From positions 1-47,102 of the forward strand of contig JAJTGR010000092.1 in NCBI GenBank assembly GCA_021299375.1: a stretch of 47,102 nt of DNA, given 5' to 3'. Position numbers and translations under genes: made by a program. Below, piece by piece: positions 1-47,102 of this stretch (position 1 is its first letter; each line of letters opens with the position of its first letter). The DNA is from Gemmatimonadota bacterium. GTDB lineage: Bacteria; Gemmatimonadota; Gemmatimonadetes; Gemmatimonadales; Gemmatimonadaceae. The notes under the pieces are model-generated. The model had not been told where the DNA came from, made no database searches, and was given only the letters and a program-made list of their open reading frames with translations.

Positions 1-84
1 AGCCAGACGGCGCGAGCCAGACGGCGCGAGCCAGACGGCGCGAGCGAGCGGGCGCGAGCCAGACGGCGCGAGCCAGGGAACGCG
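1..84. repeat. 14-bp tandem repeat, six copies
   Basis: Six consecutive 14-bp units fill the first 84 bases. Copies 1, 2, 3 and 5 are identical (agccagacggcgcg), copy 4 (43-56) has changes in its middle, and copy 6 (71-84) has diverged in its second half. The array may extend beyond the left edge. A 12-base reverse complement of the repeat core (ggctcgcgccgt) occurs at 135-146, so transcripts could fold back. The remaining bases to 178 hold no coding frame I can support. The array lies just downstream of the minus-strand phosphotransferase gene. Confidence 0.85.
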
Positions 85-178
85 TCGTGGCCCGCTCGCG
101 TCGTCGAGCTCGCGCGTCTGCGCTCGCGCTCCACGGCTCGCGCCGTACCGCCGTTGAGCCGCCGCGATAGCGCCGCCC

Positions 179-1264
179 CTACAGCGTCCCCGTCTGCGTC
201 ACCTGCCGCGCCGCCTCGCCGAGCGCCGCCACCACTGTGCCGAGCTTCGCGAATCGCGCATCGGCCGTCAGCCCCTGCACGTGCCGCGCATAGATCTGCT
301 GCGCAATCACGGCCACCTTGAACAGCCCGAATGCGTAGTAGAACGGCGCGCGACTCATGTCGCGCCCGCTCGCCTCACCATACGCCTGCACGAGCTGCGC
401 CCGGGTGTAGCTCCCGGGCAGCGAGGTGATGCCGAGCCCCAGTGACCGGAACACCGGGGCATCGCCAACCTCCACCCAGTAGGCCAGCGACGTACCAAGA
501 TCCATGAGCGGATCGCCGATGGTGGCCATCTCCCAGTCGAGGATGGCGCGTACCGCACTGGTGTCCGGCGACAGCACGAGGTTGTCGAACTTGAAATCGT
601 TGTGCACCAGCACCCCACCGGACTCGGGCGGCCGGTTGGCCTCGAGCCACGCCGCCACGGCATCGAGCTCCGGCACGTGCGCCGTCCGTGCGGCTTGCCA
701 GCGTTTCGTCCAGCCGCTCACCTGCCGCTGCACGTAGCCCTCGGGCCGACCGAGCGCAGCCAGCGGTGTGCCCTCCACGGGCACCGCATGCAGCTGCGCC
801 AGCGTCTCCACGAACGTGCGCGACAGCACGGCCATGCGCGTCGGCAGCGCAGCGGCATCGGCCACGAACGTGGCAGGCGGCGTCCCCCGGAGAATCAGCC
901 CATCCACGTGCGTCATGAGATAGAACGGCGCACCGATCACCGCGGGGTCGTCGCAGCGGACCACTGGCTCGGGAACGGGTACGCCGAGAGGGTACAGCGC
1001 CGCCAGGATACCGTACTCGCGCCCGACATCGTGCGCGATGCCGGGCGTCACGCCGCGTGGCGGACGTCGCAGCACGTATGCCTGCGGGCCGCGTTCATCG
1101 GCCACGGTCACCAGATACGTGAGGTTCGAGAATCCCGCCGGAAACTGTCGCACGTCGAGCGTGGCGCCCGCCGGTACGCGCGCCGGTACCGTCAGTGCCA
1201 GCCAGGCCTGCAGGGCAACGGTGTCGATCGCCTCACCGGCCCGCATGGCGATCGCGTCGGTCAC
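179..1264 (-). CDS. APH-family phosphotransferase (ACAD10/11 N-domain type)
   Basis: This 361-residue protein has the aminoglycoside-phosphotransferase/choline-kinase fold. The Brenner-type catalytic motif is visible as HNDFKFDN and the Mg-binding motif as ILDWEMATIGDP, followed by MDLG. The N-terminal FSNLTY stretch and the YVLRRPP lysine-loop equivalent match the subgroup related to the kinase domain of ACAD10/ACAD11. Those enzymes phosphorylate 4-hydroxyacyl-CoAs before an acyl-CoA dehydrogenase acts. The acyl-CoA dehydrogenase gene directly upstream ends 36 bases before this start, so a role in hydroxy-acid or acyl-CoA breakdown is a reasonable inference rather than antibiotic resistance. 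The start codon is GTG at 1264; an ATG six codons in (1246) is the alternative. It is the last gene of the operon. Confidence 0.85.
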   Translation of the reverse strand: MTDAIAMRAGEAIDTVALQAWLALTVPARVPAGATLDVRQFPAGFSNLTYLVTVADERGPQAYVLRRPPRGVTPGIAHDVGREYGILAALYPLGVPVPEPVVRCDDPAVIGAPFYLMTHVDGLILRGTPPATFVADAAALPTRMAVLSRTFVETLAQLHAVPVEGTPLAALGRPEGYVQRQVSGWTKRWQAARTAHVPELDAVAAWLEANRPPESGGVLVHNDFKFDNLVLSPDTSAVRAILDWEMATIGDPLMDLGTSLAYWVEVGDAPVFRSLGLGITSLPGSYTRAQLVQAYGEASGRDMSRAPFYYAFGLFKVAVIAQQIYARHVQGLTADARFAKLGTVVAALGEAARQVTQTGTL

Positions 1265-1300
1265 CGCACCGCCCGGAGGTCGTGCGTCACGGTACGCCGC

Positions 1301-2524
1301 TCACGACCGACGCCCGGCCTCGCGATAGGGCCGCAAGGCCCGCCGTGCGATCACCGTCTTGTGCACCTCATCCGCGCCATCGTAAATGCGCGCGGCGCGT
1401 TCGTGCCGGTACCACCAGGCGAGCGGCGTGTCATCCGTCATCCCGAGCGCCCCGTGTACCTGGATCGCCCGATCAAGCACACGCTGCAGCGTGTTGGCCA
1501 CGAATACCTTGATGTACCCGATCGCCTCGCGCGCCGCTTCCTGCCCGTCGTGCGTCATGCGCGTGGCGGCGTCCAGCACCATCAGCCGCGCTGCATGGAT
1601 CTCGATGCGGGACTCGGCGATCCAGAATTGCACCTGCTGCTTGTCGGCGAGGCGCTCACCCGGCGCCACTTCACGCTGCGACGCATACCGGCACATGAGG
1701 TCGAAGGCCCGTTCGCAGATGCCGATCCAGCGCATGCAGTGGTGAATGCGCCCCGGCCCGAGCCGCTCCTGCGCCAGCGCGAAGCCGTGTCCCTGCGCGC
1801 CCAGCAGGTTCGCCGCCGGCACCCGCACGTCGTCGAACCGCACCTCGGCGTGACTCGCCCACCCGCCGCCGCGCTCCCCCATCACCGAGATGTTGCGTAC
1901 CAACGTGAATCCGGGCGTGGGAATCGGCACCACGATCTGACTGGCCCGGAAGTGCTGGCGATCGTCATCCGGATTGGTCACCGCCATCACCACGGCAAAG
2001 GCCGCGCCATCAGCGCTGCTCGTGAACCACTTGCGGCCATTGATGACCCATGCATCGCCATCGCGCACCGCCGTCGTGGACAGCATCACGGGGTTCGAGC
2101 CGGCATGCTCGGGTTCCGTCATCGCGAAGCAGCTGCGCAGGTCGCCCGACACGAGTGGCGCGAGCCACGCGGCCTGCTGTGCCGGTGTGCCGAACTGCAG
2201 CAGCAGCTCCATGTTGCCCACGTCCGGGGCCTGGCAATTGCACACGTAGTGCCCGAACGGCGTCCACCCCAGCACCTCGCTCAGGTGCGCGAAGGCATCC
2301 AGCGGCAGCCCCAGCCCGCCGTGCGCCGGTGGCAGGAACGGGGCCCACAGGCCGAGTGCCCTGGCCTTCCCACGCAACCCGGCCAGCACCGGCTCGATCT
2401 CCGCCCAGCGCCCATGCAGCAGCATCGGCTCCAGCGGAACCAGTTCGCTGCGCACAAACCGGCGCGCGGTCTCCAGCAGGACGGCCAGGTCGCCGCGCGA
2501 CAGTGCGACCGCATCGCCACTCAC
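1301..2524 (-). CDS. acyl-CoA dehydrogenase family protein
   Basis: A flavin-dependent acyl-CoA dehydrogenase of about 407 residues, close to the usual family length. Seen in order are an alpha-helical N-domain, the FAD/substrate-loop signature CFAMTEPEHAGSNP, the beta-domain with INGRKWFTSS, and a C-terminal helical domain with the FAD-contacting IQVHGALGMTDDTPL and a YDGADEVH segment near the end. Medium-chain enzymes carry the catalytic Glu in an equivalent C-terminal position, but I did not assign it here. The frame stays open far upstream, but that part runs antisense-like through the SDR gene. The likely start is the GTG at 2524, which overlaps the SDR stop codon as GTGA and indicates translational coupling. 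It probably oxidises an acyl-CoA together with the neighbouring SDR and phosphotransferase. Confidence 0.88.
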   Translation of the reverse strand: MSGDAVALSRGDLAVLLETARRFVRSELVPLEPMLLHGRWAEIEPVLAGLRGKARALGLWAPFLPPAHGGLGLPLDAFAHLSEVLGWTPFGHYVCNCQAPDVGNMELLLQFGTPAQQAAWLAPLVSGDLRSCFAMTEPEHAGSNPVMLSTTAVRDGDAWVINGRKWFTSSADGAAFAVVMAVTNPDDDRQHFRASQIVVPIPTPGFTLVRNISVMGERGGGWASHAEVRFDDVRVPAANLLGAQGHGFALAQERLGPGRIHHCMRWIGICERAFDLMCRYASQREVAPGERLADKQQVQFWIAESRIEIHAARLMVLDAATRMTHDGQEAAREAIGYIKVFVANTLQRVLDRAIQVHGALGMTDDTPLAWWYRHERAARIYDGADEVHKTVIARRALRPYREAGRRS

Positions 2525-3333
2525 GAGAGATACCCACCATCGACCATGTAGACGCCTCCCGTGCAGTACGACGCCGCGTCGGACGCCAGGAACAGCGCCA
2601 GCCCCGCCACATCGTCGGGCACGCCGATACGCGGAATCGGCTGGTGCCCCAGCACCTTGTCGGTGATCTGCGCGTCCTGCCAGAGCGCCTGTGAAAACTT
2701 CGTCTTGATGAGCCCCGGGCAGATCACATTGGCCCGAATGCCGTCGGCGCCCCACTCCTGGGCCATCACCTTGGTCAGCGACACCAGCGCCGCCTTGCTC
2801 ATGCTGTACAGCCCGAGCCCTGCCTCCGGCGTCACACCGCCGATGCTCGCGATGTTGACGATCGCGCCGCCGCCCCGCTCCACCATCACCGCATGCGCCG
2901 TGCGGCACAGTTCGAGCGGGCCCTTCACGTTCACCGCGAAGATCTTGTCGAACGCCTCGTCGGTGGCATGCTGCAGTGGCCCGAAGATGGGGTTGGTGGC
3001 GGCATTGTTGACGATGATGTCGATGCCATCGAAATGTTCGACCGTGCGTGCCGCGACCTCATGCGCATCGGCGGCCTTGCCCATATTGGCGGGAAAACCG
3101 ACCACCGAGTGCCCTTCGGCCTGCAGCGCCAGCACCGCCGCGTCGACGTGCTCGGGTTTGCGACTCGAGATGGCCACCCTGGCCCCGGCGCGGGCCAGCG
3201 TCGTGGCAATCGAGAGCCCGATGCCACGCGTACCTCCGGTGACGATGGCCACCTTGCCATCGAGCTTCAGGCGGGCCAGCGGATCGACGCGGGCGGGCGT
3301 GAGCGGGTCGTGGGCATCGTGCGACGTGGACAT
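2521..3333 (-). CDS. SDR-family NAD(P)-dependent oxidoreductase
   Basis: A classical short-chain dehydrogenase of about 270 residues. The cofactor-binding motif TGGTRGIG is near residues 32-39, NNAATNP stabilises the Rossmann core, and the catalytic Ser (NIASIGG) and YSMSK follow. The ending GGVYMVDGGYLS is typical of the family. Overall it resembles the DHRS4/FabG-like group placed in acyl-CoA operons. The ATG at 3333 is preferred because family homology begins shortly after it; an ATG at 3375 would add 14 atypical residues. Its stop codon overlaps the GTG start of the acyl-CoA dehydrogenase. Substrate is not predictable from sequence. Confidence 0.88.
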   Translation of the reverse strand: MSTSHDAHDPLTPARVDPLARLKLDGKVAIVTGGTRGIGLSIATTLARAGARVAISSRKPEHVDAAVLALQAEGHSVVGFPANMGKAADAHEVAARTVEHFDGIDIIVNNAATNPIFGPLQHATDEAFDKIFAVNVKGPLELCRTAHAVMVERGGGAIVNIASIGGVTPEAGLGLYSMSKAALVSLTKVMAQEWGADGIRANVICPGLIKTKFSQALWQDAQITDKVLGHQPIPRIGVPDDVAGLALFLASDAASYCTGGVYMVDGGYLS

Positions 3334-3417
3334 GGGAGGCGGCCTCGGGAAGCGGGAAGCGAGCGACCCCTCCAATGTGCACCGGCGCTCAGAGCCTCAC
3401 GAGAGGGTTTTCCTGAG

Positions 3418-3433
3418 AGCCGCCCCGGCGGCT
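3418..3433 (-). terminator. possible hairpin after ispH
   Basis: A perfect 7-bp inverted repeat (agccgcc, two central bases, ggcggct) begins six bases after the ispH stop. On the minus strand it is followed by TCTCAGGAAAACC rather than a T-run. It could therefore be an attenuating or mRNA-protecting hairpin between ispH and the SDR gene rather than a true intrinsic terminator. Confidence 0.3.
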
Positions 3434-3438
3434 GTGGA

Positions 3439-4695
3439 TCAGCCGATCGTGGCCGGATCGATGCCGCGGAGCGCGAACACCCGCGCCACGGCTTGCCCGA
3501 TCTTGTTGTTCGGCGTGCTGGCCCCGGCCGTGATCCCGACCCGCAGCGCCCCGGTGAGCGGCAGCCAGGGCGACATCGCATCCTCGTGGTGGTGAGGCCC
3601 GATGCGCCGGTAGCGCACGGCGTTGGCCTGCGCGTCGATCTCGTCGGGGTCCGCGATGTGATACGTGGGCACCTGTTCAGCGCACAGCGCCGCCAGCGAG
3701 ATCGTGTTGCTCGAATTGTACCCGCCCACCACCACCATCAGGTCGAGCGGCTCGCGCAGCAGCTCCACCACCGCATCCTGACGATCCTGCGTCGCGCTGC
3801 AGATGGTGTCGAAGGTGCGGAAGTGCTCCGCCCGGTGCGATTCGCCGTATGCCCGTGCCATGGCCTCGCCGACCGCCGCCCCGATGGCCAGCGATTCGCG
3901 CGCCAGCATCGTGGTCTGATTGGCCACGCCGACCCGGTCGAGGTGCCGGTCCGGGTCGAAGCCGTCCGACGCGGCTTTCGCGAACTGCTCGAGGAACGCC
4001 TCGCGCGCCAGCGCCGGGCGCGGCGTCTGACGCCCCGCCTTGGCCTCGATGTAGTCCATCACCAGCTCGGCCTCCGCCATGTCGCGCACCACCAGGTACT
4101 GCCCACCGGGATACTTCTCCACCTGCGAGGCCGTCGCTCGCGTCTCCTCGTGGTAATACTTGCCGTGAATCAGCGACGTGTAGCCGTCACGCGCATACGC
4201 CTCCACGCGCTTCCAGACGTTGAGCACCGACCCGCAGGTGGTGTCCACCACCACGCATCCCAATTCCCGGAGCGTCTGGAAGTCCTGGATGGTCACGCCG
4301 AACGCCGGCAGGATCACCACGTCCTCGGCGCGCACGGGTGAGTAGTCGAAGCCCTTGCCGCTCGCCGCCAGGAACACCACGCCCATTTCCTTCAACTTGG
4401 CGTTCACGTGCGGGTTGTGGATGATCTCGCCGGCGAGGAAGATGCGTTTCTCGGGAAACTTGCGGCGTGTCTGGTAGGCGTAGTCGACGGCCCGCTCCAC
4501 GCCGTAGCAGAAGCCGAATTCGCGGGCCAGACGAATGGTGGTGTCGCCGACCTGCAGCGTGTAGTCGCGGGCCCGCAGGAGGTCCACGAGATGGCCCGTG
4601 TAGTCGCTGGCCAGGGTGTCCTGGACCTCGGCCTTGAGGCCGAATCCCTTGCGGACGTAGGTCGAATCGGGGGCAGAAGTCGTGGGGTGCGCCAT
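3439..4695 (-). CDS. ispH: 4-hydroxy-3-methylbut-2-enyl diphosphate reductase (IspH/LytB), long form
   Basis: IspH catalyses the last step of the MEP isoprenoid pathway, reducing HMBPP to IPP and DMAPP with a [4Fe-4S] cluster. The three conserved cluster cysteines are visible at about C63 (GFCYGVERAV), C154 (DTTCGSV) and C299 (TICSATQ). Other family marks are AGEIIHNPHV, HGKYYHEE and GGYNSSNT. At 418 residues it is the longer form known from cyanobacteria and plants, rather than the roughly 315-residue enterobacterial form. The gene lies nine bases downstream of the thioesterase gene in the same direction. Its presence among acyl-CoA genes looks like an accident of operon packing. Start is ATG at 4695. 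Confidence 0.95.
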   Translation of the reverse strand: MAHPTTSAPDSTYVRKGFGLKAEVQDTLASDYTGHLVDLLRARDYTLQVGDTTIRLAREFGFCYGVERAVDYAYQTRRKFPEKRIFLAGEIIHNPHVNAKLKEMGVVFLAASGKGFDYSPVRAEDVVILPAFGVTIQDFQTLRELGCVVVDTTCGSVLNVWKRVEAYARDGYTSLIHGKYYHEETRATASQVEKYPGGQYLVVRDMAEAELVMDYIEAKAGRQTPRPALAREAFLEQFAKAASDGFDPDRHLDRVGVANQTTMLARESLAIGAAVGEAMARAYGESHRAEHFRTFDTICSATQDRQDAVVELLREPLDLMVVVGGYNSSNTISLAALCAEQVPTYHIADPDEIDAQANAVRYRRIGPHHHEDAMSPWLPLTGALRVGITAGASTPNNKIGQAVARVFALRGIDPATIG

Positions 4696-4704
4696 GGCGG
4701 CAAT

Positions 4705-5154
4705 CTAGCGACTCGGGGCCGACCGGGCCTCCTCCACCGAGCAGACGTAGGGGGCCAACGCCTCTCGCACCATCGGCGGCACTGGCCGCTTGGTGAACTC
4801 GGCGACCGTCACGCACACCACCACCATGGTGGCGGCCGCCACCAGGGTGCCGTCTGCATGCCAGAGGTCGACGTTGAAGGTCACGGAGGTGTCCCCCAAC
4901 CGCGAGACATACGTGACCAGCGTCAGCAGGTCGTCAATGCGCGCCGGAGCCAGGAAGTCCACCGACAGGTGCCGGCGAGGCATCCAGATCTCCGGCGCGT
5001 CGAACAGCATCCGGTAGGGAAGCCCCGCGTCCCGCATCAGCTCCTGCTCCGCCATTTCCACGAACCGGGTGACCGCACTGAAACGCATGATGCCGACGAG
5101 GTCGACGTCGGCCCAGCGGATGCGCTCCGTCAGGCGGAAGGGGCAAGGGGGCAT
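4705..5154 (-). CDS. hotdog-fold acyl-CoA thioesterase
   Basis: A 149-residue single-hotdog protein of the 4HBT/YbgC type. The segment RIRWADVDLVGIMRF carries the conserved Asp that precedes the G-I-M/Y turn in YbgC/FcbC-like thioesterases, and it is followed by the long central helix with FVEMAEQELM. The middle strands (HLSVDFLAPARIDD, DTSVTFNVDLWH) complete the fold. It probably hydrolyses an acyl-CoA thioester in the cytoplasm. It is the first gene of the minus-strand run and its start faces the universal-stress-protein gene, leaving 92 bases for two divergent promoters. Substrate chain length cannot be read from sequence. Confidence 0.85.
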   Translation of the reverse strand: MPPCPFRLTERIRWADVDLVGIMRFSAVTRFVEMAEQELMRDAGLPYRMLFDAPEIWMPRRHLSVDFLAPARIDDLLTLVTYVSRLGDTSVTFNVDLWHADGTLVAAATMVVVCVTVAEFTKRPVPPMVREALAPYVCSVEEARSAPSR

Positions 5155-5246
5155 GGCGGCGGCCTGGGGTAACGAGTTGGCCTCACCGGCGACCTGTCAG
5201 GGGATTCCCACTGGCCGAAATCCGGTTTGGCGTGCACCCTCAAGCT

Positions 5247-6167
5247 ATGTACCGACACATCCTCGTGCCCTACGACGGCTCGGCGCACAGTGCCCGGGCC
5301 ATCCCCATCGCCGCTGCCCTGGCCCGAACGTCCGGGGCGACCGTGCAGCTCGCCCTCGTGCACGACCCGAGCGCGTTCATTCCATTCGTGCCCGGCGAAG
5401 TGGCGATACCGGTGTACGACCAGGAGATGATGCAGAGCCGCCTCGACGACGACCGGCGGCTCCTGCACGCCGCCGTCGCCCGGCTCACCGACGACGGCAT
5501 TGCCGCCACCGGGGTCCTGCTGGAGGGGACCATTGTCGAGGCGCTCGAGGAACACATCGAGCGGGCCGCCATCGACCTGACCATCATGACGACGCACGGG
5601 CGCAGTGGCTTCGAGCGCCTGCGGCTCGGCAGCGTGGCGACCGCGTTTCTCTCACGGGCCACCACCCCCGTCCTGCTGGTGCGCGGTGCTGGCAGCGAGG
5701 CCGCGGAGGCGGCGGCGACCCTGCCGACAGGCACCCTGCTCTGTCCGCTCGATGGGTCGCCCTTCGCCGAGGCCATGTTGCCGCATGCCCGCGCGTTCGC
5801 CGAGGCGACCGGCATGACCATGAAGCTGGTGGCCGTCACCGTGCCGCATGCCATTCCCATGGCCCCCTTTGGCGCGGAGGCGCTGCTGGCCGACGACAGC
5901 GCCCTGGTGGCTGAAGAAAGCGGGCGCGAAGAGTATCTGGCCCGGATGGCCACCACGTGCCCACCAGGGACGCAGACGGTGGCCCTCACCGACATGAGCG
6001 TGGCTCGGGCGCTGCTCGATGTCGCCTCCAGCCCGGTGGTCGGGGCGATCGCCATGGCCACCCATGGGCGCGGCGGCTTCAAGCGGTTCATGCTCGGCAG
6101 CGTGACCGATGAAGTGATCCGCCACGCACACGTCCCGATGCTCGTCTACCGACCGCCGCCAGTGTAA
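5247..6167 (+). CDS. universal stress protein, two tandem UspA domains
   Basis: A protein of about 306 residues made of two UspA domains. Each begins with the typical strand and loop (ILVPYDGSAHS; LLCPLDGSPFA). Each ends with an ATP-binding-type G-2x-G-9x-G-S/T segment: THGRSGFERLRLGSVA in the first and THGRGGFKRFMLGSVT in the second. Both nucleotide sites therefore look intact, so it may bind ATP. The ATG at 5247 is chosen because homology begins directly there; a GTG at 5232 would add five residues. It is monocistronic and divergent from the thioesterase gene. A role in general stress survival is family-level knowledge. Confidence 0.93.
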   Translation: MYRHILVPYDGSAHSARAIPIAAALARTSGATVQLALVHDPSAFIPFVPGEVAIPVYDQEMMQSRLDDDRRLLHAAVARLTDDGIAATGVLLEGTIVEALEEHIERAAIDLTIMTTHGRSGFERLRLGSVATAFLSRATTPVLLVRGAGSEAAEAAATLPTGTLLCPLDGSPFAEAMLPHARAFAEATGMTMKLVAVTVPHAIPMAPFGAEALLADDSALVAEESGREEYLARMATTCPPGTQTVALTDMSVARALLDVASSPVVGAIAMATHGRGGFKRFMLGSVTDEVIRHAHVPMLVYRPPPV

Positions 6168-6183
6168 ACGCCTCCGCGGCGCG

Positions 6184-6723
6184 TCAGCGGTAGAACGCGG
6201 GCGCCAGCCACGGGGCCAGCGCGTAGGCCACCAGTGGTTCGTAGGCGCGTTGCCGGTCCACGAGTCCGGCCGTGAGGATGCCCACCGCCCCACGGCCGTG
6301 TTTCGTGTCCAGCGTCTCGGCGACGATGTCCATGGCGTGGCCCAGCTCCGTCCCCTGCCGGATGAGTCGCGCCACGCGCTCGGGCAGCGGCATGGAGAGG
6401 GACCCGCCGATGCCCTCCTGCCCAGCAACGTCCACGGCGACCGCCCAGGCACAGCTGCGGAGCGATCCATCGCCTTGCTCCACCACGCCGCCTTCGAGGC
6501 CGATACCGAGCGTCCCATCCAACGCCCGCAGCGCTTCGTGGGCCCGCTGCCGCGCCCCCGCCTGCGTCTCCTCGTCACCAAAGGGCTGCGCGGGCACCCC
6601 ACTGGACACCGCCACGCCGAGCACGACGCCATCGGGAGCGATCCGCGCGAGTATCGCCCGCACCGCAGCGAGCTTCACAGGGTTGGTGGATCCGACCACG
6701 ACCCGCGTAAACGGTGAATTCAT
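6184..6723 (-). CDS. yjjX: inosine/xanthosine triphosphatase (YjjX/NTPase family)
   Basis: A 179-residue non-canonical purine NTP phosphatase of the YjjX family, which hydrolyses ITP/XTP and keeps them out of nucleic acids. Family marks are VVVGSTNPVKLAAVRA at the N-terminus, PFGDEETQAGARQRA in the middle and GIGLEGGVV before the SCAWAV strand. Length fits the family (about 170-180). It runs convergent to the stress-protein gene, with 16 bases between the two stop codons. The ATG start at 6723 faces the CGNR regulator gene across a 144-base intergenic region, and no strong ribosome-binding site is seen before it. Confidence 0.88.
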   Translation of the reverse strand: MNSPFTRVVVGSTNPVKLAAVRAILARIAPDGVVLGVAVSSGVPAQPFGDEETQAGARQRAHEALRALDGTLGIGLEGGVVEQGDGSLRSCAWAVAVDVAGQEGIGGSLSMPLPERVARLIRQGTELGHAMDIVAETLDTKHGRGAVGILTAGLVDRQRAYEPLVAYALAPWLAPAFYR

Positions 6724-6867
6724 AGGGAGATCCCGGTCTCACGAACCTGACAACGCTTGCTTGCAGCCACGTAGACAAGTAACCTCTTCGGCACGCCTCC
6801 ACCATCCGTCTGTCACCGCCGATCACGGAACGACGGACGCACCTCGCGCGAACGCCAACCGGGACCT

Positions 6868-7461
6868 GTGCCTCCGCGCACGCGACTCTGGCTCGACTTC
6901 GTCAACACCGATGCCGCCGCGCAATTGCCCGGGGGGGACCTGCTGCGCGACTTCGAAGCCCTGCTCACCTGGCTCCAACAGGAGCAGGCGGTGGATGAGG
7001 AGCGCGCGGCCGGGATTCGGCGCCGCGCGGTGTTGCAACCCGCCGCCGCCGCCGCGACCCTCGTGGACGCGCGCCGGGTGCGAGCCGCGCTGAGGGCCCT
7101 CGCCGAGCGGGGTGAGAGCTCCGAACGTGTGCGCGACGACGCCGTGGTGGAGATCAATCGCGTGCTCGGCCGGAGCGCCGGCACCCGCCGGCTCGATCCC
7201 GATCCCGCCGGCGGCTACGCGCGCAGCTTCGTCCCGACCGGCGATGCGTTCGCCGGTCTCATGATTCCCATCGTGGAGTCCGCGGCCGACACCCTGATCA
7301 GCGACGAGCTGCCCCGAGTCCGCCGCTGCGCGGATCCGCGCTGTCACCGTGTCTTTCTCGACGGGACCAAGAACGGGCTCCGGCGCTGGTGCGACATGGG
7401 CACCTGCGGCAATCGCGCCAAGGCGGCGCGCCATCGGGCGCGCACCGCGGTGCCGCAATGA
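6868..7461 (+). CDS. CGNR zinc-finger / ABATE-domain transcriptional regulator
   Basis: A 197-residue protein. The N-terminal part (LWLDFVNTDA, followed by a helical region with FEALLTWL) matches the ABATE domain. The C-terminal part carries the CGNR zinc finger: CADPRC (Cys-x4-Cys), RRWCDMGTCGNR (second Cys-x4-Cys with the CGNR signature) and a basic tail AKAARHRAR. Such proteins are probable DNA-binding regulators whose N-domain may sense a stress signal; no target is known here. The start is a GTG at 6868, since no ATG fits before the conserved WLDFVNT segment. A coiled-coil gene follows 22 bases later on the same strand. Confidence 0.85.
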   Translation: MPPRTRLWLDFVNTDAAAQLPGGDLLRDFEALLTWLQQEQAVDEERAAGIRRRAVLQPAAAAATLVDARRVRAALRALAERGESSERVRDDAVVEINRVLGRSAGTRRLDPDPAGGYARSFVPTGDAFAGLMIPIVESAADTLISDELPRVRRCADPRCHRVFLDGTKNGLRRWCDMGTCGNRAKAARHRARTAVPQ

Positions 7462-7483
7462 ACGCCCGCCGCCTCCGGCGCCC

Positions 7484-8140
7484 ATGAAGACCCCGGGCAC
7501 CCCATCTGGCGCACTGGACGCGGTCCCGCCCCACGAGCCGGATCTGTCTCTCGAGCGCGGGTTCGTCGCCTCCCTGCGCTGGCTGGTCGCCGAGGGGAAC
7601 GTGCGCGGTGTCCGGCGCATCGCCGTGGAACTGCGCGCTCTTCAAGAGGCGCTGGCCACGCTGGACGAAACCCGGGCCGCCCGCGACGAGCAGGCCCGCA
7701 TCGCGGCCGAGCTCGACATGGAGTTGCAGACGGCGTTGTCGATGCTGGGCCCGGCGACCGCCGTGAACACCGACGGGTCACTCGTGCAGCGGCTGGCCCG
7801 CTTGCGCGAGCGTCTCGCGCAGGACACGGCGACCCGCCGCCAGACGGTGCTGGAACGCGACGCGTGGCGCGCCATGTGCACCCTGCTGACACAGACGCGC
7901 GCCGGGATGTACGAACGAATCGGCGAGATCGAACGCGAGCGCGACGAGGCCACGGCCCGGCTCGACGTGATGCGGGAGCGGGTGATCGAGATCACCGCGC
8001 TGCACGACGATGCCGTCGCCCACTCGGTGGCGGCCAGGCAGGAGCTGACCACCCTGCGCAGCCAACTGCGCCAGTGGAGCGGGACCGTGGAACGAGCGCT
8101 CGCGGAACTGACCCGCGAAGCCCGCGAGCTGGCGGACTGA
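7484..8140 (+). CDS. hypothetical coiled-coil protein
   Basis: I do not recognise a family. The 218-residue product has no signal peptide or membrane segment. After residue 40 it is almost wholly charged helix, with Glu/Arg/Leu heptad-like stretches (LRALQEALATLDETRAARDE; MYERIGEIERERDEATARL), so a long coiled coil is likely. The ATG at 7484 is preferred over a start further upstream, which would overlap the CGNR gene by more than 110 bases and add low-complexity residues. It lies on the same strand and 22 bases after the CGNR regulator, so the two are probably cotranscribed. It ends 19 bases from the convergent sigma-factor gene. Confidence 0.6.
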   Translation: MKTPGTPSGALDAVPPHEPDLSLERGFVASLRWLVAEGNVRGVRRIAVELRALQEALATLDETRAARDEQARIAAELDMELQTALSMLGPATAVNTDGSLVQRLARLRERLAQDTATRRQTVLERDAWRAMCTLLTQTRAGMYERIGEIERERDEATARLDVMRERVIEITALHDDAVAHSVAARQELTTLRSQLRQWSGTVERALAELTREARELAD

Positions 8141-8159
8141 TCGCCCGCCAGACGCGCGC

Positions 8160-8834
8160 TTACGCGTTGACCAGCGTCGTGACGCTTGGCGACAGGACCG
8201 CCCGCACCACCGATTCCTTGAGGTAACCCATCTCCACCGCGTAGTTCGCGAGCTTGCGCTGCAGCAGGCGCCGACCGCGGAAAAGGCGTGATTTGACGGT
8301 GCCCTCGGGAACGCCGAGCACGTTGGCAATCTCGGCGTACCGGAGCCCTTGCAGGTCGCTCAGGACTACCGCCGAGCGGTACTCCTCGGGGAGCGAACGG
8401 ATGGCGCGCGTGATCTCCTCGTCGAGGAAGGAGTCGTAAAATCGGCCTTCGGGATCCGCCTCGCCGACGGCTTCGAACAGCGCCCAGCCTTCCGTGTCCT
8501 CCGGTTGCTGCACCTCACGCGCATCGATGCGGCGCTTCCGGCTCACGAACACGTGATAGAGGATGGTGAACAGCCACGCGCGGATATTGGTACCGAGGTG
8601 GTACTGCTCCCACCGCTCCAGCGCCCGCAGCAGGGTGTCCGAGACGAGATCTTCCGCGTCGTCGCGCGAACGCGCGAGTTTGAGCGCAAACGAATACAGC
8701 GCATCAAGGTGCACCAGCGCCTCCCGCTCGAACTGCGCGCGCCGGGCGGCACGATCCGTCGCGCGGTCGACGGTCGGCTCCGTCTCGCACGCGACCACCG
8801 CCTGCGGCATCACCTGCTCATTCATGCTCACCAT
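8160..8834 (-). CDS. ECF-type RNA polymerase sigma factor
   Basis: A 224-residue group IV sigma factor. Region 2 is visible as LYSFALKLARSRDDAEDLV followed by a WLFTILYHVF segment (core and -10 recognition). Region 4 is SLPEEYRSAVVLSDLQGLRY followed by the helix-turn-helix EIANVLGVPEGTVKSRLFRGR, which reads the -35 element. A 25-residue extension after region 4 and an acidic linker (PEDTEGWALFEAVGEADPEG) are extra. No anti-sigma gene is adjacent on either side, so regulation may be through a distant partner or by transcription. The ATG at 8834 is supported by GGAG seven bases upstream; a second ATG three codons in (8825) lacks this. Confidence 0.92.
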   Translation of the reverse strand: MVSMNEQVMPQAVVACETEPTVDRATDRAARRAQFEREALVHLDALYSFALKLARSRDDAEDLVSDTLLRALERWEQYHLGTNIRAWLFTILYHVFVSRKRRIDAREVQQPEDTEGWALFEAVGEADPEGRFYDSFLDEEITRAIRSLPEEYRSAVVLSDLQGLRYAEIANVLGVPEGTVKSRLFRGRRLLQRKLANYAVEMGYLKESVVRAVLSPSVTTLVNA

Positions 8835-8944
8835 GACTCGTCTCCAGGGCCGCGCCCAGCGCGACCGTCGCCGTCAACCTGCCACGTTCGGGACCGACAT
8901 GTCCGCGACTGTGCCCTCGTCATGCCCCTGCACCGGAATGGCTG

Positions 8945-9562
8945 CTACTCGTGATTCCGGCTGTGCTGCACGACCGCGCCGTCGCGGACATGCATGGCGA
9001 TGAAGCGTTTGAGATCGATGGCGATGCCTTCGAGCACCGAAAGGTCCCGCTTGACGCGCGTCATGAGCACCGCCCCTTCGAGCGCCGCGATGATGAAGCG
9101 CGAAAGACGGACCGCATCCACGTCATCCTGCAACTGCGGCCGTGCTTCCCAGAGCAGCGAGCGGATCTGGCTCGCCCACCGCTCGAAGACGGCCTCGATC
9201 CGCACCCGGAACCCCTCATGCGCATCAGCCAACTCGGCAGCAAGATTGCCAAACGGCGACCCGCGGCGGCCACCACTCTCCGACTGCAACGCGACCACCG
9301 CGTCGATGAAGAGGTTCAGACGCTCCAGCGGATCGATCATCGGCTCGCGCAGGATCGCGAGACCACGCTCGGCAAACCGCTCGAACTGCCGGTTCAGCAC
9401 CTCATAGCCCAGTTCGTCCTTGGACTTGAAGTAGTGATAGAAGTGGCTCTTGCCACTGAGCTTCGCGCCCTTGATGACGTCATCGACCGATGTGGACGTG
9501 AATCCACGCTCGGCAATGAGCGTTGCGGCGGCGTCGAGGATCTGGGTGCGGCGGTCTGACAT
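8945..9562 (-). CDS. TetR/AcrR-family transcriptional regulator
   Basis: A 205-residue one-component repressor-like regulator. The N-terminal helix-turn-helix (LIAERGFTSTSVDDV, then LSGKSHFYHYFKSKDEL) is canonical, and the ligand-binding half contains the SPFGNLAAELAD segment seen in one TetR subgroup. The ATG at 9562 is chosen; upstream in-frame codons are non-homologous. A sigma70-like promoter with an inverted repeat in its spacer lies immediately upstream, which suggests autorepression. The gene is transcribed away from the GGDEF-EAL gene, with about 410 bases between them, so that gene is a possible second target. The inducer is unknown. Confidence 0.9.
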   Translation of the reverse strand: MSDRRTQILDAAATLIAERGFTSTSVDDVIKGAKLSGKSHFYHYFKSKDELGYEVLNRQFERFAERGLAILREPMIDPLERLNLFIDAVVALQSESGGRRGSPFGNLAAELADAHEGFRVRIEAVFERWASQIRSLLWEARPQLQDDVDAVRLSRFIIAALEGAVLMTRVKRDLSVLEGIAIDLKRFIAMHVRDGAVVQHSRNHE

Positions 9563-9572
9563 CGTGCTGCCA

Positions 9573-9601
9573 ATGATAGGACCACACGGTCCAATGCGCA
9601 A
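9573..9601 (-). promoter_or_regulatory. tetR promoter with embedded operator palindrome
   Basis: On the minus strand, a -35 TTGCGC (9596-9601) and a -10 TATCAT (9573-9578, five of six matches to consensus) are separated by 17 bases. The spacer contains the perfect inverted repeat GGACC-4-GGTCC (9579-9592). A repressor bound there would block RNA polymerase, the usual arrangement for TetR autoregulation. The -10 lies only ten bases before the ATG, so the mRNA leader would be very short or absent. Confidence 0.6.
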
Positions 9602-9606
9602 GAGGA

Positions 9607-9636
9607 TTCTCGCTTATGCCATAACCTATTGTCAAA
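9607..9636 (-). promoter_or_regulatory. second upstream promoter-like element with TTATGCCATAA palindrome
   Basis: A perfect -35 TTGACA (minus strand, 9631-9636) and a weaker GAGAAT -10 (9607-9612) are 18 bases apart. An 11-base palindrome with one central base (9615-9625) sits in the spacer. Its core TATGCCATA occurs again in front of the zinc-operon start at 42808-42816. The rest of the 9637-9972 intergenic stretch holds no coding frame or repeat I can support. Confidence 0.35.
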
Positions 9637-9972
9637 CCATCGCTTGCCGACTCGCTGCCAACGCTGGCCTCGGCCAGTTCAACTCGCGGATCGTAGTTCG
9701 GTCGGACCAACTGGTCCAGCGTGATCCGCCCACGGCCCGCTATGCATCGGGAATCGGCCGCCAGGTGCCGATACTCCCCCCCACACGGGCCTGCCACCGG
9801 TACCGCCGAACTGCGGCGCGGCCCGCCCTCCACGTCCCGTCATGCCCGTTCCTGCCCACACCTGGCCGCCGGCGTCCCGCGGCGATGTGCTGCTCCAGTC
9901 CAACACCACGTCAGCTCCGCGGGTGCGCCCGCCTGCTGCGGTGCATGCCCAGCGGCCTGACTGGTCCACGTC

Positions 9973-12282
9973 GTGTGCCCGGCACACGCCCCGCGTGACG
10001 CGCTGACCGTGCATCCCTACCTTCGCCAACAGCTGCAACGATGCGTCGGTGCGAAACCGATCGCACCCGACCTCCTGCCGGTCCTCGAAGCCGTCAGTAC
10101 GGTGCTCGACACCGTCGACCGCGAGCGAGAACTCGGGGCAGCCGCGGTGGACGAGCTGTCGCGCGAACTGCAGGAACGCTACGAGCGCCTTCAGCAGAGC
10201 GAGCAGCGCTATCGCCTGCTCTTCGACGAGAGCCCCCTCGCGATGTTTGCCGTCCGTCGCAGCGATGGGGTCGTGCTGGCGTGGAACCTCGAGGCCGAGT
10301 GGCTCTTCGGGTATCAGGCAACCGAGGCACTGCATCGATCGGTCGATGCCCTCGGACTCTTCGCCCATGACGATGAGATACTCGCGCCAGGGCTGAGCGC
10401 CGGGCAACCGCTGCCGCAGATCGGCCAACCGCAGGAGTGCAGTCTCTACGCGAGGGACGGGCGCCGGATCCTCGCGGTCGTCATCCTGCAGCTCGTCATG
10501 CTCGACGGCAGTGAGGCTGCGATCGTGCACGTACGCGACGTGACCGTGGAGCGCGAGTCGTTGCGGGCCCAGGCCGAGAGCGAAGCGCGGTTCCGCGCCT
10601 TCTTCGATCATGCCGGTCTGGCCATTCACGTGCTGTCGGCCGAGGGCATCATGCTGGAGGCCAACCCGGCCTACACGGCCCTGCTCGGGTTCGATCCCCA
10701 GGAACTCGTGGGCCGCGCGTTCTCGCTGCTGTCGCCCGAGGAGGACCTGGACGCCTGCCGCGAAGTGTCTCGCGACCTGCTCTCCGGGCTGCGCGACGCG
10801 GCGACGATGGAACGCCGCTTCTTCCACAAGGACGGCCATCTCGTGTGGGGCCAACTCACCGTGTCGGTCGTCCGGCACGGTGCCGAAATGCGCCTGATCG
10901 GCATGATCCAGGACATTACGGAACGCAAGCGCATGGAGGGCCAGCTGCTGAAGCAGGCCTTCCAGGATGAGCTGAGCGGCCTCGCGAACCGCGTGCTCTT
11001 CCGCGATCGTCTGCGGCACGCCCTCGAGCGCCGCAGCCGTTCCGGCAACACGGTGGCCGTGATTCTCCTCGACCTCGATGGATTCAAGCGGGTCAACGAT
11101 TCGCTCGGCCACGCCGTCGGCGACGAATTGCTGCAGGTCATCGGCCGGCGCATCGCGAGTACGGTTCGCACCGGGGATACGGTCGCCCGCTTGGGCGGTG
11201 ACGAGTTTGCGGTGGTCATCGAATCCGTGGAGCATGACAGCGAACCGGATACGCTGGCCGACCGGTTGCTGTTCCTGCTGCGCCTGCCCATTCGCGTCGG
11301 TGGACGCGAGGTGGCGGTCGGCGTCTCCTTCGGTATCGCCGTGGCCGAGCCTGCTGACGATGAGGAGGCGGTGCTGCGGAACGCCGATACGGCCATGTAC
11401 GCCGCGAAGGCCTCAGGCAAGGGCTGTGTGCGTCGATTCGATCCCAGCATGCATCTCCATGCGATGGAGTGGCTGGAGTTGGAATTGGACTTGCGCCTTG
11501 CCGTCGACCGTCGCGAGTTCCAGCTCGAGTTCCAGCCCCAGGTGCGTATCGCCAGCGGTCACGTCAAGGGGTTCGAGGCGCTCCTGCGCTGGCAGCACCC
11601 CACCCGCGGACACGTTCTGCCCGGCAGCTTCCTGCCCGTGGCCGAGGAAACCGGGATCGTGGTTGCCATCGGTCGTTGGGTACTCGGCGAAGCGTGCCGA
11701 CAGGCCGTGCGCTGGGCCGATTCCGACGGCCATCTGCCGTCCGTAAGCGTGAACATCGCCGCCAGGCAGCTCGACAGTGACTCCCTCGTCAGCGACACGC
11801 GACACGCACTGCTGGCCTCAGGCCTCGACCCGCAACGGCTCGTGCTGGAGATCACCGAGACCGACGTGATGCGCGCGCCCGAGGACGCGCTGCGCAAGCT
11901 GCAGGCGCTCAAGGCGCTCGGCGTCCGCCTCGCCATCGATGATTTCGGCACCGGCTACTCCTCGCTCAGCCACCTGCAGTACTTCCCGGTGGACGAACTG
12001 AAGATCGACCGCTCCTTCGTCATGCGCATCGAACGGGGCGACCGCGACGCAGCGTTTGTGCGCACGATCGTGGCCCTTGCCAAGTCGCTGTCGGTCGAAG
12101 TCGTGGCGGAAGGGATCGAGGAGCGCCTGCAGCACGACTACCTCGAGGCGATCGGCTGCGACAGCGGTCAGGGGTATCTGTACAGTCGCCCCCTCAACCC
12201 CGACCACGCGGCCCGGTACATCGTCGAGGGATGCCGCCTGCCCTCATCACGGGCGGGTATCACCCCACAGGTCGTGCCGTAA
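9973..12282 (+). CDS. PAS-PAS-GGDEF-EAL cyclic-di-GMP turnover protein
   Basis: A 769-residue cytoplasmic protein with a short N-terminal coiled region and two PAS domains (about 75-190 and 195-320; the second ends with MIQDITERKRMEG). A GGDEF domain (motif GGDEF at 408-412) and an EAL domain (EALLRW at 535-540) follow. The diguanylate-cyclase half keeps the active-site motif and an RxxD inhibitory-site motif (RTGD) five residues before it. The EAL half keeps DDFGTGYSS, a metal-binding NIAAR segment, LKIDRSF and VVAEGIE. Both activities could be intact, with PAS sensing deciding the balance. No membrane segment is seen. The start is GTG at 9973, or possibly GTG at 10009. It is monocistronic. 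Confidence 0.93.
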   Translation: MCPAHAPRDALTVHPYLRQQLQRCVGAKPIAPDLLPVLEAVSTVLDTVDRERELGAAAVDELSRELQERYERLQQSEQRYRLLFDESPLAMFAVRRSDGVVLAWNLEAEWLFGYQATEALHRSVDALGLFAHDDEILAPGLSAGQPLPQIGQPQECSLYARDGRRILAVVILQLVMLDGSEAAIVHVRDVTVERESLRAQAESEARFRAFFDHAGLAIHVLSAEGIMLEANPAYTALLGFDPQELVGRAFSLLSPEEDLDACREVSRDLLSGLRDAATMERRFFHKDGHLVWGQLTVSVVRHGAEMRLIGMIQDITERKRMEGQLLKQAFQDELSGLANRVLFRDRLRHALERRSRSGNTVAVILLDLDGFKRVNDSLGHAVGDELLQVIGRRIASTVRTGDTVARLGGDEFAVVIESVEHDSEPDTLADRLLFLLRLPIRVGGREVAVGVSFGIAVAEPADDEEAVLRNADTAMYAAKASGKGCVRRFDPSMHLHAMEWLELELDLRLAVDRREFQLEFQPQVRIASGHVKGFEALLRWQHPTRGHVLPGSFLPVAEETGIVVAIGRWVLGEACRQAVRWADSDGHLPSVSVNIAARQLDSDSLVSDTRHALLASGLDPQRLVLEITETDVMRAPEDALRKLQALKALGVRLAIDDFGTGYSSLSHLQYFPVDELKIDRSFVMRIERGDRDAAFVRTIVALAKSLSVEVVAEGIEERLQHDYLEAIGCDSGQGYLYSRPLNPDHAARYIVEGCRLPSSRAGITPQVVP

Positions 12283-12315
12283 CCCGCCGGTCGGCGGCCT
12301 CGCGGCGGCGCACCG

Positions 12316-15018
12316 TCATCGACGGCGGCGCCCCTTGCCCGGCTGTCGATGACCGCCACTCTTTCCCGGGCCGGGACGCCCCCCGCCGCGTGACGATCGG
12401 CCCGATCCGCGTGCGTCATGGTCACGCCGGCCAGTGCGCTCGCGACCGGCATCCCGACCGCGCTCGGGTGTCCGATCGTGCGCGGCGCGCTCTTCGTCGG
12501 TGAACGGGAGATCCAACCGCTCCTGCAGTGCCAGGAGGTCATCCGCGCGCACAGCGCCGCGCTGCCCGCGGGGCACGACAAAGCGCAGCGGCCGGTCGAG
12601 CGGCGGCAGCTCCTCGTGCACGAGCGTCCGCGCCAGCTTCTCGGGCAGCCGCAGACGCACGACGGGCTGCAGGCGCCCCTCGTGCTCCTCCACATCGTAC
12701 TCCAGCGTGACGGTGCGATCGCGCACGTCCACGGCGCCGGGCAGCGCCCGGGCCGCAGCCAGCTGTGCCTCGCTCACGAAATCCCGCCGGTCCATGAGCA
12801 TCGGCAGGGCGCGGATGGCTTCCCACGTGATCGCGGTGCCCATCTGTGCTTCGTACCACGCCGTCAGCTCGGCCTGCCCGAGTCGTGGCGTGATGCCGCC
12901 CAGCCTCCGCCAGATTTCGCGAATCTCCTCCACCACCGGCTGGTTGCGACGCACGCCCGTGTGCCGCAACTCACCACGCGCCGCCGCCTCGGCCAGCAGA
13001 TGCCGCGCGCCCGCCGCCAACTCGGGAGGGAACTCCGGCAATGGCTCACTCTCGCGCGAGAGTTCGAAGCCGAAGTAGGTGACCCGGCGCCGCCGCAGCA
13101 CCGGCGACTGCTTGCGGTCGGGGTCGAGCGCCAACTCCGGCGGATGGCGTTCGGCGTACTGCCGCACGAGATCCATCGACAGCTGCGTGCCTTCGATGCT
13201 CGCCCGCGGAATGCCGAACCGGTCGGCGAAATAGCGCAGCGAGCCGGCCACCGCCCCCCACGAGCCGCAGACGCTCGTCTTCGACACGCGCGCCTCGTGC
13301 CCGTCGGCGGTCTCCTCCTCGATCACGAGGTCGAAGGGCATGAACCGCGCCACAAGATCGGCGAACGCGCGGTGCATGGCGGCGCCCGCGAGCGGCAGCG
13401 TGAGTGGCAGCGGAGAGCCCACCGAGCGATACACACTCGCCATGGCCAGCGCCGCGTCCTCGAGCGCCTTCACCAGCACCCCGCGCTGCTCGGCCCAGTG
13501 TGCGATGCGCTCGGCATCGAACAGGTGCCGCGGCAGACCGTACACCTCACCCACGTAGCCCGCCACGCGAAAGGCCTCGGCGTACACGTTGTACGCGGTG
13601 AGATGGTCGCTGCCGCGCACCACGAGTCCTTCGAGGTCACGCCCTTCGCGCGTCATGCGATGCAGCGACTCGATGCCGCTCATCACCGCCAGCGCCGGCA
13701 GCAGGTCGTCGTCGCCGTTGACGATGAGCTCTCCCCACGCCCGTTCCACCGGCAACGCTTCCACAGCGCGGCCATAACCGGTGAGCCGGTCGTTCTCGAT
13801 GAGTCCGCGCGCCTGCAGGTGCGCGACGGCCTGGCGATACGCCACGCGGTCGAGCGCCACCGGCAGCTCCAGGGCATCGGCACGCACACCGAGGTCGGCG
13901 CAGGTGAGGGCCACCCGCTCGGAGTCTCCGGCGAGCTGGAACTCGGGCTCGGTGGGGCGCAGCGCCTCGAAGCGGATGTCGCGGTCGCTCAGGATGAATA
14001 CGCGGCCACCTTCCACGCGCCCGTGAACCCGCCCCGCCATCTGCAGGATTTCGTTCGCGCCGAGGTGCACCCGAGTGAGCACGTTGCGCCCGCGGTCGAT
14101 GACGTTGGTGAAGCGCGTGTCGTCGATGATGACCGTGTCGAGCCCCGGCACGTTGAGCGCGCTCTGCCCGGCCGCCGTCATGGCGAGGAAGAACGGCTTC
14201 GGCACCACGCCCTCGAGGAACGGCCGGATCACGCGAATGGGTTCGCCGCCGTGATAGTGTGCCGCCGAGATGCGCGGGAAACGCGTGCGCACCCACTCGG
14301 CGGCTTCCTCCACCGACGCGCGCGTCGGCAGGAAGATCGCCACGCCGCGCTCGGAGCGGGACAGCTTCTGCAGGAACTTGTCGTCGAGGAACTGGAGCGC
14401 CTGCTTGCGCTCCACCGCGACCTTGGCCGCCTTGGTGGCGTCAAACGCCGAGACCTGCAGCACGTCGGCGCTGTTGAGGTAGCGCGCATAGAATGTCGGG
14501 TCGACCGTCGCCGACAGCCAGATGTAGCGGCACCCCACGCGCTTACCGAGCGCGAGGCATAATTCGAGCTCGGCGCTCGTCTGGTGGATCTCGTCGACGA
14601 TGAGCGTATCGGTGGACAGGATATCGCCATCCTGAAACCAGCGGCGCGCGATGCCGGTGGTGATGATCACCACGTTCCAGCTCGGGGTCTCCGGCGTGGC
14701 CTCGCGTTCACGGTTCACCACGCCGACCTTGAGCGCCGTCGTGCCAAGAATGGTCTCGGCGATGGGGCGGATGGCGAGGGTCTTACCGGTGCCCGTGCCG
14801 GCCACAATGCCGAAGCCCTGCCCGCTGGCCGCCAGCGCCCGCAGGTCGGCGCCACGCGTGCGTTCGAGGAAGGTGTCGAGGTGCAGCCCCACCGCGAGTT
14901 CGATCGTCTCGCAGGCCGCGCGCGTGGGCGCGATGACGATGATGCGCCCCGTGGCGGGGCGGGCGGCCACGAACGCGTCGCGGTCGGGGGGGAGGTAGCG
15001 GTCGGTGGGGTGTCTCAC
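12316..15018 (-). CDS. DEIH-box ATP-dependent helicase, HrpA/HrpB-like, with basic RG-rich tail
   Basis: A 900-residue superfamily 2 helicase. Motif I is GTGTGKT (about 74-80), motif II DEIH (142-145), motif III SAT (169-171), and motif VI reads QMAGRVHGR, a variant of QRxGRxGR. A winged-helix/ratchet-like region follows (VALDRVAYRQAVAHLQARGL). The second half, about 450 residues, is not one I can assign. The last 50 residues are a strongly basic Arg/Gly tail (for example RSSRGGGRPGPGKSGG) likely to contact RNA or DNA. The start is GTG at 15018, overlapping the stop of the decayed type III restriction gene as GTGA. Function is probably RNA or DNA unwinding; a defence link is only positional. 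Confidence 0.75.
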   Translation of the reverse strand: MRHPTDRYLPPDRDAFVAARPATGRIIVIAPTRAACETIELAVGLHLDTFLERTRGADLRALAASGQGFGIVAGTGTGKTLAIRPIAETILGTTALKVGVVNREREATPETPSWNVVIITTGIARRWFQDGDILSTDTLIVDEIHQTSAELELCLALGKRVGCRYIWLSATVDPTFYARYLNSADVLQVSAFDATKAAKVAVERKQALQFLDDKFLQKLSRSERGVAIFLPTRASVEEAAEWVRTRFPRISAAHYHGGEPIRVIRPFLEGVVPKPFFLAMTAAGQSALNVPGLDTVIIDDTRFTNVIDRGRNVLTRVHLGANEILQMAGRVHGRVEGGRVFILSDRDIRFEALRPTEPEFQLAGDSERVALTCADLGVRADALELPVALDRVAYRQAVAHLQARGLIENDRLTGYGRAVEALPVERAWGELIVNGDDDLLPALAVMSGIESLHRMTREGRDLEGLVVRGSDHLTAYNVYAEAFRVAGYVGEVYGLPRHLFDAERIAHWAEQRGVLVKALEDAALAMASVYRSVGSPLPLTLPLAGAAMHRAFADLVARFMPFDLVIEEETADGHEARVSKTSVCGSWGAVAGSLRYFADRFGIPRASIEGTQLSMDLVRQYAERHPPELALDPDRKQSPVLRRRRVTYFGFELSRESEPLPEFPPELAAGARHLLAEAAARGELRHTGVRRNQPVVEEIREIWRRLGGITPRLGQAELTAWYEAQMGTAITWEAIRALPMLMDRRDFVSEAQLAAARALPGAVDVRDRTVTLEYDVEEHEGRLQPVVRLRLPEKLARTLVHEELPPLDRPLRFVVPRGQRGAVRADDLLALQERLDLPFTDEERAAHDRTPERGRDAGRERTGRRDHDARGSGRSSRGGGRPGPGKSGGHRQPGKGRRRR

Positions 15019-16154
15019 CCTGCGAATCTACCGCGCATCGCTTGCGACGGCACAGCGACGGGCGCGATGGCAGCGAGTTCCCGCAGGAAATGAGGCGAAT
15101 CCGCCGGCTGGTACACGACCCGATGCGCCCACTGCCCCCATGTACCGTCGGCGTTGACCGCACGCACCCATCGCTCGGCGGCCGCCGCCTTCACGTCGGC
15201 CACCGGATCGTAGCCCTTTGTTTCCACGATCACGTACCGCTCCGCGTCGCCCACAAGACGTACCAGGAAGTCGGGGAGGTACTCATGCCGCATGCCATCA
15301 TGTTCGTACGGAATACCGAACCCGAGCCCGGCATTCTTTACCCACGCCGCGACGTAAGGGCTGCCGTCAAGATATTGCCCGGCCTGCTGCTCCCAGCGCC
15401 TGGTGTCGGCAACGAGATAGTTGAAGTGACTCTTCACGGTATCGCGCACATCGCGGCCGGTCCAGAACGAGACCAGCGCCGTGCTGCCGGCATCGCGGCG
15501 GGACTCAAAGCGTGGCACCTCCGGCGTTTCGCCGCCGGAGTCGTGGGGCATGAGATGCTGCAGGATCCGCTCGATGAGCAGGCCATAGTAGGGCGAGAGC
15601 AGCGCGGTGCGGACGTCCTTCGGGTCACCGATGATGCGCACCTTGGTGTCTAGGTAGCGCTGCACGATGCGCACGATCTGCGGAAACAGCACATGGGCTG
15701 GCACCGTGGCCTGCCACTCCTCGATGTACCGGCGCGTGAGGGCCGAGGCCGTGGTGAACACCTGCTGCTGCAGCGTGCGCTGCGAGAGATACGGCTGCAG
15801 CGCCAGCTCTCGCACCTGTTGGGGGGACAGCGCCTTGACCTTCCCCGCCACGTTGGGCATGACGCCCGCCATGTACACGTGCGGCGGGATCTCCGCCGGG
15901 TCGACGACCAGCTCCGGGATGGTCTTCCAGTTCACCGCGACCCGATTGCGCACGGCCTGCGTGTACCCGTCCACGCGCGGAAAGCGGATGTCGAATGCGC
16001 CCCGCTCGGGCAGTGCTCGCACATGGCGACGTGTACTCGCGACGGAGCGCACACCCCACCACCTGTTCGCACCGTAACTGGCTGTGGAACGACCGCAGCC
16101 GCACCACTCGGTGTCGGCCAGCACCTCGGAGTCCACCCGGATGGTGTTCTCCAC
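15015..16154 (-). CDS. surviving C-terminal fragment of type III restriction endonuclease
   Basis: The longest open part of the decayed Res gene, 379 codons from a GTG at 16154. The first 40 or so residues include a stretch read out of its ancestral frame between two compensating frameshifts. From ERGAFDIRFPRVDGY onward the family sequence is continuous. Near the end, PDFLVRLVGDAERYVIVETKGYD carries a PD-(D/E)xK-type nuclease core (PD followed by ETKG). Its stop codon overlaps the helicase start as GTGA, so ribosomes crossing this frame may feed the helicase start, which would be a reason for the frame to stay open. Whether a stable protein is made is unknown. Confidence 0.55.
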   Translation of the reverse strand: MENTIRVDSEVLADTEWCGCGRSTASYGANRWWGVRSVASTRRHVRALPERGAFDIRFPRVDGYTQAVRNRVAVNWKTIPELVVDPAEIPPHVYMAGVMPNVAGKVKALSPQQVRELALQPYLSQRTLQQQVFTTASALTRRYIEEWQATVPAHVLFPQIVRIVQRYLDTKVRIIGDPKDVRTALLSPYYGLLIERILQHLMPHDSGGETPEVPRFESRRDAGSTALVSFWTGRDVRDTVKSHFNYLVADTRRWEQQAGQYLDGSPYVAAWVKNAGLGFGIPYEHDGMRHEYLPDFLVRLVGDAERYVIVETKGYDPVADVKAAAAERWVRAVNADGTWGQWAHRVVYQPADSPHFLRELAAIAPVAVPSQAMRGRFAG

Positions 16155-16540
16155 GCCGTCACGGTTTCTCGGTACGGGTCACGGCCTGGCCGATCTTCGC
16201 CACCCGGCTGCTCTCACCGCCGACGCCCGGTGGGTACGCAGCTCGACGACATGCCAGTGGGTCACGACCACGCGCCCCTGGGCGAGCCGCGGCAGGCTGG
16301 GCGGCGGCATCACGTCGCGCAGCGGTACAGGCTGGCCTCGCCACCGTCCACATCCAGCTCGCGCAGGCGATCGCGGATGGTGATGTTGGGGCACACGATG
16401 AGCCCGAGGTCCGAGAAGCGCGCGTCGGTCCGATTCACGACCTTGTCGAGAATGGACCACGCCGCGAGCATCCCCAGTACGGTGGTCGTGCCGGCGCCGG
16501 TGGCCTTCTTGCAGGCGCAACGCACCTCCCCGCCACACAA
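15015..16540 (-). pseudogene. decayed type III restriction enzyme Res subunit
   Basis: Family resemblance runs through several frames. From the gene start: a motif I region (about 16310-16540) reading CKKATGAGTTTV, where the Walker A lysine is replaced by threonine; a second frame (about 16200-16330) with LAQGRVVVTHWHVVEL; a third (about 16159-16220) with ESSRVAKIGQAVTRTE; then VENTIRVDSEVL from 16154; a motif VI segment SQLRCEQVVGCALRR in another frame (about 16025-16100); and finally a long open stretch. The DEAD-box centre of the motor is deleted at about 16155-16165, and the N-terminal 100 or so residues are missing. It cannot make a working motor. The C-terminal nuclease part is intact as a reading frame (separate entry). 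No Mod methylase gene is in the window. Bases 16541-16716 hold nothing I can assign. Confidence 0.75.
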
Positions 16541-16716
16541 GCCCCCGGCCTACTTGGGCGCAATCGGGCGCCGTGGTCATCGAGGCGCGCGTGCCTGATT
16601 CCGCAGCACGCGTCCTTGCTCGATCGGCCATCCGCCACAACGCCGACGTACCTCGACTCGGCCTGATTCAGGGGGCAACAACAGGCAGGAACCGCAACCG
16701 CCGTTGCCCTTCGGTC

Positions 16717-17706
16717 CTACCGCTGAATCAGCTTCACCCGCTCGCCGTTGCGGAACACTTCCACGCGGTCGGCCCGGCCGTCGCGGTTCACGTCCGTCCA
16801 CACCTGCTGCAGCGCGCCGTTGCCGTCGAGGAAGATCGCCCGCCATGGAATGCCGCCACGCCCCTGGTCCGGGATGCGGAGCACGAATTCATTGGTGCCG
16901 AGCCACTGCATGACCTCGGTACTCGGGCGCCCCTGCATGACGTCGAGGGCACTGCGCATGGCGGGCAACACCTGCGGGTACGCCCGCGACGCAAACTCCG
17001 GCAGGTCGTCGCAGCGCCCATCCTTGTCGCGGTCAGTGCACACCGGGGGCCCGAAACGCTGGTCGTCACACCACCCGTCTTCGTCCCGGTCGAGACACAC
17101 CGACGACCCGAACCCCGGCGGCCGCGCCCCGGGGGCAAAATAGCGCGGATCGGTCACGGCCCCCGGCACCACCACGCCGCCCGGCGTGACGTACCCGCCA
17201 GATGACCCCATGGGCCCCTGCGGTGATGGGGCGCCCCCCGGATACGACGAAGCCGGCGAGTTCATCGCCGGCTGGTCGCCGTACAGCTGCGCATCCGTGA
17301 TCTTCTTCTGCTCCCATGCGTCACGAGCCCGCGGGTCCGCCTGCGACAGGTCGGGAGGAATGAGCGGCGGTCCCTTCCTCGCGCCGGGCTTCAGACGGTT
17401 GATGGGGAGTTCGTCGAGCTTGCTGCCCCCCGATTTCGCCTTGTCCGGCCCATAAATCACGCGTCCATTGGCAGGCTTGTTCCGCACGGCGGTCGCACAG
17501 TCGGTGGGGGCCGGCTGCTGCGCCGGCGGCACCCCATCCACCCACAGGCGACACATGCCAGCCGGCGGCAGGTAGGCCGCGGGAATGGCGCTCTTGTCGT
17601 CGGCCTTGTCCTTATCCGTCTTGGCCTGCGCCCAGGCGCGGTCGGCCGGGCCGAGCAGGCCCAGCACGGCCACCGTCGTCAGGACACGCCAGGATGTACG
17701 TAACAT
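16717..17706 (-). CDS. secreted protein with thrombospondin-type-3/Ca-binding-like repeats
   Basis: A 329-residue exported protein of unknown function. A clear Sec signal peptide covers residues 1-27 (hydrophobic TVAVLGLLGPADRAWA, then AQA). A proline-rich middle follows. Two DxDxDGxCDD repeats (CLDRDEDGWCDD and CTDRDKDGRCDD) and a later DVNRDGRADRVEVF segment resemble calcium-binding thrombospondin-3 or dockerin-like loops. The ATG at 17706 is supported by a strong GGGAGGAAG ribosome-binding site three bases upstream; the in-frame extension to 17832 is not homologous to anything I know. It lies downstream of pfkA with a hairpin between them, so it is probably its own unit. Confidence 0.7.
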   Translation of the reverse strand: MLRTSWRVLTTVAVLGLLGPADRAWAQAKTDKDKADDKSAIPAAYLPPAGMCRLWVDGVPPAQQPAPTDCATAVRNKPANGRVIYGPDKAKSGGSKLDELPINRLKPGARKGPPLIPPDLSQADPRARDAWEQKKITDAQLYGDQPAMNSPASSYPGGAPSPQGPMGSSGGYVTPGGVVVPGAVTDPRYFAPGARPPGFGSSVCLDRDEDGWCDDQRFGPPVCTDRDKDGRCDDLPEFASRAYPQVLPAMRSALDVMQGRPSTEVMQWLGTNEFVLRIPDQGRGGIPWRAIFLDGNGALQQVWTDVNRDGRADRVEVFRNGERVKLIQR

Positions 17707-17885
17707 GACTTCCTCCCACAGGACATCGCGCCGTCCCCAACGGATGGCGTCCGGGTTCCCGATGCACAAGGGGTGCACGGAGCGTGCCATCCCCGGCCCG
17801 ATCGGGCCTCCCGCCGTAAGTATCGGCAACACGGTACCCTACGGACAGAGGCAGGGTCCACTTCGTCACGCCCATGTCCCCACAC

Positions 17886-17903
17886 GGGGACACCGGTGTC
17901 CCC
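17886..17903 (-). terminator. 18-bp perfect palindrome after pfkA
   Basis: The sequence ggggacaccggtgtcccc is its own reverse complement and begins eight bases after the pfkA stop. An overlapping alternative hairpin (tcccc-acac-gggga, 17877-17890) shares the first arm. There is no T-run, so termination may need Rho. Perfect symmetry also leaves room for a protein-binding site. Confidence 0.45.
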
Positions 17904-17910
17904 CGCGGGT

Positions 17911-18990
17911 TCAGTCGCCGAAGCTGATCCCGATCATGCGCGCCGCCTGCACGATGTCGTGTTTGGGGTCGACGCGCTTGGTTTCCTTGAGGACCTCCTC
18001 GATGGGCACGGTCACCAGGTGCGGCGACTGCAGGGCCACCATGTGCCCCCACTTCTTTTCGGCCACGGCCTGCACGGCCGCCGCGCCGAAGCGCGTGGCC
18101 AGCAGGCGGTCGTACCCGGTGGGCGACCCGCCACGCTGCAGGTGCCCCAGGACCATGGACCGGGTTTCCTTGCCGGTGATGCGCTGGATGTCGTACCCCA
18201 GCCGCTCAGCGATACCGCCGAGCCGGCGGTCCTGGCCGGGCAGTGACGCCCCGATGATGGATTCGTGGCCGCCGCGCGGCTTCGAGCCCTCGGCCACCAC
18301 GACGATGCTGAAGCGCTTACCGCTGGCATCCCGCGCCATGATCTTGTCGCACACCTTCTCGAGGTCCCACTCGATCTCGGGAATGAGAATCACATCGGCC
18401 GTGCCGGCCACGCCCGCATGCAGGGCAATGAAACCGGCCTCGCGCCCCATGACTTCGAGCACCATCACCCGATCGTGGGATTCGGCGGTCGTGTGCAGCT
18501 TGTCGATGGCTTCCATGGCCGTGTTGACCGCGGTGTCGAAGCCGAACGTGGTGATCGTGCCGGCGACATCGTTGTCGATGGTCTTGGGAACGCTGACCAC
18601 CCGGACGCCCTTGGTGCAGAGCTGCTGGGCGATCTTGAGCGAGCCATCGCCGCCGATGGAGATGATCGCCTCGATGCCGAGGTTCCGGGCGTTCTCGACC
18701 AGTTCGTCGGAGCGGTCGATGTTCGTCCAGGTCCCGTCCGGCTTCTGCACCGGGTAGGCAAACGGGCTGCCCCGGTTGGTGGTCTTGATGATGGTGCCGC
18801 CCTGGCCGGCGATGCCGCGCACACTGTCGACGGTCAGGGGGACAATTTCGTCCTCTCCAAGCAGGCCAGCGAACCCGCGCTTGATGCCGAGCACGTCCCA
18901 GCCGCGGGTGCGGGCCGAGAGCACCGCGGCCCGGATGACCGCGTTGAGCCCGGGGGCGTCACCGCCTCCGGTGGAAATCGCAATCCGCAT
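17911..18990 (-). CDS. pfkA: 6-phosphofructokinase, ATP-type by GGDGS, group III-like
   Basis: Phosphorylates fructose 6-phosphate in glycolysis. At 359 residues it is somewhat longer than the E. coli enzyme (320). Visible motifs are the nucleotide loop TGGGDAPGLNAVIR, IGGDGS (about 112-117), the catalytic PKTIDNDV (135-142), EVMGREAGFIA, VVAEGSKP and the GHLQRGGSPT segment. Gly at the GGDGS position is the known mark of ATP use (PPi enzymes have Asp). The Lys in PKTIDND is the form typical of PPi-dependent and mixed group III enzymes, where E. coli has Gly. ATP is the most likely phosphoryl donor. Start is ATG at 18990. Confidence 0.93.
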   Translation of the reverse strand: MRIAISTGGGDAPGLNAVIRAAVLSARTRGWDVLGIKRGFAGLLGEDEIVPLTVDSVRGIAGQGGTIIKTTNRGSPFAYPVQKPDGTWTNIDRSDELVENARNLGIEAIISIGGDGSLKIAQQLCTKGVRVVSVPKTIDNDVAGTITTFGFDTAVNTAMEAIDKLHTTAESHDRVMVLEVMGREAGFIALHAGVAGTADVILIPEIEWDLEKVCDKIMARDASGKRFSIVVVAEGSKPRGGHESIIGASLPGQDRRLGGIAERLGYDIQRITGKETRSMVLGHLQRGGSPTGYDRLLATRFGAAAVQAVAEKKWGHMVALQSPHLVTVPIEEVLKETKRVDPKHDIVQAARMIGISFGD

Positions 18991-19050
18991 GTTTCTGAAA
19001 ATGACGGGGGTGGTTTGGGTGAGCGCGTAATGTACCGCGCGGACACCGGA

Positions 19051-19305
19051 TCAAGGGAAGGGAGGCGCCGGTGGGCGCGTCGGAAGGCCGGCCGCAGCGG
19101 CCAATTGGCGCACCACGGTGTCCTGATAGGCCATGACCCCACGCAGTGAATCGATCTGAGCCTGGAGCATCGCGTTCTCCTCGCGAAGCTGGACGATCTG
19201 CATTCCCAGGTCGAGCACCGCCTGGCCGGTGGCCATGTCGCTGGCGGGCGTGGGGATGGCCGGACCGCAGGCGGACAGCCCCACGACGGCGACGGCGCGG
19301 ATCAA
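19051..19305 (-). CDS. small lipoprotein with coiled-coil, TTG start
   Basis: An 84-residue lipoprotein candidate. From a TTG at 19305 the product begins MIRAVAVVGLSACGP, a very short lipoprotein signal peptide whose lipobox is LSAC. The mature part is one helix with heptad-like QLREENAMLQAQIDSLRG, then a proline-rich end. The TTG is favoured because GGGGGA lies seven bases upstream. The frame is open to 19419, but the extra residues show no signal-like order and would overlap the upstream region of the divergent pseudopilin gene. No specific function is recognised; it could be a Lpp-like or trimeric periplasmic spacer. Confidence 0.5.
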   Translation of the reverse strand: MIRAVAVVGLSACGPAIPTPASDMATGQAVLDLGMQIVQLREENAMLQAQIDSLRGVMAYQDTVVRQLAAAAGLPTRPPAPPFP

Positions 19306-19439
19306 GCGGAGTCCCCCACGCGGCCGCCGGTCAGCCGCAGTGCGAGGGGTATGGGCGCAATGTTCTGGTGACACCGATCGAGGGGCGAAGGGTGATCGTG
19401 GAGCCGTTTCCGGCAACATACGCCCCGATCCGGTATCCC

Positions 19440-19868
19440 ATGCACTCCGCTCGTCGTGGCACCACGATCGTCGAACTGGCGATCGTCCTCAGCCTGCTCG
19501 CGGCCCTGTCCCTGGTCACCCTGGCCAGCGGCATCCCGTTGCTCGACGCGGCCGCGGTGGAGACCGCCAGCCGCGAGTCCGCCGACCTGTTCGGACTGGC
19601 ACGGGAGCATGCGCTGGCCGCCAACCGGCGCACTGTGGTGCGCATTGACACGGCGGCCGCGCAGCTGACCGTTCTGGTCGGTACCGACACATTGGCCCGC
19701 GCACGTTTTGGGCCCAGTGGGGTGCGGGTGGCGAGCACGCGCGATTCCATGGCCTACCACGCGTCGGGATTGGGGCTCGGCGCGGCCAACCTGCGGCTCA
19801 TTCTCAGGCGGCGGGCCCGGGCCGACACCCTCATGGTCTCACGACTCGGGCGGGTCGAACGGCGCTGA
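19440..19868 (+). CDS. GspH/FimT-like type IV pseudopilin, orphan
   Basis: A 142-residue pseudopilin. The N-terminus RRGTTIVELAIVLSLLAAL is a class III prepilin signal: cleavage after Gly, Glu at +5 and a hydrophobic helix for membrane anchoring and pilus packing. The rest fits the GspH/FimT pattern (SADLFGLAREHALAANRRTVVRI) and ends in Arg-rich strands. Such minor pilins prime type IV pilus or type II secretion fibres. No other pilus gene is near, so partners must be elsewhere. ATG at 19440 is chosen as the only start giving a short leader peptide. It is divergent from the small lipoprotein and convergent with rhlE. Confidence 0.75.
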   Translation: MHSARRGTTIVELAIVLSLLAALSLVTLASGIPLLDAAAVETASRESADLFGLAREHALAANRRTVVRIDTAAAQLTVLVGTDTLARARFGPSGVRVASTRDSMAYHASGLGLGAANLRLILRRRARADTLMVSRLGRVERR

Positions 19869-19889
19869 TTTGCGGTCCGCTCCCCGCCG

Positions 19890-21050
19890 TCAGGTCCCGA
19901 AGTCGAACCCCGGTACGCTCACCCGCGGGATCTCCTGCCCGATCGTGCGCTCGATGGTCCGCACCATGCCGATCTCCTCGGCCGACATGAACGTGTAGGC
20001 GTCGCCCGTGCTGGCCGCGCGGCCGGTGCGCCCGATGCGGTGCACGTAGTCTTCCGGCTGCTGCGGCACGTCGAAGTTGATGACATGCGTGATGCCCGAG
20101 ATGTCGAGCCCCCGCTGGGCGATGTCGGTGGCCACCAGAACGCGCAGCTTGCCGGACTTGAAATCGTCGAGCGCCGCCATGCGCTCCTTCTGCGACTTGT
20201 CGGCGTGCATGGCGCCCGCCTTGACGCCGGCTTTCTCGAGGTCGCGCACCACCCGGTCGGCGCCGCTCTTGGTGCGCGTGAACACCAGCACCGAGTCGTG
20301 GCTCTCCTTGGTGAGGAGGTGCACCAGCAGATCGTTCTTGCGGTGGCGCGGCACCGGGTACACCGCGTGCGTCACCGTGGTGGCGGCCGATGAGCGCCGC
20401 CCCACTTGCACCACCACCGGCTTGCGCAGGTACTTGCGGGCCAGCGCCTCGACTTCGGGCGGCATGGTGGCGCTGAACAGCAGCGTCTGCCGATACTTGG
20501 GCACCTGCTCCACGATGCGATTGAGCTGGGGCGCGAAGCCCATGTCGAGCATGCGGTCGGCTTCGTCGAGCACCAGCGTCTCGAGGTACGTGAAGTCGAC
20601 GTTGCGCTTTTCGAGATGGTCGAGCAGACGCCCAGGGGTGGCCACCACGACGTCCACGCCACTACGGAGCGCGCGTTCCTGCGGCTCGTAACCCACCCCG
20701 CCGAACACCGGGATCACGTCCACCGGCGCGTGCCGGGAGTACTTGCGCACACTCTCCTCCACCTGCAGGCAGAGTTCGCGCGTGGGGGTGAGCACGAGCA
20801 CCCGGGTGCGGCGCGGGCCACCGAGCAGGCGGTGCACCATGGGCAGCGTAAAGCTCGCCGTCTTACCGGTGCCGGTCTGCGCCAGCCCAATGAGGTCGCG
20901 CCCCGCGAGGGCGAGCGGAATGGCTTCGCGCTGGATGGGAGTCGGTCGTTCGTAGCCCGCATCGTGCAGGGCGTCGAGCAGGGGCTTCGCCAGCCCCAGG
21001 TCAGCGAAGGTCACGTCGCTGACAAGCGTTTCCGGATCGATGACTGTCAT
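19890..21050 (-). CDS. rhlE: DEAD-box ATP-dependent RNA helicase, RhlE type
   Basis: A 386-residue DEAD-box helicase with all core motifs: the Q-motif region FADLGL followed by RPTPIQ, AQTGTGKT (I), PTRELCLQV (Ia), TPGRLLD (Ib), DEAD (II), SAT (III), and VATDIAQRGLDI with HRIGRTGR (V and VI). It lacks the long basic C-terminal tail of many RhlE and DeaD proteins. Family role is RNA remodelling in ribosome assembly or decay, often at low temperature. The start is ATG at 21050 and the gene is monocistronic, 70 bases from the end of the next minus-strand gene. Confidence 0.92.
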   Translation of the reverse strand: MTVIDPETLVSDVTFADLGLAKPLLDALHDAGYERPTPIQREAIPLALAGRDLIGLAQTGTGKTASFTLPMVHRLLGGPRRTRVLVLTPTRELCLQVEESVRKYSRHAPVDVIPVFGGVGYEPQERALRSGVDVVVATPGRLLDHLEKRNVDFTYLETLVLDEADRMLDMGFAPQLNRIVEQVPKYRQTLLFSATMPPEVEALARKYLRKPVVVQVGRRSSAATTVTHAVYPVPRHRKNDLLVHLLTKESHDSVLVFTRTKSGADRVVRDLEKAGVKAGAMHADKSQKERMAALDDFKSGKLRVLVATDIAQRGLDISGITHVINFDVPQQPEDYVHRIGRTGRAASTGDAYTFMSAEEIGMVRTIERTIGQEIPRVSVPGFDFGT

Positions 21051-21120
21051 GTGTAACGAGAAAAGCTAATCACTGCCCCGCGCCCCGGGGCGCTGCACCG
21101 TGGCGGCCGGCGATGTCGTC

Positions 21121-22305
21121 CTATACCAAGTCGATGGCACGGCCGGCCAAACGGGCGATCAGCGCCAGACGGAAGGTCACGTCGATGGAGAACCCCGTGG
21201 ATGGCACACGGCCAACGGAGGCGTCGCTCAGCGGCATCACTGGCCACGCCCAGACGGGCACCTGCTCCGGCATGACCACCGAACGCGGAGGGGTCCACAC
21301 TTTCCGGCGGTCCCGGTCATCCAGTGTGCGGTCGAGAAGCTTGACCCACCCCTCGTGCCGATCGAGGAACCCGATGCGGGCCATCGCCTCCAGCCACGCC
21401 AGGGCACTCGGCATGTCGCTGTCGAGGGCGCTTCGGGTGGCCAGGAAGTCGCCAAGCACGAGGTGTGGCTGCTCCACGAGGTGCGCGCCGACCTGCTGTA
21501 TGGCCGCCTGGCGAGGCCACGGCTGCGTGAGGTACGTGAACAGCCGCTCCATGAACTCGGAATGTTCACTACGGAACTGCGGCATGTGGCCGAGCATGAT
21601 CAGCAGGTGGAACGACGGCGCAGCGACCTCAGGGGCCAGCACATGCTGGTTGCCGAGGCGGACCCACGGCTTCAGCGCCAGCGGCGACCTGAAGAACGCC
21701 TCGACACGGGCCACCAGCCGCCGGGCGGCGCCGCGCAACCGGGGGTCGGCCTCGTGGCCTGCCTGGGCCAGCGCTGCCGCTGCCGCCTCGCGGAGCAGCA
21801 GCCGACCACGCAGCACCAGATCCTCGTCATCCCCGGCAGGGCGGAGTTCGGCGAGATACCCTGGGTCGTCGTCTTCGGCAAGCAACCGGAAGAGCAACCG
21901 CTTGGTGGCCGACAGGCCAGGAGCTTCGGGGTCCCACCCCAGCTCGAGCAGGCGCCGGTAGGCCGGAATGGTGCCAACGCCGGCCACCTCCCGCCCGCGG
22001 GGGACGGCCAGCATGCCACCAGGCCACGTGCCGTCTGCTTCCTGGGTCGCCAGCAGGTACCAGCCAAGGCGGCTACCATATGGCACCACCGGCCAGGTGC
22101 GCGACGTCGGGCGCTCCTGGACCACGTCACGGATGAGGCGGTATTGCACGGCCCCGCCCGCTTCTCCCATCAGCCAACGGGCCGGTACGGCAACCGGAGG
22201 CGGCGGTGGAGGAGGCGGCACGACCGGACGGACCACGATGGACTCGCCGGGGACAGCAAGCCCATCTGTGGGGGGAAGTGGCGGCGGGGAGGGAGGAAGG
22301 GTCAC
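21121..22305 (-). CDS. uncharacterised protein, terpenoid-cyclase/alpha-toroid-like
   Basis: A 394-residue protein of no assigned function. It opens with a proline-rich, low-complexity tail (runs of Pro near residues 5-40). Then comes RWLMGEAGGAVQYRLIRDVV and a WYLLATQEADGTW segment, the latter like the QxxDGxW (QW) repeats of squalene-cyclase/prenyltransferase alpha-toroids. Several helical repeats with Trp, Leu and Arg follow. Families with this pattern are common in bacteria but lack catalytic Asp motifs, and I see none here. The start is GTG at 22305 with a TACAAT -10 box ten bases upstream, so the mRNA may be leaderless. No signal peptide is seen. Confidence 0.55.
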   Translation of the reverse strand: MTLPPSPPPLPPTDGLAVPGESIVVRPVVPPPPPPPPVAVPARWLMGEAGGAVQYRLIRDVVQERPTSRTWPVVPYGSRLGWYLLATQEADGTWPGGMLAVPRGREVAGVGTIPAYRRLLELGWDPEAPGLSATKRLLFRLLAEDDDPGYLAELRPAGDDEDLVLRGRLLLREAAAAALAQAGHEADPRLRGAARRLVARVEAFFRSPLALKPWVRLGNQHVLAPEVAAPSFHLLIMLGHMPQFRSEHSEFMERLFTYLTQPWPRQAAIQQVGAHLVEQPHLVLGDFLATRSALDSDMPSALAWLEAMARIGFLDRHEGWVKLLDRTLDDRDRRKVWTPPRSVVMPEQVPVWAWPVMPLSDASVGRVPSTGFSIDVTFRLALIARLAGRAIDLV

Positions 22306-22314
22306 AATCGCGCT

Positions 22315-22343
22315 ATTGTACGCGCGGGGCGTCGACGCGCCAG
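22315..22343 (-). promoter_or_regulatory. possible leaderless promoter for the alpha-toroid-like gene
   Basis: On the minus strand, TACAAT (22315-22320, five of six to the -10 consensus) ends ten bases before the GTG start. A weak CTGGCG -35 (22338-22343) is 17 bases further up. Transcription would start at or beside the start codon, which fits the absence of any ribosome-binding site. Confidence 0.35.
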
Positions 22344-22417
22344 AGGGCGGCGGCGGTTTGTTGGCGGCAGCGCGCGCCCTGGGCCCGCACCGGACACCGC
22401 AACAGGCCGGTCGGCCC

Positions 22418-22447
22418 TTAACATTTCCGCCCGGCTTTACGTACAGG
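22418..22447 (+). promoter_or_regulatory. possible promoter for the Spy-like gene
   Basis: A -35 like TTAACA (22418-22423, five of six) and a weak TACAGG -10 (22442-22447) are 18 bases apart, about 90 bases before the ATG at 22542. This is one of few AT-rich spots in a 236-base divergent intergenic region. Confidence 0.25.
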
Positions 22448-22541
22448 AAACGTGGGATGCACCGTGCGCCCCGCAGGTGCGCGACCGGTCCCGACCGGCC
22501 GGCGTCACATCCCCTTCCCTCTTCGACGGAACTCCTCAGAG

Positions 22542-22943
22542 ATGAAAAACACGCTTCGCTTGATCGCTGCCGCGGCCGTGCTCGCGATGGCGGTGCCTGC
22601 CTCGGCCCAGGGTGGCATGGGCGGTGGCATGGGTGGCCAGCAGATGTCCCCCGAGCAGCGCATCGCCCGCCAAAAGGAGATGCTGTTCAAGGACATCACG
22701 CTCTCCGCCGATCAGTCGGCTAAGGCCGACACCATCATGATGCAGGGCATGCGCAAGCAGATGGAGATGATGCAGGCCGCCCGTGGCGGCGGTGGCGACA
22801 TGGGCGCCATGCGGGAGCAGATGCAGAAGCTGAACACCGACCGCAACAATGCCCTCAAGGCGCTGCTCACGACCGACGAGCAGAAGAAGAAGTTCGACGA
22901 GAACGTGGCGAACATGCCGCAGGGGCGCCGCGGCGGGATCTGA
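22542..22943 (+). CDS. Spy/CpxP-like periplasmic protein, Met- and Gly-rich
   Basis: A 133-residue exported protein. Residues 1-23 form a standard Sec signal peptide (KNTLRLIAAAAVLAMAVPASA, cleaved before QGG). A Gly/Met-rich linker (GGMGGGMGGQQM) follows, then helices with SPEQRIARQKEMLF, a Met-rich stretch (MMQGMRKQMEMMQA) and LLTTDEQKKKFDENV. The last resembles the LTxxQ motif of Spy/CpxP chaperones, although the exact motif is not kept. The many methionines might also bind copper. Proposed role is periplasmic stress protection; family assignment is from pattern only. The frame is open further upstream, but the signal peptide fixes the ATG at 22542. A long GC hairpin follows the stop. Confidence 0.65.
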   Translation: MKNTLRLIAAAAVLAMAVPASAQGGMGGGMGGQQMSPEQRIARQKEMLFKDITLSADQSAKADTIMMQGMRKQMEMMQAARGGGGDMGAMREQMQKLNTDRNNALKALLTTDEQKKKFDENVANMPQGRRGGI

Positions 22944-22965
22944 ACCCCGCTCGCCGGCTGAGGTG

Positions 22966-23006
22966 GACGGGGGTATCGCACGGATGACCGTGCCGGTGCC
23001 CCCGTC
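22966..23006 (+). terminator. bipartite GC-rich hairpin after the Spy-like gene
   Basis: Outer arms gacggggg (22966-22973) and cccccgtc (22999-23006) enclose inner arms gcacgg and ccgtgc (22978-22983, 22988-22993) with an atga loop. The structure begins 22 bases after the stop. No T-run follows, so it is a strong hairpin without a textbook intrinsic terminator tail. A second possible hairpin (gggggca 23028-23034 with tgccccc 23048-23054) lies just before the next gene. Confidence 0.5.
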
Positions 23007-23070
23007 GCCCGTTCCGGGTTAGCCTTCGGGGGCATGTCGACCTGCACTGCCCCCCTCTGTCGCGCCCCCG

Positions 23071-23925
23071 ATGCGCGGTGAGTTCGTGGACCTCGATGGG
23101 GTCCGTCTCTATTGCTATGCCTTCGGGCAGCGGGGTGCGGGGCATCCGATCGTGCTGGTGCACGGCTCGTTCACCTCATCGCGGCTCTGGCAGGATGTCC
23201 TGCCGCGATTGCCCAAGGGGCACCGCGTCCTGGTGCTCGACCTGCTCGGCCACGGCCGCAGCGACCCGCCCGGCACGGCGGCGCTGACGGTGGCCGCGCA
23301 CGCCACCCGGCTCGCCCATCTGCTCGACGTGCTGGGCGTACGTGAGGCGGCGTTGGTGGGGCACGGCATGGGGGCCGCCGTTGCCGCCCGCGTGGCCCAC
23401 GAGCAACCCGACCGGGTGGCGCAGCTGATGCTCGTCAACCCGACGCTGCTCACGTCCGACCCCGGTGACGCCTTCGTGAGCCGTCGCCTGAATCGCGTGG
23501 CCGCGCTGGTGCCGCTCTGGCGGCACCTTGGGGCCGGCTGGCTGGCGTCCGCCCTGCATGCGGCGCTGCTGCCCTGCTTCGCGCATCGTGACGCGGGGAT
23601 CCGCTCGCTCGACGTGTACCTCAAACCCTTTCGACGCCGCGAAGGCCGTGACACCGCCTGTGCCCAGCTGACCGCCTTGCGCGAGTCCCGCACCGACACC
23701 ATCGAGACGCTGGCACCGGGCGCGATCCGCTGCCCGACCGCGCTCGTGCTCGGCGCCTCCGACCCGTTTCTCACTGGCACCCGCGTCCACCGGCTGGCCG
23801 ACGCCCTCGAAGCGGCCACGTCCCATGCCCTGATCACCCACACGCTCCCGGGGGTCGCCCACATCGCCCCCGAGGAAGCGCCCGACCAGCTCGGCACCCT
23901 CGTCGCCGAACTGCTCACCCGCTAG
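23071..23925 (+). CDS. alpha/beta-hydrolase-fold protein lacking the nucleophile
   Basis: A 284-residue alpha/beta-hydrolase-fold protein. The oxyanion-hole HGSFTSSRLW, the strand VLVLDLLGHGRSDPP and the late LGASDPF (acid) and VAHIAPEEAP (histidine) segments are all present. The nucleophile elbow, however, reads GHGMG at about 97-101: where GxSxG has serine, or GHDMG dehalogenases and epoxide hydrolases have aspartate, the codon at 23365-23367 is GGC, glycine. It is therefore either a non-hydrolytic member or an inactive scaffold. Start is ATG at 23071. The TPR gene follows 33 bases later on the same strand, so the two may be cotranscribed. Confidence 0.8.
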   Translation: MRGEFVDLDGVRLYCYAFGQRGAGHPIVLVHGSFTSSRLWQDVLPRLPKGHRVLVLDLLGHGRSDPPGTAALTVAAHATRLAHLLDVLGVREAALVGHGMGAAVAARVAHEQPDRVAQLMLVNPTLLTSDPGDAFVSRRLNRVAALVPLWRHLGAGWLASALHAALLPCFAHRDAGIRSLDVYLKPFRRREGRDTACAQLTALRESRTDTIETLAPGAIRCPTALVLGASDPFLTGTRVHRLADALEAATSHALITHTLPGVAHIAPEEAPDQLGTLVAELLTR

Positions 23926-23958
23926 GTCACGTCGCGGTTTCCCACGCCGAGGACTTCC

Positions 23959-24258
23959 ATGGATCGTCTCGCCACCATGCGCGCCATGGCTGCCAAGCAG
24001 CCTGCCAACCCGATGGTTCGTTTCGGGCTCGCCAACGAACTCCTCAAAGCCAATCTGCTGGAGGAAGCCGTGACCGAGCTGAACGCCTATCTCGCCAGCT
24101 ACGACGACGAAGGCAACGGGTGGCTGCGCTACACGGACACGCTGGTGGCCCTCGGCCGCCACGACGAGGCCAGACAGGCCATCACCAAGGGCATCGATGC
24201 GGCCACGCGCCACGGCCATGGCACGCTGGTGGCGGAGTTCGAGGAGCGGCTGGGATGA
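23959..24258 (+). CDS. short tetratricopeptide-repeat protein
   Basis: A 99-residue protein consisting mostly of TPR-like helix pairs: MVRFGLANELLKANLLEEAVTEL and GWLRYTDTLVALGRHDEARQAI, with the small-large-aromatic spacing typical of the repeat. No signal peptide or membrane segment is seen. It probably mediates a protein-protein contact. A GAGG six bases before the ATG supports this start. It sits 33 bases downstream of the hydrolase-fold gene and 43 bases from the convergent kinase gene. Confidence 0.75.
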   Translation: MDRLATMRAMAAKQPANPMVRFGLANELLKANLLEEAVTELNAYLASYDDEGNGWLRYTDTLVALGRHDEARQAITKGIDAATRHGHGTLVAEFEERLG

Positions 24259-24301
24259 ACGCGTGCCGACGCGAGCGCCGAGGCGAACGCAGAGGCCCTC
24301 A

Positions 24302-26449
24302 TCAGAGCTGTCGCGTCTGCTCCGCCGCGTCGATCACATGACCGAGGTCGCGCGACAGCGCCCGGGCCTCCTGCGTGGCGCTCGTCAGGTCGTCGCCGGC
24401 GCTGCCCATCGTGCGCAGTTTCACGATGTCGAAGCGCAGCGACCGGAGCGCCATGGCGGCGCTGTCGAGCTGGCGCTGCATGGCGTCACGCCGGACGGCA
24501 AGATCTTCGAGCGCAGAGCGCTGTCGCGTGAGCAGCGACAGGCGCCGTTCGCGATCGGGCGCCGTATGCGGTTCGGCCTCGATGGCGTCGATGCGCCGCT
24601 GCAGTTCGGGCAACGCATTGCCCGGCAGATCGCGGTCGAGCCGTTCGAGGCCACTGACGAGCGCGCTGATCCGCTCCAGCAGGGCATCGGCCGTGGGTTC
24701 GACATCGGGGACTAGAGCCCGGTCGGCCTCCGGCAGCGTGCTGGTGATGTCGGTGATCACGAGCCGGTCGTCGGCCGCATTGCGCAGCGTGTCGCCGAAC
24801 TGTGACGCCATCACGGTGGGACCGCCGACCCGGTCGAGCAGCTCCGCGAGCTTCACACTGTGCGTGCGCTGGTCGGCGGCGGCGGCGATGCGCTTCCAGT
24901 TGTCGCCGAGCGCCGCCCGCGGCGATACACCGGCCCGCCGCAGCATGACGAAATCGAGCATCGACATCTGCGCGAACGCGATCGAGGCCAGAAGGCCGCC
25001 GACGAACGGGATGATCATCGGTTCCGCGTTGAGGCTGGCGCCGATGACCAAGCTCCCCACCGACGTGACCGAGGCGATGCCGAGCACCTTGAGGTGCTTG
25101 CGGAACAGCCCCACCCGTTCGGCGATCTCCGCCGGACTCATGGTTCCCGCGGCCGGCGCCGAGCCGCCCCGCTTCCAGAAGCGCAGGCGCGACGGGCGAT
25201 CAGCGCGCTGCTGCTCGCGCCACGCCACCTGCTGCGTGCGCCGCTGTTCGCGCACCGCCACCCGCCAGTCCTTGATGGCCTCCTTGTTGGCCTTCTTCCA
25301 TTCGCGGCGCGCCGAACGGTCGGCGCCGGCCGGCAAGGGCGGCAGCTGGGGAATGGGCGGCAGGGCGCCCGGTGCCGGGTAGGCGCGCGGCGCCGGTTCG
25401 GGCTCGACGATGCGGCGCGGCGCCCAGTCTTCGGACCGATGGCCGAACTTGTGTTCATCGGTCTCGGGCCGGGCAACTGCCGGTGGCACCGTCGGTCGCA
25501 CGGACGGCGGCATCGACATGGGCATCGGCGGGGGCGCGGGGGACACCAGCGAGCCATCGCGCTGCGCTCGGCGCAGCGCATCGCGCAGGGCGATGGCGCT
25601 GTCCCACCGGTCCTGTGGCCGCTTGGCCAGGCAACGCTCGATGATCTCCACCAGGGCCCGCGGCGCATCGGGGCGCACGGCGCGCAGGGGCGGCGGCGTG
25701 TCGCTCACGTGCTTCATGAGCATGGCCGGCGTGGACGCGGCCTCGAAGGGCAGCTTGCCGGCCAGCATCACGTAGCCGATGACGCCCAGCGAGTACACAT
25801 CACTTCGGCCGTCGATGTCGCGGTCGCCGGTGGCCTGTTCGGGGCTCATGAAGGCCGGCGTGCCCACGGCAACGCCGGTCTGCGTGAGTCGGGAACCACC
25901 CTCTGCCGCACGCGCGATGCCGAAGTCGGTCATCAGCGCACGCCCCGATTCGCGGTCGATGAGCACGTTGTCGGGCTTCACGTCGCGATGCACGATGCCG
26001 CTGGCGTGCGCGTACGCCAGCGCATCGGCCACTTGCTCGAGGAGGTGGGCGATGACCGGGAAGGCCGGCCGCGGCTCGCGCAGCATGTACGCGGCGAGGC
26101 TCTCCCCCTCCACCAGCGACATGGCGAAGCACACCAGCCCGCCTGCTTCGTGCACCGCATAGATGGGGACGATGTGCGGGTGATTGAGTCGGGCGGCGGT
26201 TTGGGCCTCCCGCACGAAGCGCTCGCGCACATCGCTGCGGAACGCGAGGTCGGGCGGCAGCACCTTGAGCGCCACCTTGCGCTGCAGCCGCACGTCTTCG
26301 GCGGCATAGACCACCGCCATACCGCCGCGCCCCACCTCGCGACCGATGAGATACAGGTCGCCGATCGCCGCCGTGACCCGGTCGCGGAGCTGGTTTGCAT
26401 CGGCCGCGAGGGCGCCCGCCTTGGCCACGCCAGTCGGCGTATCGATCAC
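24302..26449 (-). CDS. transmembrane Ser/Thr protein kinase (PknB-like), first copy
   Basis: A 715-residue Hanks-type kinase. The catalytic domain (about 30-300) has the Gly loop GRGGMAVVY, lysine in ALKVLPP (K62), HRDVKPDN (154-161), DFGIAR (175) and GTPAFMSPEQ, so it should be active. A proline/arginine-rich linker follows. Then come a pair of likely membrane helices (GIASVTSVGSLVIGASL and IIPFVGGLLASIAFA, roughly 460-500) and a C-terminal region rich in coiled-coil helices. There are no PASTA repeats. It probably phosphorylates cytoplasmic targets in response to an envelope or dimerisation signal. The start is GTG at 26449, 16 bases after the stop of its paralogue, so the two are cotranscribed. 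Confidence 0.9.
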   Translation of the reverse strand: MIDTPTGVAKAGALAADANQLRDRVTAAIGDLYLIGREVGRGGMAVVYAAEDVRLQRKVALKVLPPDLAFRSDVRERFVREAQTAARLNHPHIVPIYAVHEAGGLVCFAMSLVEGESLAAYMLREPRPAFPVIAHLLEQVADALAYAHASGIVHRDVKPDNVLIDRESGRALMTDFGIARAAEGGSRLTQTGVAVGTPAFMSPEQATGDRDIDGRSDVYSLGVIGYVMLAGKLPFEAASTPAMLMKHVSDTPPPLRAVRPDAPRALVEIIERCLAKRPQDRWDSAIALRDALRRAQRDGSLVSPAPPPMPMSMPPSVRPTVPPAVARPETDEHKFGHRSEDWAPRRIVEPEPAPRAYPAPGALPPIPQLPPLPAGADRSARREWKKANKEAIKDWRVAVREQRRTQQVAWREQQRADRPSRLRFWKRGGSAPAAGTMSPAEIAERVGLFRKHLKVLGIASVTSVGSLVIGASLNAEPMIIPFVGGLLASIAFAQMSMLDFVMLRRAGVSPRAALGDNWKRIAAAADQRTHSVKLAELLDRVGGPTVMASQFGDTLRNAADDRLVITDITSTLPEADRALVPDVEPTADALLERISALVSGLERLDRDLPGNALPELQRRIDAIEAEPHTAPDRERRLSLLTRQRSALEDLAVRRDAMQRQLDSAAMALRSLRFDIVKLRTMGSAGDDLTSATQEARALSRDLGHVIDAAEQTRQL

Positions 26450-26465
26450 GGCGCGCGCCCGAGGC

Positions 26466-28595
26466 TCAGACAGCGCCGGGTCGCGCCGTCGTCAGCTCGC
26501 GGACTTCGCTCATGGCCTGCACGGCGATGTCCACTTCACGGGCGAGCGCGACCGCCTGTTCGGCCACCTGCGTCACACTCTGCACACTGCTGTTGCCGGT
26601 GCGCAGGCGCACGAGATCGAGCCGGACGTTCTCGAGCGCGATCCGGCAGCTCTCGAGCTGGCCACGCCGCGTCTCGAGCTTGCGTTGGGCATCCGCGAGC
26701 CCCCGGCGCTCACGCCGCAACTGCGCCAGCCGCCGCACCCGCGCTTCGCTGCGCGACGTATCGAGCGGGTTGGCTTCGGCTTCGAGCGTCGCGATCTCGC
26801 CATCGACACGCCCCAGCAGGTCCGGCCCCTGTTCGAGCTCCATGCGCACGAGGTCCCGGGCGATCAGCTCCACCTTATTGACGAGGTCGATGGCCGTGGC
26901 GGCCACATCCGGGATGCGCGTGCGCTCGTCAACCGGGAGCGTACCGAGCAACCGTCCGATCTCCTCGCGATCCCCGCGCGCGGCACGCACCAGAGGCAGA
27001 TACCGGCCCAGTTCATCGTCGCGAACCGGGGCCGCCGGCGCCACCCGCGGGAGCGCGGCTCCCGCGGCGGCGGCCCCACCCCCCGGCACCGGATTGAGCA
27101 CACCGGACAGGCGGTTCCGCAACCGGCCCTGCGCGCGCAACTCCTCGCGCTTCTTGCTGCTGAACGTGGCCGCCACGCTGTTGGTGAGGTCTTCGAAGAC
27201 CTCGCCCAGCAGGCGATGCCGGGGCTGGCGCAGCACGTCCTTCCAGTCGAAACCGTTGGTCCACAGCTTGGCGTACTGCCACGCCATGACCACGGTCCAG
27301 ATGGTGGTGACGCCAAGCAGGCCCGAGTTACCCACGATGTCGACGACGACGATCGCCCCGTTCACGAACAGGTACGGGGCGAGCTTGCGGCGGTACGCCA
27401 CGACCGGCGGCGCCTCCCACCGGGCAAGGTCAGCGGCCGTGGGTAGGTAGGCGTCGTCGGGGCTGGCCGGGAACTGCCCGCGGGCGTCGAGGGGGCCCGA
27501 CGCGTAGCCCCTGCTGTAGGCCGGGGCTGGCGCGGCCGGCGCCGACGTCAGTGTCCGCGACGTGTACGCGGGCGCCTGATAGCCCCCCGGAGACCCCGCC
27601 CCTGACGCCCCGCCGCCCGAGCCGGTCGGGAGCGGCATGCCCCCGATGGGCCCGCCGGTGAACGCCACGGAGCCGGCCCCCGCGGTGGTGGCCGCGCGCG
27701 CAGCCGACGGTGGGACCACCCCGGTCTTGAGGGCCTGCACGAGTTCGGTGGCCGACTGGAAGCGGTGTTCGGGATTCTTCTCCAGCAGCCGCATGACGAT
27801 GGCCGCCAGATCGGGCGGCACATCGGGGCGGCGCTGCGAGATGGGCACCGGTGCTTCAGCCAGATGTTTCACCAGCAACGCCGGCGTCGTATTGCCCAGG
27901 AACGGCGGTTCGCCGCAGAGCGTCTGGTACGCCACGATACCGAGCGAGTAGAGATCGCTTCTGGCATCGAGGTCGCGGTCGCCGGAGGCCTGCTCGGGGG
28001 ACATGTACGCCGGCGTGCCGATGGCGATGCCGGTCGCCGTGAGCCGCGCCGTATCGCCGCCTCCCTCAGTCACGGCCCGCGCGATCCCGAAGTCGGTCAC
28101 CAGCGCCCGGCCGTCGATCCCGTCGAGCAGGATGTTGTCCGGCTTGATGTCGCGATGCACCACCCCGCGCGCGTGGGCGTAGGCGAGCGCCTCGCCGACC
28201 TCGGTCAGCCACCGGCGGACGTCCTCGATGGGCAACGGGCCCCGCTTCTGCAGCTTGGTGGCGAGGTTGTCGCCATCGATGCAGGCCATCACGAAAAAGA
28301 CCAGGTTCCCGACTTCGTCGACCGAGTAGATGGGGACGATGTTGGGATGGCCGAGCTGGGCGGCGGTTTCGGCTTCCCGCAGGAAGCGCGACCGCACGTC
28401 CCGCCGGAACGACAGCTCCGGCGGCAGCAGCTTGATGGCCACGTACCGTTTGAGACGACGGTCTCGCGCCCGGTAGACGATTCCCATGCCTCCGCGGCCG
28501 ATCTCCTGGTCCAGCTCGTAGGAGGCGCTCAGCGCCTGCGCCACGTGCTCGCGGAGTTCGGCGTCTTCGGTGGAAGGGGCGACGGGTTCGGGCAC
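26466..28595 (-). CDS. transmembrane Ser/Thr protein kinase, second copy
   Basis: A kinase of about 709 residues built like its downstream neighbour: the catalytic domain contains GRGGMGIVY, lysine in AIKLLPP (K55), HRDIKPDN (147-154), DFGIAR (168) and GTPAYMSPEQ. A Gly/Ala/Pro-rich linker follows, then a hydrophobic segment (LFVNGAIVVVDIVGNSGLLGVTTIW in part) and a long coiled-coil end (LRRERRGLADAQRKLE). The frame is open to 28874, but those residues are Arg-rich and unlike a kinase N-terminus. The GTG at 28595 is preferred, 37 bases below a candidate promoter. The two kinases share the same C-terminal plan, so they likely arose by duplication and might phosphorylate or pair with each other. 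Confidence 0.88.
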   Translation of the reverse strand: MPEPVAPSTEDAELREHVAQALSASYELDQEIGRGGMGIVYRARDRRLKRYVAIKLLPPELSFRRDVRSRFLREAETAAQLGHPNIVPIYSVDEVGNLVFFVMACIDGDNLATKLQKRGPLPIEDVRRWLTEVGEALAYAHARGVVHRDIKPDNILLDGIDGRALVTDFGIARAVTEGGGDTARLTATGIAIGTPAYMSPEQASGDRDLDARSDLYSLGIVAYQTLCGEPPFLGNTTPALLVKHLAEAPVPISQRRPDVPPDLAAIVMRLLEKNPEHRFQSATELVQALKTGVVPPSAARAATTAGAGSVAFTGGPIGGMPLPTGSGGGASGAGSPGGYQAPAYTSRTLTSAPAAPAPAYSRGYASGPLDARGQFPASPDDAYLPTAADLARWEAPPVVAYRRKLAPYLFVNGAIVVVDIVGNSGLLGVTTIWTVVMAWQYAKLWTNGFDWKDVLRQPRHRLLGEVFEDLTNSVAATFSSKKREELRAQGRLRNRLSGVLNPVPGGGAAAAGAALPRVAPAAPVRDDELGRYLPLVRAARGDREEIGRLLGTLPVDERTRIPDVAATAIDLVNKVELIARDLVRMELEQGPDLLGRVDGEIATLEAEANPLDTSRSEARVRRLAQLRRERRGLADAQRKLETRRGQLESCRIALENVRLDLVRLRTGNSSVQSVTQVAEQAVALAREVDIAVQAMSEVRELTTARPGAV

Positions 28596-28631
28596 TCGTG
28601 GGGGACTGGGGAGATGGGACCGTACGTCCCT

Positions 28632-28658
28632 AGTGTAGCACTGGAGAGAGAGCGGCAA
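28632..28658 (-). promoter_or_regulatory. candidate promoter of the kinase pair
   Basis: Minus-strand TTGCCG (28653-28658) and TACACT (28632-28637) resemble -35 and -10 boxes, with a short 15-base spacer. They lie 37 bases before the GTG at 28595 and fit that start rather than the longer frame. The spacing is below optimum, so this is tentative. Confidence 0.3.
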
Positions 28659-28967
28659 CAGCAGTCGCCGTCGACCGGCGTCCAGTCCAGCGGCCTGCTT
28701 GCGAGCGCCACCGACCCGGCCAGAGCCCCTACGTCGCCACCGTGGGGGAAAGTTGCAGTCTGACACACCGCGATCCGCCCCCCGGTTCCGGTTCCGGGCG
28801 CCGGGAGGACGCGATCGGCGTCGGTGCTCCCGACATTCCGGCGCACGGGCACCGTCAAGCCGGCACACCGCCACCGCGATCGAGGACGATTGCTGCCGCG
28901 TTGGCGTAATCCCCGCGGTGCGGATCGTGCGGTTCGGGTAGGCATTCCTCTTTGCTCAGGATCCGAT
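28659..28967. other. divergent intergenic region between kinase pair and lon
   Basis: About 310 bases without a supported gene. Frames open on either strand here are Arg-rich and look like GC-driven noise. I find no convincing heat-shock element (no CIRCE inverted repeat and no sigma32-like CTTGAA box) in front of lon. The last 50 bases (ggcattcctctttgctcagg) are less GC-rich and could carry the lon promoter, but no good hexamer pair is visible. Confidence 0.5.
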
Positions 28968-31520
28968 ATGAGTCAGCGCCAGACCCTACCCGTCCTGCCC
29001 CTGCGTGGGACGGTCATGTTCCCCGGCATCACCGCGCCGATCGCGGCGGGACGCCCCGGCACCCTGCGGGCCATCGAAACGGCCCTCAAGGGCGACCGGC
29101 TGGTGTTCGCGGTCGCCCAGCGCGACAACGCCGAGGAACCGACCTCCGACATTCTCTTCACCACCGGCGTTATCGCGCGCATCGGGCAGGTGCAACGCGG
29201 CCTGGGTGGCGTCCAGCTGCTGCTGCAGGGCGAGCAGCGAGCGACGGCGCTCCAGTACGCGGAGCAGGACGGTCATCTCACGGCCGTCATTGTGCCCGCC
29301 GAGGAGATGACGCCGCTCGACCTCAAGGACCCGGCGTTCACGGCGCTTCACAAGGAGGCGCGCGAGCGGGCCGCCGAGCTGGGCGAGAAGCGCGGCCTGC
29401 CCGAGGAAGTCGTACACCAGGTGCTCGACTCTGTCGAGGATGCCGGGCGCTTTGCCGACCTCGTGGCCGGCTACATCGAACTCACGGTGCCCGAGAAGCA
29501 GGGGCTGCTGGAGACGCTCAGCGTCGAGGAGCGGCTGCGCCGAGTACTCGTGCACGTGCAGCGCCAGATCGGCCTGCTCGAGGCCCAGGAGGACATCAAG
29601 TCCCAGGTGCAGGAGGAACTGGGCGAGCGGCAGCGCGAGATGTTCCTCCGTGAGCAGCTCAAGGCCATCCAGAAGGAGCTGGGCGACGACGACTCCTCGA
29701 AGGAGATCACCGAGCTGCGCGAGAAGCTCTCCAAGCTCGAGCTGCCCAAGGAGGCGCGCGCCGAAGTGGAACGCGAACTGGGGCGCCTCGAGCGCGCCGG
29801 CCGCGAGAGCATGGAGGCGCAGGTCATCCGCACCTACCTCGAGTGGATCGCCGAACTGCCGTGGAGCAAGCGGTCGGACGACCATCTCGAGCTGGCGCGT
29901 GCCGGGGAGATCCTCAATGAGGATCACTACGGCCTGAAGGACGTGAAGGATCGCGTGCTGGAGTTCCTCGCCGTCCGGCAGCTGCGCGCCCAGCAGGTGG
30001 CCGCCGAGGTGGCGACGACCGGGGAGTTCCCGGTCTCGAAGCTGAAGGGTGATAGCACCGACGCCACACCCGCACTGGGCAGTAACGGTGAGGATCGCCA
30101 GATCACCGACACCAGGGAGGCCAAGGCGCGGGCGATGGCACGCGGTCCGATCCTGCTGTTCAACGGTCCGCCGGGGGTGGGCAAGACGAGCATCGCCAAG
30201 AGCATCGCCAGGGCGCTGGGCCGCGAGTACGTGCGCGTGGCACTCGGCGGGGCGCGCGATGAAGCCGACATCCGCGGCCACCGCCGCACGTATGTGGGCG
30301 CCATGCCCGGCCGCATCGTCCAGGGGATGAAGCAGGCGGGCACCAAGAATCCCGTGTTCCTGCTGGATGAAGTCGACAAGCTGGGCACGTCGTATCAGGG
30401 CGACCCGTCGAGTGCGCTGCTCGAGGTGCTCGATCCGGCACAGAACGATTCCTTCACGGATCACTATCTGGGTGTCCCTTTCGACCTGAGCGAGGTGCTG
30501 TTCATCGCCACGTCGAACTTTATCCAGAACATCCCCGGCCCGCTGCTCGATCGCATGGAGGTCGTGGAGTTCAGTGGGTACACCGAGCGGGAGAAGGCCG
30601 AGATCGCCAAGACGTACCTGGTGCCGCGGCAGCTCGAGGAATCGGGGCTGGCCAGCCGCGACCTCGTGTTCACCGACGAGGCGGTGATGAAGGTCATCAG
30701 CGAGTACACGCGCGAAAGCGGCGTGCGGCAGCTCGAGCGGCAGCTGGGGGCCGTGGCCCGCAAGGTGGCGCGCCGCGTGGCCATGGGCGACACGGCCACC
30801 ATCGAGGACAAGGTCATCAGCGCCGACGAAGTGCGGGACCTGCTGGGCCGCCCGAAGGTGCATCCGGAGCGCGCCGCCGAGCACGACGAGGTGGGGATCT
30901 CCACCGGGATGTACTACACGCCCATGGGCGGCGACATCATGTTCGTCGAGGCCAGCATCCGGCGCGGCGGCAGCCGCACCAGGCCCACCGACGACGAGGA
31001 GCAGGTGCGCGTCGGCCCCATCTCGCTCATCCTTACCGGCCAGCTGGGTGATGTGATGAAGGAGAGTGCCCGTGCGGCGCTCACCTACGCCACCAACAAC
31101 GCCGAAGTGCTGGGCATTCCGGCCGACCGCGTGGCGAGTGCAAGCGAGGCGCACATCCACGTACCGGCGGGTGCCATTCCCAAGGACGGCCCCAGCGCCG
31201 GAATCGCGATCGCGACGGCGCTCGTGAGCGAGATGTCGAACCGCAAAGTGCGGCGCGATGTCTCCATGACGGGCGAGATCACGCTGCGCGGACGGGTCCT
31301 GCCCATCGGCGGCGTGAAGGAGAAGGTGCTCGGGGCCCATCGCGCCGGCATCCGCGAGGTCATCATCCCGAAGGCCAACGAGGCCGATCTCGAGGACGTG
31401 CCGGAGGAGGTGCGCCAGCAGCTCACCTTCCACCCAGTGGAGACGCTGCGCGATGTCCTCAAGATCGCGCTCGTGGACAGTCAGGCCGCGGCGGCTGTGG
31501 CGGAGTTGATGGGCGTGTAA
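28968..31520 (+). CDS. lon: ATP-dependent protease Lon
   Basis: An 850-residue Lon protease that degrades misfolded and regulatory proteins. Seen in order: N-terminal substrate domain (from PVLPLRGTVMFPG), a long helical hairpin (residues about 180-300), the AAA+ domain with GPPGVGKTS (Walker A from residue 400), FLLDEVDK (Walker B) and the Arg-finger region, and the protease domain with PKDGPSAG (catalytic Ser743) and GGVKEK (catalytic Lys within 784-786). Against E. coli Lon it has an extra stretch of about 45-50 residues (341-390) just before Walker A, rich in Thr, Ala and Arg. The ATG at 28968 is chosen because homology starts within ten codons, with AGGA eight bases upstream. Upstream in-frame residues are noise. 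Confidence 0.96.
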   Translation: MSQRQTLPVLPLRGTVMFPGITAPIAAGRPGTLRAIETALKGDRLVFAVAQRDNAEEPTSDILFTTGVIARIGQVQRGLGGVQLLLQGEQRATALQYAEQDGHLTAVIVPAEEMTPLDLKDPAFTALHKEARERAAELGEKRGLPEEVVHQVLDSVEDAGRFADLVAGYIELTVPEKQGLLETLSVEERLRRVLVHVQRQIGLLEAQEDIKSQVQEELGERQREMFLREQLKAIQKELGDDDSSKEITELREKLSKLELPKEARAEVERELGRLERAGRESMEAQVIRTYLEWIAELPWSKRSDDHLELARAGEILNEDHYGLKDVKDRVLEFLAVRQLRAQQVAAEVATTGEFPVSKLKGDSTDATPALGSNGEDRQITDTREAKARAMARGPILLFNGPPGVGKTSIAKSIARALGREYVRVALGGARDEADIRGHRRTYVGAMPGRIVQGMKQAGTKNPVFLLDEVDKLGTSYQGDPSSALLEVLDPAQNDSFTDHYLGVPFDLSEVLFIATSNFIQNIPGPLLDRMEVVEFSGYTEREKAEIAKTYLVPRQLEESGLASRDLVFTDEAVMKVISEYTRESGVRQLERQLGAVARKVARRVAMGDTATIEDKVISADEVRDLLGRPKVHPERAAEHDEVGISTGMYYTPMGGDIMFVEASIRRGGSRTRPTDDEEQVRVGPISLILTGQLGDVMKESARAALTYATNNAEVLGIPADRVASASEAHIHVPAGAIPKDGPSAGIAIATALVSEMSNRKVRRDVSMTGEITLRGRVLPIGGVKEKVLGAHRAGIREVIIPKANEADLEDVPEEVRQQLTFHPVETLRDVLKIALVDSQAAAAVAELMGV

Positions 31521-31579
31521 CCTCCGCGGCGGGTGCAGTGTGCGATCGTTGGGCCTGATCGCACGGAGGCGGGTGGCGA

Positions 31580-32044
31580 TCACGTCGAGATGCCGGCGCG
31601 GGCCATGGCGATGCCCAGCGGCGGCCTCCTGCCACCCGCAAATCCGCCCACCGGCGGGCGACGTACGTCGTACAGGGTGACCTGCTGCGGCCATGCGGCG
31701 ATCACGACAACTCGCACCATCGGATCGACGACGCCTTCGAGGGTCGCGACATGGTCGAGTGTCACGTCGGCCGACAGCGTCGGCTACAGCCCGAACTCCT
31801 GAGGGAGGTCGCCGAGTGGCGCCCGCAGGCGTTCGGGCTCGCGGACGGCATCGAGAGCACGCCACGGGAGCGTGCCGGCATCGGGTGCCTGCAGCATGGC
31901 GACGGCGCGCATGCGCGACGACGTGCCGGCGACGCTGGGCCCCAGCGGGCCGAACATGCCCGGCGGGATCTCGAGGGAGAGGCCATCGAGGGCGCGCGCG
32001 CCGTCGGGGTACATCGTGCGGATCCCGGTGAGGGACTGCGCCAT
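31580..32044 (-). pseudogene. ABC-transporter ATP-binding protein, decayed
   Basis: From an ATG at 32044 the frame reads like an ABC-2-type exporter ATPase: DGARALDGLSLEIPPGMFGP, then a damaged Walker A (LGPSVAGTSS, where GPNGAGKST is expected and the Lys is Thr), then LQAPDAGTLPW and REPERLRAPLGDLPQEFGL. A TAG at 31784-31786 follows, in the place of the usual Tyr. The same frame continues after the stop with PTLSADVTLDHVATLEGVVD, WPQQVTLYDVRR and the signature-like GGFAGGRRPPLGI, and ends at 31580 before Walker B. So there is one nonsense change, a dead P-loop and a missing C-terminal half. Its 3-prime end abuts lon. No permease partner is nearby. Confidence 0.7.
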
Positions 32045-32180
32045 GAAGCAGCGAAAGGCGGGAGAAGGCTGACCGGGCACGTCATAAGCGGCGGCAGCCC
32101 CGCGCCTGGCGGTGACCGCGTGCGCCCGTTCACGCCAGACTTCTCCGCCGGCCGGCGGCCCACCGTGGGGCCGGCGGCCG

Positions 32181-35100
32181 TTACCACCCCGGTGCGAGAT
32201 TGATGCCGAACACACCCACCCCACCGCGCTGGGTGGGGCGGGCATGGAAGAACTCGATAATGAGCGCCCCGGCGTTGAGGCGCGTGGTGACACCGTGCGA
32301 CAGGACCGGGCGCCGCGGCGCATCACCGGTGCGCGTGAGGGACTCGGGGGACAGCGAGAGCGCATCACCGGCCCGCCACGCGATGCCGGCGTCGACGAAC
32401 GGGGCGATCTCGATCCCGCGAAGGGGAATCCCGAAACGATCGAGTGTCAGACGATACTCGACGTTCGCCACTGCCACGCGGCTGCCCACGAGGCGATCGA
32501 ACGCCGCACAGCTGAGTTCCGGGCGCCGGGCACACTCCCGATCCGCGAGCGACTCCGCTCCATAGCCGCGCACCAGCGTCGGCTCGCCGACGAAGACCGG
32601 CGACAGCACGTTCAGCGACGCATCGCGACCGTATCGGCCCACGTGCAGTCCGCGGACGGCCAGCGACCCGCGCCAGAACGGCTGATACCAGCGCCCGTCC
32701 ACCGTCATCCCGGTGAAGTGCGTGGGGCCCACCGTGGACGACCACTCCAGGCGATAGCGCCAGCCGGCCATCGGCGAGGCGGCCCCGAACACGGCATCAT
32801 CGCCGACGAGGGCCGCACTCCACTGCGCGTAGTACCTCGCGTCACCGACGCCCTGCCGCACCCGACGCTGATCGAGCAGCCGCCCGGTGTTTCGTTCCAC
32901 CAGCTGCTGGCGCACGTCGATGGACTCGGAGACCCGGGTGCCGGTTGTCGCCAACTCGATACGGCGTGTGCGAGAGAAGGGATACTGCGCGCCAACGCTG
33001 GCCGTATGCACCAGTGTGCGCGCGATGCCATTCTCGGCGACGAGCGCCTCGAACCGGTTGCCTGACGCATCGCGGACGGCGACTGGCGTGACCGAGCCGA
33101 CGGCCGACACCAACGGCGTGTGGGCTACGGACGCGAACAGGGTCCAGCGCGAGACCGCGTTGAGGTATAGCAGCTGGCCCCCGGCGTCCTGGATGCGCCC
33201 CTGCGCCTGCACCGCCACGCCGAGTCGCCGCCGAGCGAGCAGGTCACCCCAGAAGGCGCTGATGCCGCCACCGACGGCCGTGCCATTGGCTCCGCCCGCC
33301 ACACCCACCGCCGGCACGCCGATGCCCTCGAGCGCGAAGCGTGGACGGTAGCGCACGGTGAATGGGGCGTTGGCGGTTGGCCCGGGCAGCCCCGCTTCGC
33401 CGTCGGCGAGGAACGCGTCCACCAGCGGCGACGGCGACGCGGTCACCGGCGGCAACACACTGCCCACGCCGGCCGTGATGGCTTCGGTGGCCACGACCTC
33501 CTGGGCCCGCAGTCGCTCGTACGACTCCATTCGCGAGCGGTCGAGCGCCACCAGGGTGTAGCCGTCCTGATCGAACACGGTCACGACCGCCTGGTTCGTG
33601 CCCGGCGCCACCGTGAGCGCCGGCGATCGTGGGGTGATGCCGCTGATGCCGGTGCGGACGCGGGTGAGCTGATCGAAAATGCCGCGCGCCAGATCGAGCC
33701 GGAACACATCGGCGATGCCATCGACCTCGCCGATGAGATAGAGCGACCGGCTGTCGGCGCCCCACTGCGGGTTCGTCATGCGCGCGCCGGCGCCGAGGTC
33801 GGCCACGTGGCGAACACGCCCGCCCACCGGGTCCACGAGCGCCAGTCGCAGCCGCCCGTACGTCAGGACCGACAAGTTGGTATCCTCATGACGGTCGGTG
33901 GCCACGGCGATGTAGCGGCCGTTGGGCGCCCACGCCGGATGGATCTCGGTGAAGGGATCGTTGGTGAGCTGCTGAACCTGCCGGGTCTCGAGATCATAGA
34001 GGAACAGATCGCCCTGCCCGTTCCGCGTCCCCGCGATGGCCAGCTGGCGGCCATCGGGCGACCACGAGACGCCGCTGATGGATTGCACCCCCGGCACGCG
34101 GATGCGCCGCAGCAGCATGCCACGCGCCACGTCGGTGATGACCAGCTCGGAGTCGCCACGGCGGATCACCACGTGCACGTACTGCCGCGAGTCGGGCGAC
34201 CACGCGCCCGACGCATACAGGAACGCCAGCGCGTCGGTGTGCCCGTCGCGCGCCACGACACCGACCGACCGCAGATCACGACCCGTGGCCATGTCGCGTA
34301 CCCGCACATCGAGGCGCCCGAGCGCGTCCTGCCCAATGTAGGCCAGCATCGTGCCATCCGGGCTGAGCTGCGGACTCAGCGTCAGTCGCCTGCTGCCATC
34401 ACCGCCGGCGAGCACGGTCCCCAGTGCCGCCGCGCCCTCGCGCTCGGTCATGAGCGGGGCATACGCCTCGGCAATGCGCTCGTGCCAGTCGGCGTCGAGC
34501 GCGTCCACCTCCACGCCGAGGGTGCGCACGATGGCGGCGCGCACGCCCACCTGCAGCGCCATGCGGAAGAGCGCCCCCACCGCTTCATCACCCCACCGGC
34601 CACCGACGTACGCCCAGAACGCATGGCCGTAGCGGTACGGAAAGAGGCGCGGATCGAACGACAGCTGGTCGATGGTCGGGAGGGTGCCCGAGGCCAGCGC
34701 CGCCCGCAGCCACATGGCGGTGTTCGGATCGTCGCTGCCCAGCGACACGTACTCGGCCATGCCCTCCACGAACCAGAGCGGCAGCCGATTCATTCCCACG
34801 GCGCCGTCGATACGCCGCGCGATGTCGAACTGGAAGAGGTGCGCGATTTCGTGACCGAGCACGTGGTCGTTGTCGGCCCCGACACCGGTGAGCGGCATGA
34901 CGAGGCGATTGCGCAGCGACTCGGCGAAGCCGCGGGTGCCTTCGCTCAACGGCGCATCGGCGAGCGTCGTTTGCTGGAAGTCCGGATGATTCGTGTACAG
35001 GATGAGGGGTTTGCGCTGCGTGAACTCATGACCGAGCACCGCCGACAGGCGCGTGTACCAGCGCTCGGCCTTGCGCGCCGTTTCGCGCACCGTAGGCTCG

Positions 35101-35279
35101 GCTGCCCGGTCGAAGTGAATGTCGAAATGCTGGGTGGGCAGCACCCGCACATCGAAGCGCTCCCAGCGGACGCGATTCTGGCCGAAATACTGGGCGGACA
35201 GCGGCGACGCGACGCCCAGCATCGCCGTCATGAGCAAGGACGCGCCCCACGCGCGCCGCCCTGGCGACGTACGCTGCAT
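32181..35279 (-). CDS. metallopeptidase-like / TolB beta-propeller / outer-membrane beta-barrel fusion
   Basis: A 1032-residue exported protein. A signal peptide (to about residue 29, SPLSAQ) precedes a gluzincin-type domain with HEIAH at 143-147 and EGMAEY at 172-177, the zinc ligands of the MA-clan peptidase fold. Next comes a TolB/PD40 propeller (blades such as SGAWSPDSR, GVSWSPDGRQLA, HPAWAPNGRYIA, NPQWGADSRSL) over roughly 290-600. The last 400 or so residues are amphipathic strands with a surface-antigen/Omp85-like pattern, ending in the outer-membrane type terminus NLAPGW. The whole would be a barrel with a large periplasmic or surface domain. It lies 39 bases after the porin gene in the same operon. 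Proteolytic activity is predicted, not shown. Confidence 0.8.
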   Translation of the reverse strand: MQRTSPGRRAWGASLLMTAMLGVASPLSAQYFGQNRVRWERFDVRVLPTQHFDIHFDRAAEPTVRETARKAERWYTRLSAVLGHEFTQRKPLILYTNHPDFQQTTLADAPLSEGTRGFAESLRNRLVMPLTGVGADNDHVLGHEIAHLFQFDIARRIDGAVGMNRLPLWFVEGMAEYVSLGSDDPNTAMWLRAALASGTLPTIDQLSFDPRLFPYRYGHAFWAYVGGRWGDEAVGALFRMALQVGVRAAIVRTLGVEVDALDADWHERIAEAYAPLMTEREGAAALGTVLAGGDGSRRLTLSPQLSPDGTMLAYIGQDALGRLDVRVRDMATGRDLRSVGVVARDGHTDALAFLYASGAWSPDSRQYVHVVIRRGDSELVITDVARGMLLRRIRVPGVQSISGVSWSPDGRQLAIAGTRNGQGDLFLYDLETRQVQQLTNDPFTEIHPAWAPNGRYIAVATDRHEDTNLSVLTYGRLRLALVDPVGGRVRHVADLGAGARMTNPQWGADSRSLYLIGEVDGIADVFRLDLARGIFDQLTRVRTGISGITPRSPALTVAPGTNQAVVTVFDQDGYTLVALDRSRMESYERLRAQEVVATEAITAGVGSVLPPVTASPSPLVDAFLADGEAGLPGPTANAPFTVRYRPRFALEGIGVPAVGVAGGANGTAVGGGISAFWGDLLARRRLGVAVQAQGRIQDAGGQLLYLNAVSRWTLFASVAHTPLVSAVGSVTPVAVRDASGNRFEALVAENGIARTLVHTASVGAQYPFSRTRRIELATTGTRVSESIDVRQQLVERNTGRLLDQRRVRQGVGDARYYAQWSAALVGDDAVFGAASPMAGWRYRLEWSSTVGPTHFTGMTVDGRWYQPFWRGSLAVRGLHVGRYGRDASLNVLSPVFVGEPTLVRGYGAESLADRECARRPELSCAAFDRLVGSRVAVANVEYRLTLDRFGIPLRGIEIAPFVDAGIAWRAGDALSLSPESLTRTGDAPRRPVLSHGVTTRLNAGALIIEFFHARPTQRGGVGVFGINLAPGW

Positions 35280-35318
35280 GATTGCCTCGAGCAGAAGGCC
35301 GGGCCGAGCCCGGCGTCG

Positions 35319-36557
35319 TCAGAATCCCTGCTGCCAGCGAATGAGCAGGGCGTGTTCGTGCGGCGCCGTAGCAGAACGCCGATCCGTCAGGTCATAGGCC
35401 ATCGTGAGACGGGTGAGCGACGACGGCAGCCAACTCACCGCCACCCCGCCCGTGCGAGCGTACGTGGACGACGCACGGGTCACGAGCGGGGCCAGCCCTT
35501 CACCCCAGGCACTCACCACGCCACCGCGGGCGCCCACCTCGATGGCGCCACGCGCCGACCGCGGGAGCAGTTCCTGTGACCGCAGCCGGTCGGCATTCCA
35601 CACTCGCGCCACCCGCACGGCCACGGCCCCCACCGTCGGCTCGTACAGGGTCGTGCCCCGCTGGATGCGCTGCCGGAGCAGCGCCCCTTCGATCGCCACC
35701 AGATGGGCGCGCATGCCGAGCAGGCCACCGGCTGACAGCCGCGTGCGACGTCCCGCCGCGCGCACCGTACCGATCTCCGTCCCGTCGTCGCGAAACGCCA
35801 GGATGGGCTGCTGCGCCACCGAGAGCACCCGGCCGATGGCCGGCGCGTCGACCGTTCCCCGTTCACTGCCGGTCAGCATCCCGGCCTGTACGTCGGCCAT
35901 GTACCCGGTGCCGGTGAACTCGCGCGCCACGCGCACGAGCAGATCATGCCCGGATCCGGTCACCAGATCCACGTCGCCGTCGGTGTCGACGGGCACCGCG
36001 TCGCTGCCGATCGGCGTACGGAACCCTCCAAGGGCCACACGCCACGCCGCCGGCGTCCACTGCCACTGCGCCCCGAAGCTCCGGCTCGGCATCAGGGAGT
36101 TGACGATGCCGCGCTCCGGGAAGAGCAAGGTGGACGACGACTGCATGCGCTCCGTCCCGAAGGCCGGCCGGAAGCGTCCAGCGCGAAAGACCATCGATTC
36201 GCCCTCGTGACCGGCAAAGGCATCCTGCACGAGCACCCGCCCCTGCCCGAAATCCGGCTGTAGCCGGATATGCCACCCGCTGGGCATCGCGGCATCGAAC
36301 ACGAGCCGCGCTCGCCGCAACAGCACGCCATCGGGCTGGCGCGACGCCGCGCCGGAAATCCATCGCCCATCCACCTGCACATACCCGCCGAGCGTGAGAG
36401 CGACATCGTCGCCCCCGCCGAGCCGCAGGGCACCGCGCTCGTCACCGCCGCGCGTGGCCGGCGGCGTGGTCGCGGTCGCCTGCGCCCCAATCCCCTGCGC
36501 GGCGACCAACGTCAGCCCGAGAGCCAACGTCGCGCCGCGCGTCCCTCCGGCGTTCAA
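35319..36557 (-). CDS. OprO/OprP-like phosphate-selective-type porin
   Basis: A beta-barrel porin-like protein of about 412 residues. After a signal peptide (ATLALGLTLVAAQGIGAQA) come GGYVQVDGRWI, RRARLVFDAAMPSGWHIRLQPDF and FRAGRFRPAFG, the order seen in OprP/O-type porins. It ends in a strand finishing with Phe (LLIRWQQGF), the outer-membrane insertion signal. The start is a TTG at 36557 that overlaps the preceding stop codon as TTGA. The frame is open to 36752, but that upstream part lies inside the neighbouring barrel gene and lacks a signal peptide. Phosphate as substrate is only a family guess. Confidence 0.7.
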   Translation of the reverse strand: MNAGGTRGATLALGLTLVAAQGIGAQATATTPPATRGGDERGALRLGGGDDVALTLGGYVQVDGRWISGAASRQPDGVLLRRARLVFDAAMPSGWHIRLQPDFGQGRVLVQDAFAGHEGESMVFRAGRFRPAFGTERMQSSSTLLFPERGIVNSLMPSRSFGAQWQWTPAAWRVALGGFRTPIGSDAVPVDTDGDVDLVTGSGHDLLVRVAREFTGTGYMADVQAGMLTGSERGTVDAPAIGRVLSVAQQPILAFRDDGTEIGTVRAAGRRTRLSAGGLLGMRAHLVAIEGALLRQRIQRGTTLYEPTVGAVAVRVARVWNADRLRSQELLPRSARGAIEVGARGGVVSAWGEGLAPLVTRASSTYARTGGVAVSWLPSSLTRLTMAYDLTDRRSATAPHEHALLIRWQQGF

Positions 36558-37117
36558 AAGCGCACACCGAGCATCAGGGGGAGAAACGTGGTCCACGTTG
36601 AACCTGTTGGCGTGGACGTCCGCATGGCGTGCAGACGCGCCTCGACGAAGAAGTCGCGCCGCCCGACCGCGATGACTTCGCCGACGCCGACGTTCACCCC
36701 GGGTGCTCGACGGCTCGTGAACCGGTTGTCGGGATCGGTGAACGCGTACCACCCGATGCCCGCTGTTCCGTACGGATCGAGGCGACCCTCATGGCGGCGG
36801 GTGGTGATATTGGCGAGCACCGACCCGATCTGCAGGTCGTCTGCCACGGGCCGCCCCCGATCTCCGCGCAGGTGTGTGTACATGACTTCCGCGGTGAACC
36901 CCACGGGCACCCGCGGGGCGCGCATCCAGAGGCCGGCCTTGGCGGTGACGCCCTCAGCGACCGCATCGTGCAGCGCGCCCCCCGGCACCGCGAGTCCCAC
37001 CGCTACGGCGGGCGCGGCGGACCACTGCGCCGCGAGCGGCGTCGCGCCGGCGAGCAGGAGGCCGGCGACGAGCGCCACCCAGGCACCGCGCGGCCCCCCG
37101 CCGTCTGGCGCGGTCAC
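36554..37117 (-). CDS. small outer-membrane beta-barrel protein
   Basis: A 187-residue protein with a signal peptide (VALVAGLLLAGATPLAAQ) and alternating hydrophobic strands (FTAEVMYTHLRG, GTAGIGWYAF, VNVGVGEVIAVG, DFFVEARLHAM), ending in LMLGVRF. This matches an eight-strand OmpA/OmpX-like barrel. The GTG at 37117 overlaps the stop of the SPFH gene as GTGA. The frame is open to 37384, but those residues overlap the SPFH gene in another frame and are not credible. It is coupled downstream to the porin gene. No specific ligand is evident. Confidence 0.7.
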   Translation of the reverse strand: MTAPDGGGPRGAWVALVAGLLLAGATPLAAQWSAAPAVAVGLAVPGGALHDAVAEGVTAKAGLWMRAPRVPVGFTAEVMYTHLRGDRGRPVADDLQIGSVLANITTRRHEGRLDPYGTAGIGWYAFTDPDNRFTSRRAPGVNVGVGEVIAVGRRDFFVEARLHAMRTSTPTGSTWTTFLPLMLGVRF

Positions 37118-38055
37118 GGCTGCCGGTTCGGTGTCGCCGGGCTGCTGGTCGGCAACGAGGCCGGCAGCGTCGGACGGACGATACGACGCGGAGCCGCCGT
37201 CTCCACCGGGGCGGCACCACCAGTCGGACGCACGTCGGCGCCCATTTCGTTCGTGAGCAGCATCGGCGCCTTGCCATCGGTGACGATGACCTTGGCGTTG
37301 GGACTCCGCGCCAGCTCGCGGAACGCCTCGATGGACTGATACGAGATGATCGCCGGCGTCAGCCCCTGGGCGATGATGGCCCACGAGTCGCGAATACCCT
37401 GCGCCTCGATGGTCCGACGCTCGGCTTCCTGCTTCTCACGATCGAGCACGAAGCGCATCTGTTCGGAGCGCTGTTCCGCCTCGAGCTTCTCTTCGATGGC
37501 GCGGGCGAGGTCAGCGGGGAGTCGGATGCTCTTGAGCAGCACGTTGTCCACCTGGAACCCACGCGGCTCGAGCGTTTCCATCATCTTTTCGCGAATCGCC
37601 TGTTCGATGCCGGTGCGAACCCCGCTGTGCATGTCCTTGGCCATGTAGCGCGCCGAGACGTCGGCGGCCGCCGAGCGGAAGACCGGGATGATGACATCCT
37701 CCTCGTAGCGTACGCCGCTGGTCTCGAGGATCTGGCGGATGTTCTCGGTCCTGGCGCGATACAGGATGGAGACTTCGGCCGCGACGTTGAGCCCCTCCTT
37801 GGACGGCATCTCGAGGCGCACTTCGCGGTTGACCACACGGGCCGGTACGCGCAGCACGGAATTGACACCGGGAATCACGAACTGGGCGCCAGGCTGCAAC
37901 GGACCGCTGGAGATGCGGCCGAAGCGCGTCTTCACGCCGATCTCGTCCTGACGGATGGTGGCACAACCGGTAAGCAGAGGCAGCGACGCGCACAGCATCA
38001 CCGTCGGCATCAGGGCTCGCGCCGTAGACGGCGCAGGGCGGAAAATCCGTGACAT
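37114..38055 (-). CDS. SPFH/prohibitin-domain lipoprotein
   Basis: A 313-residue member of the SPFH (stomatin/prohibitin/HflK) superfamily. Residues 1-30 are a lipoprotein signal peptide (ALMPTVMLCASLPLLTGC, lipobox LTGC), unlike most relatives that have an uncleaved N-terminal helix. The SPFH core follows (GVKTRFGRISSGPLQPGAQFVIPGV in part, then VNREVRLEMPSKEGLNV). Next is the alpha-helical region with AIEEKLEAEQRSEQMRFVLDREKQEAERR, expected to oligomerise. A Pro/Thr-rich tail follows. It is the first gene of a four-gene envelope operon. It may form a membrane-associated ring or scaffold for the barrels; whether it ends in the inner or outer membrane is unknown. The ATG at 38055 fits the signal peptide; an upstream frame to 38160 does not. 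Confidence 0.85.
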   Translation of the reverse strand: MSRIFRPAPSTARALMPTVMLCASLPLLTGCATIRQDEIGVKTRFGRISSGPLQPGAQFVIPGVNSVLRVPARVVNREVRLEMPSKEGLNVAAEVSILYRARTENIRQILETSGVRYEEDVIIPVFRSAAADVSARYMAKDMHSGVRTGIEQAIREKMMETLEPRGFQVDNVLLKSIRLPADLARAIEEKLEAEQRSEQMRFVLDREKQEAERRTIEAQGIRDSWAIIAQGLTPAIISYQSIEAFRELARSPNAKVIVTDGKAPMLLTNEMGADVRPTGGAAPVETAAPRRIVRPTLPASLPTSSPATPNRQP

Positions 38056-38264
38056 GGTCAGTGTCCAGTAGGGCGGCACATGCAGCGTCCGCAGGTGGTC
38101 TCCGGCCGGACCTCGCACATTCGTGCGACTCCGACCGGCGATCGCGACAGGCGCATTCACTCCGACGCGGAAGCGGCGCCCCTTCGCTATCGTCTACTAA
38201 CACCGCTCCGAACATGCTGTTCGAGTGATTGTTTCAATGCCGATCATTCATCCACTCAATGGGT

Positions 38265-38753
38265 TTACCGAATGACGAAGTTGAGCGGTGGCGCCTCCCA
38301 CACCGTCGTGCTGCCGCGGAGCACTCGAACACTCAGGCGTGAGGCCCCCGGGCTCTGCCCACGCAGCTGGCCACCCAATCGATCGCCCGCCCACGACGCG
38401 CGTGCCGGGTCTTCGATGACGACCGGGAGCGAATGGTCGGCGTGGTTCTGCAACGTGAACCATTCGTTGCGCGGCGGCATGTCGTGATCGTCGGGCGCGC
38501 GCCCCTGCTTCACGAAGTGCACCCGCAACGTGCGGGCGCCGCCGGCCGCCACCGTGGGGAACCCGTGCCAATGATCGTCGTGCGAGAACATGATGTCGCC
38601 CGTCTGCGGATCTTCCACCACGATGCTGGCGATCTCGAGACGGGGCGCAGACGGCGGCGGGGCGGCCACGTCACCGCCACCGCCGCACGCCGCGAGCAGC
38701 CAGGCGGCCGCTGCACCGATGGCGGACCGTCGAATGTTGGACAGGGTGCGCAT
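38265..38753 (-). CDS. His-rich lipoprotein in zinc-uptake-like operon
   Basis: A 162-residue lipoprotein. The signal peptide RRSAIGAAAAWLLAAC ends in the lipobox LAAC, and a Gly run follows. The mature part has an Ig-like or beta-sandwich look and a histidine/aspartate cluster (SHDDHWHGFP, later DDHDMPPRN and NHADHS) well suited to bind zinc or copper. The ATG at 38753 has a strong GGAGGAG ribosome-binding site. It is the last gene of the operon, 14 bases after another lipoprotein gene. I do not recognise a named family. It is probably a periplasmic or surface metal-binding accessory of the receptor. Confidence 0.65.
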   Translation of the reverse strand: MRTLSNIRRSAIGAAAAWLLAACGGGGDVAAPPPSAPRLEIASIVVEDPQTGDIMFSHDDHWHGFPTVAAGGARTLRVHFVKQGRAPDDHDMPPRNEWFTLQNHADHSLPVVIEDPARASWAGDRLGGQLRGQSPGASRLSVRVLRGSTTVWEAPPLNFVIR

Positions 38754-38767
38754 GAAGCTCCTCCGAA

Positions 38768-39229
38768 TCAGCGGGCCGCCGGACAGGCAGCTCTGGGGTG
38801 AACGATCACGTCGAGCCACGGGGACACGAGGTCGGCGTGCGTGAGATGCCACACGAGAAAGCGCACCCGCGTGGTACCAGGCGCGAGCGCGAACAGCTTG
38901 CCACGCCCCCGCAGCGGCTCCCACGCCACCAGGGCGTCGGCGCTCTCGCCACGGATCTCGAGGTCCCGTCGTGAGACGAGATCCACGGGCACCCCGCGGA
39001 AATCGAGCGCCTGGGGCAGCAGGGTGCGCACCTCGTCGACGCACAGCTGCAGCGGGGCGCCGGTCCACGTGCGGTTGTCGGTGGTGCGGGCCAGCACGGC
39101 ACCGGAGACGGAGTCGGCGAAGACCAGATCGGCCACCTCCGCATGCGGCGTGACCACCGCAATCGGGTGGTCGCAGGCCGCCACCAGCGCGAGACTCGCC
39201 GCGGCGAATCGGGTCGAGAGTCGAGGCAT
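38768..39229 (-). CDS. small lipoprotein following the TonB receptor
   Basis: A 153-residue lipoprotein (signal STRFAAASLALVAAC, lipobox VAAC), then a histidine-containing start (CDHPIAVVTPHAEVADLVF). The core has strands such as LFALAPGTTRVRFLVWHLTHAD, resembling a bacterial Ig-like fold with an aromatic/His edge. The ATG at 39229 shares one base with the TonB receptor stop (TGATG), so translation is coupled. It is followed by the His-rich lipoprotein. No named family is recognised. Function is inferred only from being sandwiched in this operon. Confidence 0.6.
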   Translation of the reverse strand: MPRLSTRFAAASLALVAACDHPIAVVTPHAEVADLVFADSVSGAVLARTTDNRTWTGAPLQLCVDEVRTLLPQALDFRGVPVDLVSRRDLEIRGESADALVAWEPLRGRGKLFALAPGTTRVRFLVWHLTHADLVSPWLDVIVHPRAACPAAR

Positions 39230-41508
39230 CACCAGCCCCAACGGTAGAACAGGCGCAGATTGCGCCCTGGCTGCGGCGCGACCTGCTTGGCCCGCCACAG
39301 GTGATCGCGCCAATCGGCATCGAAGACGTTGTCCACCGACGCGGTGATCTCGTGCAGTTGCCTGCCGACGATCCAGCGACGCGACGCGCTGGCGTTGGCG
39401 ACGACCCACCCATCGGTGGGACAGAACTCGGCGGGCAGCAGCGCAGGCGCCCCTGCCCCCGCCACGGCCTGCGACGCCGCGAGCGCACAGGTGGTCCGTC
39501 CGAGGGTTTCGGGCGCCGGCGGGACGCGCCCCTGACGCGCAGCGGCTTCGGCGCCGGCCGTCACACTCCAGCGCGCATTCTCCCACCGGCCCTGCAGGCG
39601 ACTCCGCAGCGGCGGCATGGCCGGCAGTGGCGTCCAGTCCGGTGCGTTGGCCGCTGCCATCGCCGACGCCGCGAGTGAACGCTGGACGCCGTGGACCCAC
39701 GACACGGTCCCCTCGAGCGCGAGGCCGCGGACCCGGGGCACCCGCCACTCGAGACGCCCCTCAGCACCATGCAGACGGGCGTCGGCCTGTTCGGCGCGGT
39801 ACACGTTGTAGCGGCGCAGGCGGCGGTCACGCACCGGTTCGCCGGTGACCGCATCCACGAGCGGCTGCTGATAGATGAAGTCGCGGACGCGCATGGCGAA
39901 CACGCTCATCTCGCCGGTCAGCGTCCGACGGGCGAGACGTACGAAGAGGTCGGCGCCATTGCCGCGTTCCGCGCGGAGCTGCGGATTGCCCACTTCGTAG
40001 GCGTACGTGGCGAGGTGCGGCCCGGCCGAGAAGAGCTCCTCGATGGCCGGCGGACGGAAGGCTCGGGTGACACTGGCTCCGAGTGTCACGCCGCCCCCGG
40101 CACCGACGGTGAGACCGACGCTGCCGGTGGGCGTGCGGAAGGCGCGAGTACGGACGTCGCGCACGAGCGCCGTTTCGGTACTGTCGAGCGGCACGATGCG
40201 CGCGGCGTCGAAGCGCGCGCCCCACTGGAGGCGTACGGCGCGGCCACCGAAGAGCGCGTCCAGCTCCATCTCCTCCATGGCGAACACCGCGCCCGAGCGC
40301 ATCACGCCCGGACGCGTCCCCGTGAAGCTTCCTTCGGCGCGGAAGTCCCGCCACTGCGCCCACACACCGGCGCTGCCGCGCACAGGCACGCCGGCGTGGC
40401 GCACGTACTGCACGAGCGCATCGCCGTTGGCCATGAGCTGACCGAAACGCGTGCCCACGAAGCCGCCACGCTCGAGTTCCGACTGCTCGAAGCGCACGAA
40501 CTGCGTGGAGACGTTGGCCTGGGTGAGCCGTGGACGCCACCGCGGAGCCGCGGAGCTCTCCAGCGCGCGCCAGGAGCCGTCGAGACGGCCGCTGCGGCGC
40601 GCCAACTCCACGTACACACCGCCATCGTGCGCCCCCGGCAGCACGATGCCGGCAAAGCTCGCCGGCACACCGTAGGTGCTGGCCACGTCGCGCGCAGCAC
40701 CGCCGAGTCGCCAGGTGCCGAACGACGTGGTGACATCCACCAGGGCCGCGCCGGCGCCCACATCGTGTCCACGCAAGTCGGAAAAGGGGAGCGGCCCGCG
40801 CGGCGCCCGCGTGTCACCGGCGGTGCGCCACGAGCCGCTCACGCGCCAGGACAGCGGGCCGACGCCGCCACGCACGCTGCCATGGGCGACGCCGCCGTTG
40901 TTCACCGATTCGCCCTGCCCGGTGAACGTCCCCGACACCAGCCGGGCGGCCCGCTCGGTGGGCACGTCGTCGCGCACCACGTTGACCACGCCGCCGAGGC
41001 TGTTGCTCCCGAAGAGCAGTCCGGCCGGACCTCGGATGATCTCCACTCGTCGGGCCGTCATGGGATCGATGGTGACCGCGTGATCGGGCGCGGTGGTGGC
41101 GATGTCGCCCGTGCGCTGCCCGTCCTCGAGTACGAGCACGCGGTCGCCGCTGAGGCCGCGAATGACCGGTTGCGTGGCCATGGGGCCGTTGCTGCGCGCC
41201 GTGACCCCGGGCTCGCCGGCAATGGTGGCGGCGAGCGACGGCGCCAGACGGCGATCGAGCGCGCGCCCCTCCAGCACGCTCGCCGGGCGCGCGAGCGACA
41301 GGCCGCTGCCCTGCACCGCTGTGACCTTGATGGTGCCGAGCACTTGCGCGCGCGTGGAGTCACGCCGCGCGGTACTGTCGGCCGTGCGTACGACACGCGC
41401 ACGCGCCGCGGCCGTGGTGTCCTGCTGCGACAGCGCGGCAACGGGGAATAGCGTCCCCGCCGCCGCGAACGTGCACACCAAGCGCCGGGTGGGGCGCTGC
41501 CACGTCAC
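39229..41508 (-). CDS. TonB-dependent outer-membrane receptor, ZnuD-like
   Basis: A 759-residue receptor. After the signal peptide (LVCTFAAAGTLFPVAALS), a TonB-box-like TIKVTAV precedes the plug domain. The plug contains QPVIRGLSGDRVLVLEDGQR, APDHAVTIDP and VEIIRGPAGLLFGSNSLGGVVNVV. The barrel ends with LRLFYRWGW. The APDHAVTIDPM...VEIIRGPA order is what I recall for ZnuD-type zinc receptors. The start is GTG at 41508, overlapping the propeller-lipoprotein stop as GTGA; the frame upstream of it lies within that gene. Its position between an AztD-like protein and two lipoproteins supports metal uptake, with zinc the leading candidate. Energy would come from TonB-ExbBD encoded elsewhere. Confidence 0.82.
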   Translation of the reverse strand: MTWQRPTRRLVCTFAAAGTLFPVAALSQQDTTAAARARVVRTADSTARRDSTRAQVLGTIKVTAVQGSGLSLARPASVLEGRALDRRLAPSLAATIAGEPGVTARSNGPMATQPVIRGLSGDRVLVLEDGQRTGDIATTAPDHAVTIDPMTARRVEIIRGPAGLLFGSNSLGGVVNVVRDDVPTERAARLVSGTFTGQGESVNNGGVAHGSVRGGVGPLSWRVSGSWRTAGDTRAPRGPLPFSDLRGHDVGAGAALVDVTTSFGTWRLGGAARDVASTYGVPASFAGIVLPGAHDGGVYVELARRSGRLDGSWRALESSAAPRWRPRLTQANVSTQFVRFEQSELERGGFVGTRFGQLMANGDALVQYVRHAGVPVRGSAGVWAQWRDFRAEGSFTGTRPGVMRSGAVFAMEEMELDALFGGRAVRLQWGARFDAARIVPLDSTETALVRDVRTRAFRTPTGSVGLTVGAGGGVTLGASVTRAFRPPAIEELFSAGPHLATYAYEVGNPQLRAERGNGADLFVRLARRTLTGEMSVFAMRVRDFIYQQPLVDAVTGEPVRDRRLRRYNVYRAEQADARLHGAEGRLEWRVPRVRGLALEGTVSWVHGVQRSLAASAMAAANAPDWTPLPAMPPLRSRLQGRWENARWSVTAGAEAAARQGRVPPAPETLGRTTCALAASQAVAGAGAPALLPAEFCPTDGWVVANASASRRWIVGRQLHEITASVDNVFDADWRDHLWRAKQVAPQPGRNLRLFYRWGW

Positions 41509-42782
41509 CGCTGCAACGAGCGGTTCTCGCGGACACCGAGCACGACGATGCGCTCGGGGGAGCCGCCGACATTCATGGTGCGGGCGATCGTGGGCACACC
41601 GCTGCTGCTGATCGCGATCTCGTACACGCGGCCCTGCGTGGGGCTCGTGATGTACGCCACGCCCTCGGCGAAGGCGAAGAACGGCGTGAGCACCGTGCCG
41701 CTGGTGGGCATGGGCGGCACAAGACCAGAGAGCGAGCCCGTCACTTGACGCGTGCTCATGTCCACCACGTGCAGGTTGCCGGTACGGCCGAGAATGAGCG
41801 CGTAGCGACCGCTCTGGTCGATGTCGGCGGTCCAGTCGAGATCCCCGCCGGGGATGGTGATCGGCACGATCGTGCGTGAGGCCACCTGCGCCACGCCCAG
41901 GGCGCGCGTGGCCGTGCTGACGGGCTGCCCACGGATGGACACGCGGACGAGAAAGTTCGGCTGACCATCGCGCGCCCACACGGAGCCAACGCCGAAGCGC
42001 GGATCGGTGGCGTGCGTGACCTTGCTGAAGGCCGGCGTGGTGCCGTTCATGGTCACCAGCAGCGCGCCATCCGCGCAGCCGTAGAGCTTGCCCGCAGCAT
42101 TGCCAGCCAGGCCGTGCAGGCCGGGGCAGGTGGTGTTGCGCGCGACCTCCTGGCCCTGACGGTTGAAGACGACCACGCCATTCGGCAGCGCCGGGTTGGC
42201 CGGGTCCTGAATGGACGCGGACATGAAGCCGCCGTCGAACGTCGCCATGCCGGCGCCGTGGTGCGCTGGCCCGGTGCGAATCGTCGAAACGGGCTGCGTG
42301 TTGCCGGCGGCGACGCCCTGCTCGCTCCAGAAGCGGACATTGCCGCTCCCGTCGAAGTGCACCGACACCAGGTCGCCGTTGTAGTTGCCGTGAATCGGCC
42401 GAATGTCGGAGAAGCTGCCCACGAGGCGCGGCGCCTGCTTCACGCCGCGGCCATTCTGCTCGAAGACACCGCCGTCGATGAAGGAGACCTGATCGCGCGT
42501 CTGGAAGTGCGCGAAGGCGATGCGCCCCTTGGCGGTGTACAGGTAGGTGATGCGCGACGGCAGGCCGCCCATGGAGTCGACGCGCTGGCCCGTGGTGGCA
42601 TCGAAGACGCGCGCGAACGGCGCGGTATCGGAGACGAGGAGACGACGGAACTCGGCGGCAGCCACCGTGGGAACCGCGGCGGTGCCGTTGTCGTCGCCGC
42701 AGGCGGCGAACAGGGCGGCCGCCGCAGCGGCGGTCACGACACGGAGGACGACCCGGGAGCGAATCGAAGGACCAGCACGCAT
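41505..42782 (-). CDS. beta-propeller lipoprotein, AztD-like zinc metallochaperone
   Basis: A 425-residue protein with a lipoprotein signal (VVTAAAAAALFAAC, lipobox FAAC), then a seven-blade-like propeller. The segments PAHHGAGMATFDGGF and CPGLHGLAG, with a second Cys in YGCADGALLV, match my memory of AztD periplasmic zinc chaperones. In those, histidines bind zinc and the two cysteines may bridge. Here the protein is anchored by lipid instead of being soluble. It is the first gene of the operon behind a clear sigma70-like promoter. The ATG at 42782 fits the signal peptide. It may hand zinc to or from the coupled TonB receptor. Cargo is inferred. Confidence 0.75.
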   Translation of the reverse strand: MRAGPSIRSRVVLRVVTAAAAAALFAACGDDNGTAAVPTVAAAEFRRLLVSDTAPFARVFDATTGQRVDSMGGLPSRITYLYTAKGRIAFAHFQTRDQVSFIDGGVFEQNGRGVKQAPRLVGSFSDIRPIHGNYNGDLVSVHFDGSGNVRFWSEQGVAAGNTQPVSTIRTGPAHHGAGMATFDGGFMSASIQDPANPALPNGVVVFNRQGQEVARNTTCPGLHGLAGNAAGKLYGCADGALLVTMNGTTPAFSKVTHATDPRFGVGSVWARDGQPNFLVRVSIRGQPVSTATRALGVAQVASRTIVPITIPGGDLDWTADIDQSGRYALILGRTGNLHVVDMSTRQVTGSLSGLVPPMPTSGTVLTPFFAFAEGVAYITSPTQGRVYEIAISSSGVPTIARTMNVGGSPERIVVLGVRENRSLQR

Positions 42783-42807
42783 AAAGCCCCAGAGAAACGG
42801 TTATGAG

Positions 42808-42858
42808 TATGCCATATCAACGCGACGGGAAAATAGGTTCGCCGTAATGATCTGTCAA
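42808..42858 (-). promoter_or_regulatory. zinc-operon promoter and possible operator
   Basis: On the minus strand a perfect TTGACA -35 (42853-42858) and a TATTTT -10 (42830-42835) are exactly 17 bases apart, the clearest sigma70-type promoter in the window. The 9-base palindrome TATGGCATA (42808-42816) lies just downstream of the expected start point, a good place for a repressor. It is AT-rich against a GC-rich background. A Zur/Fur-type regulator is a guess. Confidence 0.6.
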
Positions 42859-43023
42859 TATCGATAAAGTCGCCACGCGCCCGGTCGCGGCCCTTGCCCC
42901 TGCGGCAGCACAGTCACGGCCATGGCCACCCCACAGCATGACGCGCCTCCGTGCCTGCAGCTGTGGCGGGCATCCGTTTCGCCGGTCCCGCCGACCACGA
43001 GGCCATTCACGCCCAACCTACCG

Positions 43024-44550
43024 GACGTTCGTGAGGAGATTCCACCACATCCCCCGAACGCCGAGGGGCGCCTGGCGGACCGCTTCCCCGATGAGAGCGT
43101 GTATGCGGTGGGCGAGCTGCGGGGCGCATGATCGGGAGCGTCGCCGGCCGCACCAGGTGCCCCGTCTCCTTCGGCCAGAAGCGGGGCGACATCGACCCGT
43201 ACCTGCCGTGCTGCTGCCCCCGTGGAGATCAGGGTGCTCGCCGTGGAGCCGGCCTATCGGGTCACGCGCATCTTCGCCCGGCTCATGGCACGCATCACCG
43301 CCATGTCCGCGCGCGTGGCTGCCATGTCGACGTGATTTCCGGCACGACGCGGCAGCTGCCCCTCTACCGCACGGTCGGCTTCACGCCGTTCGGTTCGCTG
43401 GTCGGCGCCGGGGGCGCGCAGCACCAGCCGATGTATGTACCGGCCGCACAGGTGAGCGCCTGGCCGGTCGCCATGGCCGTGGCATCGCCAGCACTCGCCA
43501 CTGAGGGACACTTCCTTCCCGGGCCGTGCGTCCCCGCACCGAGGTGCGCGCCGCCTTCGCGCACGAGGCGACGTCGCATCGCGCCGCGGTATTCCGTGAG
43601 CGGGTGCAAGCAGTACAGCACCAGCTGTGCGAGCTCACCGGGGCGCACCACGACACGTTGCGCCTGGGGTCGGACACACTCGCCAACGACGTCATGGCTG
43701 CGCACTTGCGCCTGCTCGGTGCGCATGGAGTGCTCGGCAGCAACGACGAGTTCGAGGGGCGTCTGGTGGATCATGCCGTCCGGCGTGGCCTGTCGTGCGA
43801 GGTGATCCGCACGCCCCGGGGGCACGGCGTTCGAGGCGGAGGCGGTGGATGCACAGATGCACGTGGCAGAGGCACGTGGCAGAGGCACGTGGCAGAGGCA
43901 CGTGGCACACGCCCGCTGGCTACAGGCCGTGCACACCGAGACATCCACCGGGATGGTGAACGACCTCCCGATGCTCCGGGCGATCGCGGCACGGCGCACG
44001 GCTGGCGCTCGACGCCATCGGCAGCGTCGGCGCCATTCCCGTCGATCTGACCGGCGTGTGGTGCGCCAGCACCGTCAGCGGCAAGGCCCTTTCGTCGTGG
44101 GCCGGCGTGGCCATCGTCCTGCACACGGAGCAGCCACAGCCCGCCGAGTCGGGGATCCCTCGCTCTCTCGACCTCGGGCCGGCCATCGCCCACGACAGTC
44201 GCCATGCACGCAGTCGGCGATTCCCATCGACGCCCTAGCGACCAGCCTCGAGGTCACCGCGTGGCCTGTCCACGTTTGGTCGCGCGCGCGCGACGGCCGC
44301 TGGCTGCGCGGGGCACTCGAACGCGCCGGGTTCAACCTCGTGGCGCCACCCGAGGTGGCATCGCCAGACGTGCACACGCTGGCCCTCCCCGCCAACCTGT
44401 CCGCGTCGACCATGGGCGAGCTACGGCGGGCGCGGAGGTGGCTCGTGCGTTTCGAGAGCGGCAACCCGCGCGCGCGGAACTGGTTGCAGGTGGGCCTGCT
44501 GGGCGAACACCTGGGTGTCGCGCTGCGGCGCTACCGGCCGGGCTGGCCGA
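43024..44550 (+). pseudogene. GNAT-plus-class V aminotransferase fusion, heavily frameshifted
   Basis: Family-like segments appear in order on the plus strand but in changing frames: EEIPPHPPNAEGRLADRF (about 43024-43128), SFGQKRGDIDPYLP (about 43160-43210), EIRVLAVEPAYR (about 43223-43260), VISGTTRQLPLYRTVGFTPFG (about 43330-43410), LTGAHHDTLRLGSDTLANDV (about 43630-43700), ARWLQAVHTETSTGMVNDLP (about 43912-43975), then GSVGAIPVDLTGV and STVSGKALSSWAG with the PLP-lysine motif SGK (about 44020-44110). The C-terminal ARNWLQVGLLGE is at about 44470-44510. The ancestral protein would be an N-acetyltransferase fused to a class V PLP aminotransferase. At least six frameshifts plus repeat insertions rule out a product. 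The N-terminal part of the GNAT domain is missing. Confidence 0.7.
43861..43910. repeat. 13-bp tandem repeat inside the aminotransferase pseudogene
   Basis: Three exact copies of acgtggcagaggc (43861-43873, 43874-43886, 43887-43899) and a partial fourth lie between the N-terminal and middle aminotransferase segments. As 13 is not a multiple of three, each added copy shifts the frame, so this expansion is itself one cause of the decay. Confidence 0.85.
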
Positions 44551-44585
44551 TGCCGCACGTGGCGACCGACTCGGCGCGGGGGGCC

Positions 44586-44684
44586 GCATGGCCGCCGCAT
44601 GACCGCCGCATGACCGCCGCATGGCCGCCGCATGGCCGCCGCATGGCTGTCGCATTGCTGTCGCATTGCTGTCGCATGGCTGTC
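44586..44684. repeat. 11-bp tandem repeat, nine copies
   Basis: Nine contiguous 11-bp units. The first five are gcatggccgcc or the gcatgaccgcc variant; the last four are gcatggctgtc or gcattgctgtc. The two halves show that a variant unit was amplified after it arose. It sits just past the pseudogene end. From 44685 to 44834 no gene or other structure is visible. Confidence 0.88.
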
Positions 44685-44834
44685 GTTCACCGCTCCGATG
44701 GTGACGCGTCCTGCGCCCCCGTGCAATGCGAAACCCACACCGAGTACGTGGAATGCCCTGTGGGTAACGGGAGGCCCGACTCCAGCCCACGTGACTCGTC
44801 GACCCGCGACCCGCAGCCATGACCGGCGGCGGCG

Positions 44835-46892
<2,058 letters not shown>

Positions 46893-46953
46893 GGACGAAT
46901 GGTACACGGTCGTGCGCAAGGGGGTTCGAGGCGTGGGCCATTATCTTTTCTCC

Positions 46954-47102
46954 ATGCCCGGTGACCCGATCCGTCCGCTGACCATCGCGCTGTGCCAGTT
47001 CGCCCCCCGCAAGGGCGACACAGCCGGCAACCTTGCCCGCATCGGGCGCCTCTGCGCCCAGGCAGCCACCCTGGAGCCCCGCCCGCAGGTGGTGCAGTTC
47101 CC
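46954..47102 (+). CDS. carbon-nitrogen hydrolase (nitrilase superfamily), partial
   Basis: Only the first 49 codons lie in the window. PLTIALCQFAPRKGDTAGNL matches the first strand and helix of nitrilase-superfamily amidases (commonly ALCQFAPxxGD), and the end reaches QVVQF, where the catalytic-Glu strand (VxFPE) begins. The catalytic Glu-Lys-Cys residues are therefore off the window, and amidase, nitrilase and NAD-synthetase-linked types cannot be told apart. It is divergent from the PBP gene with 61 bases between the starts. A possible TATCTT -10 (46941-46946) precedes it. Confidence 0.7.
   Translation, partial: MPGDPIRPLTIALCQFAPRKGDTAGNLARIGRLCAQAATLEPRPQVVQF

Follow-up and report, generated by a model that had tools for sequence, protein, structure and literature searches.

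A candidate zinc-starvation operon in Gemmatimonas comprising an AztD-derived propeller lipoprotein, a ZnuD-like TonB-dependent receptor and two paralogous lipoproteins

Introduction

The hand-over of zinc after its passage through the outer membrane is, to our knowledge, poorly known. The TonB-dependent receptor ZnuD of Neisseria ligates zinc by Asp99, His100, Glu340 and His499, and its pocket was reported to be too narrow for heme (PMC4557270). The propeller protein AztD of Paracoccus possesses two zinc sites, site 1 formed by His124, His167 and His218 and site 2 formed by His99, His102, Asp104 and His408, and site 2 alone was shown to transfer zinc to AztC (PMC6689063). In streptococci, the Pht proteins carry HxxHxH as zinc-binding and zinc-transfer triad and pass zinc to AdcAII (PMC3842936), and the Zrg zinc ABC system uses ZrgA as its binding protein (PMC9820375). 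In Bacteroides, the propeller lipoprotein BtuG caps the receptor BtuB and feeds its substrate into it (PMC10404256). In the literature searched, no paper was found that treats AztD and a TonB receptor as parts of a single system.

Here, a locus within a stretch of 47,102 nucleotides from a Gemmatimonas genome (the window) was analyzed, for which a first-pass annotation of the DNA had proposed a four-gene zinc acquisition operon with three lipoproteins. Its coordinates for the operon, for the overlaps GTGA at 41505 and TGATG at 39229 and for a 14-base gap all proved exact on recheck.

Results

Positions 38265-42782 hold four tightly packed genes on the minus strand, which encode in the order of transcription an AztD-like propeller, a ZnuD-like TonB-dependent receptor (TBDR) and the lipoproteins LP3 and LP4 (Table 1). 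The GTG start codon of the TBDR gene overlaps the stop codon of the AztD-like gene, the start codon of LP3 sits on the TBDR stop codon, and LP3 and LP4 are spaced by exactly 14 bases. The regulated unit comprises the promoter and operators at 42802-42865 in addition to the genes, and the earlier span should be extended accordingly. Upstream of the operon, short tandem repeats are present at 43854-43907 and 44583-44680 of the window (a 13-base unit, CAGAGGCACGTGG, repeated 4.2 times and an 11-base unit, GCCGCATGGCC, repeated 8.9 times). The region 42987-44325, which is 63-70% identical to the corresponding stretch of three relatives and contains no obvious intact gene, may be a decayed gene.

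Table 1. Positions of the operon genes and promoter elements in the window
Feature	Position	Strand	Remarks
LP4 lipoprotein	38265..38753	-	162 aa; lipobox C23; HxxHxH (H58, H61, H63) and D89-H90
LP3 lipoprotein	38768..39229	-	153 aa; lipobox C19; conserved CEHP, PHxE and WHxxHxD motifs
ZnuD-like TonB-dependent receptor (TBDR)	39229..41508	-	759 aa; GTG start at 41508; Pfam Plug and barrel
AztD-like propeller-family lipoprotein	41505..42782	-	425 aa; lipobox LFAAC, C28
Main operator-like palindrome TTGATATGGCATACTCAT (minus-strand reading)	42802..42821		just downstream of the -10 hexamer
Sigma-70-like promoter TTGACA-17-TATTTT	42830..42858	-	10/12 matches; 0.1 expected in shuffles
Second operator-like palindrome	42846..42865		overlaps the -35 hexamer; matrix score 14.5, ranking second among the sites of the window

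The AztD-like gene was found at full length in 8 of 30 Gemmatimonas genomes including the genome of the window, and all eight carry the four genes in the same order. Since this order is kept in each of the seven relatives having the AztD-like gene, with protein identities to the window of 62-84%, the arrangement is not due to chance. Alignments revealed that all lipobox cysteines are conserved across the Gemmatimonas copies. Moreover, the operon is flanked in the same way in the Gemmatimonas relatives: a gene for a penicillin-binding protein lies upstream of it and, where the sequence extends far enough, one for an SPFH-type lipoprotein lies downstream. Due to this identical flanking DNA the operon is seen as an inherited chromosomal locus, and a recent insertion was rejected for the genus. 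Its patchy presence within Gemmatimonas implies that it is dispensable.

Outside the genus, the order AztD-like gene, TBDR, LP3 and LP4 is intact in four other Gemmatimonadota genomes (G174, G212, G229 and G125), whose operon proteins share about 30-50% identity with those of the window. The first-pass annotation had left it open whether the gene order recurs anywhere; it does, within the genus as well as in the wider phylum. In genome G309 the operon is split by contig ends, which is consistent with adjacency, and in G199 the operon region stops at a contig edge, while G103 contains TBDR, LP3 and LP4 without the AztD-like gene and G218 contains the AztD-like gene alone. Among 298 genomes of the phylum sample, the AztD-like gene and LP4 were each detected in 12, with 10 genomes common to both (Fisher p=3e-15, relatedness ignored); the LP4 count excludes weak hits (about 22 bits) of G021, G122 and G008, which fall in the signal-peptide region.

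The promoter of the operon contains two operator-like palindromes. Zur promoters have been described with two boxes, one over the -35 hexamer and one near the -10 hexamer (PMC6103462). Each of the eight Gemmatimonas genomes has TTGACA or TTGACG, followed by the palindrome TGAK-N8-MTCA, upstream of the AztD-like gene. With these eight operon promoter sites as its sole training set, a matrix assigned its top score in the window, 18.0, to the main palindrome, which is itself one of the eight. In 194 kb from other loci, the matrix detected 10 sites scoring at least 12 as compared to 0.15 expected in shuffles; as these loci were chosen for holding zinc genes, the placement of the sites matters more than their count. 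Top-scoring sites lie in the promoters of a MerC/SO_0444-type transporter pair and of a TBDR gene in the genome of the window, of COG0523/DUF3299 genes in G020, of MerC, Fur-family and TBDR genes in G103, and of AztD-like genes of other families. On both strands, the exact operator pattern occurs three times in the 4.48-Mb genome of the window, one of these being the main palindrome, barely exceeding the two hits of the reversed control, seven times in G020 (control 1) and six times in G103 (control 0). The third match in the genome of the window (C36:76823-76840), which has a QueD-like frame on one side and on the other a large open frame, possibly for another TonB receptor, marks a possible further regulon member. 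In G125 (L040:11821-14909), an operator-like site precedes the genes for a His-rich protein and for a further TonB receptor, with ABC-2 permease genes nearby, possibly a second metal-uptake operon.

A single contig of the genome of the window encodes a Fur-family regulator, a ZigA-type COG0523 GTPase, MerC, an SO_0444-like transporter, a DUF3299 protein and ZrgA; ZigA scored above the NCBIfam cut-off (607.2 vs. 600). COG0523- and DUF3299-type genes are typical of starvation responses. In NCBIfam, the Fur-family regulator (C80:32023-32361) scores best against models of PerR and Fur, though below their cut-offs, and it is called Zur-like here from genomic context only. ZrgA is present in seven of the eight operon-bearing Gemmatimonas genomes and in one of six tested genomes without the operon. 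In the complete genome G103 (L043, C1:4094000-4111000), TBDR, LP3 and LP4 are clustered with genes for DUF3299, an ABC ATPase, an FtsX permease, a DsbA-like protein, MerC, COG0523, an L33-like protein and a Fur-family regulator, with ZrgA (Pfam) on the opposite strand within the cluster. This cluster, which is of the zinc-starvation type, additionally encodes, beside LP3 and LP4, another small lipoprotein that appears to be related. In G229, COG0523 and a Fur-like reading frame are located directly upstream of the operon. The putative role of the operon in zinc metabolism is well supported by promoter palindromes shared with other zinc genes, by the COG0523, Fur-family and Zrg-like neighbours and by three of the four ZnuD ligands, in accordance with the zinc function that the first-pass annotation had proposed. 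The operon may in addition be regulated at its candidate operators by the Fur-family (Zur-like) regulator. A role in periplasmic storage or buffering against zinc excess rather than in uptake would be in line with one co-regulated gene resembling the Cu/Zn efflux transporter SO_0444, and knock-outs of AztD in Paracoccus altered periplasmic zinc accumulation and not growth (PMC6689063). However, the central gene of the operon encodes an energy-driven importer and the operator neighbours include the COG0523- and DUF3299-type genes, and storage is considered very unlikely.

The best NCBIfam model for the TBDR is ZnuD (E=1.8e-40), although its 139 bits are far below the cut-off of 950, and the best PDB match is likewise ZnuD (4rdr). 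D142, H143 and H498 of the TBDR correspond to the ZnuD ligands D99, H100 and H499 and do not vary among the eight Gemmatimonas copies, with E340 lying outside the alignment. For receptor and propeller, the profile searches led to ZnuD and AztD and not to cobalamin or siderophore uptake families, which the first-pass annotation had named as counter-evidence, and with ZnuD as best profile and the zinc ligands conserved a siderophore or cobalamin receptor was rejected. Heme/hemoglobin receptor families score close to, but below, ZnuD; a heme receptor was disfavoured as well, since the D-H motif of the plug and the operator context favour zinc. The TBDR contains only 10 His in 759 residues, as compared to 36 in its Catenovulum homologue, and no His-rich loop, so that the free-ion capture of Neisseria ZnuD may not extend to it. 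The missing loops and the nearly equal scores of the heme/hemoglobin families would also fit import of a zinc-metallophore or of another metal such as cobalt, nickel or copper, with the lipoproteins as binding partners. Such a function is nevertheless improbable: the three ZnuD ligands are conserved, the operator is common to zinc genes, ZigA and ZrgA belong to the context, and the narrow pocket reported for ZnuD argues against heme. In vivo, zinc is the presumed substrate.

The propeller matched NCBIfam AztD (E=1.4e-25), its 89.8 bits being far below the curated cut-off of 400, and was placed with the AztD structures 6cmk and 6ck1 (profile vs. 6cmk 5.7e-50). The equivalents of the site 1 residues, H131, H175 and H223, and of the disulfide, C219/C236, are invariant in an alignment of 16 sequences from three phyla. 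By contrast, the site 2 loop, HGxHxD in AztD, reads FEQNGRG in the window, and site 2 is lost in all eight Gemmatimonas copies. A ZnuA-family protein was not found in any of the 14 Gemmatimonas genomes tested (that of the window and 13 others, three of them single-contig), and in the 96% complete genome of the window neither ZnuA nor an ABC-3 permease was found. Among the carriers of AztD-like genes in the phylum sample, those with ZnuA are G125, whose propeller keeps the H99, G100 and H102 equivalents of site 2 (HGDH), and G218, in whose propeller traces of site 2 remain. On few cases, this suggests that the AztD donor site and the ZnuA-type acceptor may have been lost together.

With site 2 lost and the ZnuA family absent, the propeller is not an AztC-type donor. 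That it is nonetheless a conventional AztD donor to a cluster A-I protein missed in an incomplete genome would agree with the profile and PDB matches to AztD; this is extremely unlikely given the absence of site 2 from every Gemmatimonas copy and of ZnuA or ABC-3 proteins from the genomes listed above, and the conventional donor was rejected. Of the chaperone proposed in the first-pass annotation, the AztD ancestry is retained, whereas hand-on of zinc in the known way is not. The accompanying premise that known AztDs are soluble and travel with AztABC does not hold either, as lipoprotein AztDs were reported in Gram-positives and a ZnuA-family neighbour for only about half of the AztDs (PMC6689063).

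No Pfam, NCBIfam or PDB sequence match was obtained for LP3 or LP4. Comparison of their profiles identified them as homologous (98%, E=2e-13), i.e., as paralogues; the idea of unrelated small lipoproteins was rejected, and of the two unfamiliar lipoproteins described before, unfamiliar holds in that no family of the databases searched covers them. Together, they constitute a family of zinc-associated lipoproteins that is missing from Pfam. Predicted models of both are beta-rich with Ig-like domains, LP4 as an Ig-like beta-sandwich (domain pLDDT about 90, with two of five LP4 models confident), and among the families listed, fold searches with the models returned generic Ig-like domains only. 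Candidate metal-binding residues invariant in the alignments are the triad H58-x-x-H61-x-H63 and D89-H90 in LP4 and H21, H29, E31, H128, H131 and D133 in LP3, and LP3 and LP4 may bind zinc via these conserved His/Asp/Glu clusters. LP4, previously termed His-rich, contains only 7 His in 162 residues; what stands is one conserved HxxHxH triad and a DDHD motif, rather than a broad His content. No significant homology to Pht proteins (PF04270, with several HxxHxH repeats) was detected, one family member giving a weak match at E=0.095, and LP4 has a single triad. A degenerate-pattern scan of species genomes for LP4 outside the phylum gave Gemmatimonas-like loci only, a result that does not show absence outside the phylum because divergent members within it were missed too; a plasmid search for LP4 was empty.

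Discussion

We consider it likely that the locus is a zinc-starvation operon with Zur-like repression, TonB-dependent uptake, a zinc relay by lipoproteins and a non-Znu importer, which is probably switched on under zinc scarcity in Gemmatimonas and its relatives, a group of soil and freshwater. Following this, we propose that a zinc-sensing Fur-family regulator (Zur-like) would repress the operon at the two promoter palindromes and that the ZnuD-type receptor would import zinc, free or chelated, across the outer membrane. The lipid-tethered AztD-derived propeller, having the central three-His site only, would catch or buffer zinc as a partner of the receptor, and LP3 and LP4, the latter by its HxxHxH triad, would bind zinc and pass it along at the outer membrane. 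As these bacteria lack ZnuABC, zinc would reach the cytoplasm by way of other importers, of which a Zrg-like ABC system with ZrgA is the likeliest candidate. The membrane side of the lipoproteins and the order of zinc transfer are what we infer from the genes.

Two layouts of the propeller can be envisaged, a periplasmic buffer or a surface lid similar to BtuG on BtuB. In the latter, which we regard as possible but less likely than not, the propeller would be exported, cap the receptor and feed zinc into it, with LP3 and LP4 working below on the periplasmic side. The propeller lipoprotein gene directly adjoins the TBDR gene, capture loops rich in His are missing from the receptor, and BtuG acts on BtuB in this way. 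Moreover, the mature N-termini of the propellers (CGDD, CSDD or CGED) are similar to SDDDD and SDDFE, signals for surface export in Bacteroidetes (PMC5080379), whose like is absent from LP3 and LP4, and in our analysis CGDD/CSDD would mildly favour the lid. On the other hand, no export signal is established for Gemmatimonadota, on which a literature search gave nothing, homology of the AztD and BtuG propellers is not established either, and in G103 no propeller accompanies the receptor, LP3 and LP4. The fuller version, in which an AztD-derived propeller without AztC forms the lid of a ZnuD-type receptor and LP3 and LP4 form a periplasmic relay to ZrgA, appears doubtful. If true, a lid would make this a lipoprotein-capped TonB-dependent zinc importer outside Bacteroidota.

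The pairing of AztD-like and ZnuD-like proteins is not unique. On a plasmid of the alteromonad Catenovulum, a ZnuD-like receptor gene is immediately followed by a gene for an AztD-like lipoprotein, which contradicts the earlier statement that ZnuD receptors travel without an AztD. This AztD-like gene of Catenovulum adriaticum (plasmid NZ_CP109967.1, 5827-7239 of its locus) is annotated as 5-methyltetrahydrofolate--homocysteine methyltransferase, a probable misannotation. What appears to be new is the four-part set, the LP3/LP4 family and a line of AztD proteins that has neither donor site nor acceptor. The loss of the donor site together with missing ZnuA-type acceptors provides a natural experiment on the role of AztD site 1. 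Furthermore, each step can be tested singly, as receptor, propeller and two lipoproteins form a compact conserved set in organisms without ZnuABC.

In comparison with AztABCD of Paracoccus and Citrobacter, the operon encodes a homologous propeller in which H131/H175/H223 and C219/C236 match site 1 (His124/167/218) and Cys214/231 of AztD (PDB 6CK1, 6CMK); it differs in being lipid-anchored, in the lost transfer site 2, in the absence of AztABC and in sharing an operon with a receptor. The TBDR is homologous to Neisseria ZnuD (PDB 4RDR) in plug and barrel, keeping D99, H100 and H499, but is devoid of His-rich extracellular loops and encoded together with three lipoproteins. The Zrg system of Vibrio comprises ZrgA (PF10986), DUF3299, an ATPase and an FtsX permease; ZrgA and DUF3299 genes are present in the genome of the window and a Zrg-like cluster adjoins TBDR-LP3-LP4 in G103, whereas the operon itself encodes no inner-membrane importer. 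With the streptococcal Pht scavengers, LP4 shares the HxxHxH motif, invariant in LP4, and the concept of a membrane-linked zinc relay, but LP4 has a single triad, a predicted Ig-like fold and a Gram-negative host, which makes this an analogy of motifs and not homology. BtuG-BtuB, used in vitamin B12 uptake by Bacteroides, likewise combines a propeller lipoprotein bearing acidic residues beside the lipid-bearing Cys with a TBDR; its substrate is different, and BtuG is seven-bladed and has no established relation to AztD.
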